53,041 bases of DNA from assembly GCA_028287465.1 (NCBI GenBank), contig JAQBPO010000025.1, positions 1 to 53,041 on the forward strand. Reading direction: 5' to 3'. Shown here in pieces: positions 1-53,041 of this stretch. Position numbers and translations under genes: made by a program. Position 1 is the first letter of the stretch. Each line of letters opens with the position of its first letter. This DNA is from Fibrobacterota bacterium. Lineage in GTDB: Bacteria > Fibrobacterota > Fibrobacteria > UBA11236. A model generated the notes under the pieces. That model ran no database searches, was not told the DNA's origin, and saw nothing but the letters and a program-made list of their open reading frames with translations.

Positions 1-25
1 AGAAGTAATCGCGGAAGAACCTCCG

Positions 26-871
26 ATGGCCAGGCCCGACCTCTTCACCTATCTCGACTACCGCATGTACCTGCGGGATGCATTCGGGGCGATGAAGGCG
101 GGGGACCGGAAAACCTCCTTCCGATCCTTCGCCAAAGAGGCGGGCTATACTTCCCCCAACTTCCTACAGCTCGTCATCGCCGGGACCCGGAACCTTTCCA
201 CGGCCAGCCTGCCGGGGACCCTCCGCGCCTTGGGATTGAACAAGCAGGAATCCGAATTCTTCGCGAACATGGTGGGCTTCGAGCAGGCCCAAGGATTCGA
301 GGAGAAGAATTTCCATTATCAGCGGATGCTTCGGTCGCGCCGCTATACCGAAGCCAGGCCCATCGACAAGGGCCAATACGAATATTTCGAACAGTGGTAC
401 AACCCGGTGGTCCGTGAAATGCTGGCCCATGAAGGCTTCACGGGCGAAGCATCCTGGATCGCGCGCCGGATCCATCCCGGACTGACCGTGGCGCAGGTGG
501 AACGCTCGATCGAACTCCTCAACGGCCTCGGCATGATCCGCAAGGACGAGGCCACCGGCAAATGGCTCCAGGCGGAACCGCTCATCAGCACGCCGGCGGA
601 GGTGGCCTCCCTGGCCGTGGCCAACTACCATCGTTCGGTGCTCAAGCTCGCCTCCGATTCCATCGAGGCCTTCTCGCCGGATGAGCGGGATCTCCGGGCG
701 GCGACCTTGGGGATCCCTAAGAGCGCCTATCCCGCCATCAAGCGCAAGATGGAAGAACTGTGGCGCGAGATCCTCGCCGTGTCCCAGGCGGGCGGCAAGG
801 TGGAAGAGGTCTACCAGGTGAACCTGCAGGTATTCCCCCTGACCAAACCGGAAGGCGACGGAAATGCTTAA
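26..871 (+). CDS. TIGR02147 (DUF4423) family protein, lipoprotein-linked copy 1
   Basis: The 281-aa product begins with the family hallmark DLFTYLDYRMYLRD. It continues with a compact helical segment (about residues 25-75, pattern SFRSFAKEAGY..PNFLQLVIAG) that looks like a helix-turn-helix, then the typical middle motif EYFEQWYNPVVREML and a second winged-helix-like region (about 150-185). The family is known mainly as a Fibrobacter paralogous group without an assigned function; a transcription-regulator role is inference. The frame is open upstream to the window edge, and the copy at 52335 has an N-terminal extension of about 50 residues, so the true start could lie outside the window. The 3' end overlaps the next gene, a lipoprotein, by 8 bases, which suggests coupled translation. 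Confidence 0.85.
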   Translation: MARPDLFTYLDYRMYLRDAFGAMKAGDRKTSFRSFAKEAGYTSPNFLQLVIAGTRNLSTASLPGTLRALGLNKQESEFFANMVGFEQAQGFEEKNFHYQRMLRSRRYTEARPIDKGQYEYFEQWYNPVVREMLAHEGFTGEASWIARRIHPGLTVAQVERSIELLNGLGMIRKDEATGKWLQAEPLISTPAEVASLAVANYHRSVLKLASDSIEAFSPDERDLRAATLGIPKSAYPAIKRKMEELWREILAVSQAGGKVEEVYQVNLQVFPLTKPEGDGNA

Positions 872-1682
872 GGGAATGAAATCATCCGCCGCGATAGCGC
901 TCAGCGCCGCCTTCCTGGCGGGATGCGTAGGGGAACGGGTCGCGGGCGGGACCGGCGTGGGCAACCCCGCCAAGGGCTCGGTAACCGTATCCATGCAGGC
1001 CTCGGCGGGCGGGAATGCCCTGGCCAAGGCCTCGGCTCCGCGCAATCCGGACGGATCCTTTACCATCACCGACGCCGGCGGTACTCCATTCACCGTGCGG
1101 GAAAGCTTCGCCAATGTAGGTCGCATCAAACTGCAGCTTCCCGAAGGGCTGGATTGCAAGGACGCGGACGAGTCCGCCTGCGAATCCCTTCAGGTCGAGA
1201 TTCCCGGGCCCATGGTGGCCGATTTGATGACGGGAAAATGGCTGCCTGATCCGGGCGCCATCCGGATTCCCATCGGTTCGTATCGCCGGATCGACGTGCG
1301 CCTGGAAAGCCAGTCCAAGGACTCCGAAGGGACACCGTCCATCCTGGCCGGGCACAGCATGATCCTCCGAGGCTCCTTCGATTACGCCGGGTCCAAGGAC
1401 AAGGCCTTCTCCATCGCCCTGGATTTCGGTGAAGACGCGCGATTCGATTCCGATTCCGGCCTTGTAATCGACAGCATCGGCGTGAACCGCCTGCTCGTCC
1501 TGCTGGACGTGGAAAAATGGCTGTCCGGCGTGGACATCACCCGTTGCCTGGACGAAGGAAGGCTGGCCCTGCTTCCGGATGGAAGCCTTGTAGTGGACAA
1601 GGAAAATGCGTGCGGACAGCTGGAGAACGACCTCAAGTCCGCCATCAAGGCATCGGGCCGCTTGGGCAAGGGGAAGGAATGA
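864..1682 (+). CDS. Predicted lipoprotein coupled to TIGR02147 copy 1
   Basis: A 272-aa protein with a signal peptide ending in the lipobox LAGC (Cys21). It should therefore be lipidated and anchored in the outer or inner membrane. Directly after the Cys comes VGERVAGGTGVGNP, which closely resembles the segment after the lipobox of the lipoprotein at 7363. The rest is mostly beta-strand-like, with one Cys pair-like region (C..ESAC, about residues 97-105) and a late Cys. I recognise no enzymatic domain. The ATG at 864 is favoured because a GGAAGG sequence lies about 9 bases upstream; the ATG at 876 has a poorly spaced purine run. Its neighbour and overlap suggest it works with the TIGR02147 protein. 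Function unknown. Confidence 0.8.
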   Translation: MLKGMKSSAAIALSAAFLAGCVGERVAGGTGVGNPAKGSVTVSMQASAGGNALAKASAPRNPDGSFTITDAGGTPFTVRESFANVGRIKLQLPEGLDCKDADESACESLQVEIPGPMVADLMTGKWLPDPGAIRIPIGSYRRIDVRLESQSKDSEGTPSILAGHSMILRGSFDYAGSKDKAFSIALDFGEDARFDSDSGLVIDSIGVNRLLVLLDVEKWLSGVDITRCLDEGRLALLPDGSLVVDKENACGQLENDLKSAIKASGRLGKGKE

Positions 1683-1703
1683 TCACGCTTCCCGGGATCC
1701 CGA

Positions 1704-2339
1704 TCAGCCTTTCTTCCGAACCACCTGCAGGCCGTCCCGCACCGTAAGCAAAACGTTTTCCACCCGCTCATCCCCGGCGATGCGCCGGTTGACCGCATCG
1801 ATGGCGATGGTTTCCCGATCGTGCGGCTTCAATACCAGGCCGGACCAGAGGGTATTGTCGATCAGCACCAGGCCCCCGGGTCGGATGAGATCCAACGCCT
1901 TTTCGTAATACGCCGGATAATTCTCCTTGTCCGCGTCGATGAAGGCCATGTCGAAGGGCGCGGCCAATCCCTCCAGGGTTTCCAGGGCCGGACCCAGGCG
2001 GATTTCGATTTTCCTGCCGTGCGGGCTGGCGTCGAAATACCTTTGGGCCATGGCGGCGTTCACGGGATCGATCTCGCAGGTCACGACCTTGCCGTCTTCG
2101 GGAATCCCCTCGGCCATGGAGAGGGCTGAATACCCGGTGAAGGTCCCGAGTTCCAGGATCCGCTTCGCCCCGGAGGTCTGGGCCAAAAGCTTCAACAACC
2201 GCCCTTCCAGGCGGCCGGTGAGCATCTGGGGCATTTGCATCTTGGCGTGGGTTTCCTCCGAGAGGCGGCGCAAGAGATCCGGTTCCGGGGAGGTATGATC
2301 GAAGGCGTAACGTTCCAGATCCTTATCGACGATATCCAT
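1704..2339 (-). CDS. Class I SAM-dependent O-methyltransferase (CCoAOMT-like, family 3)
   Basis: 211 aa, a full-length member of the cation-dependent O-methyltransferase family (caffeoyl-CoA / catechol type), which transfers a methyl group from SAM to a catechol-like hydroxyl. The SAM-binding motif LELGTFTGYSAL lies at about residues 63-74, the acidic end of strand 2 at CEID (88-91), and the metal ligands are Asp135 (FIDADK), Asp161 and Asn162 (LIDN). The substrate cannot be read from sequence. It is the last gene of a probable minus-strand run (359-aa unknown protein, dtd, this gene), 14 bases after dtd. Confidence 0.85.
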   Translation of the reverse strand: MDIVDKDLERYAFDHTSPEPDLLRRLSEETHAKMQMPQMLTGRLEGRLLKLLAQTSGAKRILELGTFTGYSALSMAEGIPEDGKVVTCEIDPVNAAMAQRYFDASPHGRKIEIRLGPALETLEGLAAPFDMAFIDADKENYPAYYEKALDLIRPGGLVLIDNTLWSGLVLKPHDRETIAIDAVNRRIAGDERVENVLLTVRDGLQVVRKKG

Positions 2340-2353
2340 GGCTCCTCCTGATG

Positions 2354-2806
2354 CTATTCACGCGATTTGCTGTCCATCACGATCGTTACCGGACCGTCGT
2401 TGTCCAGGCTCACCTTCATGTCCGCCCCGAACCGGCCTTTCGAGACCGGACGGCCCAGTTCAGCCTCCAGGCGCGCGGCCAGGAATCCATAGAGCGGGAT
2501 GGCCTTGTCCGGACCCGCCGCGCCGGAGAACGTCGGCCGGTTGCCTTTGGACGTTCCGGCGAACAAGGTGAACTGGCTGACCAGGAGGATATCCCCGCCG
2601 ATGTCCGCAACGGACAGGTTCATCTTTCCTTCGACGTCGGGGAATATCCGCATGCGGACGAGCTTTCCCGCCAGCCAGATCGCGTCCTCCTCCGTATCCT
2701 CGGGCGAAATGCCCGCCAGGAGGAGCAGCCCGCGGCCGATGGAGGCGATGGTCTCGCCCGCCACTTCGACCGCGGCCTTCCCCACCCTTTGCGCGACGAT
2801 CCTCAT
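2354..2806 (-). CDS. dtd: D-aminoacyl-tRNA deacylase
   Basis: 150 aa, the normal length for Dtd, the cytoplasmic homodimer that hydrolyses D-amino acids (and misloaded Gly) from tRNA. The start MRIVAQRV, the KMNLSV segment (61-66), the catalytic SQFTLFA motif (77-83), GNRPTFSGAAGP (88-99) and the C-terminal FGADMKV..DNDGPVTI with the Gly-cisPro element are all present. The start ATG agrees with the family's N-terminus. It sits 29 bases after the unknown 359-aa gene and 14 bases before the O-methyltransferase on the same strand, so the three are probably co-transcribed. Confidence 0.95.
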   Translation of the reverse strand: MRIVAQRVGKAAVEVAGETIASIGRGLLLLAGISPEDTEEDAIWLAGKLVRMRIFPDVEGKMNLSVADIGGDILLVSQFTLFAGTSKGNRPTFSGAAGPDKAIPLYGFLAARLEAELGRPVSKGRFGADMKVSLDNDGPVTIVMDSKSRE

Positions 2807-2835
2807 GGGAGGAAAGGTATTAACGGTAGGCGATG

Positions 2836-3915
2836 CTAATGGGCGTGAAGGATATTCTCTTCCTGGGAATCCAGGCGGGCTCCCGCCTGGGTCTGGTCCA
2901 GGAAATACAGGAGCATCTCGGCGGCATGCCGGGCATGGGGGGCTACGATGCGGCGTTCCAGGAAATCCGGGGAGATGGTGCTCATGCCAAAGGGCGGATT
3001 ACCCGGTCCTTGCACCTCCCAGCTGAGCGGATACGATTTGGCGGATACGGGCATGGGAGGATCCCAACCGTGGAAGTGCGCCTCCGCCCAGGGGAGATGC
3101 GGGCAGGTTTCCTTGGTCCGTTCCGGAAAGGGCGGCCCATTGGTGGGAATGTCCTTATAGTCCATCCAGAAGACGCTCGAATAGGGATCGAAGGAAACGG
3201 GTATCTTATAAGGGTCGGGCAGACCCAGGCATTTGAGGCCGTATTTCATCCACTTGGTCTGGTAGACGGGATGTTCGCCGCCATCGGTTCGACCGTCCAG
3301 GTAATCCGTGTTGCGGAACCCCTGGGCCTGCTCCAGGATTCCCGCCACCAAGGGATGGTCCTTGTCCGCCACCATGGAGATCAGGAAGAGCGCTTGGCCC
3401 AGGTTGTCCGGTTCGCGTTCGCCGTCCCGGGCGTAGTCGAAAGGCTCCGTAAGGCCGAGGATCCAATCCTTGACCAGCCCCAGGTTGCCGGTCCGTCTCA
3501 GGCATTCGGCGATGATGGCCCCGTCGCGGTAGTTCGGCGCGTTCTGCACCAGGAAATTCGTGAGAGGCTTCCCGTCCAGGATATGGATGAGGACCTCGTG
3601 GAGCAGGACCTTCAGCAGGTTCGCATCCCTGCCTCCCTTGAAGTCAGGCAGGTGTATGGGGTTGCCGGTCAGGTAGGTCTGCGTACCCTCCACCATGAGG
3701 CATACTCCGGTCTCGTCCTCGCGGATGGAATAGAGCTTCCCTTCGCGCGATTGCCATTTGACCGTGTATTCATGGGGGATGATCTGCTCATGGACCGGGC
3801 TCCAACTACGGAGCAATTCGCCGGTCAAGGCGTCATATAGGGCGCCGGCCTTATACAAAAGCTTGCGCCGGTTCCCCATGCCGAACAGGAAGAACGGATG
3901 GTGAGGAAGCTTCAT
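2836..3915 (-). CDS. Conserved-looking protein of unknown function (359 aa)
   Basis: I do not recognise this family. The product starts MKLPHHPFFLFGMGNRRK after a good ribosome binding site (GGAAAGGGGAA, about 9 bases upstream). It has no signal peptide or membrane segment, so it is probably cytoplasmic. The N-terminal third is beta-rich. The middle is helical with short repeat-like helices (about 100-220), suggesting a helical or alpha/alpha-type fold. The C-terminal half is rich in Pro, Trp and His (for example LPWAEAHFHGWDPPMP), as in carbohydrate-active proteins, but no catalytic motif is certain. It heads the run with dtd and the O-methyltransferase; nothing in those neighbours fixes its role. 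Confidence 0.75.
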   Translation of the reverse strand: MKLPHHPFFLFGMGNRRKLLYKAGALYDALTGELLRSWSPVHEQIIPHEYTVKWQSREGKLYSIREDETGVCLMVEGTQTYLTGNPIHLPDFKGGRDANLLKVLLHEVLIHILDGKPLTNFLVQNAPNYRDGAIIAECLRRTGNLGLVKDWILGLTEPFDYARDGEREPDNLGQALFLISMVADKDHPLVAGILEQAQGFRNTDYLDGRTDGGEHPVYQTKWMKYGLKCLGLPDPYKIPVSFDPYSSVFWMDYKDIPTNGPPFPERTKETCPHLPWAEAHFHGWDPPMPVSAKSYPLSWEVQGPGNPPFGMSTISPDFLERRIVAPHARHAAEMLLYFLDQTQAGARLDSQEENILHAH

Positions 3916-4070
3916 CGGCGGATTCCCCTTTCCGATAAACTAATTTTTCGGCGTTTACGGGGGTTAATAAACCGGTCTGGGAGGCGGCTTTCCGCCCGGA
4001 ACCGGTCGTTTCCCCGTTAAGGCGGTCCCTTTGGCAGGCCTTAGGGGCGATCCAGGAGGCTGCTTGGGTG

Positions 4071-4105
4071 GAAAGGCCCTCGGGCAAGGGCCCGAGGGTC
4101 TTTCC
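4071..4105 (-). terminator. Long hairpin downstream of enolase
   Basis: A near-perfect inverted repeat (GAAAGGCCCTCGGGC, 4-base loop, GCCCGAGGGTCTTTC; one G-T wobble) lies 13 bases after the eno stop. The outer arms are A- and T-rich, so the stem could end transcripts on either strand. It separates eno from the 359-aa gene. Confidence 0.8.
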
Positions 4106-4117
4106 GATTCCGGAGAA

Positions 4118-5404
4118 CTAGAACGCGTTCTTCTTCCACTTGGCGTTCTTGCCCAGTTCTTCCTCGATGCGGATGAGCTGGTTGTACTTGCAGACGCGAT
4201 CCGTGCGGCTCAGGGAGCCGGTCTTGATCTGTCCGGCGGCGGTGCCCACGGCCAGGTCGGCGATGAAGGAATCCTCGGTCTCGCCGGAGCGGTGCGAAGA
4301 GACCACGCCGAAGCCGGCGGCCTGGGCCATGCTGATGGCCTGGAGGGTCTCGGTCACGGTGCCGATCTGGTTCACCTTGATGAGGATGGCGTTCGCGACC
4401 TTGTTGTCGATGCCGCGCTTGAGGATGGCGGGGTTGGTGACGAACAAATCGTCCCCGACCAGCTGGACTTTCTTGCCGATGGCGTCGGTCAGCAGCTTCC
4501 AGCCGTCCCAGTCGTTCTGATCCATGCCGTCTTCGATGGAGTAGATGGGGTATTTGGCGCACAGGTCCGCGTACATCTTGACCATCTGCTTGGACGTGTA
4601 TGTCTTGCCGTCCGACTTGTGGAAGGTGTAGGTGCCCTTGTCCTTGTCGTAGAACTCCGAAGAGGCCACGTCGAGGGCGATCTTCACGTCCTTGCCGGGG
4701 GCGTATCCCGCATCCTTAATGGCCTTCATGATGGAGTCGAGGGCGTCCTTGGTACCTTTGAGCGCGGGAGCGAAACCGCCCTCATCGCCCACCGCCGTCG
4801 ACAGGCCGCGCTTCTTGAGCAGAGCCTTGAGGGCGTGGAAGATTTCCACCGACATGCGCAGGCCTTCGGAGAACGACTTGGCGCCGACGGGCGCTATCAT
4901 GAACTCCTGGAAATCGATGGGCGCGTCCGAGTGGGCGCCGCCGTTGATGATGTTGCACATCGGGAGGGGCAGGCTGTAGCTCTTGTTGCCGGCCAGGTTG
5001 CCCAGGTAGACGTACAAGGGCAGCTTGGCTTCGGCGGCGGCGGCGCGGGCGATGGCCATGGAAGCGCCGAGCAAGGCGTTGGCGCCGAGCTTGCCCTTAT
5101 TGGCGGAGCCGTCCGTCTTGATCATGAGGTTGTCGAGATCGGCCTGCTTGGAGGCTTCCTTTCCGATCAGGACCTTGGCGAGCTTGGTGTTGGCGTTCTT
5201 GACGGCCTTCAATACGCCCTTGCCGAGGTAGCGGGCCTTGTCCCCGTCGCGCAGCTCGACGGCTTCGCGTTCGCCGGTGGAGGCGCCCGAGGGTACGGCG
5301 GCACGGCCGAAGGCTCCGCTTTCCAGGGTAACGTCCACCTCGATGGTGGGGTTCCCGCGGGAATCGAGGATCTGCCGGGCGACTAGTGACTTGATGGCGG
5401 ACAT
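4118..5404 (-). CDS. eno: Enolase
   Basis: 428 aa, the usual length. It converts 2-phosphoglycerate to phosphoenolpyruvate in glycolysis (cytoplasmic, Mg-dependent, often membrane-associated). Clear family markers in order are [21 protein letters not shown] at the N-terminus, the mobile-loop motif [16 protein letters not shown], the GGAHSD loop, [44 protein letters not shown] with the catalytic Lys, and [18 protein letters not shown]. It ends in a short Lys/Asn/Ala tail. It looks monocistronic: a terminator follows and a divergent gene lies upstream. Confidence 0.98.
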
Positions 5405-5476
5405 AGGCTACTCCATACTGATAAGTTAGGCCGGGAAAGATAAGTATTGCTCGTCCGGTTTTCTATCCTTTGCAAC

Positions 5477-6190
5477 ATGCCCCGCCTGGTCGGAATGGTA
5501 TTCCGATGGACCCTGCTCCCATTCCTGCTTCTCCTCGCGCAAGCCATGGCGAGCGAGCTGTTCCGGGCCTTGCGCGCCTCGGGGCTGGGGCCGGCCGCCT
5601 TCTTCCACCCACTGGCCCTGTGGTTCGCCGCGGGAATCGGCTTCCGAATCCTCTTCGGCTCGCTCATGCGTCGCATGGGCCGGGACGACCCGCTGGAGTT
5701 CATTGACACTTTGGAGCACGAGTTGACGCATGCCCTGGTCGGGTACGCCACCCTATGCCCGCCGGTCTCCCTCTCCGCGTCCCTCAAGTCCGGCGGCGAA
5801 GTGGAGCTCAAAGGCCATAACCCCCTGGCCGTCCTGGCGCCCTACTTCCTGCCGCTCTGGTGCCTTTTGATCCTCCTGCTGGGCCTGGTGGTCAAGCCCG
5901 GAATGCAGAATGCATGGGACCATCTCCTCTTCTTCCTGATGGGTTGGTTCTGCTACCGCCTGTTCCGCGAGTACGGCTGGCGCCAGACGGACCTCCACCT
6001 GTACGGCTTCGTCTTTTCGGCCGTCTCCGTATTCATCCTGCTGCTGGCCGACCTGGGGCTTATCCTGCATGTCAGGGGCCTGCTCTCCGCGGGATGGATG
6101 GGCGCTTCCGGCCGTCATGCCTGGCATGCCCTGCCCTTGGCCTGGGGATGGATCCTGGATCGTCTGGCGGTCCAAGCCTCCGTTAGGTAA
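5477..6190 (+). CDS. Membrane protein with HEXXH motif (possible zinc metalloprotease)
   Basis: 237 aa with about five or six hydrophobic segments: near 12-25, 45-60, 118-135, 145-160, 172-192 and 210-228. An HELTH sequence at residues 81-85, in the context IDTLEHELTHALVGY, fits the HEXXH zinc-binding motif of intramembrane or membrane-bound metalloproteases such as M50 or M48-like groups. A third ligand is not obvious; candidates are Asp and His residues farther on. ATG 5477 is chosen over the TTG at 5447 because it places the hydrophobic N-terminus right at the start. It is divergent from eno, with about 70 bases between. Target unknown; protease activity is inference from the motif. Confidence 0.7.
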   Translation: MPRLVGMVFRWTLLPFLLLLAQAMASELFRALRASGLGPAAFFHPLALWFAAGIGFRILFGSLMRRMGRDDPLEFIDTLEHELTHALVGYATLCPPVSLSASLKSGGEVELKGHNPLAVLAPYFLPLWCLLILLLGLVVKPGMQNAWDHLLFFLMGWFCYRLFREYGWRQTDLHLYGFVFSAVSVFILLLADLGLILHVRGLLSAGWMGASGRHAWHALPLAWGWILDRLAVQASVR

Positions 6191-6451
6191 CAGGTATGGT
6201 ACTGCACGGAAACCCCCTACCGGGTCGCCTCAGGCGATTCCCACGACCAGGTGGATTCCGCCGGACCGTTTAATCTTTTCCGGCCTTCCGGGATATCCGC
6301 CTGCGCCATCGAACCCGCGCAACCGCCATTCGGCTTGCTTTTTGAGGATTCCCGGGTCCGATTTCAGCTTTTAGCGTTTAAGATTTTATCCGGAACGGGC
6401 CGGATTCCGATCGTGCCGCCGGAGGTCCGGCATTACCTTTACCGCACGCCC

Positions 6452-7366
6452 ATGACCACGCCCAGACCCACCGCGCCCGTTCCCGACGGGGACGATCGCG
6501 CGCCCGCCCGGGACGTGCCGGAAACGACCCCGCCGATCGCGATTTCCCTCTACGATTACGCGGATTACCGCGCCTACCTCAAGGACTGGTACAAGCGCGA
6601 AAGGGACTCGGAGCGGAAAATCTCATATCGAAGCCTCGCCCGGGAAATCGGATTCAAATCCCCCGGCCATTTCAGCCTCATCGTGAACGCCAAGGCCAAT
6701 CTTTCGCTCAAGATCCTGGATCGATTCATCCGTTACCTCGGGCTTTCCAAGAAGGAGGCGGAATATTTCCAGGCCCTGGTCCTTTACAACCAGGCCAAGG
6801 CCCAGGAGGATAAGAAGCGGTATTTCGATCGCATGCTTTCCTTCAAGCAATTCCGGGTGCGTTCCATCGCTGCCACCCAATACGAGTTCCTGGAAAAATG
6901 GTATTACATGGCGGTGCGGGAAGTGCTTGCCGTGCATTCCTTCAAGGGCGACTACGCCGCCCTGGCGCAGATGATCGTACCGTCCATCAACACGGACGAG
7001 GCACGAAAGGCCATCGAGACCCTCAAACGGCTCGGGTTGATAACGCGTGATGCCCAGGGTCGATGGCTCCGCGTGGAAACGGTGCTTGCCGCCGGGCCGG
7101 AGGCCCCGGCTTTGGCCGTCAATTCCTTCCTGTCCCAGGCCATGGACCTGGCGAAATCGGCCTTGGACAACATCCCCAAGGAGGATAGGGTCCTGGCCGC
7201 GACCACGGTTTCCGTGTCCAAGGGTACCTTCGAGGAAATCCGCGAAGAGACCCGGAATTTCCGCAAGCGCATCCTGGAAATGGCGCAAAGGGATCCGAAG
7301 CCGGACCGCATCTACCAGTTCCAGTTCCACGTTTTCCCGCTCTCCAAAACCGGGATGGCCCCTTGA
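6452..7366 (+). CDS. TIGR02147 (DUF4423) family protein, lipoprotein-linked copy 2
   Basis: 304 aa. After a Pro-rich, probably disordered N-terminus (about 30 residues), it shows SLYDYADYRAYLKDWYKRE, the ISYRSLAREIGFKSPGHFSLIVNAK segment (helix-turn-helix-like), EYFQALVLYNQAK, and YEFLEKWYYMAVREVLAVH, each matching copy 1 position for position. ATG 6452 is preferred because the upstream in-frame sequence does not resemble the other two copies. Its TGA overlaps the TTG start of the next gene (TTGA), so the downstream lipoprotein is almost certainly translated by coupling. A role in regulation is inferred; the family has no established biochemical function. Confidence 0.88.
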   Translation: MTTPRPTAPVPDGDDRAPARDVPETTPPIAISLYDYADYRAYLKDWYKRERDSERKISYRSLAREIGFKSPGHFSLIVNAKANLSLKILDRFIRYLGLSKKEAEYFQALVLYNQAKAQEDKKRYFDRMLSFKQFRVRSIAATQYEFLEKWYYMAVREVLAVHSFKGDYAALAQMIVPSINTDEARKAIETLKRLGLITRDAQGRWLRVETVLAAGPEAPALAVNSFLSQAMDLAKSALDNIPKEDRVLAATTVSVSKGTFEEIREETRNFRKRILEMAQRDPKPDRIYQFQFHVFPLSKTGMAP

Positions 7367-8673
7367 ACGCCGTTTGGCGGCTGCCCGCCTTCCTGGCGCT
7401 TCTGGCGTTCGCGTGCCTGACGGGTTGCCTTGGAGAGGGCCGCCTGGCCGGCGGCGGAGGCGTGGACGTCGAGGGCATCACGGTCGAGGGAACCGCAATG
7501 CGCGCGGATCGCACCCCGGTCATGGCCGCGCAAGTGCGCTTGCGCGCCTGGGATTTCCAGAAGCCCTCCGGGGCGCCGAAGATCGCCATCGATCATGGCG
7601 ATACGCGCACGGACTCCCTGGGACGCTTCCGCTTCGCGGACGTGGATTCGGGCCGCTATGCCTTGGAAGTCGACGCGGGCCCGGAGGGAGCGATCGTGCT
7701 TGAGATCGAAGCGGACGGGACCCAACGGGTACTCGTCCTGGAAGCCCAGGTACGTCCCACGGGGACGCTGGCGGGCGCGGTCCGGGATACGGGCCGACGC
7801 GCGGTGGCGGACGCCCTGGTCGGCATCCTGGGCCTCGATCGGGAGACCCGGACGGATTCGTCCGGCGCGTTCCTGCTTTCCGGCCTGCCGCCCGGACGTT
7901 ATACCGTCCGCGTATCGCCGCCTTCGCCGCTCTGGTCCTCGATCGAGTTGCCGCAAATCGATATCCGGGGCGCGGAGGAGACGCGTCTGGATTCCCTGGT
8001 CCTGCCCAACTCGATTCCCGGTATCCTGGCCCAGTGGCGCTTCGATGAAGGCAAGGGGCCGGTGGCCGGGAACACCCAAGGATCCGAGGCCCGCGCCATC
8101 CTGAGCGGCGGCGCGTCATGGGCCCCCGCGCGGGACAGCCTGGGGATTTCCCTTCCAGGCACGGGATTGGATTTCGCCTTCGTTCCGCGCACCAAATCCG
8201 CGAGCCTGGACCGCGGGACGGACGAGGATTTCACCGTGACCGCATGGATCCGGATCGCCTCGCCGAAAGCGCGAGCGGGCTCGGCCAGGCATATCGCGGA
8301 TTCCCGCACCGGATACGCGCCGAACGGGTACTCCCTGGGATTGGCCGCGGACGGCGGAGCCGAGTTTCTCTTCCAGGCCATCGGGGAAAAGGATCCGGCG
8401 CGGATCGCGGGCGGATCGGACCTGGACGATGGCGCATGGCATCTGCTGGCGGCCGGCCGGGCCGGGGCCCGGTTCTTCCTCTTCGCGGACGGTGCCCTAT
8501 TGGGCGAAACCACCGGACCCACCGCGGCCATCACCAAGGACAACCCTCTCTATTTCGGCGGGCACGAAGGGAAATCCGATTTCTTCCCCGGCCTGATCGA
8601 TGATGTCCGCCTTTACTCCCGCGGTTTGACCGCCGACGAGGAGAAAAGCCAGTTCCTGCAGCCTGCCCCCTGA
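7363..8673 (+). CDS. Lipoprotein with carboxypeptidase-regulatory-like repeats and a LamG-like domain
   Basis: 436 aa starting at TTG, overlapping the previous stop by four bases. The signal peptide ends in the lipobox LTGC (Cys22) and is followed by LGEGRLAGGGGVDVEG, matching the sequence after the lipobox of the lipoprotein at 864. Two Ig-like carboxypeptidase-regulatory modules follow (about 42-125 and 128-210; pattern TDSLGRFRFADVDSGRYALEV, then TDSSGAFLLSGLPPGRYTVRV). A concanavalin A/LamG-like domain fills the C-terminus (about 225-425; AQWRFDEGKG, DFTVTAWIRI, DDGAWHLLAAG, LIDDVRLYSRGLTADE). This architecture is typical of surface glycan-binding proteins; the ligand is unknown. It is probably displayed on the outer membrane. 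Confidence 0.85.
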   Translation: MNAVWRLPAFLALLAFACLTGCLGEGRLAGGGGVDVEGITVEGTAMRADRTPVMAAQVRLRAWDFQKPSGAPKIAIDHGDTRTDSLGRFRFADVDSGRYALEVDAGPEGAIVLEIEADGTQRVLVLEAQVRPTGTLAGAVRDTGRRAVADALVGILGLDRETRTDSSGAFLLSGLPPGRYTVRVSPPSPLWSSIELPQIDIRGAEETRLDSLVLPNSIPGILAQWRFDEGKGPVAGNTQGSEARAILSGGASWAPARDSLGISLPGTGLDFAFVPRTKSASLDRGTDEDFTVTAWIRIASPKARAGSARHIADSRTGYAPNGYSLGLAADGGAEFLFQAIGEKDPARIAGGSDLDDGAWHLLAAGRAGARFFLFADGALLGETTGPTAAITKDNPLYFGGHEGKSDFFPGLIDDVRLYSRGLTADEEKSQFLQPAP

Positions 8674-8885
8674 GAAATACCGCTTACGGTACCCGGGCGA
8701 TGAACCCGGGAACCGGCATGGCGCTCACCCGATAGCGGATCCGCACGGGTCCAGCGTCTTCATTCCTGACGGGATCGCGTTTCAGCGTTTTTTTTACCTT
8801 TTCGAGGGGCTGAAATTCCTCAAATACGATGGAATCGGCACAAGCACCCTTGTATCCTAATCAACAAGTGAGGCGACCCATCCCT

Positions 8886-9941
8886 ATGCGCGCATCGTTC
8901 ATCCTTGCATCGTTACTGGCCCTGACCCTGGCCGGCTTCGAGCCGATTGCCGCGGCCGAACGGATCAAGACGCCCACGGGGGATCTTCGTACGGCGACCT
9001 TGTCCGACCTGAAGCCCCATTCCAGTTCGAGCAAGACCTACAACGAATTCTGGACCTACCAGTTCTTCCTGGACGGAAACGTCCAGGCCGTCCTGAACTT
9101 CTCCCGCGTCAATCTGGGCAGCTTCAAAGCCCCGGTCTGCGGCGCGGATTTCACCTTGCTGGGATTCAAGGGAAGGAACTATTCCGTGGCGCGCGAGTAC
9201 GAGAAGAGGAATTTCGTGTTCACGGACTCGAATCAGGGGTTGCGCGTCCACGAGAAGATCTGGTTCGATGGAACGCTCCCGGAAACCCACCATGTCCGTT
9301 TCGCCACCACCAAGAAGGAGGTTTCCTATTACCTGGACCTGACCTTCACGGATATCCTGCCCGGCAAGGTCTGGGGCGACGGCATGTTCCGGTTCGGCGC
9401 TTCGGACGCAATGGGGATTTTCGTGCATATCCCCTCCGCCAAGGTGACGGGCCGGCTCGCCATCAATCAGGATACGGTGGCGGTGAGCGGCACGGCCTAC
9501 ATGGACCATACCTTCCAGACCGATCTGGCGCCGGCCCTGGTCGGGGCGGGTTTCCGGTATGTGACCCAGGGCGGGAGCCTGGAAACCGGCTACCTGATGG
9601 ATCCCGCGGGCAAGTTCGAAAGGATTCCCGTAGGCTACGGGCTCCGGAATACGGGCGGGACCATGACCTTGCTCAAGCCTGCGGCCATGAAGGTCGTTTC
9701 GGCCAACCGGGCCCTGGGCGCCAGGGTCGCGACGGTCCTCGAGATCCAGTATCAGGACGGCAGCAAATCGACCGTTCGCCGTTCCGAGGATCGCTTCCAG
9801 CAATCAACCTTGCATGAATTCAGCGGCTTCTCCAAGATTGCCATCAAGGGCTTCATGGGCGGGGAAATCCTGACCTTCAAGGGCCTCGGAAAGCTCAACG
9901 GCTCCCAATCCGTCGCCTACAACTACTTCTCGGTGGAGTGA
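8886..9941 (+). CDS. Exported protein, possibly lipocalin-like (CrtC/AttH/Svf1-type)
   Basis: 351 aa with a Sec signal peptide (MRASFILASLLALTLAGFEP, cleavage near AAA-E). ATG 8886 is chosen because it begins the signal peptide and has GAGG about 12 bases upstream; an ATG at 8829 would add a 19-residue tail before it. The mature part is rich in beta strands. A VSGTAYMDHTF segment (about residues 202-212) resembles the G-x-x-Y-x-D-H motif of the CrtC/AttH/Svf1 double-lipocalin families, which bind or hydrate hydrophobic ligands. This link is weak. An alternative is an unrelated periplasmic beta-sandwich protein. Confidence 0.65.
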   Translation: MRASFILASLLALTLAGFEPIAAAERIKTPTGDLRTATLSDLKPHSSSSKTYNEFWTYQFFLDGNVQAVLNFSRVNLGSFKAPVCGADFTLLGFKGRNYSVAREYEKRNFVFTDSNQGLRVHEKIWFDGTLPETHHVRFATTKKEVSYYLDLTFTDILPGKVWGDGMFRFGASDAMGIFVHIPSAKVTGRLAINQDTVAVSGTAYMDHTFQTDLAPALVGAGFRYVTQGGSLETGYLMDPAGKFERIPVGYGLRNTGGTMTLLKPAAMKVVSANRALGARVATVLEIQYQDGSKSTVRRSEDRFQQSTLHEFSGFSKIAIKGFMGGEILTFKGLGKLNGSQSVAYNYFSVE

Positions 9942-9992
9942 TCCGGCGCTTTACCTCCGGAGCGGCTGAAGGCGCCTGGACGCCCGGCAGCA

Positions 9993-11042
9993 TCATTCGT
10001 CCTTGGGTACCGGTGTCCTTGCGACGACGCCTTTTTGCGTGCCGAACCAGACATCCCCATCCTTGCCGGCCATCACGCAGTAGACGAACCGGGACTGGAT
10101 CCCGCTGGTGTTGTTCTTGTTGAAGAGCCGCCAGGCCGTACCGTCGAAGCTCGCCGCCCCCCCTTTAGCCGCGACCCAAAGCCTTCCGGACCGTTCCACG
10201 CTCAAGCTGTAGACCTGCTCGGAAGCGATTTCCCCCAGGTCGATAAGGCCCTTGTAGGTGGTCCAGGCATTGGCCGAAAGCTTGGCGACCCCCATCTGGG
10301 TGCCTACCCACTTGATTCCATTGGGCGCCACGGAGATCCAGGTGATGCTGTTATGGGGAAGGCCGGAATTGGTATTGTCCTTGGTGAACTGGGTCCAGGT
10401 CGAGCCCGTGAACCGCACCAGGCCGGCGATGGTCCCGATCCATTTGTCCCCGGAGGAATCCAGAGCGATGGCCGTGACCATCTTATGGGGCAGCCTGCCG
10501 GATATCCTGTCGGCGCTGTAAGTGGTCCAAGAGGAACCGCGCAGCATGGCGAACCCGCTCTTGGTGCCGAACCACCTTTCGTCCTTCCCTATGGCCAGGG
10601 AAGTGACGAAGTTGTCCGGCAATCCGCCCGAGGTATTCTCCTTGGTGAAGTGGATCCAGGACCCATTGGAATAACGGCTCACGCCGCCTTCCGTGGCGAC
10701 CCAAAGATCCCGGTTCTCGCCGATGGCCAACGCCGTGATGGCGTTGGAGACGAGGCCCTTGGCCGTATTCTCGACGGTGAAATTCTGCCAATCCCCGATT
10801 TGGGACAGGCGCGTCAGGCCCTTCTTCCCCGCGAACCACTTATTGCCCTGATCGTCCGACACCATGGCGGTGATCTCGGGATCGGGAAAGCGGCTGAGGT
10901 CCTGCAGCGTCCAACGGAACTCCCCTTCATTACCGGAAGCGGAAACCTCCGACGCGGAGAAATGCAGGGCGGATGCGATGGCCAACGCCAGGGAAACCAG
11001 GGAACCGAGGGAAGGGAACGCATGGATTCGGGTGGATCTCAT
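9993..11042 (-). CDS. Exported seven-repeat beta-propeller protein (two-component-regulator-propeller type)
   Basis: 349 aa with an N-terminal signal peptide (about 1-36). Seven copies of a W-[FVI]-[GA]-x-x-x-G-[LVF] unit can be counted (WFAGKKGLTRL, WVATEGGVSRY, WFGTKSGFAML, WIGTIAGLVRF, WVGTQMGVAKL, WVAAKGGAASF, WFGTQKGVVAR), each about 40 residues apart with LP..VT.IA in between. This fits one seven-bladed propeller. The same repeats form half of the sensor region of Bacteroidetes hybrid two-component systems, but no membrane or kinase part follows here, so it is a free periplasmic or secreted propeller. It lies 42 bases after the 736-aa exported protein gene on the same strand. Confidence 0.85.
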   Translation of the reverse strand: MRSTRIHAFPSLGSLVSLALAIASALHFSASEVSASGNEGEFRWTLQDLSRFPDPEITAMVSDDQGNKWFAGKKGLTRLSQIGDWQNFTVENTAKGLVSNAITALAIGENRDLWVATEGGVSRYSNGSWIHFTKENTSGGLPDNFVTSLAIGKDERWFGTKSGFAMLRGSSWTTYSADRISGRLPHKMVTAIALDSSGDKWIGTIAGLVRFTGSTWTQFTKDNTNSGLPHNSITWISVAPNGIKWVGTQMGVAKLSANAWTTYKGLIDLGEIASEQVYSLSVERSGRLWVAAKGGAASFDGTAWRLFNKNNTSGIQSRFVYCVMAGKDGDVWFGTQKGVVARTPVPKDE

Positions 11043-11084
11043 GGATCTGAATGTAACAATTTCGGCCTGCCGCGCTGCGCGGGT

Positions 11085-13295
11085 CTAGGGACCGGGAGCC
11101 GCGCCCGTGACGATTTTCCGGCGCGGATTCCACCATTCGCGGAAGTTGGACAGGCAATACCCTCCCGTGGAAGGGTTGAAGACGTACATGTTACCCAGCC
11201 CGTCCGAAAGCGCGACTTTCCCTTTCCAGGGCGCGGTCGTCTCCACCTGGAACAGGGGGTTTCCCGCCTCGCTTCCGGATAGGAATCCCGCCAGTACCGG
11301 AAAGGTCTTTTCGGAGGGACGTTCCCCGACCCACGGATACGGAAACGGCAAGGTGACGGGAGGCGCCCGGGATGAGTCCGTAATGAGGGAAGGCTCCTCC
11401 ACCCGCACGATGCCTTCTCGTTCGCCGTCGTAACGGGAGTTCAATTGGATACGGGCGCCCGAGAAATCCACGTAGGTGTAACGGCGCGGGCCCAGGGGCC
11501 ACCGGGCCTTGGGGGCGTTGTTGGCCAAGGTCCTTTTGCGCAGTTCGTCCAGGGACGCCACCTTCCCCGTATCGATCACCTCGATGGCCCCGCGCAGGTA
11601 TTTCTGGTACCCCCATTTGAGATAAGTCTTCGAGGGACGCAATCGGCTCAGGATGACATAGACTCCCGCGTCGGAACGATCCACGAAACGGAAATCGAAA
11701 TCCCGCGTCACGTAGGTTTCCCCCGGCCCGGGCCACCCCGCCGGCACCTGCTGAGGCCATTCCCCGCTGTTGAACGCATCCACGGGCGTGTACCCGTACA
11801 GGAAGTTCCGATGGATGGCCATGTTGTTGGCGCGCCATTGGGAACCGCGGAAATGCAGGATATCCTTGACCTCCGAAGGCCTTTCCTTGCGCGGATCCAG
11901 GATCAGGGATCCGGAGCGCGTGATGACATCGTAGACCCACGGCGCGTCGCTGAACCAATAACGGTAGGTGGGGAAATTGGGGCCCGCATAGGTTTCGTAC
12001 CTGCCTCCCGCGGTGAGAAGGAAATGCCGCGACCCATAATAGATTTCCGTCGCCCGCCTGCGGGATCCCTTCCCGGCATATGCGGAACGGATCTCGGCAC
12101 GGTATTCGGCCGGCCGATCACGCATGTAGGCCAGAATGGGCGCAGGGACACGGTACCTGAGCACGGCGGAATACAGGGCCATGGAGGCATGGGCGACATG
12201 GGAATGCCACAATCCCCTGCGGGAAACGGGGTCCCAGGCGAAGGCCCCCGACTGCATCCCGAAAAAACTGCAGGCCGCGTCATTCTCTATCAGGCCGTTT
12301 TCGTCGTAAACCTCGGAGGACCGCCGGAACGGGCCGTAGCGGATGGCATCGTAGCTTTGGAAGGCGAATACGGCGGACAGGTAATCGAGAAGGCACCCCG
12401 CGCCATCCACCATGGCGGAATCATGCGCGAAGGAATAGAGGTTGTCCAGGGCATGGATGGTGAACCGCTGGTAGATCTGGGCGTTGAATTCGAAGAACCC
12501 CTTGCGCATGGTCTGTTGCATGACCTTGAGGAGCAGGGTCTTGAGCGAACCCTGGCTGTTGTCCATGCCTTCGCCGGATTGAATCAGGGAATCCCGCAAG
12601 GCGATCAGCTGCGGGAGCTTCCGTCCGTTCTCCCATATCAATTGGTTGGTCAGGAAACGCGACGATTCCGTCATGAAGAGGTGATTCTCCGTTTCCGGAA
12701 CGCTCACGAAGACCACATCGAAAAAGGCCTTGGGGGTCTGCCCCCAGGTGCGGGCCACGTTCTTTATCAGGTGGATCAAGGTGGCGTCCGTGAGCAGCAG
12801 GCGATCATCCTGGAACAACCCCATCAAGGAGGTGCATCCGAGGAGGGACATGTCGAAATCGCCCTGGTCGTATCCTGGGACGGGAAGGCTGGTGCCGATG
12901 AAGCCGAGCGGCCTGATATCCCCGTCCACCACGTACTTCTGGAGGGCCAGGCCCGTCTGCCTGCGCGCCTCGGGAGTGGACCGCCGGGCGATGGTCATGA
13001 GCGCGATCCACTCCTGCCATACGCGCATGCCGTCATGCCTGCGGGACCATTCATGCACTCCGCGGTTCAGGTCGACCCGATGCTTCCACGACTCGAGGAT
13101 GGACGGCAGGTTCCGTTCCACCGGATCGATTTCCGCGAAGGTGGGGCCTTCCGTGAACCTGGAGGTTTCGCTGACCCTGGCGGGATTCCTGATTGGAGGC
13201 GTGTCCGACCCGGCATCCGCCCGTGGCTCGCCCGCTTCCGTCCGGCCCGGGAAGGCCATGAAGGCAAGGAGGATCAGCAATAGGCGCAAGGGCAT
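11085..13295 (-). CDS. Large exported protein of unknown function (736 aa)
   Basis: The start at 13295 gives a clear signal peptide (MPLRLLLILLAFMAFPGRTEA); longer in-frame versions put this segment inside the protein. The first half (about 60-400) looks mainly helical. The second half (about 400-730) is Tyr/Trp-rich and strand-like. This helical-barrel plus beta-sandwich order recalls polysaccharide lyases and related enzymes, but no catalytic motif can be assigned and the comparison is inference. It is probably co-transcribed with the propeller protein that follows, and lies divergent from the GT32-like gene, so a role at the surface or in glycan metabolism is plausible. Confidence 0.7.
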   Translation of the reverse strand: MPLRLLLILLAFMAFPGRTEAGEPRADAGSDTPPIRNPARVSETSRFTEGPTFAEIDPVERNLPSILESWKHRVDLNRGVHEWSRRHDGMRVWQEWIALMTIARRSTPEARRQTGLALQKYVVDGDIRPLGFIGTSLPVPGYDQGDFDMSLLGCTSLMGLFQDDRLLLTDATLIHLIKNVARTWGQTPKAFFDVVFVSVPETENHLFMTESSRFLTNQLIWENGRKLPQLIALRDSLIQSGEGMDNSQGSLKTLLLKVMQQTMRKGFFEFNAQIYQRFTIHALDNLYSFAHDSAMVDGAGCLLDYLSAVFAFQSYDAIRYGPFRRSSEVYDENGLIENDAACSFFGMQSGAFAWDPVSRRGLWHSHVAHASMALYSAVLRYRVPAPILAYMRDRPAEYRAEIRSAYAGKGSRRRATEIYYGSRHFLLTAGGRYETYAGPNFPTYRYWFSDAPWVYDVITRSGSLILDPRKERPSEVKDILHFRGSQWRANNMAIHRNFLYGYTPVDAFNSGEWPQQVPAGWPGPGETYVTRDFDFRFVDRSDAGVYVILSRLRPSKTYLKWGYQKYLRGAIEVIDTGKVASLDELRKRTLANNAPKARWPLGPRRYTYVDFSGARIQLNSRYDGEREGIVRVEEPSLITDSSRAPPVTLPFPYPWVGERPSEKTFPVLAGFLSGSEAGNPLFQVETTAPWKGKVALSDGLGNMYVFNPSTGGYCLSNFREWWNPRRKIVTGAAPGP

Positions 13296-13449
13296 GGTTT
13301 TCCGGATCCTTCCCCGGGAAAGCGTACGTGTTCCATTATATCCGTTACCGGGGATTCCAGCCACTGGGACCGGGGCGGTCTGGGAATAAAACACAAATAT
13401 TTTGCTACAATAGTCAGCTTCGGATACCGCTATTTTCGGGGGTCCGGAC

Positions 13450-14442
13450 ATGATACGCGCCCCTATGGAGGCAGCGGACCCGGAGGCGGCTTTGATCCCA
13501 CATCACTTCCATCTCATCTGGATCGGGCGGAATTTCCCCTTTGTGAACCGGTTGGCGGTGGAATCCATCCTCCAGACCAATCCCGGCGCGCGCATCACCA
13601 TCCATTTCGAAAACCCGCCCTCCAATACGGATTGGCAGGCCTTGCAGTCAAAGGTGGAGTTCAGGGCCATCGATCTCCCCCGCTTGCTGGAATCCCTGCC
13701 TCCATCCATGGTTTCCGTCGTGCCCGTGCTGGAGGGCATTTCCTCCGGTTACCTTGCCGGGCGGAGCAATATCCTGCGGTACCTGATCCTGTACAGGGAA
13801 GGCGGCATCTATATCGACTTCGACACCTTGACGGTGCGCGATTACCGCCCCTTGCTCTCGCATCCCGGATTCGTGGGCGAGGAAGCCGTCTTCCGCTACG
13901 ATGACGATAGGGTCTCCGGGCGCTTCAAGCCCGGTATCATCCCCCATGGGATCTTCTTCGGCCTTTCCTATTACCTCTCCCTGTGGAACTGCAAGTTTTT
14001 GGGCGACTCCGCCCCAGTCAATGCCGTCAACCGAGGGTTGATGGCGCTCTGGAGCGATCGCAAATTGAACAATGCCGTCCTGGGCTGCGCGGCAGGCAAC
14101 GCATTCTTCGAAAAGGCCATCGCCCTGGTGCCGGAGACCGATCCCAAGATCAAATACGCCCTTGGCCCGATCCTCATGAACCGTACCTGGGAAACCGCGG
14201 CTTCCGCCCATATGCGCCGCCTGGGCGCCGAGCATTTCTATTTCATCCCGCCCAGCCAGACCTACCGCTTCTTCTACGGACCGGCCCCGGAACTCCCGGC
14301 CGATGCGTATTCCATGCATTGGTGCTCGAGCAACCATAAGCGGCTCGCGGGAGGACTGACCTTGGAGAACCTGGGCAAGCCCGTGAAGGATCCCACCTTG
14401 TTCCATAAGCTGGCGCTGGAAGTGATCGGCAAGGGCATCTGA
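13450..14442 (+). CDS. GT32-like glycosyltransferase (Gly_transf_sug family)
   Basis: 330 aa. The N-terminus IPHHFHLIWIG is the usual opening of the DXD-containing sugar-transferase family related to OCH1 and GT32. The core SNILRYLILYREGGIYIDFDTL holds the metal-binding D-F-D at residues 123-125. Such enzymes transfer hexoses from nucleotide sugars to glycans or lipids. No signal peptide is seen. The ATG at 13450 is used; one at 13465 is equally possible. It faces DUF2334 convergently and begins a cluster of glycan genes. Donor and acceptor are unknown. Confidence 0.85.
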   Translation: MIRAPMEAADPEAALIPHHFHLIWIGRNFPFVNRLAVESILQTNPGARITIHFENPPSNTDWQALQSKVEFRAIDLPRLLESLPPSMVSVVPVLEGISSGYLAGRSNILRYLILYREGGIYIDFDTLTVRDYRPLLSHPGFVGEEAVFRYDDDRVSGRFKPGIIPHGIFFGLSYYLSLWNCKFLGDSAPVNAVNRGLMALWSDRKLNNAVLGCAAGNAFFEKAIALVPETDPKIKYALGPILMNRTWETAASAHMRRLGAEHFYFIPPSQTYRFFYGPAPELPADAYSMHWCSSNHKRLAGGLTLENLGKPVKDPTLFHKLALEVIGKGI

Positions 14443-14451
14443 AGGCGGGGA

Positions 14452-14483
14452 CCGCCCGCCGATCCGAGACCGGATGGGGGCGG
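14452..14483. terminator. Hairpin between convergent genes
   Basis: CCGCCC pairs with GGGCGG around an inner ATCC/GGAT stem, in the 42-base gap between two genes that end facing each other. There is no clear T-run, so it is a possible bidirectional terminator only. Confidence 0.35.
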
Positions 14484-14484
14484 C

Positions 14485-15246
14485 CTAGGCGAAAACGAGA
14501 TCGGAGCTGAAAGCCTGCTCGCGCGCGGACATGACGCGGCGCAGCACGGAACGGATGTTCGCGACCGTGGAAGCATGATCGAAATCGAAGGGATGCATGG
14601 CCACCCGCAAGACGGGTTCGTGCGCCCATAACCGGGCCAAGGCCGGACACACGATAAGGGAACCGTATTTCCGCAGCACCGTTCTCGTGGCCCAGGTGAC
14701 GACCGGGCTTTCGATCCTCGTTCCGTCCGACACCTGGTAGATATGGCGGTGATCTTCGGTATAAAGGAACCCCAATTCCTTCAGGATCGGTCGAAGCGAG
14801 TCGTTGAAAAGCCAGGCAGGGGCGACGAACCCCGCAGGGTCCGCCCGCAGGCAACGGCGGAAGACCTCTCTGCCCTCGATGAGCTTGCGCCGCTGGGCGT
14901 CCGCGTCCAAGGCCAGGAACTCCCCCTCCCCCGCCGTCAGGAACTTCCGTTTGAAAGCATCCCCCGCACCGCCGCCCGCGGCTGCCGTCCCGGCCGCCTC
15001 CAGGTGGTGGTATCCATGGAGATGCCAGTCCACGGCGAACGGCCTGGCTTCCCGGCACCAGGAGATGAATTCCCCGGATTCCGCGCTTGGGTAACCGCCA
15101 TGGTACTCAGGGACGAGCAGGTAGGTGATCTTGGCGACTCCCAAATTCCGGAAGACCGTTTCCGCCTTCCGGATCCTGGCCAGATGGAAGGGCGTGGCAT
15201 CGTGAAGCGAAATGACGAGCTTGCGTGCGGGATTGGGCGCGGTCAT
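14485..15246 (-). CDS. DUF2334 polysaccharide-deacetylase-like protein
   Basis: 253 aa. The opening KLVISLHDATPFH (Asp16) and DWHLHGYHH (73-81) match DUF2334, a branch of the NodB-like deacetylase fold in which Asp and His residues bind the metal. Members probably remove N-acetyl groups from sugars, yet few have been tested. No signal peptide is visible, suggesting a cytoplasmic substrate such as a glycolipid or nucleotide-linked intermediate. Its start overlaps the stop of the preceding GT4 gene by four bases, so the two are coupled and probably act on the same glycan. Confidence 0.8.
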   Translation of the reverse strand: MTAPNPARKLVISLHDATPFHLARIRKAETVFRNLGVAKITYLLVPEYHGGYPSAESGEFISWCREARPFAVDWHLHGYHHLEAAGTAAAGGGAGDAFKRKFLTAGEGEFLALDADAQRRKLIEGREVFRRCLRADPAGFVAPAWLFNDSLRPILKELGFLYTEDHRHIYQVSDGTRIESPVVTWATRTVLRKYGSLIVCPALARLWAHEPVLRVAMHPFDFDHASTVANIRSVLRRVMSAREQAFSSDLVFA

Positions 15247-16418
15247 TCAGGCTTGGCCCCCGCATGCGCCCCCAAGCGGGCCGAATACCGGTTGATCATC
15301 CGGCCGATGGCCTCGTCCCAGGTCCCGTAGCGCGCGGCCAACCCGCGGGAACGCGCGCTTTCCGCTTCCCATGGGCTTGCGATCGCCTTGCCGATCGCGG
15401 CCATGAAGTCCCGGGAGTCTCCGGCCCTGAAGAGGAACGGCGATTGCGCCTGCTTCAGCATCTCCCCGGTTCCGCCTAGATCGGGTCCCACCACCACCAG
15501 GCCGCGGGCCATTGCCTCAAGGACCCCCAGGCCGAAAGTCTCATAAGGCCCGGGGGCCAGGAGGATATGGTGGCCATCGTAGATTTCCCGCATGCGGGCC
15601 GGATCGTTGATGAAGCCCAGGAATTGGAAGCGGTCATGCTTGAAGGCGGCGAACCCGGGAGTCCGGCCGCCCCGCCCCACCACGGTCACGCGCACGTTTC
15701 CCTGGCTGAGGATTTCGGGCAAGGCTTCGAGCACCAGGTCGATCCCTTTGTCCTGATCCAACCTGCCGGCGTACAAGATCCGGATGGCGCCCCCGGACGG
15801 GCGCGCCTTGGCCTCGCCGTCCGGGTCGTCGAGGAAGAACGCCGGCGCTCCGAAGGGCAGGTAGGTCACGGTGCGCACCCCTTGGGACCGTAACCGGTCC
15901 TCCATGGTCTTCGAGGACACGGCGGTCAGGTCATATCCCTTTTGCAACCGGTAGAACAGGGCGGACGCCAAGCGGACGACGAGGCGCTTGATCGCCCGCA
16001 TCCTTCCCTTGGCGGCCCAAGGCTCGAAATAACTGGGGACCGGATCGCTATGGTAGAAGGAAACCAACAATCCCCGGAAGAGTCCGGACTTCTTGAGGAA
16101 GAGGCAGAATAGCCCCGTCAGCCATGGATCACCGGCCTCCAGCACGTCCGGTCGCACGCGGCGGATCAGCCTGAAAACGTGGAAGAAGTCGATCAGGAGA
16201 CGGTAACCGGAAGGATCCTTGGTCAGCCGGGGCCCGAAGGCCTCGGCCACGGTCACGTTCGCCGCTTCCTTGCGCTCGCGCCTTGCGGCGCCCGGATGGA
16301 CGAGGTAATAGCCCATGCCGGGGTTGTTCCTGAACCACTCCATTTTCGCCTGGTGGTAAGTGCGGATTCCTCCGGCCTTCGGCGAGTAGAAGGTGTTGAT
16401 GTCCAGGAAGATCACCAC
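15243..16418 (-). CDS. Family 4 glycosyltransferase
   Basis: 391 aa with the two-domain GT-B layout of retaining GT4 enzymes. The N-terminal acceptor domain begins FYSPKAGGIRTYH. The C-terminal donor domain carries ILYAGRLDQDKGIDLVLEAL, and the E-x7-E motif lies in YETFGLGVLEAMARG. The GGxRTY opening is common in alpha-mannosyl or glucosyl transferases that start or extend surface glycans. It overlaps the DUF2334 gene and is divergent from a second GT4 gene about 35 bases away, so they may share a promoter region. Confidence 0.88.
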   Translation of the reverse strand: MVIFLDINTFYSPKAGGIRTYHQAKMEWFRNNPGMGYYLVHPGAARRERKEAANVTVAEAFGPRLTKDPSGYRLLIDFFHVFRLIRRVRPDVLEAGDPWLTGLFCLFLKKSGLFRGLLVSFYHSDPVPSYFEPWAAKGRMRAIKRLVVRLASALFYRLQKGYDLTAVSSKTMEDRLRSQGVRTVTYLPFGAPAFFLDDPDGEAKARPSGGAIRILYAGRLDQDKGIDLVLEALPEILSQGNVRVTVVGRGGRTPGFAAFKHDRFQFLGFINDPARMREIYDGHHILLAPGPYETFGLGVLEAMARGLVVVGPDLGGTGEMLKQAQSPFLFRAGDSRDFMAAIGKAIASPWEAESARSRGLAARYGTWDEAIGRMINRYSARLGAHAGAKPE

Positions 16419-16453
16419 CTCCTATTTAGCAATATTTTTATGTTTAGATCCCC

Positions 16454-17827
16454 ATGGAACCCATCGGCGCGGTAGCGGCGGGAAGCGAGGCAGGCTTGGA
16501 AGCGGAAGTCCCGGAGGCGCGATGGCATAGGCCGCATGGGCCTATGGCCCTGACCGGCATCATCCGGTTCGTGGCCCTTTACTCCCTGGAGTTCGCGCTC
16601 AACCTGCCCGCCCTTTTCCGGCTGCGCTCCTGGTACCGCCGGGTCAAATCCGTCCACGCCGAGGAACCGATGGTGGCCTGCGTGGGCGAGAACCTCGATG
16701 AGGTGAACGGCATAGCCCTGACCTCGCGCATCATGCTTCGCGAGCTCCGGAACCTGGGCAAGCAGGTGTTCATCTTCGGTACCGCCTTCCATGAGAAGCA
16801 GCCCCGCAGCGAAGGCCCGGACGGCAGCGTGGTGATGGCGCCCGGCCGTTACTCCATGGATCAGGCGGGGTACGCCGCCAGCGAAGTCGCCATGCTGCGC
16901 CTGGACAGCTTCATCCATTTCCTGCGCATGCATCCCGTAGACGTGATCGAGTTCCAGACCCCGGGACCGGTCTCGGTGCAATGCCTGGTGGCGGCGAGAT
17001 TCGCCGGGATCAAAACGCTCAGCCATTACCGGACTGACATCATCACCTATTCAAAACTCCTGGTGAAAAACCGCCTGGGAGTATGGATCATCAACACCTG
17101 GACAACCTTGATGACCCGGTGGATGGGGCCGGTGGTGGTGCCTTCGGAAGCCTACCGCAAGAAGGTCCAGGAGATGGGCGTTCCCATCGGGCGCATCTAC
17201 AAGCTGCCCCGCGGCGTGGACTTCAAGAATTTCCATCCCGAAAAGGCCGCGAACGGCGCCTGGCGCGCCTTTGGCCTTCCTGAGGAAGGCATCCGGCTCA
17301 TGTACGTGGGACGCGTTTCCCGGGAAAAGAACCTGGATGCCCTTGCGGACGCCTTCCCTTCGGTCGCGGCCAGGACCCCCGGCGTCAGCCTTACCGTCGT
17401 AGGCGCGGGGCCGTACCTGGAGGGGCTCAAGGAACGGTTCGCGGGTCGGAAGGACGTCTTCTTCACCGGAGTGGTCCATGGGGAAAGCCTTTCCGGGCTG
17501 TTCGCCTCCGCCGACATCCTCGTCTTCCCCAGCCTGACGGACACCTTCGGCAATAGCGTGGTCGAGGCCCTGGCCTCGGGCATCCCCTGCATCACTTCGG
17601 ACGAGGGCGGACCCAGGGAGATCATCGTGGACGGCGAGTGCGGGCTGGTCTTCGATCATGCGCTCCCGGGCGATCTGGAAGCGAAGATCCTCGCCCTGGC
17701 CGGGGATCCCGCCAAGCTGCTGGCCTTCAAGGCCAAGGCCCGCGAACGGGCCATGCAATTCACCTATGACCGGTCGGCCCATGCCTTCTGGGATTTCTAC
17801 ACTCGATACCACAACAACCGACTCTGA
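16454..17827 (+). CDS. Family 4 glycosyltransferase (glycolipid / MgtA-like)
   Basis: 457 aa. The donor-binding half is clear: LYKLPRGVDFKNFHP-like linker, RLMYVGRVSREKNLDALADAF, TVVGAGPYLEGLKERF, and TDTFGNSVVEALASGIPCI. The first acidic residue of the E-x7-E motif is Asp here, as is common in glycolipid-forming members (mannosyl- or sulfoquinovosyl-diacylglycerol type). An N-terminal stretch of about 30 residues before MALTGIIRF is unusual, and the real start could be ATG 16544. A weak hydrophobic patch follows, consistent with membrane association. Donor and acceptor cannot be told from sequence. Confidence 0.88.
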   Translation: MEPIGAVAAGSEAGLEAEVPEARWHRPHGPMALTGIIRFVALYSLEFALNLPALFRLRSWYRRVKSVHAEEPMVACVGENLDEVNGIALTSRIMLRELRNLGKQVFIFGTAFHEKQPRSEGPDGSVVMAPGRYSMDQAGYAASEVAMLRLDSFIHFLRMHPVDVIEFQTPGPVSVQCLVAARFAGIKTLSHYRTDIITYSKLLVKNRLGVWIINTWTTLMTRWMGPVVVPSEAYRKKVQEMGVPIGRIYKLPRGVDFKNFHPEKAANGAWRAFGLPEEGIRLMYVGRVSREKNLDALADAFPSVAARTPGVSLTVVGAGPYLEGLKERFAGRKDVFFTGVVHGESLSGLFASADILVFPSLTDTFGNSVVEALASGIPCITSDEGGPREIIVDGECGLVFDHALPGDLEAKILALAGDPAKLLAFKAKARERAMQFTYDRSAHAFWDFYTRYHNNRL

Positions 17828-17838
17828 CAGGAGACCCG

Positions 17839-18135
17839 ATGCTCGTTCACGCCGTCTATTTCTGGCTCAAGCCCGGCACCGCCGCCGCCGACGAAGCCCG
17901 CTTCGTGGAACTGTCCTCCGCCATGGCGAAAATCCCAGGAGTGGAGCATCTCTGGCTGGGCAAGCCCGCGGATACGGACCGCCCGGTGATCGATCGCTCC
18001 TATTCCTATGCCTTGGTTGTGGTGATGAAGGACATGGCCGCGCATGACGGCTACCAGGTCCATCCCATCCATGACATTTTCCGGGAAAAATGCTCCATGC
18101 TCTGGAACAAGGTCCAGATCTACGATTCTCTCTGA
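17839..18135 (+). CDS. Dabb-family (stress-responsive A/B barrel) protein
   Basis: 98 aa, the full size of the family. The start VHAVYFWLKPG, the middle FVELSSAMAKIPGVEHLWLGKPA, and the closing ALVVVMKDMAAHDGYQVHPIHDIF fit the dimeric alpha-beta barrel fold. Members range from cyclases to proteins of unknown role; no substrate is implied here. A strong ribosome binding site (ACAGGAGA) lies just before the ATG, 11 bases after the GT4 stop, so it is likely in that transcript. Confidence 0.85.
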   Translation: MLVHAVYFWLKPGTAAADEARFVELSSAMAKIPGVEHLWLGKPADTDRPVIDRSYSYALVVVMKDMAAHDGYQVHPIHDIFREKCSMLWNKVQIYDSL

Positions 18136-18153
18136 ATCGGGGAAGCCTGCGGC

Positions 18154-18867
18154 TCAGCTCAAGGCGTAGCAGGTAGCCAGGAAACCGGCCTCGGTCAACT
18201 CCGCCACGGTCCCCAGGGTCTGCACCGTGAGGCCTTCCAGGTGACGGTTGAGGAACCGGTAGGCCGCCAGCATGATCACGAAGTACTCGGCGGTCAGGAT
18301 GCCGGCCGCCTTCCAGGGGAACAATCCCATGGAACAGAGAAGCACCCCCGTGAAGATCAAGGCCCGGGTCTTCCTGCGCTTAACCGCCGGATCCGTCGGC
18401 CCTTTGACGCTATCCAGGCGATGGCGGCTGAAAATGATCCCCAGGGCCTGGGAACTGCGGCCGAGGATTGGCGTCAGCAGCATCGCGAAGGGCTGCCATT
18501 CCGGGCGCATGTGCGCGAGGCCGTTCACCTTGACGAAGAAAAGAACGGCCACCGCCGCCATCCCCTTCCAACGGTATTCAGGCTTGGGCGCGAATCCGGA
18601 ACCGGGAAAGGTGCGCCGCCCGTCCATGAGCTCGGCTACCGCGCGCAGATGGATGCCGCCCGTCAAGGCCTCCAAGGCCGCCACCGCGGCGATGCAGGCG
18701 AGGTAGATGGGGAGCAGGGCCTTGAAGGCCAGGAAGGAAAGCACCATCACGCTGCCCATCCCCGCCCCGACCAAGGGGAAGAAGTGCACGGACCGGTTGA
18801 GAGGGATATGCTTCTTGAACGGAATGGGCAATACCGTGAGGTAGCCCAGGGCGTTGCTGAGACTCAT
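18154..18867 (-). CDS. CobS-like membrane protein lacking conserved acidic residues
   Basis: 237 aa with about six hydrophobic segments. The layout follows cobalamin-5'-phosphate synthase CobS (adenosylcobinamide-GDP ribazoletransferase): FPLVGAGMG (30-38), TGGIHLRAVAELMDG (69-83), ILGRSSQALG (134-143) and a late GTVAELTEAG (219-228). In CobS the second motif normally reads TGGLHLDGLADTADG and a TGD precedes the last. Here the Asp residues are replaced (LDG by LRA, ADTAD by AELMD, TGD by TVQ). Ordinary CobS activity is therefore doubtful, and no other cobalamin gene lies nearby. It follows RNase R with a TGATG overlap, so it is translationally coupled to it. It may have a new substrate or none. 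Confidence 0.7.
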   Translation of the reverse strand: MSLSNALGYLTVLPIPFKKHIPLNRSVHFFPLVGAGMGSVMVLSFLAFKALLPIYLACIAAVAALEALTGGIHLRAVAELMDGRRTFPGSGFAPKPEYRWKGMAAVAVLFFVKVNGLAHMRPEWQPFAMLLTPILGRSSQALGIIFSRHRLDSVKGPTDPAVKRRKTRALIFTGVLLCSMGLFPWKAAGILTAEYFVIMLAAYRFLNRHLEGLTVQTLGTVAELTEAGFLATCYALS

Positions 18868-21146
18868 CAGGGACGGCCGAGAAAATCGAAATCGACTTGC
18901 GAGGTGAAGGGATCGGATCGATCGAGCCTCACCTTCAGCTTGTCGCCCAATTCGAAGCGCTGGCGCGTGCGTTTGCCCACCAGGTGCCCCGTGGTCTCGT
19001 CCTTCTCGTAATAATCGTCCCTCATGCTGCGGATGGGGATGAGCCCCTCGCCGAAGGGATCCGAGATGGACACGAAGATCCCGAAGTTCTCGAGGCCGCT
19101 GACCTCGCCGATGAACTCCTCGCCGATATGCTTGCGGAGCACCCAGGCGGTGGCGGTCTTCATGCCCTTGCGCTCCACCTTCATGATGGCGACTTCCTTC
19201 TCGGAAATCCGCTCGGCCACGTCCTTGGCCAGGGCCTTCATGTTCTTGGCCACCTTCTCCCCGCGCACGTGGGCCTTGATGACCCGGTGCGTCCAGAGAT
19301 CGGCGTAACGCCGGATGGGCGAGGTGAAATGGGCGTAGTAGAGCCAGCCCAAGGCGAAATGGCCGCTGGCCTCGGGGGAATACTGGGCCTTCTTCATGCT
19401 TTGCAGGATCTTGCGTTGGACTGCGGCGGGCAGGACCCCGCGATCCTGGCTGAGCAGGCGGATGAAGAAATTCTGGATGGCGGGATTGAGGTTTCCGCGG
19501 CTCTGATCGAGATCCTTGAAGGCCTCGGCCATGCCTTTGTCCTTGTTGACCAAGCCCTGGGAGGTCCAGAGATCGGAAACCACGTCGAGATCCGGTTGTT
19601 CATGGACGCGGAAGAGGCCGGGAAGCTTATGCTTGGTCAGGAACTTCGCCGTGGCCTGGTTGGCCAGCAGCATGCATTCTTCGATCCAGGAATGGGACGC
19701 CAGGCGCTTGCCCGGATAGATGCGTACCGGGATCCCGTTCTCGAGCTCCACCTTCGGCTCCGGGAACTGGAAATCGATGAACCCGTCCTTGCGGCGCTTG
19801 GCCAGCAAGACCTTGGTGAAGTCGTCGAGCTCGGCCAGGAAGGCGTCGCCCGCTTCCCGCGCGGTCTGCGCCTCTTCGTAGGAATAGAATTTCTCCACGC
19901 GGATGAAGCTCTCCACGAAGTCGAAATGCTTCAGCTCGCCTTCGGGAGACACCTCCATCATGCAGCTGAAAGCGAGGCGCTCGCGGGCCTCAAGGAGGCT
20001 GCAGAGGTCGGAAGAGAGCCTCTGCGGCAGCATGGGGGCGGCGGTCCAGGGCAGGTACTGGGTGAAGGCGCGTTCGACGGCCTCATTGTCCAGGGAGGTG
20101 TCCGAAGTGACGTATTCGGCCACGTCGGCGATGTGGACTCCCAGGAGCCAGCTCCCGTCCTTCTTGCGCTTCAGCGAAATGGCATCGTCATGGTCCTTGG
20201 CCGTGGACGGATCGATGGTGATGATATGGGTGGTCCGGAAATCCTGGCGGTCCGGATAATTCTCTATGACCGGCTCCGGGTAGGAGGCGGCCTCTTCCAA
20301 GGCCCGTTTGGGGTATCCGATGGGGACGGCGTATTCCTTGAAGAAATGCTTGGAGACCTCGCTGAAGGGGATCTCCTCTTGAAGGGTGGCGATGATCCTG
20401 CCGATGCGCTCCCCATGATCATCGTCCGTGATCCTGGCGCTGACGATGTCCCCGGGCTTCGCGGCGCCCAGGTTGCGCCTGGGAATGAGGACCATGTTCT
20501 CTTCGAAAGGCCGGCCCCGCCCGGCGGCCGCGGGAACCACGAAGTGGAAACCGCCCTGGCGGATCAGCTTGCCCTTGATCAGTTCCTTGTCGCCCGGAGT
20601 CCCCTGGCCATCCCCGGTATGGGCGCCTGCCGCGCCACCCTTGAAAGGCCGGGACCCGTTGCCATTGCCGTTGCCGGAGAATTTCTCATCGCGACGCCCT
20701 CTGGAGCCATCGCGGCTGCCGCGATCGTTCCGGTCATCCCGACCCGGTCGCGCGCCTTTGTCGCGGAACCCGCCCTTGGGGCCGCGCGGCAGGAACTTGC
20801 TGCCTCCGCCTTTGCGTCCCGTATCCCCGCGGGAAGGTCCCGCAGACCGAGCCGCGCCGTTGCCGTTCCCGAAAGCGTTACCGTTTTCGCGCGGAACCCG
20901 TCCCTCGTCCTTGCGTCCGGATTGGCCCCCTGCCTTCCTGTCGGCGCCCGTGCCCAGTTCCTTGTCCGAGTCGAACAGGATGGCCGTGCCTTCATCCAAC
21001 GGGATATCGATTATCTCTTCCGCCGGGCCATTCATCCGCCGGCCCTTGCCCGGCTCCTTGCGGGCCTTTTTGACCTTGCCCTTGGGCGCGGCGGGTCCTT
21101 TATCCTCTTCGGCCTTGAATTTGCGGCCTTTGACCCGTCGTACCAT
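18867..21146 (-). CDS. rnr: Ribonuclease R (RNase II family) with long disordered N-terminus
   Basis: 759 aa. It degrades structured RNA 3' to 5' in mRNA and rRNA turnover. Residues 1-175 are charged and then Gly/Arg/Asn/Asp-rich (low complexity), replacing the usual N-terminal helix domain. A cold-shock/OB region follows (about 180-270), then the RNB nuclease core with IDPSTAKDHDDAISL (metal-binding Asp cluster), and an S1 domain near the end (GEVSGLENFGIFVSI..GLIPIRSM). ATG 21146 is kept because the frame continues from MVRRVKGRKFK. The rich N-terminus could bind RNA; that is inference. The CobS-like gene follows with a one-base overlap. Confidence 0.93.
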   Translation of the reverse strand: MVRRVKGRKFKAEEDKGPAAPKGKVKKARKEPGKGRRMNGPAEEIIDIPLDEGTAILFDSDKELGTGADRKAGGQSGRKDEGRVPRENGNAFGNGNGAARSAGPSRGDTGRKGGGSKFLPRGPKGGFRDKGARPGRDDRNDRGSRDGSRGRRDEKFSGNGNGNGSRPFKGGAAGAHTGDGQGTPGDKELIKGKLIRQGGFHFVVPAAAGRGRPFEENMVLIPRRNLGAAKPGDIVSARITDDDHGERIGRIIATLQEEIPFSEVSKHFFKEYAVPIGYPKRALEEAASYPEPVIENYPDRQDFRTTHIITIDPSTAKDHDDAISLKRKKDGSWLLGVHIADVAEYVTSDTSLDNEAVERAFTQYLPWTAAPMLPQRLSSDLCSLLEARERLAFSCMMEVSPEGELKHFDFVESFIRVEKFYSYEEAQTAREAGDAFLAELDDFTKVLLAKRRKDGFIDFQFPEPKVELENGIPVRIYPGKRLASHSWIEECMLLANQATAKFLTKHKLPGLFRVHEQPDLDVVSDLWTSQGLVNKDKGMAEAFKDLDQSRGNLNPAIQNFFIRLLSQDRGVLPAAVQRKILQSMKKAQYSPEASGHFALGWLYYAHFTSPIRRYADLWTHRVIKAHVRGEKVAKNMKALAKDVAERISEKEVAIMKVERKGMKTATAWVLRKHIGEEFIGEVSGLENFGIFVSISDPFGEGLIPIRSMRDDYYEKDETTGHLVGKRTRQRFELGDKLKVRLDRSDPFTSQVDFDFLGRP

Positions 21147-21174
21147 ACCGTCCTCCTCGAATATTTTTCAGGAT

Positions 21175-21192
21175 GCCCCGGAATCCCGGGGC
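21175..21192 (-). terminator. Small GC hairpin after the 114-aa gene
   Basis: Perfect 7-bp stem (GCCCCGG, loop GATT, CCGGGGC) in the gap between the 114-aa gene and rnr on the minus strand. It lacks an adjacent T-run, so it may attenuate rather than end transcription. Confidence 0.35.
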
Positions 21193-21198
21193 CCGATG

Positions 21199-21543
21199 TC
21201 ACCTGACTCCGGCCTTGGCGCGCTCATACTTGAGGATGGGGTCGCATTTTCCCGGGAACTTCGCCGTGATCTTGTCCGTGCAACCGGAGGCGCTCAGGAA
21301 AGTGCATGTCTGGCAGACATTCCCGAACCATTCCTCTGAAATCCCCAAGGGAGGCGCGCTGGCCTTGGTTTTTCCTGGAGCGGCCGGGCCGCCCGCTTCC
21401 ATCTGATCGAGCTTGGTGATGATGCCCTTGGCGATGATGACCAATTGGTTCACCGATGCCTGGGGCAATTGCATGCTGGCCTGCTGCAGGTACAGCTGCA
21501 GCGACTGGGCGACCAGGTCCTTTTCTTCTTCCGATAAACCCAT
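21199..21543 (-). CDS. Small protein with a four-cysteine C-terminus, unknown
   Basis: 114 aa, no signal peptide. The first half (1-50) is amphipathic helix, rich in Gln and Leu, suited to helix pairing. A short Pro/Ala/Lys linker follows. The C-terminal part holds CQTC, then single Cys residues about 11 and 12 residues apart (ASGCTDK, PGKCDPI), a spacing that could bind zinc or an iron-sulfur cluster. I know no matching family. It lies upstream of rnr on the same strand with a hairpin between, so co-transcription is possible but not certain. Confidence 0.65.
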   Translation of the reverse strand: MGLSEEEKDLVAQSLQLYLQQASMQLPQASVNQLVIIAKGIITKLDQMEAGGPAAPGKTKASAPPLGISEEWFGNVCQTCTFLSASGCTDKITAKFPGKCDPILKYERAKAGVR

Positions 21544-21651
21544 GGGAATCCTCGTTGAATCCGCTGCCGGTCGTGGCCCATTGCGGGCGGACCATGCGGA
21601 AATCCACCTATAATTTAAAAAATTCGGGAGTTTACGGCGTAGAAAGCCGAA

Positions 21652-23886
21652 TCAAGGGGATTTGCGCGCCAGGGATTCCCGGACCTTGGTGGCCAAGGCG
21701 GTCATATCGAAAGGCTTAACGAGCAAAGTGGCGTTCGGCCGGGTCAGAATGCCGGCCATTTCATACTGGTGTTGCCTTCCCGTGCAGAACAGGATCTTCA
21801 GGTCCGGGCGGACCCGCCAAAGCACCTCGGCCGTATCCAGGCCGTTCATGACCGGCATGTCCACGTCCATGACCACCAGGTCGAAATGGATCCCGCTCTC
21901 CAGCATGCGGATGGCGGATGCCCCGTCGGCGGCGGTGGCGGCGGTATATCCGAGTTCGCCCATGATGCGCGCGGCCGTGCGGCGGATGACCTCGTCATCG
22001 TCCACGAACAGGATTTCGCCCTTACCGGCGGGAGCCTCCACATGGGCGACGGGTTCCGGACCCGTCGACTTGACCGCGGGCTGGAAGAACAGGCGGAAAT
22101 TGGTGCCTGACTGCTTGTCGCTGTCCACTTCCACGAAGCCCTTGTGCTGCTTCATGATGGAGTCGACTATGGTAAGGCCGAGGCCGGAACCGTTTTCGCG
22201 CTTGGTGGTGAAGAACGGTTCGAAAATCTGATCGAGGTTGGTGAGGGGAATCCCCTCTCCCGTATCCTTGATGGAAAGGATGACGAGCTCCGGAGCCGAA
22301 CAGGTCGTATGGCGCTGGCGGAAATGGTCGTCGACGGTGAACCGGCCCAGGCTGAGCGTGAGCTTCCCGCCCGATTTCATCGCGTCCCGGGCGTTCACGC
22401 AGATATTGAGGATGGCCTGTTCGAGTTGGGATCGGTCCGCCATGATCCAGGTTTCGCCGTCCGGGACCCTGGCCACCACCTGGATGCGGCTTTCGAAGGA
22501 ATGGCCGCAAAGGGAGACAAGGCTCTTGACCACGGCGTTGAGGTCCATCGGCTCCATGACGATGTCGGCGCGGCGGGAAAGGGCCAACAACCGTTTCACC
22601 ATGGTCGATGCGCGCGTGGCGCAGGACTCGATGACTTCCAGATCCTCAAGGAGTTCCTTCTGGCTGGGCGTCCCTTTCTGGAGGCGCTGCTTCATCAGGG
22701 AGGACGTACCGACCATGCCGCCCAGCACGTTGTTGAATTCATGGGCTAGGCCGCCGGCCAAGGTGCCGACTGTCTCCATGCGCTGGGAATGGAAAAGCTG
22801 ATGGTTCAGTTCCACCGTGCGCGTCACGTCGTCGATGCGCAGCGCCACTTCGCCGCGGTTGCGGCTGAACATGGTGAAGAGGTTTGCGCGGTAATAGACT
22901 ACGCTCCCGTCCTTGCGCTTATAGGGCTGGGGCTCGAAATCCATCCCCGTGTCCGCTTCCACCTGCAGGACGTTCTTGAGGGCGTGGGCGATGAAACGGT
23001 ATTCCGGGACCTTTTCCCAGAACACGCCGCCCAAGGCGTCCTCTTCCGACAGCCCGAAGAATTCCTGCGCTTTCCCGTTCCAGGTCGTGACCGTCCCCAA
23101 CAGATCCATGCCGATGATGGCGGAAGGCATGGATTCGATGAGGGATCCCAGCTGGTCTTTGAGGTCGCGGATATGTTCGGAAAGTTGGGTCTGATCCAGG
23201 AGCGAGCTGGCGTACCGGCACATGTTCTGGAACAGGTCCCGCTGTTGTCGGGTCCAGCCCTGGTCGCTATTGATGCGCTGAACGCAGAACAGGGATTTGC
23301 CGCTCAGGGTGGTTTCGATGGGGAAAGCCATGGCCGCCCGGCAATCCACCCGGCTGGCCAGGTCGAACTCGTCCTCCATGGCGGCGCGGAACTCCTCCTC
23401 CAAGGTGCCGAATTGGGCATCGGGAACGATGGAGATAGGCTCGGGCCATTCGCAATTGGTGGGGCCTCCGGGATGCTTGACGGCCTTCTGGAGGAACTTG
23501 ACGAAGGCGGCGGGAGGCGTGGTGTCCACGAAGTAAGGCAGGGGCAGGCGAGGAATACCGCGATCGACGGCTTCCTGGGATACGGCCCAGGTCGGCTTGG
23601 GACCGTCGCCCACCAGGATATAGGAGACGCGATCGGCCTTGAGCTCGATGAGCAGCTCTTCCACGATGACATCCATCAGATCGTCGTCGTCCAGGCGCAT
23701 GGTGATGCGCTGCACGAAATCCATCAGGCGCTTCTGGTTCGAAAAGTAGAGGGAATGCTCGAGATCGGTTATCTCGAGTTTGGAGAAAACGTCCATCAAG
23801 GTCGAAAGCTGCTTGTTGAGGCGCAGATTCTGGGCCTGCAGCTCACGGCATTTGGACTCGATGTCTTCTTCCAATTGGCTTGCCAT
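21652..23886 (-). CDS. Hybrid sensor histidine kinase (GAF-PAS-HisKA-HATPase-REC)
   Basis: 744 aa, no membrane segment, so a soluble sensor. Domains in order: N-terminal coiled coil (about 1-45), GAF-like region (about 55-235), PAS (about 250-365, AIIGMDLLGTVTTWNGKAQEFFG), HisKA with GGLAHEFNN, HATPase with ILNICVNARDAM, DTGEGIP and GLGLTIV, and a C-terminal receiver (about 623-740) with FVDDDE, phospho-acceptor Asp in VVMDVDMP, and LVKPF. The receiver after the kinase suggests an internal phosphorelay or feedback. A purine-rich ribosome binding site (AGGGGAAA) precedes ATG 23886. It is divergent from glgM; a link to glycogen metabolism is only suggested by position. Confidence 0.93.
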   Translation of the reverse strand: MASQLEEDIESKCRELQAQNLRLNKQLSTLMDVFSKLEITDLEHSLYFSNQKRLMDFVQRITMRLDDDDLMDVIVEELLIELKADRVSYILVGDGPKPTWAVSQEAVDRGIPRLPLPYFVDTTPPAAFVKFLQKAVKHPGGPTNCEWPEPISIVPDAQFGTLEEEFRAAMEDEFDLASRVDCRAAMAFPIETTLSGKSLFCVQRINSDQGWTRQQRDLFQNMCRYASSLLDQTQLSEHIRDLKDQLGSLIESMPSAIIGMDLLGTVTTWNGKAQEFFGLSEEDALGGVFWEKVPEYRFIAHALKNVLQVEADTGMDFEPQPYKRKDGSVVYYRANLFTMFSRNRGEVALRIDDVTRTVELNHQLFHSQRMETVGTLAGGLAHEFNNVLGGMVGTSSLMKQRLQKGTPSQKELLEDLEVIESCATRASTMVKRLLALSRRADIVMEPMDLNAVVKSLVSLCGHSFESRIQVVARVPDGETWIMADRSQLEQAILNICVNARDAMKSGGKLTLSLGRFTVDDHFRQRHTTCSAPELVILSIKDTGEGIPLTNLDQIFEPFFTTKRENGSGLGLTIVDSIMKQHKGFVEVDSDKQSGTNFRLFFQPAVKSTGPEPVAHVEAPAGKGEILFVDDDEVIRRTAARIMGELGYTAATAADGASAIRMLESGIHFDLVVMDVDMPVMNGLDTAEVLWRVRPDLKILFCTGRQHQYEMAGILTRPNATLLVKPFDMTALATKVRESLARKSP

Positions 23887-24120
23887 TTATAGTTTCCCCT
23901 GGTAAAACTTATAAAACCGGAGGCCTGCTCCAAGTCGCGGTCCCCGGCGGCATTGCCGGAACCTTTCGCCCTGGCCCAAGCGGCCCAAGGGACCCAACCC
24001 CTTTCCCATTCTTTCACGATTTCCCTATCCGCCACCTCGTGAAATTCTTAATTTTTGGCTTCTTCGGCTTAACGGACGGCCCCTTTTGGCCGCCTTGATG
24101 GAGGGCTCGAGTCAGTCGCA

Positions 24121-25353
24121 ATGAAGATCACTCTGCTCACAAATGAGTTCCCTCCTTACGTTTACGGCGGCGCCGGCGTCCACGTGGAATACCTGTCCAA
24201 GGCCCTGGCCTGCTTCCCCGATCGCGAGAACCAAGTCGACATCCTCTGCTTCGGGGATCAGAAGATCCAGGAGGGGACCCTTACCGCGCGAGGTCTCAAG
24301 CCCGACTTCGCCCTCCCGGCCCAAAGCCCGCAGTTCGCCAAGCTGATGGACACCCTGGCCCGCAACGTGATGATGTCGGGCGCGGCCTCGGCCATGGATA
24401 TCGTCCATTGCCATACCTGGTACACCCATTTCGGCGGCTGTATACTCAAAAAGCTTTTCGGCGCCCCCCTGGTGCTCACCACCCATTCCCTGGAGCCGCA
24501 TCGCCCCTGGAAGGTGGAGCAATTGGGAAACGCCTACCATGTCTCCACCTGGCTCGAACGCACGGCCTACGAGAACGCGGACGGCGTGGTCGCGGTTTCG
24601 GAATCCATGAAGCGGGACGTCCACGAGCTCTACGGCGTTCCCCATGATCGCATCCGCGTCATCCCGAACGGCATCGATCTGGAGGAATACCATCCCTCCC
24701 CCGATCCGGCCCTTTTAGGAGCGTACGGGATCGATCCTGCCCTTCCTTTCGTGCTTTTCGTCGGGCGGATTACGCGCCAGAAGGGCGTTCTGCATCTCAT
24801 CAACGCCATCCGCCATTTGCGCCCCGGCACCCAGGTGGTCCTCTGCGCGGGCGCGCCGGACACCCCGGAAATCGGCGAGGAGATGAAGCGGAAGGTTGAA
24901 GAGGCCCGCAAGGACTCGTCCCATTCCATCATCTGGATCCCGCAGATGCTGCCCAAGCGCGAAATCATTTCCCTTTATACCCACGCTTCCGTGTTCATCT
25001 GCCCCTCGGTCTACGAACCCTTCGGAATCATCAATCTCGAGGCCATGGCCTGCGAGACCCCGGTAGTGGCCTCCCGGGTGGGCGGCATCCCGGAAGTGGT
25101 CGTCCCCGGGGAGACCGGTTTCCTGGTGCCGTTCGATCCGAAAAGCGCCGAGGACTTCGAACCGAAGGATCCGGAAAGGTACTCGCGGGATCTGGCCGCA
25201 GCGGCCAATACCCTCCTCGACAATGGCGAACTCCGCCAGTCCATGGCCAAGAAGGCCCGTAAGCGCGTTGAAGACCATTTCGCCTGGACCCAGGTGGCCA
25301 GGCGGACCCATCACTTTTACCAGGAGCTGATCCAGAATCATGGCCGCCCCTAA
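24121..25353 (+). CDS. glgM: GT4 alpha-glucan synthase, GlgM type (maltose-1-phosphate forming)
   Basis: 410 aa, shorter than the classic bacterial glycogen synthase GlgA (about 475 aa). It matches the actinobacterial-type glgA/glgM group. Features are the opening [24 protein letters not shown], the [12 protein letters not shown] acceptor-side helix, [18 protein letters not shown], and [19 protein letters not shown] with E-x7-E. In mycobacteria such enzymes couple ADP-glucose with glucose-1-phosphate to form maltose-1-phosphate, the donor for GlgE. The next gene is glgE, overlapping by 14 bases, which strongly supports this role over plain glycogen synthase. Confidence 0.88.
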
Positions 25354-27340
25354 ACAATCCATCAAGAGCAAACCCGCGGCGCCCAAGGCCGCTCCTTCCG
25401 CGGCGCCAAAGGCTCCCATCAAAGCCGCCGCGAAATCCCCTGCCCCCAAGGCCGCCGTCAAGCCGGAACCCAAGGCCCCGGCCAAGGCTCCGGAGAAAGC
25501 CACGGCCCCGATGAAGTCCCCGGCGCCTTCCGCGCCCGCGGCGGCCGTCAAGCCCGCGCCGCTCACCGCGGCCGCGAAGGCGGCCATCCGTTCCAAATCC
25601 AAGGTGCCGGACGTGCAAGCCATGCATGCCGTCGTGGAAAACCTCCAGCCCGTGGTGGACGGGGGCCGCTTTCCGATCAAGGCGGTACCGGGCGAGATCA
25701 TCGAAGTCACGGCGGACATCTTCCGGGACGGGCATGAGAAATGCGAAGCCACCCTGCTCTTCCGCAAGGAAGGCGAGGAGAAATGGAAGCGCGCTCCCAT
25801 GGAATTCGTCGACAACGACGCCTGGAGGGGGATCTTCACCGCCTACGAGGCCGGCAACTACGAATATACCGTGGAGGCGCGCACCCTCGGCCATTCCAAC
25901 CTGGGCGAAGACCCTTTCACCGACACGCCCAACCGTTATCAACCCGCGGCCACCCTGCGCGTCGATTCGCCCCTCACCGAATACAGCGCCTGGTACGAGA
26001 TGTGGGCCCGCTCCCAGGGCACCGATCCCAACAAGAGCGCGACCTTCAAGGACATGGCCAACCGCCTCCATGAGATCAAGGACCTTGGTTTCGACGTCCT
26101 GTACCTGCCTCCCATCCACCCCATCGGCGTCACCAAGCGCAAGGGCGCGAACAACTCCCTGGTCGCCAAGCCCGGCGAGCCCGGATGCCCTTACGCAATC
26201 GGGAATTCCCATGGAGGCCATAAGGCCGTCGATCCGGAATTGGGGACCCTTGAGGAGTGCCGGGCCTTCTTCAAGACCGCCATGGACATGGGCTTCACCA
26301 TCGCCCTGGACTTCGCGCTGAACTGTTCGCCCGATCATCCCTACGTCAAGGCCCATCCCGACTGGTACTACCGCGAGAAGGACGGCACCATCAAGTGCGC
26401 GGAGAATCCGCCCAAGAAGTACGAGGACGTGTACCCCCTGAACTTCTTCTGCCAGGATCGCAAGAACCTGTGGAAGGAGATAAAATCCATCGTGGAATTC
26501 TGGATGGACATGGGCGTCACCATTTTCCGCGTGGACAACCCGCATACCAAGCCTTTCATCTTCTGGGAATGGATGATACGGGAATTGAAGGCCGAAAACC
26601 CGGAACTGGTCTTCCTGTCCGAAGCATTCACCCGCCCCAAGGTGATGAAGCGGCTGGCCAAGATCGGCTTCGACATGTCCTATACCTATTTCACCTGGCG
26701 CACCAACGCCAAGGAGCTGCGCGAATACCTGGAGGAATTGACCCAGGGGCCCGCCAGCCAGTTCATGAAGCCCATCTTCTTCCCCACCACTCCGGACATC
26801 CTGCCCTGGCACCTCCAGAACGCCCCGGCCGCGGTCTTCAAGATCCGCTTCGCGCTGGCCTGCACCCTTGTCGGTTCATACGGGATCTACAACAGCTATG
26901 AGTTGTGCGAGGGAGCCCCGGTTCCGGGCAAGGAGGAGTTCGCCCAGTCCGAGAAATACCAGTACAAGGTCTGGGATTGGGATAGACCCGGCAATATCAA
27001 GGGGTTCATCAAGACCCTCAATGGGATCCGCCAGGACAACCGGGCCCTGCACCACCTGAAGAACCTGCGCTTCCACGACGCCAACAATCCCAGCATCCTG
27101 GTATACTCCAAATCCCTGGGGGAGAACATCCTCCTGTTCGTGGTGAACCTTGATCCCCACAATCGGCAAGGGGCCACGGTAAGCCTGGACCTGGCCGCCA
27201 TGGGCCTCGGCGCGGAGAACATCTACGGGCTGTACGATCTGTTGACGCATGAAAGCTTCGTCTGGTCGGGTAAGCACAATTACGTGGAATTGGCGCCCCA
27301 GAAGGAAGTCATGCACATTTTCAAGATTGAGAAATTTTGA
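25340..27340 (+). CDS. glgE: Alpha-1,4-glucan:maltose-1-phosphate maltosyltransferase
   Basis: 666 aa. GlgE (GH13_3) extends alpha-glucans using maltose-1-phosphate. Residues 1-95 are an Ala/Pro/Lys-rich low-complexity tail. The N domain begins VVENLQPVVDGGRFPIKAV. The catalytic barrel has VLYLPPIHPIGVTKRKG, ALDFALNCSPDHPYVK, FRVDNPHTKP (nucleophile Asp), LSEAFTRPKVM (acid/base Glu) and TPDILPWHLQ. Compared with the actinobacterial enzyme, the sequence passes directly from the N domain to EYSAWYEMWARSQG, so the helical insert called domain S appears to be missing. The family members I recall lack this tail. It overlaps glgM by 14 bases. I have high confidence in the family, less in oligomer behaviour. 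Confidence 0.95.
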   Translation: MAAPKQSIKSKPAAPKAAPSAAPKAPIKAAAKSPAPKAAVKPEPKAPAKAPEKATAPMKSPAPSAPAAAVKPAPLTAAAKAAIRSKSKVPDVQAMHAVVENLQPVVDGGRFPIKAVPGEIIEVTADIFRDGHEKCEATLLFRKEGEEKWKRAPMEFVDNDAWRGIFTAYEAGNYEYTVEARTLGHSNLGEDPFTDTPNRYQPAATLRVDSPLTEYSAWYEMWARSQGTDPNKSATFKDMANRLHEIKDLGFDVLYLPPIHPIGVTKRKGANNSLVAKPGEPGCPYAIGNSHGGHKAVDPELGTLEECRAFFKTAMDMGFTIALDFALNCSPDHPYVKAHPDWYYREKDGTIKCAENPPKKYEDVYPLNFFCQDRKNLWKEIKSIVEFWMDMGVTIFRVDNPHTKPFIFWEWMIRELKAENPELVFLSEAFTRPKVMKRLAKIGFDMSYTYFTWRTNAKELREYLEELTQGPASQFMKPIFFPTTPDILPWHLQNAPAAVFKIRFALACTLVGSYGIYNSYELCEGAPVPGKEEFAQSEKYQYKVWDWDRPGNIKGFIKTLNGIRQDNRALHHLKNLRFHDANNPSILVYSKSLGENILLFVVNLDPHNRQGATVSLDLAAMGLGAENIYGLYDLLTHESFVWSGKHNYVELAPQKEVMHIFKIEKF

Positions 27341-27385
27341 CATTCCCTTCGTTTTTTCCCCGCTAATACCGGGGTAGCAACCGAA

Positions 27386-27426
27386 CGGCCCCGGACGCGC
27401 ACGATTCGCACGCGCCCGGGGCCCCA
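27386..27426 (+). terminator. Hairpin downstream of glgE
   Basis: GGCCCCGG pairs with CCGGGGCC, with a further GCG/CGC pairing inside, about 50 bases after the glgE stop. Only a weak pyrimidine run follows (CCCCACTTTCCC), so termination is likely but not certain. Confidence 0.5.
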
Positions 27427-27529
27427 CTTTCCCGTCAAAAAGATCCAAAAAGTCCTATATTAGGAATAAGCCGGTCAGCCCTTCCGGGTGACCCCGCGCA
27501 TCGGGCGTTCAGCCCGGATTGGATAGCCG

Positions 27530-27817
27530 ATGGAATCGAAGGAAATCAAGCTCGATTGCCCCTGCTGCAAAGCCCAGCTCATCATCGACAGCGTAACCGG
27601 CGGCGTGATCAAGTTCTTCCCCCATAAGGACGAGGCTCCCAGCCTGGAGCAGTTCATGAAGGCGGACAAGGAGCGCTCCCAGGATCTGGCCGCCAAGTTC
27701 GACAAGGCCAAAAAAGAGGAAGACAGCCGTCTCGACCTCCTCAACAAGAAATTCGAATGGGCCAAGAAGAACAAGGACAAGCTTCCGGATGCCAAGCCCG
27801 GTATCATGTGGGACTGA
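27530..27817 (+). CDS. Small zinc-ribbon-like protein with charged helix
   Basis: 95 aa. The N-terminus IKLDCPCCKAQLIIDSVTGGVI is a half zinc ribbon with a C-x-C-C group; a second Cys pair is absent, so metal binding would need a dimer. From about residue 38 on, the chain is strongly charged and helical, rich in Lys, Asp and Glu (ERSQDLAAKFDKAKKEED), and may form a coiled coil. Similar short proteins occur in various bacteria without assigned function. It stands alone between glgE and ptsP, about 55 bases before ptsP on the same strand. Confidence 0.75.
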   Translation: MESKEIKLDCPCCKAQLIIDSVTGGVIKFFPHKDEAPSLEQFMKADKERSQDLAAKFDKAKKEEDSRLDLLNKKFEWAKKNKDKLPDAKPGIMWD

Positions 27818-27872
27818 ATCCTTCCTTTTCGGTTTCCGTCCAATCGGCCTCTAACGTAAAGACCCCCTGAGA

Positions 27873-30152
27873 ATGTCCGACGCTTCCACAGCCCTGGAAA
27901 TCATCCGCTCCGTAGCCCAGACCATGCAGGAGTCCGTTTCCACGCGGCCGGCTCTCGAAGCCGTGGTCAAGCTGATATCCGAGAAGATGGAAGTCGATGT
28001 CTGTTCCATCTACCTTTACCAGGGCGAAAACAACCGCTTGCGCCTGGCCGCCAGCGAAGGCCTGAATCGGGAGAACCTCTCGGACGTGACCATGTCCCCG
28101 GGCGAAGGCCTCACCGGGTATGTTTTCAGCCGGGGCGAAATCGTGAACATCGCCAACCCCAGCGATGACAAGCGCAACAAGCACTTCCCCACCCTGGGCG
28201 AGGATCGCTTGAAGAACTTCCTCGGAATCCCCATCCCGCCCGCCTCCAAATGGGGCGCGGGGGTGATAACCCTGCAATCGACGGAAGGCGTCCCTTTCTC
28301 CCCCATGGTCGAGGATTTGGCCTATACCCTGGCGGCGCAATTGGGCACCCTTCTGGAAAACCGCAGTCTCCGTTCCGTTTCCCCGATGCCGGGAAATCCC
28401 GAGGCCGAGGCCCCCAAGGAGGCCCCTCCCTTCGTGCGCGCCCAGGTGGCCGTAGGCGGCATCGCGGACGGCAGGGCCGTGATCCTGAAGACCCACCAGA
28501 TCTGGGACACCATCATTTTCGCCGAGTGCCAGGATCCGGGCGTGGAAATCCAGCTCCTGCAGCAGGCCCTGGAACTGGCGCGCCAGGAAAGCCAGTGGCT
28601 TAAGAAGCGCGCCGGCGAGCTCTTCGCCGAGCTGGACGCCCGAATCTTCGAAGCCCATGAACTCATGCTCACGGACGAGCATTATATCGGCCTGATCGAA
28701 AGCCATATCCGCGAGAACCTGGCGGCGCCCTTCGCCGTGAAGCTGGCCACTCGCGAGATCATCAAATCCATGCTGGATACCGGCAACGTCCTCCTTTCCA
28801 GCCGCGCGGCGGACCTGCGGGACGTGGGCCTGCGCATCCTCAACGCCTTGGGCGAGGCCAAGCAGAGCACGGCGGTCCATGACCAGGCCGAGGACGGCAA
28901 TATCGTGGCCGCGGTGGAACTGCTTCCCTCCGATCTCATCTACCTCTCGACGCGGAAGATCCTCGGCATCCTGTGCGAAACCGGAGGCCTGACGTCCCAT
29001 GCGGCCATCCTGGCGCGTTCCCTGGGCATCCCCTGCTTCATGGGCATTCCCGGGCTCACCGGCTACCTGCAGAACAATACCCGCGTCATCATGGACGGCA
29101 ATACCGGACTCATCTACATCAATCCGGACGCGCATATTCAGCGCGAGTACTCGCGTCTCCTCGAGGACCTGGGAACGCGCATGCTGGCGGTGCCCAGCTT
29201 CGAGTCCGTCACCAGGGACGGCGAACGCATCCACCTGTCCGGGAACCTGTCCCTGATTTCCGATCTGGAATTGATGGAGCAGTACGGCATCGAGGGCGTA
29301 GGCCTGTACCGCTCCGAATTCTTCTTCATGATCCGCAGCTCCTTCCCGGACGAGGAGACCCAGTTCGAAATATACCGGCGCGTACTGGAGCGCTGCGGCG
29401 CCCATGGCGCCACCTTCCGTCTCCTGGACGTGGGCGGGGACAAGCCCCTGAAGTATTTCGATTGGGGCAAGGAGGAGAACCCCAGCCTGGGCTGGCGTTC
29501 CATCCGCATGCTGATTTCCCGGCCGGACATCCTGCGCCCCCATCTGCGCGCCCTGCTGCGTACGGCCCAATTGGGCGAGTTCCGTCTGGTCATCCCCATG
29601 CTCTCGATGATCACGGAGTTCCGCGTGTTGAAGGCGGAGATACAGGCCGTCCTCAACGAGCTGGAAGCGGAAGCGGGCCACTCCCTGCGCATGCCGCCCA
29701 TCGGCGCCATGATCGAAATCCCGTCCGCCATGATGCAAATCCGTGATTTCGCCGCGGAGGCGGATTTCCTGAGCATCGGCACCAATGACATGATCCAGTA
29801 CCTGTTCGCCATCGACCGCGGAAACGAGCGCGTGGCGTCCTATTACCAGCCCTTCCATCCCGCCCTGATCCAAGCCCTGATGCGCATAGCCGCCGCCGGC
29901 AGGGATGCAGGGAAGTCCGTAACGGTTTGCGGGGAAATGGCTTCGGATCCCCAGGCCTTGCCCATCTTCCTGGCGCTCGGCATCACCCACCTCTCCATCG
30001 CCCCGGCGGCGGCTGATGCGATCCGGACCGCCCTCAGGTGCCTGAGCGTGAAGGAATGCAAACGCCTGTTGGGGAAGATCTCGAACCTGCACACCGCGGA
30101 TCAGGTCAAAGCGGAGCTCAATGCTTTCCTGGAGTCCATCCCGGTGGTTTGA
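27873..30152 (+). CDS. ptsP: PtsP, GAF-containing enzyme I (EI-Ntr)
   Basis: 759 aa, the usual size of EI-Ntr. It takes phosphate from PEP and passes it to NPr, and from there to EIIA-Ntr, a regulatory phosphorelay rather than sugar uptake. A GAF domain fills about 15-165 (VDVCSIYLYQ, GEGLTGYVFSRGE). The PEP-utiliser N-terminal helical part lies at about 195-330. The phospho-His is His376 in GGLTSHAAILARSLGIP. The PEP-binding barrel (about 450-725) contains GLYRSEFFF, LDVGGDKPLKYF, IGTNDMIQY and the active-site Cys in VCGEMASDP. A likely partner EIIA lies at 43085. The gene converges with dnaA. Confidence 0.95.
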   Translation: MSDASTALEIIRSVAQTMQESVSTRPALEAVVKLISEKMEVDVCSIYLYQGENNRLRLAASEGLNRENLSDVTMSPGEGLTGYVFSRGEIVNIANPSDDKRNKHFPTLGEDRLKNFLGIPIPPASKWGAGVITLQSTEGVPFSPMVEDLAYTLAAQLGTLLENRSLRSVSPMPGNPEAEAPKEAPPFVRAQVAVGGIADGRAVILKTHQIWDTIIFAECQDPGVEIQLLQQALELARQESQWLKKRAGELFAELDARIFEAHELMLTDEHYIGLIESHIRENLAAPFAVKLATREIIKSMLDTGNVLLSSRAADLRDVGLRILNALGEAKQSTAVHDQAEDGNIVAAVELLPSDLIYLSTRKILGILCETGGLTSHAAILARSLGIPCFMGIPGLTGYLQNNTRVIMDGNTGLIYINPDAHIQREYSRLLEDLGTRMLAVPSFESVTRDGERIHLSGNLSLISDLELMEQYGIEGVGLYRSEFFFMIRSSFPDEETQFEIYRRVLERCGAHGATFRLLDVGGDKPLKYFDWGKEENPSLGWRSIRMLISRPDILRPHLRALLRTAQLGEFRLVIPMLSMITEFRVLKAEIQAVLNELEAEAGHSLRMPPIGAMIEIPSAMMQIRDFAAEADFLSIGTNDMIQYLFAIDRGNERVASYYQPFHPALIQALMRIAAAGRDAGKSVTVCGEMASDPQALPIFLALGITHLSIAPAAADAIRTALRCLSVKECKRLLGKISNLHTADQVKAELNAFLESIPVV

Positions 30153-30179
30153 GAACCGGCGATGGCGAGGGGCCGGGGT

Positions 30180-31520
30180 TCAGCCCCGGGTCGAGAGCTT
30201 GCCCATGATGGCGTCGACGCTCTTCTTGAACGAATCGTCCTTTTCCATCGCCTTCTCGATCGTCTTGATGGCATGGACCACGGTGCTGTGGTCGCGCCCG
30301 CCGAAGCGCTGCCCGATGGTCTTCAGGGAGGCCGAGGTCAGTTCCTTCATCAGGAACATGGCCAACTGGCGGGCCTGGGCCACTTCCTTGGTGCCGCGGC
30401 CCTGCTCGATGATCTTGTCCACTTCCACCACGAAGTAGTTGGCCACGACGGTGGTGATGTCCTCCGCGGTCACCTTCTTGCTCGGGCGGTTCACGCCGGT
30501 GCGGTTGACGATTTCCTTCGCCAGCTCCATGGTGATGTCCGAATGCTTGATGGAGGCCTGGAGCAGCAATTGGCGGATGGCGCCCTCGATGACGCGGATA
30601 TTCGAATCGATGGCCTCCGCCAGGAAACCGATGATATCGTCCGAGATGTCCAGGTTGAGGGCCACGGCCTTGCGGCGCAGGATGGCCTCGCGCGTCTCCC
30701 GATCCGGCGGCTGGATATCCACGAACAGGCCCCACTGGAACCGGCTGACCAGGCGGTCCTCCAAGCCCTTGAGCTCGCCCGGGGGCGCATCGCTGGTGAG
30801 CACGATCTGCTTCCGGCTCTGGTGCAGGGAATTGAAGATGTGGAAGAACTCTTCCTGGGTCCGATCCTTGCCGCTCATGAACTGGACATCGTCCATCAGG
30901 AGGAGATCCACTTCATTGCGGTAATAGTTGGAGAGCTCGTTGATGCGGTTGTGCTGGATGGACTCGACGAACTCGCGGTAGAAGGCCTCCGAGGTGACGT
31001 AGCGTATCTTCTTGCGGGGATTCTCCGCCATCACGAAATTGCCGATGGCCTGCAGGAGATGGGTCTTGCCCAGGCCCACGCCGCCATAGATGAGCAGGGG
31101 ATTGAACTTGGTGCCGCCCGGATCCTTCGCCACCGCCTGCGCCGCGGAGTAGGCGAACTGGGAATTGCTTCCCACCACGAACTCCTCGAAGGTGTAATTC
31201 GGATTGAGGTCGATGACGGGCATTCCCGTGAAGGGATGGGCGTTTCCCATGGAGGACAAGGTGCTAGGCATGCGCCGCAGCTGGACACGGACCTCGCGGC
31301 CGTTCGCCTCCTGGTAGCAATGCTCGATGAGGCCCAGATACATGCGCCCCAACTGGTCCATGTCGAGATTCTGCGGCACGGCGAGGCTGACCTGGAATTC
31401 GCTCAGGTCGAATACCTTGAGCGGTACGATCCATTGGGAGTAGACGTCCTCGGAAAGCTTCTCCTTGAGGGAGGTGAGGCATGCGGTCCACGGATGTAGC
31501 GAAGTTGCCGAATTGATCAT
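30180..31520 (-). CDS. dnaA: Chromosomal replication initiator protein DnaA
   Basis: 446 aa with all domains: domain I (about 1-85), a short linker, the AAA+ core with Walker A GGVGLGKT (146-153), Walker B LLLMDDVQF and sensor motifs, and domain IV with the DnaA-box recognition motif GGRDHSTVVHAIKTIE. It opens oriC and also regulates genes. It converges with ptsP downstream, and no dnaN, recF or gyrB lies next to it, so this is not the classic dnaA-dnaN operon. The upstream gap holds a few weak DnaA-box-like words. Confidence 0.97.
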   Translation of the reverse strand: MINSATSLHPWTACLTSLKEKLSEDVYSQWIVPLKVFDLSEFQVSLAVPQNLDMDQLGRMYLGLIEHCYQEANGREVRVQLRRMPSTLSSMGNAHPFTGMPVIDLNPNYTFEEFVVGSNSQFAYSAAQAVAKDPGGTKFNPLLIYGGVGLGKTHLLQAIGNFVMAENPRKKIRYVTSEAFYREFVESIQHNRINELSNYYRNEVDLLLMDDVQFMSGKDRTQEEFFHIFNSLHQSRKQIVLTSDAPPGELKGLEDRLVSRFQWGLFVDIQPPDRETREAILRRKAVALNLDISDDIIGFLAEAIDSNIRVIEGAIRQLLLQASIKHSDITMELAKEIVNRTGVNRPSKKVTAEDITTVVANYFVVEVDKIIEQGRGTKEVAQARQLAMFLMKELTSASLKTIGQRFGGRDHSTVVHAIKTIEKAMEKDDSFKKSVDAIMGKLSTRG

Positions 31521-31859
31521 GTGGACGGCCCTTCGAGGTTCGGGAAGAATGCACGCTGTATTACCATTTTCATGTCCCGGGAACCTTTTGAGCCTGAAGG
31601 GGAAAATATAATCAACAACCCCGCCGCGAACGCGATGTTTGGGAGCCCTCCAAGGCCCTTGGATCAGCCGGTTTTCAACAATTAATCAACGGAAAATCCA
31701 CGGAATCCGGAAACCGGGCCGACAGCGGGGCGCGATGCTGCCATTTTACCTCAAAAGGAAAAAGCTACCTTGATATTTGAGGGTCCCAAGATGCGTCTTC
31801 CCTTGTTTCGCCCATTGCCCTAAGCTAAAATTGAACCCAAGCGAAATGCCTTTGCCCCG
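31521..31859. promoter_or_regulatory. dnaA upstream region, divergent promoters, possible weak DnaA boxes
   Basis: The longest non-coding gap (339 bases) in the window, between divergent dnaA and a membrane protein gene. It is more AT-rich than the genes around it. Words such as TTTTCAACA (31672-31680), TTAATCAAC (31682-31690) and AAAATCCAC (31693-31701) lie close together and resemble the consensus TTATCCACA with two or more mismatches. They could be sites for DnaA self-regulation; evidence for an origin is weak. I saw no RNA gene here. Confidence 0.35.
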
Positions 31860-32435
31860 ATGATTTCCAACCCCAATCAATTGTATACCGCCTTCGGCGT
31901 GCTCGCGGGCCTTCTATTGCTTGATTGGCTTTGGTGCCACTACGTCGCCTACCCCATTTCCTTCGAACGGAAACTGAAAAAAGGCAAACCCTGGATTTAC
32001 ATCCCCATCCGCTGGAAGGGCGCTTATAAGGTCCAGATCAAACTGGTCACGCGGGTCCTGATGCTGGCGATCGTGGCCGTGGGCGTACTGCTGCTGACCC
32101 ACTATACCGGCAAGTCCGAGGGTCCCTGGTTGCTCCTCTATACCCTCGGCACCGGGTTCCTGGTCCTCCGCCTCAATGCCTTCCTGCTGGATGGAAGATA
32201 CCATCAGCAGGAGGACTCCTATTACTTCCTCCACGATGAGCTGCGGGCCAAGCTGGAAAGCGAAGGCAAGGACATGGCCGAATCCGCCTTCAAGAGCCTC
32301 GCCGCCTATCAGCATCAGAATCTGCTCCGCAAGGCCGACGAGGGAGGCATCCTCATCAAAACCCTCGGCACCCAGGCCAAGTTGTCGCGCAAATACCGCA
32401 AGGAAGTGCGCACCCGGGAAACCGTAGAGACTTAA
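31860..32435 (+). CDS. Membrane protein of unknown function (191 aa)
   Basis: Three hydrophobic segments (about 9-30, 64-81 and 90-108) are followed by a cytoplasmic-looking tail of about 80 charged residues (from DGRYHQQEDSYYFLHDE on) that is helical and rich in Lys, Glu and Ala. No catalytic motif is visible and I recognise no family. It is divergent from dnaA and lies 61 bases before the squalene synthase-like gene on the same strand, which may place it in that transcript. Confidence 0.7.
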   Translation: MISNPNQLYTAFGVLAGLLLLDWLWCHYVAYPISFERKLKKGKPWIYIPIRWKGAYKVQIKLVTRVLMLAIVAVGVLLLTHYTGKSEGPWLLLYTLGTGFLVLRLNAFLLDGRYHQQEDSYYFLHDELRAKLESEGKDMAESAFKSLAAYQHQNLLRKADEGGILIKTLGTQAKLSRKYRKEVRTRETVET

Positions 32436-32496
32436 TACCGCTTTTTTTTTATCATTTGGCCATGTTCCCCCGCCTAGGCCAGGCAAGCCGAATCCA

Positions 32497-33720
32497 ATGT
32501 TCCTGATTTCCCAAAAGACCGGAGACCTCCGCTCCGAAGCGTATTGGAAAAAGGCCATGGATGAGGATCGTATCGAGGATCCCAAGTCCTTCGCCGCCTT
32601 CATGCTGGGCAAGACTTCCCGCACCTTCGCCCTCAACATCCAGGTCCTGCCGGCCGGCTTACGCCACCAGGTCCTGTTGTCCTACCTGTTCTGCCGGATG
32701 GCGGATACCCTGGAGGACGACAATGAGCTGGAGGAGGGAGCCAAGGTCCGCCTGCTCCAGGCCTTCCGGGAACTCTTTCCCGCCAAGGAAGCCCCCCTGC
32801 CCCCGGCCATCCGGTTTTCCCGGCAGGAAGCCTTCCGGGCGGCTTTGCCGCCCGATTGGGGCCGTTCCGATCGATGGGACCGGCTCCTCGTGCATCATTG
32901 CCGCTGGATACTGCCCCAAATGTATGACTTCAGGGATCCGGTGATAGCCGCCATCTCCCGCTGCGTCGAAGAGATGTGCGAGGGCATGATCGATTTCACC
33001 CGCAAGCAGGCCGATACCCGTTCGGGCCAGGTCCTGATCGCCACCGTCGAGGATCTGGATCGGTACTGTTATTACGTGGCCGGGACCGTTGGCAACCTTC
33101 TGTGCGATCTGTTCACCTTGCATTCCCCTTTGATCGGCGCGAAAAGGGCCAGGGATTTGCGCGCGCTTTCCGTATCCTTCGGCCTCGGGCTGCAGCTCAC
33201 CAACATCCTCAAGGACGTGCAGGAAGACCGCCGCCGAAACGTTTCCTTCATCCCATTGAGTCTTCTGGAAGAGGAACGCCTCACGGAATCCGCCTTCCTG
33301 TCCGGGGAATCCGGAGAGGCCGGCACCGCCGCCGCGGCCCGCCTCATGGCTCGACTTATCGAAAAGACGAAGGCCCACCTGCAGGACGCCCTGGACTACA
33401 GCTGCCTTATTCCGCGACTGGAACCCCGGCTGCGCCTTTTCTGCCTTTGGCCCCTGTTCATGGCCGCGGAAACCCTGGTTTTGCTGGGCGAAAACCTGGA
33501 CGGGGCCCTGCCCGAATCGAAATGGAAGATTTCCCGCGCCCAGGTGAAGGACATCGTGGGCCGCACCAGCCTGGCCTGTTGGTCCAACCTATGGCTCCGG
33601 ATCCTGTTCCGCCGCGCCATGGTCCGCCTGGAGGCGGGCTTGGCGGGCCTCGCGTCCAAATCCGTCAAACCCATGCCGGGATCCGAACGTTCGGCCGGCG
33701 CCGTCTCCGGAGTGATGTAA
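32497..33720 (+). CDS. Squalene/phytoene synthase family protein
   Basis: 407 aa. Trans-isoprenyl head-to-head synthases join two farnesyl or geranylgeranyl diphosphates. Both Asp-rich motifs are intact: ADTLEDD (69-75) and NILKDVQEDRRRN (236-248). The segment YCYYVAGTVGNLL (190-202) is also typical and looks closer to squalene synthase than to many phytoene synthases. The C-terminus (about 300-400) contains a hydrophobic patch that may anchor it to the membrane. Its stop overlaps the lspA start (TAATG). No other hopanoid or carotenoid gene lies nearby, so the final product is open. Confidence 0.85.
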   Translation: MFLISQKTGDLRSEAYWKKAMDEDRIEDPKSFAAFMLGKTSRTFALNIQVLPAGLRHQVLLSYLFCRMADTLEDDNELEEGAKVRLLQAFRELFPAKEAPLPPAIRFSRQEAFRAALPPDWGRSDRWDRLLVHHCRWILPQMYDFRDPVIAAISRCVEEMCEGMIDFTRKQADTRSGQVLIATVEDLDRYCYYVAGTVGNLLCDLFTLHSPLIGAKRARDLRALSVSFGLGLQLTNILKDVQEDRRRNVSFIPLSLLEEERLTESAFLSGESGEAGTAAAARLMARLIEKTKAHLQDALDYSCLIPRLEPRLRLFCLWPLFMAAETLVLLGENLDGALPESKWKISRAQVKDIVGRTSLACWSNLWLRILFRRAMVRLEAGLAGLASKSVKPMPGSERSAGAVSGVM

Positions 33721-34298
33721 TGATCGGAACCACGATCGAAAACCCGGTCGCAGACCGGCCTTCCAGAACCGCATCCCACCTGGGGCTGTCCCTCCTGCTC
33801 GCCGTAACCCTGGCGGTGGATCAATGGACCAAATACCTGGCCCGGATTAAATTCGGTTTCCCGGACGGCGAGCCGGATTACTTCAAGGTCAAGCACTTGG
33901 TCGGGGAATGGCTGCAGTTCCGGCTCATCTACAATACCGGCGCGGCCTTCGGCATGAAGCCGCAGCAGTTCCTGCCCTTCCTAAATCCCACTGTCTTCTA
34001 CGTATTATTCTCGACCGCGGCCATCGGATTCCTGGTATTCCTGTACCGCAAGCTGCCCCGCGAGGACCTGTGGCAGAAGTCCGGCATCACCCTCATCCTT
34101 TCCGGCGCCTTCGGCAATCTGATCGATCGGCTCCGCTTCGAAAAGGTCACGGATTTCATAGACGTGGGCATCCCGGGCTTCGCCTGGCGCTGGCCCACCT
34201 TCAATATCGCCGACAGCTGCGTATGCGTCGGCGTCGCCATGATTCTCCTTTCCTCCTGGATCCCGCGCAAGCAGGGTCCCAACCCAGACCAGAACTGA
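33720..34298 (+). CDS. lspA: Lipoprotein signal peptidase II
   Basis: 192 aa. This membrane Asp protease cuts before the lipid-modified Cys of prolipoproteins. It has four transmembrane segments. The conserved motifs are DQWTKYLA (34-41), YNTGAAFGM (71-79), SGAFGNLIDRL with Asp136, and FNIADSC with Asp165. ATG 33720 shares one base with the preceding stop, and a longer N-terminus would run through that other gene. The window carries at least two lipoproteins that would be clients. The rluD gene follows 10 bases later. Confidence 0.95.
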   Translation: MIGTTIENPVADRPSRTASHLGLSLLLAVTLAVDQWTKYLARIKFGFPDGEPDYFKVKHLVGEWLQFRLIYNTGAAFGMKPQQFLPFLNPTVFYVLFSTAAIGFLVFLYRKLPREDLWQKSGITLILSGAFGNLIDRLRFEKVTDFIDVGIPGFAWRWPTFNIADSCVCVGVAMILLSSWIPRKQGPNPDQN

Positions 34299-34308
34299 GG
34301 CATCCCTG

Positions 34309-35403
34309 ATGAATTTCGAAGCCGGTACCCGTTGGACCTGCGGCCCGGATGAAGCCGGCTCGCGGTTCGACATCTTCATCGGCGCCAGGGCGGCCGATAC
34401 CTCGCGCAGCCGCGTGCAGAAATGGATCGAGCAAGGCTGCTTCCTCCTGGACGGAGCGCCCGCCAAGAAGAACCACCTCATGGTCGAAGGCGAAGAGGTG
34501 ATCGTGATCGCCGCGCCCGAAGCCGACATGTCCTCCACCCTGGTTCCCGAGGACATCCCATTCCCCATCGCCTACGAGGATGACCATATCCTGGTAGTCG
34601 ACAAGCCGAAAGGCATGGTCACCCATCCCGGCAATGGCATCCACTCCGGCACCCTCGCCAACGCCTTGGCCTTCAAGTTCAAGTCCCTCTCGGACGTGAA
34701 CGGTCCCTTGCGCCCGGGCATCCTGCATCGCCTGGACAAGGATACCTCCGGCCTTCTGGTGGTGGCCAAGACCAATGCCGCCCATCTGAACCTGGCCCAG
34801 CAGCTGGAAGCGCGCAATATCAAGCGCATCTACCATGCCCTGGCCTGGCGCGAAGCCGCCGAGCCGTCCGGCGTCATCGACGCCGCCATCGCCCGCAATC
34901 CTCGCGACCCCCTGAAGATGGGAGTCCACGCGGAAGGCAAGCGCGCGGTGACCCATTACAGCGTCCTGGGCTATTACCAGTTCGCGACCTATTTCGAAAT
35001 GGAGCTGGAAACCGGCCGGACCCACCAGATCCGCGTGCACCTGGCGCATATCCAGCATCCCGTCATCGGGGATCCGCTCTACGGCGGGCGCATGGCCTAT
35101 TTGGATCGCATCCAACCGATGCACCATCCTTTCGCCACCAAGCTGCTGTCCTTCTTCCAGTCCCAGGCCCTGCACGCGCACAAGCTGACCTTCACCCATC
35201 CCGCCACCGGCGAGAAGATGGAATTCAAGAGCCCCTTGCCTCCGGAATTCGTGCAGGCCCTGGAATTCCTGGAGAAGTTCAAGCAGGAAGCCGGTCATGC
35301 GGCGGCCCCGGGACAAACCGAAATGGATGAGAAACGCGCGGCCAAACGCAAAGCCGATGCCGAGGCCAAACGTAAACGGGACGCCGCGAAACCCGACCAA
35401 TAA
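34309..35403 (+). CDS. rluD: RluA/RluD-family 23S rRNA pseudouridine synthase
   Basis: 364 aa. An S4 RNA-binding domain at the N-terminus (about 15-70, GSRFDIFIGARAADTSRSRVQKWIEQG) is followed by the pseudouridine synthase core with DDHILVVDKPKGMVTHPG and the catalytic Asp143 in LHRLDKDTSGLLVV. TGRTHQIRVHLA and GDPLYGG complete the family pattern. RluD modifies helix 69 of 23S rRNA, although RluA-family paralogues may differ in target. The C-terminus carries a Lys/Ala/Arg-rich tail of about 40 residues, beyond the usual end. It follows lspA by 10 bases. Confidence 0.92.
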   Translation: MNFEAGTRWTCGPDEAGSRFDIFIGARAADTSRSRVQKWIEQGCFLLDGAPAKKNHLMVEGEEVIVIAAPEADMSSTLVPEDIPFPIAYEDDHILVVDKPKGMVTHPGNGIHSGTLANALAFKFKSLSDVNGPLRPGILHRLDKDTSGLLVVAKTNAAHLNLAQQLEARNIKRIYHALAWREAAEPSGVIDAAIARNPRDPLKMGVHAEGKRAVTHYSVLGYYQFATYFEMELETGRTHQIRVHLAHIQHPVIGDPLYGGRMAYLDRIQPMHHPFATKLLSFFQSQALHAHKLTFTHPATGEKMEFKSPLPPEFVQALEFLEKFKQEAGHAAAPGQTEMDEKRAAKRKADAEAKRKRDAAKPDQ

Positions 35404-35451
35404 CCTTCCGGGCCGCTCATTCCATCCCGTAACCAAGGACCCCGCTCTTCC

Positions 35452-36363
35452 ATGGCCAATCACAAGAAAATCGATTTCGAAAAACTGTTCCTCAAAGGGC
35501 ATAAGTCCTACGACACCGCCATCGGGGAATGGTGGCACGACCAGGCTTCCAACGGCGCGCACCGGAAGGCCTACGCCAAGGTCGCGGAGCGCGTGGAAAA
35601 ACAGCTGAAGTCGGCCAGGAAGCCCAGCCCCAAATGGCTCGTGGACTATGCCTGCGGCAGCGGCCTGTTCCTGGAGGCCCTGGCGTCCCGCTTCCCCAAG
35701 GCCCGTATCGTGGCTTTGGACGGGTCGCGCAAGATGCTGGAACGCGCCAGCCTGCGCATGGCCAAGGCCGGTCATGAATCGGGTCCCGTTGAGGCGAAGG
35801 ATTGCTTCGAAGCCAAGGGTCCGCGCATCCGCCTGGTGCAGACCTCCCTGCCCAACTTCTCCCTGCCCAAGGGGAAGGCCGACGCCGTGATCTTCGTCTT
35901 TCCCAACCTCACGCCTTCCCCGGCGGATCAGGACTATTACGACAAGCATGGGTACAAGAAGCGCGAGGACGTGAAGGTTTGCACCATCCTGGCGCGCTTG
36001 CGCGAGATGGATCCGGAGGACGAAGTGACCTCGGTTCCCCCCAAGGAAATGTACGAGGGTCTGATGACGGACCGCGTCATCAGCCGCAACCTGCGCCACC
36101 TGCTCAAACGCGGGGGGTCATGCTTCAAGGTGGACTATGCGAACGCCCACCGGGACGAACTGAGCCCATTGACCCTACAGCGCTCGCTCTTCGTGGAAGG
36201 CGCCCTGGCGGAACCGGTCAAGGAACTCTACTGCGAAGCCTTCTTCCGTTACGTCAGCAACGAATTCCACCGCTCCCAGGTGATCCTGGACGTATACCAC
36301 CAGACCAAGGATCCCTCGGACAAGACGGGGGGATATTTCACGTCGGAGTTTTTAGCGGTATAA
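35452..36363 (+). CDS. Class I SAM-dependent methyltransferase of unknown target
   Basis: 303 aa. The SAM site is LVDYACGSGLFLEALASRFPKARIVALDGSRKMLERA (about 63-100): motif I with Gly-rich loop, then the acidic Asp after strand 2. A later LPKGKADAVIFVFPNLT (about 140-156) is the catalytic-side strand. The N-terminal 40 residues are basic. The substrate is unknown; ubiquinone-type or small-molecule methylation are both possible. It lies 48 bases after rluD on the same strand. Confidence 0.8.
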   Translation: MANHKKIDFEKLFLKGHKSYDTAIGEWWHDQASNGAHRKAYAKVAERVEKQLKSARKPSPKWLVDYACGSGLFLEALASRFPKARIVALDGSRKMLERASLRMAKAGHESGPVEAKDCFEAKGPRIRLVQTSLPNFSLPKGKADAVIFVFPNLTPSPADQDYYDKHGYKKREDVKVCTILARLREMDPEDEVTSVPPKEMYEGLMTDRVISRNLRHLLKRGGSCFKVDYANAHRDELSPLTLQRSLFVEGALAEPVKELYCEAFFRYVSNEFHRSQVILDVYHQTKDPSDKTGGYFTSEFLAV

Positions 36364-36502
36364 TCGGAATCGGGCGAATGGCTTGCGTTGCCGGCCATTC
36401 CTTTTGGAATTCTTGGGATCATCGTAAGGTTTATTTTCCTCAATCCACTTGAAGCCCGCGACCGGGCAGACTAGGTTTTCCTCCGCGCCGACCGGAGGAA
36501 AT

Positions 36503-37756
36503 ATGATTCGCTTGTTGCTGTTAGCCCTGTGCGTTGAAATGGGTTTTGCCCAAAATCGCGGCTTGTTGGACCCCGTTTTCCCCGTCCGGGCCGTCCATAT
36601 TTTCGCCGAGTCCCAGGATTACGCCGTTTCGGATGACTTCCTGAAGCGGGCGTCCCTGAACGGTTTCAACTACGTCATCCTGGAATGCGCACTGGATGGG
36701 ACGGATTGGGATCGAACCACGGGAAAGGTCAGAACCACAAAAACCACGGGCAAAACCTTACGCCTGAAGATGAAGGAGGCCTTCCAGAAGGTGGATCGTT
36801 ATGGAATGAGGCTGATACCGGAGTTCCAGACGGCCGACGGCCATTCAAGGCATTGGGACGTGGCGAATGCCAGCATTGCATGGAACGTGATCGGTCCGGC
36901 GGGCGTTTATGAAAGTTATTGCACTCCATATGCTCCGGACGCCCCGATGGACCTGAGTTTCGATGAATTGATTACAACCATCCGCAACGGATTCAAGGAT
37001 GCGGCGCTCCCCTATCCCCTTGAATACATCCACATTGGGATGGATGAAGCCGTGAGGAATATAGGGAACCCGGTCGTTACCACCATCATGATCGGCCAAT
37101 GCACTCCCGATAGGACCTACCTGAACACTTTCGATGCCACCAAAAACGGCTTCGATAGGACGGAATTGGAAAACGGGATCCGCTCCCTGATTGCCCTCCA
37201 TATCGATCGTCGTACGGACAGGATCAGGACCATATGCAATGCGACGGGCTATGGATACGCGACGAAAATGATGATCTATGGCGACATGCTCGATCCCCAG
37301 CATAGCGGCGGCCAACGTTACCTTACACCCGTTCCCGGCAACCTCATGGTGGCCACCGACGGCGCGCTGAACAAGGTTGCGGCGGTAACGCGTCCTAATG
37401 TCGTCTATTCGCCCTGGATGTATCCGAGCGACGATTACCCCTACTATTCCGGGAACGACTACGACACGTACAATACCTTGTCGCACTTCAAGGCCCAGGG
37501 CGCGAAAGTAGCCTTTGCGCATGAAATCGGGGATGATTGCATATTCAGCGATGGGGTGGGCGGAGGCCAGATGCGGAGGCAGAACCAGTTCAAGGAATGG
37601 CTTTTCAATTCCCAACTCCCCGAATTCAGAAACACGATTGTAGGATATGTGGCGGCCCCGTGGTGTGCCTGGAGTTCCACTTCCCCTTCCATCAGCTTCA
37701 AGACCCTGGAATTCCTTTCCAACGAGACCACCTATCTAGTTCCATTCAACAATTGA
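36503..37756 (+). CDS. Exported GH20-like glycoside hydrolase
   Basis: 417 aa with signal peptide MIRLLLLALCVEMGFAQ; ATG 36503 has a good GGAGGA ribosome binding site. The mature protein looks like a TIM barrel. LNGFNYVILEC (52-62), YGMRLIPEFQTADGHS (100-115, compare the GH20 PEID.PGH strand) and EYIHIGMDEA with Asp181-Glu182 (the catalytic Asp-Glu pair of GH20) occur in the right order. Beta-N-acetylhexosaminidase activity is a reasonable guess, but the usual N-terminal GH20b domain is absent, so the substrate may differ. The gene and its follower are visibly more AT-rich than the surroundings, perhaps acquired. A small exported protein gene follows after 11 bases. Confidence 0.65.
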   Translation: MIRLLLLALCVEMGFAQNRGLLDPVFPVRAVHIFAESQDYAVSDDFLKRASLNGFNYVILECALDGTDWDRTTGKVRTTKTTGKTLRLKMKEAFQKVDRYGMRLIPEFQTADGHSRHWDVANASIAWNVIGPAGVYESYCTPYAPDAPMDLSFDELITTIRNGFKDAALPYPLEYIHIGMDEAVRNIGNPVVTTIMIGQCTPDRTYLNTFDATKNGFDRTELENGIRSLIALHIDRRTDRIRTICNATGYGYATKMMIYGDMLDPQHSGGQRYLTPVPGNLMVATDGALNKVAAVTRPNVVYSPWMYPSDDYPYYSGNDYDTYNTLSHFKAQGAKVAFAHEIGDDCIFSDGVGGGQMRRQNQFKEWLFNSQLPEFRNTIVGYVAAPWCAWSSTSPSISFKTLEFLSNETTYLVPFNN

Positions 37757-37767
37757 CAGGAGATACG

Positions 37768-38130
37768 ATGCGATTCCTTTCCAAACTCTTCATACTCCCA
37801 TTTTTAACCTTGCTGGCTATTTCCGCCAAACCGGTTTCGGCCGCAACCGGCAATTTCGAGTTGAATTCCTGCTCGCAAATCGAAATGTACGACCAGGCCG
37901 GGTCGACAAGCAGCGTAATCCGGATCGCGAATTGGAATTGCGGTGGAGCGGGGACTGGCGGAGTGCAGGCCGAATTGTACCAGAAGGACACCACACCCGG
38001 TTACTTCTCGCTTGTGTACAATGCGCTCAAGGATTATAGCTTCAGGAACAGCAGTGGCCGCATGTTCGTGTATTGGGACAATGCTTCCGGCTACACAAAA
38101 ATCATCATGGTCCTGGTCCGCAGGACCTAG
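37768..38130 (+). CDS. Small exported protein after the GH20-like gene
   Basis: 120 aa. The signal peptide (MRFLSKLFILPFLTLLAISA, cleavage near SAA) is followed by a beta-rich, Asn/Ser/Gly-containing domain with two Cys (NSCSQ and NWNCGG) that could form a disulfide. I recognise no family. An AGGAGA ribosome binding site precedes the ATG. It is 11 bases from the GH20-like gene, so both are probably expressed together; it might bind a carbohydrate or support the enzyme. Confidence 0.7.
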   Translation: MRFLSKLFILPFLTLLAISAKPVSAATGNFELNSCSQIEMYDQAGSTSSVIRIANWNCGGAGTGGVQAELYQKDTTPGYFSLVYNALKDYSFRNSSGRMFVYWDNASGYTKIIMVLVRRT

Positions 38131-38148
38131 CCGAAGCCTGGCTCCTGC

Positions 38149-38178
38149 GACTCCGGCCTAACCGGGTTGCCGGAAGTC
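38149..38178. terminator. Hairpin between convergent genes
   Basis: GACTCCGGC pairs with GCCGGAAGTC with one bulged base, between the end of the small exported protein gene and the end of topB. It lacks a T-run; possible bidirectional terminator. Confidence 0.35.
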
Positions 38179-38205
38179 CCGGTGGAGCCGCCCTAGCGGC
38201 CGTCC

Positions 38206-40776
38206 TCAGGCCGCCGATGCGTCCGTCTTCTCCACTTGCACCTCGATGCCGGCATCCACCCCATCCGTAGCGGCCTTCTTCTTGCCCCGTCCCTTGAATT
38301 CCCGCGGGGGGAACTCGAAGGAGATCTTCCCTTCCTTGGAAAGCTTCAGGTAGGCGTCGAAGAACCGGCGCGTCTTGGAGGATTGGAATCCTTTGATCAG
38401 GTCCGTCCGTTCCAGGGAGAGCAGACGCTTGATGACGTCCCGGTCCAAGGTCTTGCCCAGGATCATCTTGTTGATCTTCAAGCCCTTTTTGGCGTCCCCC
38501 GCCAGTTGGCTTTCGGAGATGTAACCCGTCAGGGTCTCGTAGACCTTGGTATTGTCCACAGGCGAGATGCCGATGGGCTCTTCCTTGGACAGGTCCAGGG
38601 GCTGCCCATCGGGGCCGGAAGCGGTATCGTCGAAGACGAACTCGACCTTGTTCTTATCGTTGATCTTGAGGACCGCCGTGAAGGGTTTCCCCATCTTGCT
38701 GCGGAATCCCTGGAGCGGGCCGATCTGGCGTTTCTCCAGGAGATCGATGACCTCGGTCTCGGACATCTGGCGGCCGCCGAGCACCTTCCGGATGAGCAGG
38801 GTCCCGTCCTCGGATTCGTAGCGGGTCAGGGTCTCGAACATCTTCTGCCCGTCGATGGGGCTCTTGAAGGGCGCCAAGGTCTTGAGCTTGTCTTCGTCGA
38901 AGCCCTTGATCTTGCCCACGATGGTGCGGGCGAAGTCCTGGATCTCCTTCATGAACTCAGGGCGCGTATACAGGCCGCGCTCGATGCGGTTCAGCTTCCA
39001 TTCCCAGCCGCCGGTCAGTTCCGGCGAGACGAGCTCTTCGATACCGATGGCGGAAAGCAAGCGCATCAGGTCCGCGCCCTTGGCGGTCGGCACCAGTTCC
39101 TTGCCCTCGCGGACGATGTACTTGTCGTAAAGCAGGCCTTCGATGACGGCGGCGCGCGTGGCCGGGGTGCCCAGGCCGCGCTCCTTCATGGCCTCGGCCA
39201 GATCCTCGTCCTCGACGTACTTGCCCGCGCTTTCCATGAAGGAAAGCAGGGTGGATTCGTTTAGGCGCGGCGGGGGCCGGGTGGCATCCTGGCGCAGCTC
39301 CACTTCCTTGGCGAAATATTTCGAACCGGTCTTCAGGGCGGGGAGGATGGCTTCCTCCTTCTTGTCGATGCCGTAGATGGCCTTCCAGCCCGGCTCTTCG
39401 AGCACCTTGCCTTCGGTGCGGAAATGCTCGCCCTCGACGATTGAAATGCGGGTGGTGTTCAGGTAGCGCGCCGGCGGGAAGAATACAGCCAGGAACCGCT
39501 GCACCACGGCCTGGTAGATCTTGCGTTCCGGTTCGGAGAGTTCCCCGGGCATGACATTGGTGGGGATGATGGCGTGATGGTCGGAGACCTTGGTTTCGTC
39601 GAAGATGCGCTTGTCCATCCGGACGAAGTTCTTCTCCAAAGCCTCGGTGGCGAACTTGCCATACTCCGACTTCTTCAGGTTCTGCATCAACTCCTTGGCG
39701 ACGGCCAAGTAGTCGTTCGGCAGGTAACGGCTGTCCGTTCTCGGATAGGTCAGGACCTTATGGCGCTCGTACAGGGCCTGGGCCAGGCCCAGGGTGTTCT
39801 TGGCCGAGAACCCGAAGCGGGCATTGGCCTCGCGCTGCAGGCTGGTAAGATCGTAAAGCGACGGGGCGCCCTGGGAAGAAGGCTTCTGGGTGTCGGTGAC
39901 ATCCGCGGGCTTGCCTTTGCATTTGGCCTGGATGGACTTGGCGCGCGCCGCGTCCCAGATCCGCTCCGGCTTGGTATCGTCCTTCTCATCGCTCTTCTTG
40001 AATTCATGATCGAACCACCGGCCCTGGTAATCCGACTGGTCCCCCTTGGCGCCCACGATGCCGAAATCGCCGTGGACTTCCCAATAGTCCTTGGGGATGA
40101 ATTGTTCGCGTTCCCACTCGCGGCGGACGATCATGGAAAGGGTGGGCGTCTGCACGCGGCCGCAAGGAGTCAGGAAAAAGCCGCCCCATTGGGATTTGTA
40201 ACCGGTGAGGGCGCGCGAGCCGTTGATCCCCACGAGCCAATCGGCTTCCGACCGGCACATGGCGGCCTGGGCCAGATTCTGCATTTCGCTATCGGTGCGG
40301 AGGTTCCGGAAACCCTCTTCGATGGCCGTCTTGGTCATGCTCTGGAGCCAAAGACGGCGGATGCCGGCCTTGACGGGCTTGGTTTCGGAAACGTACTGCA
40401 GGATATACCGGAAGATCAACTCCCCTTCGCGGCCGGCGTCGCAGGCGTTGATGACTTCCTTGATGTCCTTGCGGCGGAGCAGCTTGGCCAGGGTGGAAAG
40501 TTGCGCCTTGGTCTTGGGAAGGGGGGCGATCGCGAATTTTTCAGGGATGATGGGCAGGTTGTCCAAGGTCCATGCCTTGAGGCGCTCGTCCATATCCTTG
40601 GGATTGGCGATGCTGACCAGATGGCCGATGGCGAAGGATACCACATAGGATTCGCCTTCGTAATACGAGTCGTGCTTCTCGAACTTTCCGGGAAGGGACT
40701 TGACGATATCTCCAGCGACGCTGGGTTTTTCCGCGATAATAAGGGTTTTGGTGGCTTCTACGGCCAAATCAGCCAT
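38206..40776 (-). CDS. topB: DNA topoisomerase III (type IA)
   Basis: 856 aa. It decatenates and relaxes single-stranded regions of DNA. The Toprim domain opens KTLIIAEKPSVAGDIV and carries NACDAGREGELIFRYI (acidic metal triad). The catalytic tyrosine is in LTYPRTDSRYLP. The gate domains extend to about residue 600. Two C-terminal topoisomerase repeats (about 615-725 and 735-830, pattern GFRSKMGKPFTAVLKI..KVEFVF and GFQSSKTRRFFDAYLKL..KISFEF) replace zinc fingers. The short acidic/basic tail ends in Ala. It may be transcribed together with the upstream recombinase-fold gene (171-base gap). Confidence 0.95.
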   Translation of the reverse strand: MADLAVEATKTLIIAEKPSVAGDIVKSLPGKFEKHDSYYEGESYVVSFAIGHLVSIANPKDMDERLKAWTLDNLPIIPEKFAIAPLPKTKAQLSTLAKLLRRKDIKEVINACDAGREGELIFRYILQYVSETKPVKAGIRRLWLQSMTKTAIEEGFRNLRTDSEMQNLAQAAMCRSEADWLVGINGSRALTGYKSQWGGFFLTPCGRVQTPTLSMIVRREWEREQFIPKDYWEVHGDFGIVGAKGDQSDYQGRWFDHEFKKSDEKDDTKPERIWDAARAKSIQAKCKGKPADVTDTQKPSSQGAPSLYDLTSLQREANARFGFSAKNTLGLAQALYERHKVLTYPRTDSRYLPNDYLAVAKELMQNLKKSEYGKFATEALEKNFVRMDKRIFDETKVSDHHAIIPTNVMPGELSEPERKIYQAVVQRFLAVFFPPARYLNTTRISIVEGEHFRTEGKVLEEPGWKAIYGIDKKEEAILPALKTGSKYFAKEVELRQDATRPPPRLNESTLLSFMESAGKYVEDEDLAEAMKERGLGTPATRAAVIEGLLYDKYIVREGKELVPTAKGADLMRLLSAIGIEELVSPELTGGWEWKLNRIERGLYTRPEFMKEIQDFARTIVGKIKGFDEDKLKTLAPFKSPIDGQKMFETLTRYESEDGTLLIRKVLGGRQMSETEVIDLLEKRQIGPLQGFRSKMGKPFTAVLKINDKNKVEFVFDDTASGPDGQPLDLSKEEPIGISPVDNTKVYETLTGYISESQLAGDAKKGLKINKMILGKTLDRDVIKRLLSLERTDLIKGFQSSKTRRFFDAYLKLSKEGKISFEFPPREFKGRGKKKAATDGVDAGIEVQVEKTDASAA

Positions 40777-40947
40777 CCTTCCGGGTGCAGTCGCAAACCA
40801 ATATATATAAGTATGACCGGCACTAACAACCGGGGAACGGGACGCGGGTCACAAGGGATGCGGCGCGGCCGAGGTGATTCGGGATTGCGGAAGAGCCGTC
40901 CGGGAAAGGACCGGAGGGCCCCCGATCAGGGGATGGAGCGCAGCGGG

Positions 40948-41712
40948 TCAGAGGACCGCGCCGGTTTCCGATCCTTCAATGATGCGATGGAGATCCGCGC
41001 TGATATGCAGCTTGAGCTTGTCCCAATACCGCACCAGCACGTCCGTCACGAGCCTGGTATTGTCGGTCTTCTCGCCCTTGATGCGGAAACCGAGGGCGCG
41101 GAACATGTTGAGGTGATCGTAACCTCCATGTACCGCCATGTATTCCTTCTCCGTGAGCTTGACCGTGTCCTTGAGCTGGAAAAGGGCCTTGATGAGCAGC
41201 TCGGCATAACGCTCGTCCTGGAGCATCCCGAAAAGCTTGGTCCACAAAGGTTTGATGCGCACCTTCTCCGACCTTACGGCTATTTCCTTGACCGGGTCCG
41301 GATGGTCGAGGCCGAGGATTTCGCCGGCCATGGACATGATGCGGGCGCATTCCGCGGAAGCGGTGCTGGTCTTCCAGATGCTGACGTGGATTTCCGTGCG
41401 CTTGGAATCGAAGGTATCGCGGAGGAAGGTCATGACCTCGCGGGAATCCCTGCCCACGCGGCTCACGTCATGGATGACGATATGGCCGATGCCTTCCTGC
41501 ATGGCCCTGGTGAGCAGGCGCTCCATTCCCGAGCGGACCTTCCCCTTGATATGGGGACCGACGTCCGAAAGGATGTCGATCACTTCCAATCCGTTGATGA
41601 GGCAATAGGTCTGCAGTTCGACGGACTGGGATTCAAGGGAATGCTCACGGCCTTCGTCGGGCCAGACGGAGCAGTACAGCAGGGCTTTCGAATTCTTCAG
41701 AGGCTTTTCCAT
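40948..41712 (-). CDS. Serine-recombinase-fold protein with altered active site
   Basis: 254 aa from ATG 41712. The N-terminal half follows the resolvase/invertase pattern: KALLYCSVWPDEGREHSLESQ, SDVGPHIKGKVRSGMERLL and VIHDVSRVGRDS align without gaps to YxRVST..SLExQ, D.G.SG...RPGL and LDRLGRS. However, the catalytic Ser aligns with Trp17, the preceding Arg with Ser15, and the Asp before RLGR with Ser. Recombinase chemistry is thus unlikely. The C-terminal ~140 residues do not resemble the large recombinase or zinc-ribbon domains. No inverted repeats or cargo genes surround it. It could bind DNA as a regulator; that is inference. Confidence 0.7.
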   Translation of the reverse strand: MEKPLKNSKALLYCSVWPDEGREHSLESQSVELQTYCLINGLEVIDILSDVGPHIKGKVRSGMERLLTRAMQEGIGHIVIHDVSRVGRDSREVMTFLRDTFDSKRTEIHVSIWKTSTASAECARIMSMAGEILGLDHPDPVKEIAVRSEKVRIKPLWTKLFGMLQDERYAELLIKALFQLKDTVKLTEKEYMAVHGGYDHLNMFRALGFRIKGEKTDNTRLVTDVLVRYWDKLKLHISADLHRIIEGSETGAVL

Positions 41713-41923
41713 GAACGCTTTCCCGCTCCTTGAGCGCAGAACCGGAGGATTAGCGCGGCTTTTGCCGACTTTGACTTGCGGTTGACGATGGATAAATATA
41801 AACAAAACGGCGTGCCGAATCATGCCCTATCCGGCCCTGGATCGGACCCGAGGTGTCGGATTTTTTTCCGACTTGTTGAATTTCCGTCGGTTTACTTGGA
41901 TAATTTTAGGTAAATCAAAACCA

Positions 41924-43063
41924 ATGCCAAAAGACCGCGGCATCCGCGCCCTGCTCATCACCACCGACTACCCCCCCGATGTGGGCGGCTTGCAGACCTA
42001 TTCCTACCGCATCGCCCGTGACCTGCCCGGAGGCCGGTTGGCCCAGGTGCTTGCGGGAAGCGATCATATCCGCCAAGCCTTGCCCCCGCCTGCAGCCGGC
42101 GTGGGACTTGCGATTCGGAAAGGCCGTTCCCGGTGGCGGGCATTCTGGTGGAGCCTTTGGAGCGTTCCGTATTTCCGCTTCCGATGGGGCACGGATTTCC
42201 TGCTGCATATGCAATGGACCACGGCCATTCCATCCATGATCCTGAGCCGCCTCGGGGGCGCGCATTACCTGGTCCTCGTCCACGGCGCCGAGCTGATCGA
42301 TCCTGAACGGTTCCTCGTGCGCATCCTCAAGCGGATGGTTCTCTCGAGGGCGGATGCGGTCGTATCCGGTTCCGCGCACACCGCCGAAATCGTGGCCCAA
42401 CTCGGTATCCGCTGCCGCCGCCTGGAAATCATCCCTTACGGCAATCCCCTTGAAGGCGAATCCGAGAAGTTCCGGCGCCCAACGGCCGGTTCCGATGGGA
42501 CCCCCCGGCTCCTTTGCATGCACCGCCTCGTGCCTCGCAAGGGAACGTCCTTGCTCTTGGAGGCGCTGGCGGAAATGCGTTCCGTTCCCTGGACCCTTGA
42601 TATCGTAGGGCGCGGGGAGGAAGAGGAAAACCTCCGCCAACGCGTATCGGCCCTGGGCCTTGAGGACCGGATCCGTTTCCTGGCCCCTGTGGATGAAGCG
42701 GAGAAGATCCGCCTTTTGGGGGAAGCCACCCTATTCATCCTTCCCAGCCTGCCCCCGGTCAGCAATAATCACGTCGAGGGACTTGGCCTGACCTTGCTGG
42801 AAGCGCAAAGCCTGGGCCTGCCCGTGCTCGCCTCCCGTACGGGAGGCATTCCGGAGGCTATCCAGGAAGGGTTGACGGGCATGTTGTTCCGCGCGGGCGA
42901 CCGTGAGGATCTCCGCGAGCAACTCATCGCCATGCTCGCATCCCCGGATCGGCTCAAGGCCATGGGCCGGGCCGGGCCGGAATGGATCCGCGGGCATTTC
43001 AGTTGGAAAGCGGGGCTTGCCAGGCTCGGCGCGTTGATGGATGAGGTCGCGCGCGCCCGGTAG
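41924..43063 (+). CDS. Family 4 glycosyltransferase
   Basis: 379 aa. Opening IRALLITTDYPPDVGGLQTYSYRIARDL and closing EGLGLTLLEAQSLGLPVLASRTGGIPEAI (E-x7-E) are typical of GT4 enzymes, with RLLCMHRLVPRKGTSLLLEAL marking the donor domain. ATG 41924 is used because the 34 extra residues of a longer version do not match the family start. It stands apart from the cluster at 13-18 kb. A hydrophobic helix is not evident. Substrate unknown; lipopolysaccharide or exopolysaccharide synthesis is plausible. Confidence 0.85.
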   Translation: MPKDRGIRALLITTDYPPDVGGLQTYSYRIARDLPGGRLAQVLAGSDHIRQALPPPAAGVGLAIRKGRSRWRAFWWSLWSVPYFRFRWGTDFLLHMQWTTAIPSMILSRLGGAHYLVLVHGAELIDPERFLVRILKRMVLSRADAVVSGSAHTAEIVAQLGIRCRRLEIIPYGNPLEGESEKFRRPTAGSDGTPRLLCMHRLVPRKGTSLLLEALAEMRSVPWTLDIVGRGEEEENLRQRVSALGLEDRIRFLAPVDEAEKIRLLGEATLFILPSLPPVSNNHVEGLGLTLLEAQSLGLPVLASRTGGIPEAIQEGLTGMLFRAGDREDLREQLIAMLASPDRLKAMGRAGPEWIRGHFSWKAGLARLGALMDEVARAR

Positions 43064-43084
43064 AGGGAAAGCGGGTTCCGGTCC

Positions 43085-43549
43085 TTAAGTGTACTTTTCT
43101 TCGCCGACCTTGAGGTTGGCGTAGAACTCCATGGGGCTGTTCGAGGCGATCAGGCTCTTCCGGATGTCCGCGTCCGCCATGATCCGGGAAATGGCCGAAA
43201 GGGCGCGGATATGCGGACCGGTGGTATTGGCCGGGGATACGATAAGGAACAACAGGTACACGGACTCCTTGTCGATGGCCTCGAAGTCGATCCCGCGTTT
43301 CACGGAACAGGCCACCACGCACATCTTGTCCAGGAAATCGACCTTGCCGTGAGGTACGGCCAGACCGCATCCGATGCCGGTGGACATCTTTTCCTCGCGC
43401 CCGAGGACGGCCGCCATGATGCCTGAACGGTTCTCGATCTGGTAAGCCTGGCATAGCAGGTTCACCATCTCTTCGATCAGCTCACGCTTGTTGGGCTTCT
43501 GGGAATCGATGATGATGCATTTTTCCGTGAACCGTTCCGAAAGCCTCAT
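43085..43549 (-). CDS. ptsN: PTS EIIA-Ntr-like protein
   Basis: 154 aa, the size of a single EIIA (fructose/Ntr type) domain. The phosphorylated residue is His67 in GLAVPHGKVDFLD, preceded by REEKMSTGIG. It would accept phosphate from NPr and act as a regulator of ion and nitrogen or carbon metabolism rather than sugar transport, since no EIIB or EIIC is near. PtsP at 27873 is the likely start of the relay. It is last in a minus-strand series after the large outer-membrane protein gene. The gene name is given for the family; a sugar-type EIIA cannot be excluded. Confidence 0.85.
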   Translation of the reverse strand: MRLSERFTEKCIIIDSQKPNKRELIEEMVNLLCQAYQIENRSGIMAAVLGREEKMSTGIGCGLAVPHGKVDFLDKMCVVACSVKRGIDFEAIDKESVYLLFLIVSPANTTGPHIRALSAISRIMADADIRKSLIASNSPMEFYANLKVGEEKYT

Positions 43550-43652
43550 ACTGCATTTCCTCTGCCCGGACGGGGACGCCTTACGATGAGACGTCCCGGC
43601 CCCGGCCGTTGGTGCCCGACCGCCCGCGACTCCGCGGACCTTCCGGGCAAAT

Positions 43653-46600
43653 CTAAAATTCCGCGCCCAAGGACCAATACTCCCTGGAAGGATTCGTATG
43701 GGTCCCCACGCCCTTGATGGCGTAGGCCTGGGTGTACTTGAGGACGAATATCCCCAGGTTCATGCGCATGCCCCATCCGAGCCCGAGTCCCATTTCGTCG
43801 AAAGCGTCCCCCTGGGACCAGGCGCCGCCGTAATCCGCGAAGACATTGCCCATTATATACCTCAAACTCAGGGGAATGGGCCAAACCACGGAAAATTCCC
43901 GGATGAAAGGATACCGGAACTCGATATTCGACACGAACTTCCTGGTGCCTTTGAATTCGTAATAATCGAATCCACGCAACGGGAAATCGAACTGGGAAAA
44001 GTAAAACTCTTCCAGCTTTTTGGGGAGGTTCGCATTGTTCGCGTGCGCATTGAAGGTGAAGTCCTCTCCGCCCACCCAGAATTGATGGGGGTTTTCATGG
44101 TCGCCCAAGGCCTCGGAAACGCCTCCGGAAACCCGGATGGCCAAGGTGTACTTCTTGAAGTACTCCCAATACTTGCGGAAGTCCGCATCCGCCACGACGA
44201 AGGAGAACCGGTCCTGGAAGGCCGGCGGCACGGCGGTGACATTGGCGTAGAGACGCTCGCCGTTCACCGGGCCCACCATGCCCCACATGGTATTGTCGTG
44301 CACCCAACGTATGCTCGGGAACAGGGCGTTGATGGTGATGGGATCGTAGGCATCGTCGGCGGAAAGCTTGCCCCCATCATTGTTCTGATGGGTGCGGGAA
44401 CTGAACAGGGTGCGGGCCTCGAACTCAAGGCGCGTGAACACGGAGAAGGGATAGCTCGCCGAAGTCCCGAAACCCCACTGGCGATCCAGGAAGATGCTGT
44501 CGTTGAAGACGGAATTGGTATCGTTGAACAGGCTGTACTGGGAAAGCTGGGCCTGATGATAGGCCATGAGGGAGAAATCCGTCTTAAGGGCCAGGTAGTC
44601 GTAGGAGACCGCGCCATTGGTATTCTCCCAGCTCCCGTTGATGCTCAGGGCGAAGGAGAGTTCCTGGTCTCCCATCAGATCGCTGAGGGTGATGTAAGCG
44701 AGGCCGCCATAGCCATACTGGTTGTCGATACCCAGGGCCGCGTTGGCATTGTCCAGGCTCCATACGGGGCGATAGGTATTCTTCCGGAAGCTCCCGTCGT
44801 CGGCGATGTATATGGAGCTGTCGGCGAGGAAGGGTGACCGACCCTTCTTCTTTTTCTTCTTGCCCTGGGATATGCCCGCGTTTTCCCCGGCCGCCGAATC
44901 CGACTTCGCGGCCATGCGCGTGGAATCGTCCTGCTCGGCCTTTTTCGACGAGTCGGCCCTCGGATTGCCCGGCGAGGCCGAGGATGCCAGCGCGCTGTCC
45001 CGCGCGGCGCTATCGGCCTTGGTCCTCGGGGGGCCCGAGGCCAGGACGGAATCCTTCCGCGCCTTGGCGGCGTCGTTTTCCTTGCGGGTCTTGTTCACCA
45101 GGTCGGCTGAATCCTTCGCGATGGCGGCCCCGACCGCGGCGGAAGCCTTGGCCTTGCGGATCTTCTCGGTCGAATCCTTCTTCGCCGTCGCGGTCTTGAT
45201 GGAATCGGCCCGCGCCGTGGAATCGATGCGCAGGCTGTCCGCATTGTAGCTGGAAAGATTGGCCCAATTCAGGGGGCGGAAGAAATGGAGGCTGGTATCG
45301 GCTAGGGATTTGATGAAGCGGGACTTCGGGAGTTCTCCGGCGATCACCTTGCTCAGCGGGTTTTTCATCAGGAAGATGTCCCAGCCACCCTCTTCGAACA
45401 GCGAGAAGGCCAGGTTCTTGCCGTCCCAGGACCAGGATGGCGTAAAGCATCCCGAAAGCAGGTTGGACAACGGCTTGTCGATAAAGGTGCCGGCCGAATC
45501 CTGGCTCAGGTAGATGTTGTCGATACCTGACCGGTTGGAAATGAAGACGAGGGTGGAATCGGAGGGACCGTAGGAGGGTTGCTTCTCGTCGAACGCGCCG
45601 CCCGCCACCTTGGTCAGGCTGTCGCCGCCGAGCCCGATCCTGTAAATGTCCTTGAACATGAGCAGGCTGTCGTAATCGTCGAGGGGATTGGCCGAAGGCG
45701 GCCTCAGGATCGCGTTGCGGCGATCGGACTCGAAGGCGATCCATTTGCCGGAGGGCGAGAACGCGGGATGGTCGTCGTGGGCCAGGTCATGGGTGAGCTG
45801 CTTTAGCTCGTTCTTCTGGAGGTCCCAGACGTAGATGTCCGTAAGCCCGTCCTTCATGCCGCTGAAGGCTATCCAGCGCCCGTCCCGCGACCAGCTGGGC
45901 GAGAGGATCGCCTGCACGTCGGGCGCGATCTCCCGGATGATCTTCCCTTTGTTCTTCTTCGTGGCCCCGATAAGGTGGATGACGTCCTTGCCGTGCACCT
46001 TGCTGACGATGGCCATCTGCTTGCTGTCCGGGCTCCAGCTGATCCCGGATTTGAAGGAATGGAAGCTCTCGTGCTTCTCGCCCTTGCCTCCCTGGATGAC
46101 CGTGCGCGTAACCTTCTCGCTCTTGATGTTCAGGATGAAGATGGCTTCCCAGGATTCCTTGTCGCTGAAGTAGGCGATCTCCTCGCCGTTCGGCGAGATG
46201 GAAGGCTGCAGGTTGTAGAAGGATTGATCCTTCCCGTGCTCGGTCAATTGACGCGCCACGGTCTTGCCGTAATTCCGCTGGCCAAGTTCGGGCCAATAGA
46301 TGAAACGCAATTCCCGCAGCCAGATCTCCCCCGCCTCCTCCAGGGAGGTCCGGGTCACGCGCTTGAAGGCCTGGGGCAGATCATGGGCTTCGGTCAACGC
46401 CTTGATCAGCCTGGTCACGGTTCCCTTGCCGTAGGTCGTCTCCACGAAATGGAGGAAAAGCTGCCCGCCCTTGTAGGCGAGGAAACCGCCGAAGTCCACC
46501 GTGGGCGGCGCCACGTACCCGAAGGTGGTCGCGTCCACCATGAAGAATTCCGAGGAGAGATCCCAACCGAGGGACGCGTATTCCGCGAGGCCTTCGCTCA

Positions 46601-47108
46601 CCCAGAGCGGGAATTGCGCCGCCTGGTGCGAGACCATGGAGGCCGCGTTATCCCCGAAAACCATGTCGAATACAACCGCATGGGTCATCTCATGCTTCAG
46701 GACGTGGTAGAATTCCGTATAGCTGCCCTCGAAGGGGAGCACGATGCGGTTCTTGAAGATTTCCGTGAAACCGCCGATGCCTTCGTGGAGCGGGAGCCGG
46801 ATGACGTTGGTCTGCTCGAATTCGGCATGGGAGTTGTGGATGATGATCGGGACGCGGGCCCCGAGCTTATGGCCGACCGTTCCGGATACGCTCTTGTACA
46901 TCGTCTCCACGTGGCGCGCCGCGAAGCTCGCGATCAGATCGGCGCCCTGCGGGAAGTAGATGTCGAAATGCTCGGTGCGGAAGAAGGACCACTTGAATTG
47001 GTGGTATTGCACCTTGTTCTGGCCGAAGGCCTGTGCGCATACGCGATCGGGCAGGCCGATTATCAGGGCGCCCATCAGCAAAGCCGGCCAAAGAAGTCTA
47101 ATCCGCAA
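43653..47108 (-). CDS. Exported protease-like / WD40-like propeller / outer-membrane barrel protein
   Basis: 1151 aa. A TTG start at 47108, right after GGGGGAA, gives a clean signal peptide (MRIRLLWPALLMGALIIGLP); it overlaps aroD by 11 bases. Earlier ATGs would run deep into aroD. Next come a gluzincin-like region with HEMTH (in FYHVLKHEMTHAVV) and WVSEGLAEYA, a TolB/PD40 propeller (about 300-620; repeats such as ISWSPDSKQMAI, PSWSRDGRWIAFSG, PAFSPSGKWIAFES), and a Lys/Asp/Ser/Ala-rich linker (about 640-780) ending in a run of lysines. The last ~370 residues look like a beta-barrel of surface-antigen type ending in GAEF. Similar multi-domain proteins are found in other Gram-negatives without known substrates. 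Confidence 0.85.
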   Translation of the reverse strand: MRIRLLWPALLMGALIIGLPDRVCAQAFGQNKVQYHQFKWSFFRTEHFDIYFPQGADLIASFAARHVETMYKSVSGTVGHKLGARVPIIIHNSHAEFEQTNVIRLPLHEGIGGFTEIFKNRIVLPFEGSYTEFYHVLKHEMTHAVVFDMVFGDNAASMVSHQAAQFPLWVSEGLAEYASLGWDLSSEFFMVDATTFGYVAPPTVDFGGFLAYKGGQLFLHFVETTYGKGTVTRLIKALTEAHDLPQAFKRVTRTSLEEAGEIWLRELRFIYWPELGQRNYGKTVARQLTEHGKDQSFYNLQPSISPNGEEIAYFSDKESWEAIFILNIKSEKVTRTVIQGGKGEKHESFHSFKSGISWSPDSKQMAIVSKVHGKDVIHLIGATKKNKGKIIREIAPDVQAILSPSWSRDGRWIAFSGMKDGLTDIYVWDLQKNELKQLTHDLAHDDHPAFSPSGKWIAFESDRRNAILRPPSANPLDDYDSLLMFKDIYRIGLGGDSLTKVAGGAFDEKQPSYGPSDSTLVFISNRSGIDNIYLSQDSAGTFIDKPLSNLLSGCFTPSWSWDGKNLAFSLFEEGGWDIFLMKNPLSKVIAGELPKSRFIKSLADTSLHFFRPLNWANLSSYNADSLRIDSTARADSIKTATAKKDSTEKIRKAKASAAVGAAIAKDSADLVNKTRKENDAAKARKDSVLASGPPRTKADSAARDSALASSASPGNPRADSSKKAEQDDSTRMAAKSDSAAGENAGISQGKKKKKKGRSPFLADSSIYIADDGSFRKNTYRPVWSLDNANAALGIDNQYGYGGLAYITLSDLMGDQELSFALSINGSWENTNGAVSYDYLALKTDFSLMAYHQAQLSQYSLFNDTNSVFNDSIFLDRQWGFGTSASYPFSVFTRLEFEARTLFSSRTHQNNDGGKLSADDAYDPITINALFPSIRWVHDNTMWGMVGPVNGERLYANVTAVPPAFQDRFSFVVADADFRKYWEYFKKYTLAIRVSGGVSEALGDHENPHQFWVGGEDFTFNAHANNANLPKKLEEFYFSQFDFPLRGFDYYEFKGTRKFVSNIEFRYPFIREFSVVWPIPLSLRYIMGNVFADYGGAWSQGDAFDEMGLGLGWGMRMNLGIFVLKYTQAYAIKGVGTHTNPSREYWSLGAEF

Positions 47109-47967
47109 GCAATTCCCCCGGGATGCGGGCCTCGGCCCAGTCCACCATTTCCGAATCCGATTCCAAACTCTTACCGGACAGGTCCGCCGCCGATTCCGCC
47201 GGAATCCCCGCATAGAATGCCGCCAGGTCCCGCACTGAGAGCTGACCGGGCGCGACGGCGGCGCCGGTCAGGTATCCATAGGTGAAAGGGCATCCGAGGA
47301 GGGGCCCCAGTACGCGGCTCACCCTTCCGATCCGGCCCATCGAAAGGGCGCAGCCATTGGGAGTCGCCTGGGCCATTTCCCGGGTGAAGGCGATCAGTTC
47401 GCCGAGGTCTCCGCGGTTCCCGCAGGTCACCGCGAACTTCATCCCGTCGGGACGATGGGACTGCATCTCGCCCATCAAGGCCCGCAGGCCTTCCCTCGGC
47501 CGGCAACGGCGGAAATCATGATGCGAGAGCAGCAGTTTCGCGGCCCCCCTTTGGAACCGGTCCCTGGCCTTGTAGGAAAGCGAGGCGAATTCCTCGATCT
47601 CCACATCGACCCAATCGCATGCGGGATCTTTGGAATCCAGGCCAAGGGCCTCCCATACCGCTTCGCGCGCAGGCGCGTCCGCATCCGGCCATGCCCCGCC
47701 ATCGCGCTCGAGCCGGATCGTCAAGAGGGTTTCCAAGGGACGTCCCATCCGCTTCAGGGATTCCTCGCGGAAGGAACGGAGTTCTCCGGGGATGCGCTCG
47801 GCGTCGAAACCGTCGGCGCGGAACTCGGCGATATCGCAGGTTCCGAGCTCGTTCCATATAGCGGGATCCATCCGGTTGGAGGCGGTGACAATGCCGATGA
47901 TTCTGGCCCCAAACCGGTTTTTTGTACTTTCAACCACGATGCCATCCAAATTTACAATAGTATGCAT
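47098..47967 (-). CDS. aroD: Type I 3-dehydroquinate dehydratase
   Basis: 289 aa. Step three of the shikimate pathway: dehydration of 3-dehydroquinate through a Schiff base. Motifs are CDIAEFRADGF (substrate-binding acidic residues), LLTIR, SHHDF with catalytic His, MKFAVTCGN with the Schiff-base Lys, SMGRIGRVSRVLG and VAPGQLSV. The start at ATG 47967 adds about 20 residues before GARIIGIVTASN, where the family usually begins, so a later start is possible. The start is only 37 bases from a divergent gene. The next gene overlaps by 11 bases. Confidence 0.92.
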   Translation of the reverse strand: MHTIVNLDGIVVESTKNRFGARIIGIVTASNRMDPAIWNELGTCDIAEFRADGFDAERIPGELRSFREESLKRMGRPLETLLTIRLERDGGAWPDADAPAREAVWEALGLDSKDPACDWVDVEIEEFASLSYKARDRFQRGAAKLLLSHHDFRRCRPREGLRALMGEMQSHRPDGMKFAVTCGNRGDLGELIAFTREMAQATPNGCALSMGRIGRVSRVLGPLLGCPFTYGYLTGAAVAPGQLSVRDLAAFYAGIPAESAADLSGKSLESDSEMVDWAEARIPGELLAD

Positions 47968-48004
47968 CCCTGAACCCGGATTTTTCCACCTCAAATCTAC
48001 AGTA

Positions 48005-49063
48005 ATGGAAGGCATTGCAAAGGCCTTTATTCTCGCCACTTGCCTTCTTTCCCTCGGCCTCTCCGCGGACCTCCGCGTTTCCCCCGCGACGGGCCCGGGC
48101 GCGCCTCCCGATTCCGTGCGCTCCGGAAGTCTTTTCGAACCGGAACAGGACGCGGCCATCTTAACCTCCCTCGACCTTATCTACCGCGCCGATTATGCCG
48201 GCGCCGACAGCGTCCTCGCCGCCCTTCCCGATGGGCCCGCGCGCGGCTACTTCCGCGGCCTGACGGCGATAAACCGGTTCAACGACCTCGGCGACACGGT
48301 CGCCCTCCGCGCCGCCGGGGAATTCTGGGCGAGGCTCGACCGCGCCGGCGATTCTTCCGCCTCCTTCGTGCGCTGGGACCCTAACTATCCCCTCTACCGC
48401 GGCCTCGCCGAACTGCAATTGAGCTACGTAGCCAGCCTGACCGGCGGACGCATCCAGTCCGCGCGGCTGGGACGCAAGGCCGTCGGCCACCTGCGCCCCC
48501 TTGCCCGGTTCGCGGAAGCCGAAGCCGCCCTCGCCCTGTATGACTACTACAAGGCCGACCTCTTGCAGGGGGTGGAGTGGATGCCCTTCGTCAAGGCGGA
48601 CAGGGAGGCGCCTCTGCGCAGGCTGGAAGCCTCCATCCCCCGCTCCCGATACCTGAGGGAAATCCTCCAGACCTCCTTGCAATGGATTTACTACGACCTG
48701 GGGCGGTATGACCGGGGATCGGGCCCCATAACCGGTTTCCTGGCGCGCTACCCGCGCAACCGCCTCTACCGCCAGATGCAGGCCGATTTCCGGTATCGCC
48801 GCGGTGACCTGGATTCGGCCCGGAGGATCCACGAGGATCTGGTCCTGGAATACCGGGGTTTGGCCCGGATTTACCCGCACCCGCCTTATCTCCCATTGGG
48901 CTACCTGAGTTCGGTGGGTAATTTGGCCAAGATCAACGCGGCCCAGAACCGTCGGGAAGCCCTCCAGTCCCAACTCGCGATCTGGCATTCGCCCGAGTAT
49001 GGCGGTATGATGAAGTGGCTGCCTGGAAGCCTAAGGCGCGAAGTCGATTCATTGAAGAAATAA
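48005..49063 (+). CDS. Exported helical-repeat protein, unknown
   Basis: 352 aa with signal peptide MEGIAKAFILATCLLSLGLSA. The mature chain has many Ala, Leu, Tyr and Arg residues in helical arrays (for example RADYAGADSVLAALPDGPARGYFRGL, and FRYRRGDLDSARRIHEDLV), like tetratricopeptide repeats, but I cannot define the repeats firmly. No ribosome binding site stands out before ATG 48005. It is divergent from aroD with only 37 bases between starts. Function not known. Confidence 0.65.
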   Translation: MEGIAKAFILATCLLSLGLSADLRVSPATGPGAPPDSVRSGSLFEPEQDAAILTSLDLIYRADYAGADSVLAALPDGPARGYFRGLTAINRFNDLGDTVALRAAGEFWARLDRAGDSSASFVRWDPNYPLYRGLAELQLSYVASLTGGRIQSARLGRKAVGHLRPLARFAEAEAALALYDYYKADLLQGVEWMPFVKADREAPLRRLEASIPRSRYLREILQTSLQWIYYDLGRYDRGSGPITGFLARYPRNRLYRQMQADFRYRRGDLDSARRIHEDLVLEYRGLARIYPHPPYLPLGYLSSVGNLAKINAAQNRREALQSQLAIWHSPEYGGMMKWLPGSLRREVDSLKK

Positions 49064-49084
49064 AAGCGGCTTCCGGCGGGGGGA

Positions 49085-49105
49085 AACGGGCGATAAATCC
49101 CCGTT
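49085..49105 (+). terminator. Weak hairpin after the helical-repeat gene
   Basis: AACGGG pairs with CCCGTT across a 9-base loop, 22 bases after the stop; a weak T/A-rich stretch follows. Low confidence. Confidence 0.3.
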
Positions 49106-49191
49106 ATTCCCGGAGAGAAAAAAGCCTCATTTTGTTATCTTAGAACCGCAACCAATGACAAATTTCCCCGCATCCGGAGCCATTCCCCCCT

Positions 49192-51086
49192 ATGTCCACC
49201 GACGTGCATAACATCCCGATCAATCCGAACGAAAAGTCCCATATCGATGTGGACTCCGTGACCATCCGTTTCGCCGGCGATTCCGGCGACGGAATGCAGA
49301 TCACGGGCACCCAGTTCACCGACGCCGCCGCCGTTTTCGGCAATGATCTGGCCACCATGCCGGATTTCCCCGCCGAGATCCGGGCCCCGGCCGGAACCGT
49401 CGCGGGGGTGAGCGCGTACCAGATCCACTTCTCCTCCGAGGACATCAAGACCCCGGGCGACGACCTCAACGTGCTGGTGGCCATGAACGCCGCCGCCCTG
49501 AAGGCCAATATCGGCGACCTCGAAGAGGGCGGCATCCTCCTCATCGACGAAGCCGGCTTTACGGAAAAGGACTTCGAGAAGGCCGAGATGAAGAGCAATC
49601 CGCTCGAAGACGGCTCCCTCAACGGCTACCGGGTCATCAAGGCGAACATCACCGAGCTGACCATGAACGCGGTGAAGGAGACGGGCCTGAAGGGCAAGTC
49701 CGCGGAACTCTGCAAGAATTTCTTCACCTTGGGGATCATGTATTGGCTGTACGACCGCCCCCTCAACCATACCCTCAAGTGGCTGGACGAGAAATACGGC
49801 CCCAAGACCAAGTACAAGGACAAGCCCGAAATCGCCGAGTCCAACAAGAAGGCCCTGACCTCGGGCTACAACTTCGCCGATACCGTCGAGCTGTTCACTT
49901 CGCATTACCGCGTCAAGAAAGCGGCCCTGCCCAAGGGCAAGTACCGCAAGATTTCCGGGAATGAAGCCACCGTGTTCGGCCTGCTCACCGCCTCCCAGAA
50001 GTCCGGCCGCCAGCTCTTCTACGGCAGCTATCCCATCACGCCGGCCTCGGATATCCTCCATGGCCTTTCCAAGCATAAGAACTTCGGAGTCATCACCTTC
50101 CAGGCCGAAGACGAGATCGCCGCCATCGCCTCCGCCATCGGTTCCGCCTATGCCGGCGGCCTCGGCGTGACCGCCACCTCCGGACCGGGCATCTGCCTCA
50201 AGCTGGAGGCCATGGGCCTCGGCGTCATGACCGAACTGCCGCTCATCATAATCGACGTCCAGCGCGGCGGCCCTTCCACGGGCCTCCCCACCAAGACGGA
50301 ACAATCGGATCTGCTCATGGTCATGTTCGGCCGCAGCGGCGACAGCCCGCTTCCGGTATTGGCGGCACGGTCGCCCAGCGATTGCTTCAACATGGCCGTG
50401 GAGGCCGCCCGCATCGCCCTGAAATACATGACCCCGGTGGTCCTGCTCACCGACGGCTACATCGCCAATGGCTCGGAGCCCTGGCTCATCCCCGACCACA
50501 CGGCCATCCCCGAGATGAAGACCAACCTGGTCACGTCGAATGGCGAGGAGGCCTTCCAGGCCTATGCCCGCGACCCGGTCACCAACGCCCGCAAATGGGC
50601 CATCCCGGGAACCCCGGGCCTGGAACACCGCATCGGCGGGCTCGAGAAGGCGCGCAATACCGGCGCGGTGGCCTACGATCCGGAAAACCACCAGGGCATG
50701 ACCAATGAGCGCCACGCCAAGATCGCCGGCATCGCCAACGACATCCCGCTCGCGGAAGTCATGGGCCATAAGGACGGCGACGCCCTCGTGGTGAGCTGGG
50801 GCGGCACCTTCGGCACCGTCTCCACCGCGGTGGAAGAGTGCAACAAGGCCGGCATGAAACTCGGGCATGTGCACCTGCAATATCTGAATCCCCTGCCCCG
50901 CAACCTGGCGGAACTCCTGACCGGCGCGGAGCGGGTCATCGTTCCGGAACTGAACATGGGCCAGTTGCGCATGCTCCTGGGCGGCACCTTCGGGATCCAG
51001 ATCCAAGGAATCAATCAAGTGAGGGGAAAGCCCTTCAAAGTGTCCTATCTCGCATCGGAATTGCATCGGATTTTGGAGACCCAGAA

Positions 51087-51090
<4 letters not shown>
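49192..51090 (+). CDS. korA: 2-oxoglutarate:ferredoxin oxidoreductase, fused gamma-alpha subunit
   Basis: 632 aa, a fusion of the gamma domain (about 1-200, VTIRFAGDSGDGMQITGTQF) with the alpha subunit (about 255-630, YGSYPITPASDI, FQAEDEIAAIASAIGSAYAGG, TSGPGICLKLEAMGLGVMTELPLII, QRGGPSTGLPTKTEQSDLL). The enzyme decarboxylates 2-oxoglutarate to succinyl-CoA with reduction of ferredoxin, or runs in reverse. Overlap with korB is four bases (ATGA). It resembles KorA more than pyruvate oxidoreductase because the alpha and beta chains are separate and the gamma part is fused at the front; substrate preference is inferred. Confidence 0.92.
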
Positions 51091-52094
<1,004 letters not shown>

Positions 52095-52181
52095 TCCCGG
52101 CTCCTTGAAGATCGCCCGGTTCCGACCCGAAGGAACCAACCCGGCGGTCCCGTTCGTCCAAGTGCGGTCCTCACGGGCCGG

Positions 52182-52210
52182 GCGGCCCCCAACCGGGGCC
52201 GCTTTTTATT
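52182..52210 (+). terminator. Rho-independent terminator after korB
   Basis: Perfect 8-bp stem GCGGCCCC / GGGGCCGC with a 5-base loop, followed at once by TTTTTATTT. This ends the korAB transcript and separates it from the TIGR02147 gene. Confidence 0.9.
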
Positions 52211-52334
52211 TCCAGTTTGACCAAGACGCCCTTGAACGGCGCGAAATCAGCCTTGAATCGGCGATTCCCTGCCGTTTCCAGGGCCCGGTATGTAACTTTG
52301 TGTCCGAATCATCCCTGGCAACGGGAGCTTTTCC

Positions 52335-53041
52335 ATGGGTAAAGCAGGTGCAGCGTCCCTCCCGATGGCCGGAGAGCGCTCACAGATAGAAGCGGAAACG
52401 CCGTCTCGCAGCCAAGAACCCGTGTTCCAGGAACGCCGTTTGAGTTCTCTTAACCCTAAAGCCGACCTCGGGAAACCGGACCTGTTCCAATACCTGGAAT
52501 ACCGGGCCTTCCTGAGCGACTACGTGGAATGGAGACAAAAGGGCAATGCCTCATTTTCCAAACGGGCCTTCTCGCAGAAATATTTCGGTTCGACCGGGAT
52601 CCTCTATACCGTCATCCAGGGCGGTCGCGACCTGGGCCCGAAGCTCCGCGTGCGGTGCGCCGCCGCGCTCTCGCTCAACGATAAAGAGAACGACTATTTC
52701 GAATTGCTCGTCCAGCACAACCAGGCCAAAGCGGACCTAGAGAGGAATTTCCTGTTCGAGAAGCTCTCCCGGTTCCGCAACTCAAAGCCATGGGTTGTCT
52801 CGGCGAACCAGCATAAATACTACGCGAAATGGTACCATGCCGTGGTGTTCAGCTATTTCGGCCTCGACAAGAAGAAGTCGACGCCCAGGGAGATCGCGGC
52901 CGAAATCTATCCCCCGCTCACCGAGAAGCAGGTGCAGGAATCCATCGACCTCCTGATGGAGCTCGAACTGGTCAAGAAGTCCGATCGCGGCTACGCCCTG
53001 ACACGCAACCACGTGGTCTCGGGAGGCTTCAGCGGCGAAGT
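52335..53041 (+). CDS. TIGR02147 (DUF4423) family protein, copy 3 (cut by window end)
   Basis: The frame runs from ATG 52335 past the last base, so at least 235 residues are seen. After an N-terminal extension (about 48 residues, probably disordered) come DLFQYLEYRAFLSDYVEW, SFSKRAFSQKYFGSTGILYTVIQGG, ENDYFELLVQHNQAKA and HKYYAKWYHAVVFSYF, which match copies 1 and 2 in order. A winged-helix-like region (ITEKQ-type helix, LLMELELVKKSDRGYAL) follows. What lies downstream, where the other two copies have a lipoprotein gene, is outside the window. Confidence 0.88.
   Translation, partial: MGKAGAASLPMAGERSQIEAETPSRSQEPVFQERRLSSLNPKADLGKPDLFQYLEYRAFLSDYVEWRQKGNASFSKRAFSQKYFGSTGILYTVIQGGRDLGPKLRVRCAAALSLNDKENDYFELLVQHNQAKADLERNFLFEKLSRFRNSKPWVVSANQHKYYAKWYHAVVFSYFGLDKKKSTPREIAAEIYPPLTEKQVQESIDLLMELELVKKSDRGYALTRNHVVSGGFSGE

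Follow-up and report, generated by a model that had tools for sequence, protein, structure and literature searches.

The known chemistry of serine recombinases is impossible without the serine nucleophile and its adjacent arginine; three arginines (the equivalents of R60, R85, and R88) contact phosphate, and in the intact enzymes helix E carries the dimer interface. Adopted transposases and integrases are usually retained for their chemistry. A review of how prokaryotes recruit genes from mobile elements describes serine recombinases used for active DNA inversion and excision, and in its treatment of these names no inactive one (PMC8987985). In IS607, changing the serine of OrfA to glycine abolished transposition (PMC6188088). 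Within the open-licence literature on inactive or domesticated serine recombinases, no bacterial chromosomal case was found, and the closest precedent found is the vaccinia virus protein F16, a serine recombinase predicted to lack catalytic activity (Senkevich, Koonin and Moss 2011, cited in PMC11980589 and PMC4304020).

Here we describe a gene in a 53,041-nucleotide Fibrobacterota contig (the whole stretch analysed, hereafter the window; genome size 5.8 Mb) that encodes a relative of these enzymes, which we call the pseudo-recombinase. Its features are as follows.

40948..41712, minus strand: pseudo-recombinase gene, from M1 at 41712 to the stop at 40948 (stop included), 254 aa; reading frame open in six species at 73-89% identity
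41356..41691, minus strand: N-terminal serine-recombinase-like catalytic domain, residues 8-119 (PF00239, hhalign, VIA-align)
41650..41676, minus strand: replaced catalytic motif YCSVWPDEG, residues 13-21, Arg to Ser15 and Ser to Trp17; Y, C, S, V, W, P, and G invariant in six species, neighbouring codons variable
40951..41262, minus strand: basic, helical C-terminal domain spanning residues 151-254 and without known relatives; 80 of 100 positions (151-250) invariant

Catalytic Domain

The pseudo-recombinase matches the Pfam Resolvase family (PF00239) over residues 22-119 with an E-value of 5.6e-9 and a score of 36.7 bits, above the cut-off of 23.3 bits, and a profile-profile alignment (hhalign) that set the six orthologues against seven intact recombinases from Fibrobacterota gave a probability of 98.0 and an E-value of 1.9e-13, placing the protein in the superfamily. 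Because the catalytic motif is altered, the Pfam match opens past it, at profile position 12; in a survey of 167 Fibrobacterota genomes the match started at position 10-12 for the six orthologues and at 1-4 for nearly all long matches elsewhere. Weaker profile matches of the N-terminal domain (about 110 residues) were to IS607 transposase, CcrB models, and phage integrases. Phage and plasmid searches with the pseudo-recombinase returned remote catalytic-domain matches or none, and a defence-system library gave no match. No other PF00239 protein turned up in the genome of the window, so that an intact paralogue to act as partner was not seen there.

The hhalign register is ungapped at the motif and pairs Y13-C14-S15-V16-W17 with Y-x-R-V-S. 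In an alignment of 45 sequences, Arg and Ser occupy the two catalytic positions in 39 of 39 other Fibrobacterota recombinases (a set that leans to high-scoring members and in which a few loci duplicate a gene already included), and Ser and Trp occupy them in all six family members. Both the nucleophilic serine of Y-x-R-V-S and the catalytic arginine two residues ahead of it have thus been lost, and no other serine aligns with the nucleophile position in the sequence or profile alignments. These results bear out the first-pass annotation, in which an alignment by eye had placed Ser15 at the catalytic arginine and Trp17 at the nucleophile in a gap-free register. Tyr13, Cys14, Ser15, Val16, Trp17, Pro18, and Gly21 are invariant across the six species and the codons around Trp vary synonymously; invariant positions make up 10 of 13 at residues 9-21, against 54 of 114 at residues 6-119.

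Other parts of the active site have been retained. The two arginines of the last motif (R-x-x-R), correctly noted before as kept, are R85 and R88, which are invariant in all 45 aligned sequences, and together with the central arginine, R60, they are invariant in all six orthologues. Serine at the Asp position of LDRLGRS had been counted as a third loss, but this proved to be ordinary: Ser is found there in 20 of the 39 intact relatives, and the six orthologues themselves vary between S, G, and N, which makes the residue no sign of inactivation. Judged by the chemistry of the family, the pseudo-recombinase is very probably non-cutting.

An AlphaFold2 model built from the six sequences had a mean pLDDT of only 68. 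In VIA-align comparisons, its N-terminal domain (about residues 8-113) showed the catalytic-domain fold, matching IS607-like TnpA (6dgc; Z 11.8, 98 aligned, rmsd 2.8), TP901-1 integrase (3bvp; Z 11.5, 100 aligned, rmsd 2.6), and gamma-delta resolvase (1zr2; Z 8.2); Foldseek E-values for the model were weak by themselves (best 0.0049). The long helix E is interrupted by an LDHPDP-like stretch, and its Glu-Arg motif, present in most of the intact sequences aligned, is missing, which makes the usual dimer or tetramer doubtful.

C-Terminal Domain

The C-terminal domain of about 100 residues is mostly helical and basic (pI about 9, net charge +2 to +3); the N-terminal domain is slightly acidic and the whole protein near neutral. 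Modelled alone, it was all helical with a pLDDT of 68, and a fold search with this model gave nothing above Z 5.1; the model is too weak for the fold to be called new. The C-terminal half had no family or fold match, Pfam giving nothing beyond PF00239, and the earlier statement that it is not a known recombinase domain holds. The C-terminal recombinase and zinc-ribbon domains of large serine recombinases are absent, and ancestry from a PF07508-like recombinase domain was rejected (hhalign probability 0.3 to recombinase-domain segments). Several other matches to the domain were discarded: those in purH and IMG/VR, the latter antisense to a phage tail-region gene, as chance; those to alphaRep/HEAT proteins as deriving from one short repeated motif; those to DnaD_N (best E 0.0084) as confined to some 24-31 residues in a single helix and falling below the cut-off; and those to GRDB and PA2781 as noise.

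Conservation Within the Genus

Each of the six species in the genus has a single copy of the pseudo-recombinase gene, with 73-89% identity to the protein of the window. Searches of the remaining 161 Fibrobacterota genomes did not find the gene and returned only remote matches to the catalytic domain; relatives outside Fibrobacterota were probed by short peptide patterns only. Ser15 and Trp17 are fixed in all six species, no orthologue having the normal serine. Among pairs with unsaturated dS, dN/dS was 0.08-0.27 over residues 6-130 and 0.03-0.09 over residues 151-250, ratios that are rough given that several dS values exceed 1. Together with the invariant positions, these low values indicate a protein under purifying selection, the C-terminal half being the more constrained.

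Genomic Context

The pseudo-recombinase lies between topB and a divergent glycosyltransferase gene, from which a 214-bp spacer (41713-41926) separates it, with the following neighbouring genes and promoter-like elements.

41927..43063, plus strand: family-4 glycosyltransferase gene (PF00534, E 3.7e-34), divergent partner; adjoins the pseudo-recombinase in six of six species, absent at the sister-genus locus
38206..40776, minus strand: topB-like type IA topoisomerase gene (PF01131, E 1.6e-117), next gene downstream on the same strand
41795..41804, minus strand: conserved TGTTTATATT element upstream of the pseudo-recombinase, candidate extended -10 promoter; identical in six species, rest of the spacer variable
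40801-40810, minus strand: conserved TTATATATAT element upstream of topB, topB's own element
41876..41904, plus strand: glycosyltransferase promoter TTGAAT-N17-GATAAT; -10 region within a block invariant in six species

Gene order is the same in six species, namely aroD, a PD40 propeller protein, EIIA, the divergent pair of glycosyltransferase and pseudo-recombinase, and topB, followed by a methyltransferase and a pseudouridine synthase in the five species whose contigs extend there. In the three genomes of the sister genus examined, which are much smaller, EIIA directly adjoins topB and the order is otherwise unchanged. The glycosyltransferase and pseudo-recombinase therefore form a two-gene block that was either acquired by the genus or lost from its sister. 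The first-pass annotation had pointed to topB as the neighbour; the two genes do adjoin, but the link is one of neighbourhood only, and topB was rejected as a functional partner since the sister genus keeps it and its neighbours without the pseudo-recombinase. From its position and conservation, the TGTTTATATT element is probably an extended -10 promoter. The fixed synteny, with the purifying selection described above, supports the view taken in that annotation that the protein has been repurposed.

Some further observations concern the surroundings of the pair. Homologues of the glycosyltransferase in the sister genus are remote (31-33% identity) and lie in other places. Between the methyltransferase and topB of the window, at 36449-38130, are two plus-strand ORFs of 435 aa and about 127 aa with no Pfam match; nothing at that place matches them in the other four species with contig cover, and they are probably a species-specific insertion. 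In one species the topB match (9215-11686 of its contig) contains an in-frame TGA, which may be an assembly error or reflect a shortened C-terminus.

Possible Roles

We see about an even chance that the pseudo-recombinase is a former serine recombinase of a mobile element that has become fixed in the chromosome, has lost its catalytic residues, and acts without cutting, likely as a multimeric nucleic-acid binder. A serine recombinase gene, probably of mobile-element origin, would have been fixed in the chromosome of the genus ancestor; the serine nucleophile and catalytic arginine would have been lost, and an unrelated C-terminal domain acquired or kept. The recombinase-like domain, retaining its fold and three phosphate-facing arginines, would most likely join the basic C-terminal domain in binding nucleic acid, with the protein in multimeric form and in a structural or regulatory role. 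The kept arginines and the basic C-terminal domain suggest such non-cutting binding; weighing against it are the lack of a recognisable DNA-binding domain, a near-neutral protein overall with a C-terminal charge of only about +3, and, for the multimer, the broken helix E, and the explanation as a whole has to reckon with structure models that are only moderate (pLDDT 68).

The main rival, which we regard as rather unlikely, is that the fold survives solely as a module for scaffolding or protein-protein contacts and that the C-terminal domain functions without nucleic-acid binding, for example as a partner of a neighbouring membrane, sugar, or signalling system. Such a pure scaffold would suit a protein whose most conserved part is a C-terminal domain with no DNA-binding family above threshold, whose helix E is altered, and whose fixed divergent neighbour is a glycosyltransferase, the pair being gained or lost as one block. 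It fits less well with the basic character of the C-terminal domain and with the invariance of the three phosphate-contacting arginines though other active-site residues have changed.

That the protein still cuts DNA through another nucleophile, such as Ser15, which lies on the same strand two residues before the usual position, is quite improbable. Ser15 is invariant at the active-site arginine position and R60, R85, and R88 remain, but because Ser15 stands in for the catalytic arginine, the normal nucleophile and the arginine are both gone; the motif Gln has been replaced too, and the Glu-Arg motif of helix E is missing. We know of no such nucleophile shift among serine recombinases.

It is very improbable that the N-terminal domain belongs instead with that of HflX, a ribosome-associated GTPase, and acts on ribosomes. 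Several HflX structures matched the N-terminal model with Z 10.2-10.6, no more than about 1.5 below the top-scoring serine recombinase (Z 11.8), and these similar scores of the two kinds of domain against the model (residues 6-113) hint at a shared topology. However, the HflX families gave no sequence match at E up to 10, whereas Resolvase and the intact recombinases match significantly; no GTPase domain was found in the 254 aa, and the shared alpha/beta topology accounts for the structural score. A decaying mobile-element remnant with a recent inactivating mutation, as the lost active site and the absence of the block with the gene from the sister genus might suggest, is refuted by the orthologue comparison and has a negligible chance of being correct, since the gene is open and collinear in six species under strong purifying selection, with its promoter-like element and synteny conserved.

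Taking up again the reading of a non-cutting nucleic-acid binder, we propose tentatively, at a probability somewhat short of even, that the pseudo-recombinase is a vertically inherited, bacterial chromosomal factor with an undescribed C-terminal domain that organises DNA or regulates genes without cutting in one Fibrobacterota genus.

Comparison With Known Systems

With the PF00239 catalytic domains of TP901-1 integrase (3bvp), gamma-delta resolvase, and Hin, the pseudo-recombinase has in common the fold, the Y-x-x-V strand, the SLESQ motif, and R60, R85, and R88. It differs from these enzymes in having Ser and Trp in place of the catalytic Arg and Ser, a broken helix E, and a C-terminal part without any known DNA-binding or recombinase domain. 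The best NCBIfam match was to IS607 TnpA (NF033518, E 3.2e-8), which was also the top structural match (6dgc, Z 11.8), tied with 3bvp, and in which helix E is likewise split (PMC6188088). The NF033518 score is nevertheless 33 bits, against a family cut-off of 110 bits, and the architecture is different: the extra domain of the pseudo-recombinase is C-terminal, and the catalytic domain begins at residue 8 with no N-terminal DNA-binding domain. Moreover, the catalytic serine that is required for IS607 transposition is missing (PMC6188088).

The likeness drawn here to vaccinia F16 is one of description, in that both would be superfamily members with predicted loss of activity that have been retained for a different role. 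As described in the papers cited above, F16 is the product of a eukaryotic-virus gene and is found in the nucleolus, whereas the pseudo-recombinase is encoded by a bacterial chromosomal gene and has a C-terminal domain of its own. If our reading is correct, bacteria can put the serine-recombinase fold to a new use that involves no cutting, with the replacement motif itself conserved. The gene also brings to light a domain of about 100 residues that is strongly conserved and has no known relatives. The only comparable case found is a poxvirus protein of obscure role, and although the group is represented here by metagenome assemblies, a bacterial counterpart to F16 could make the question of what such proteins do testable.
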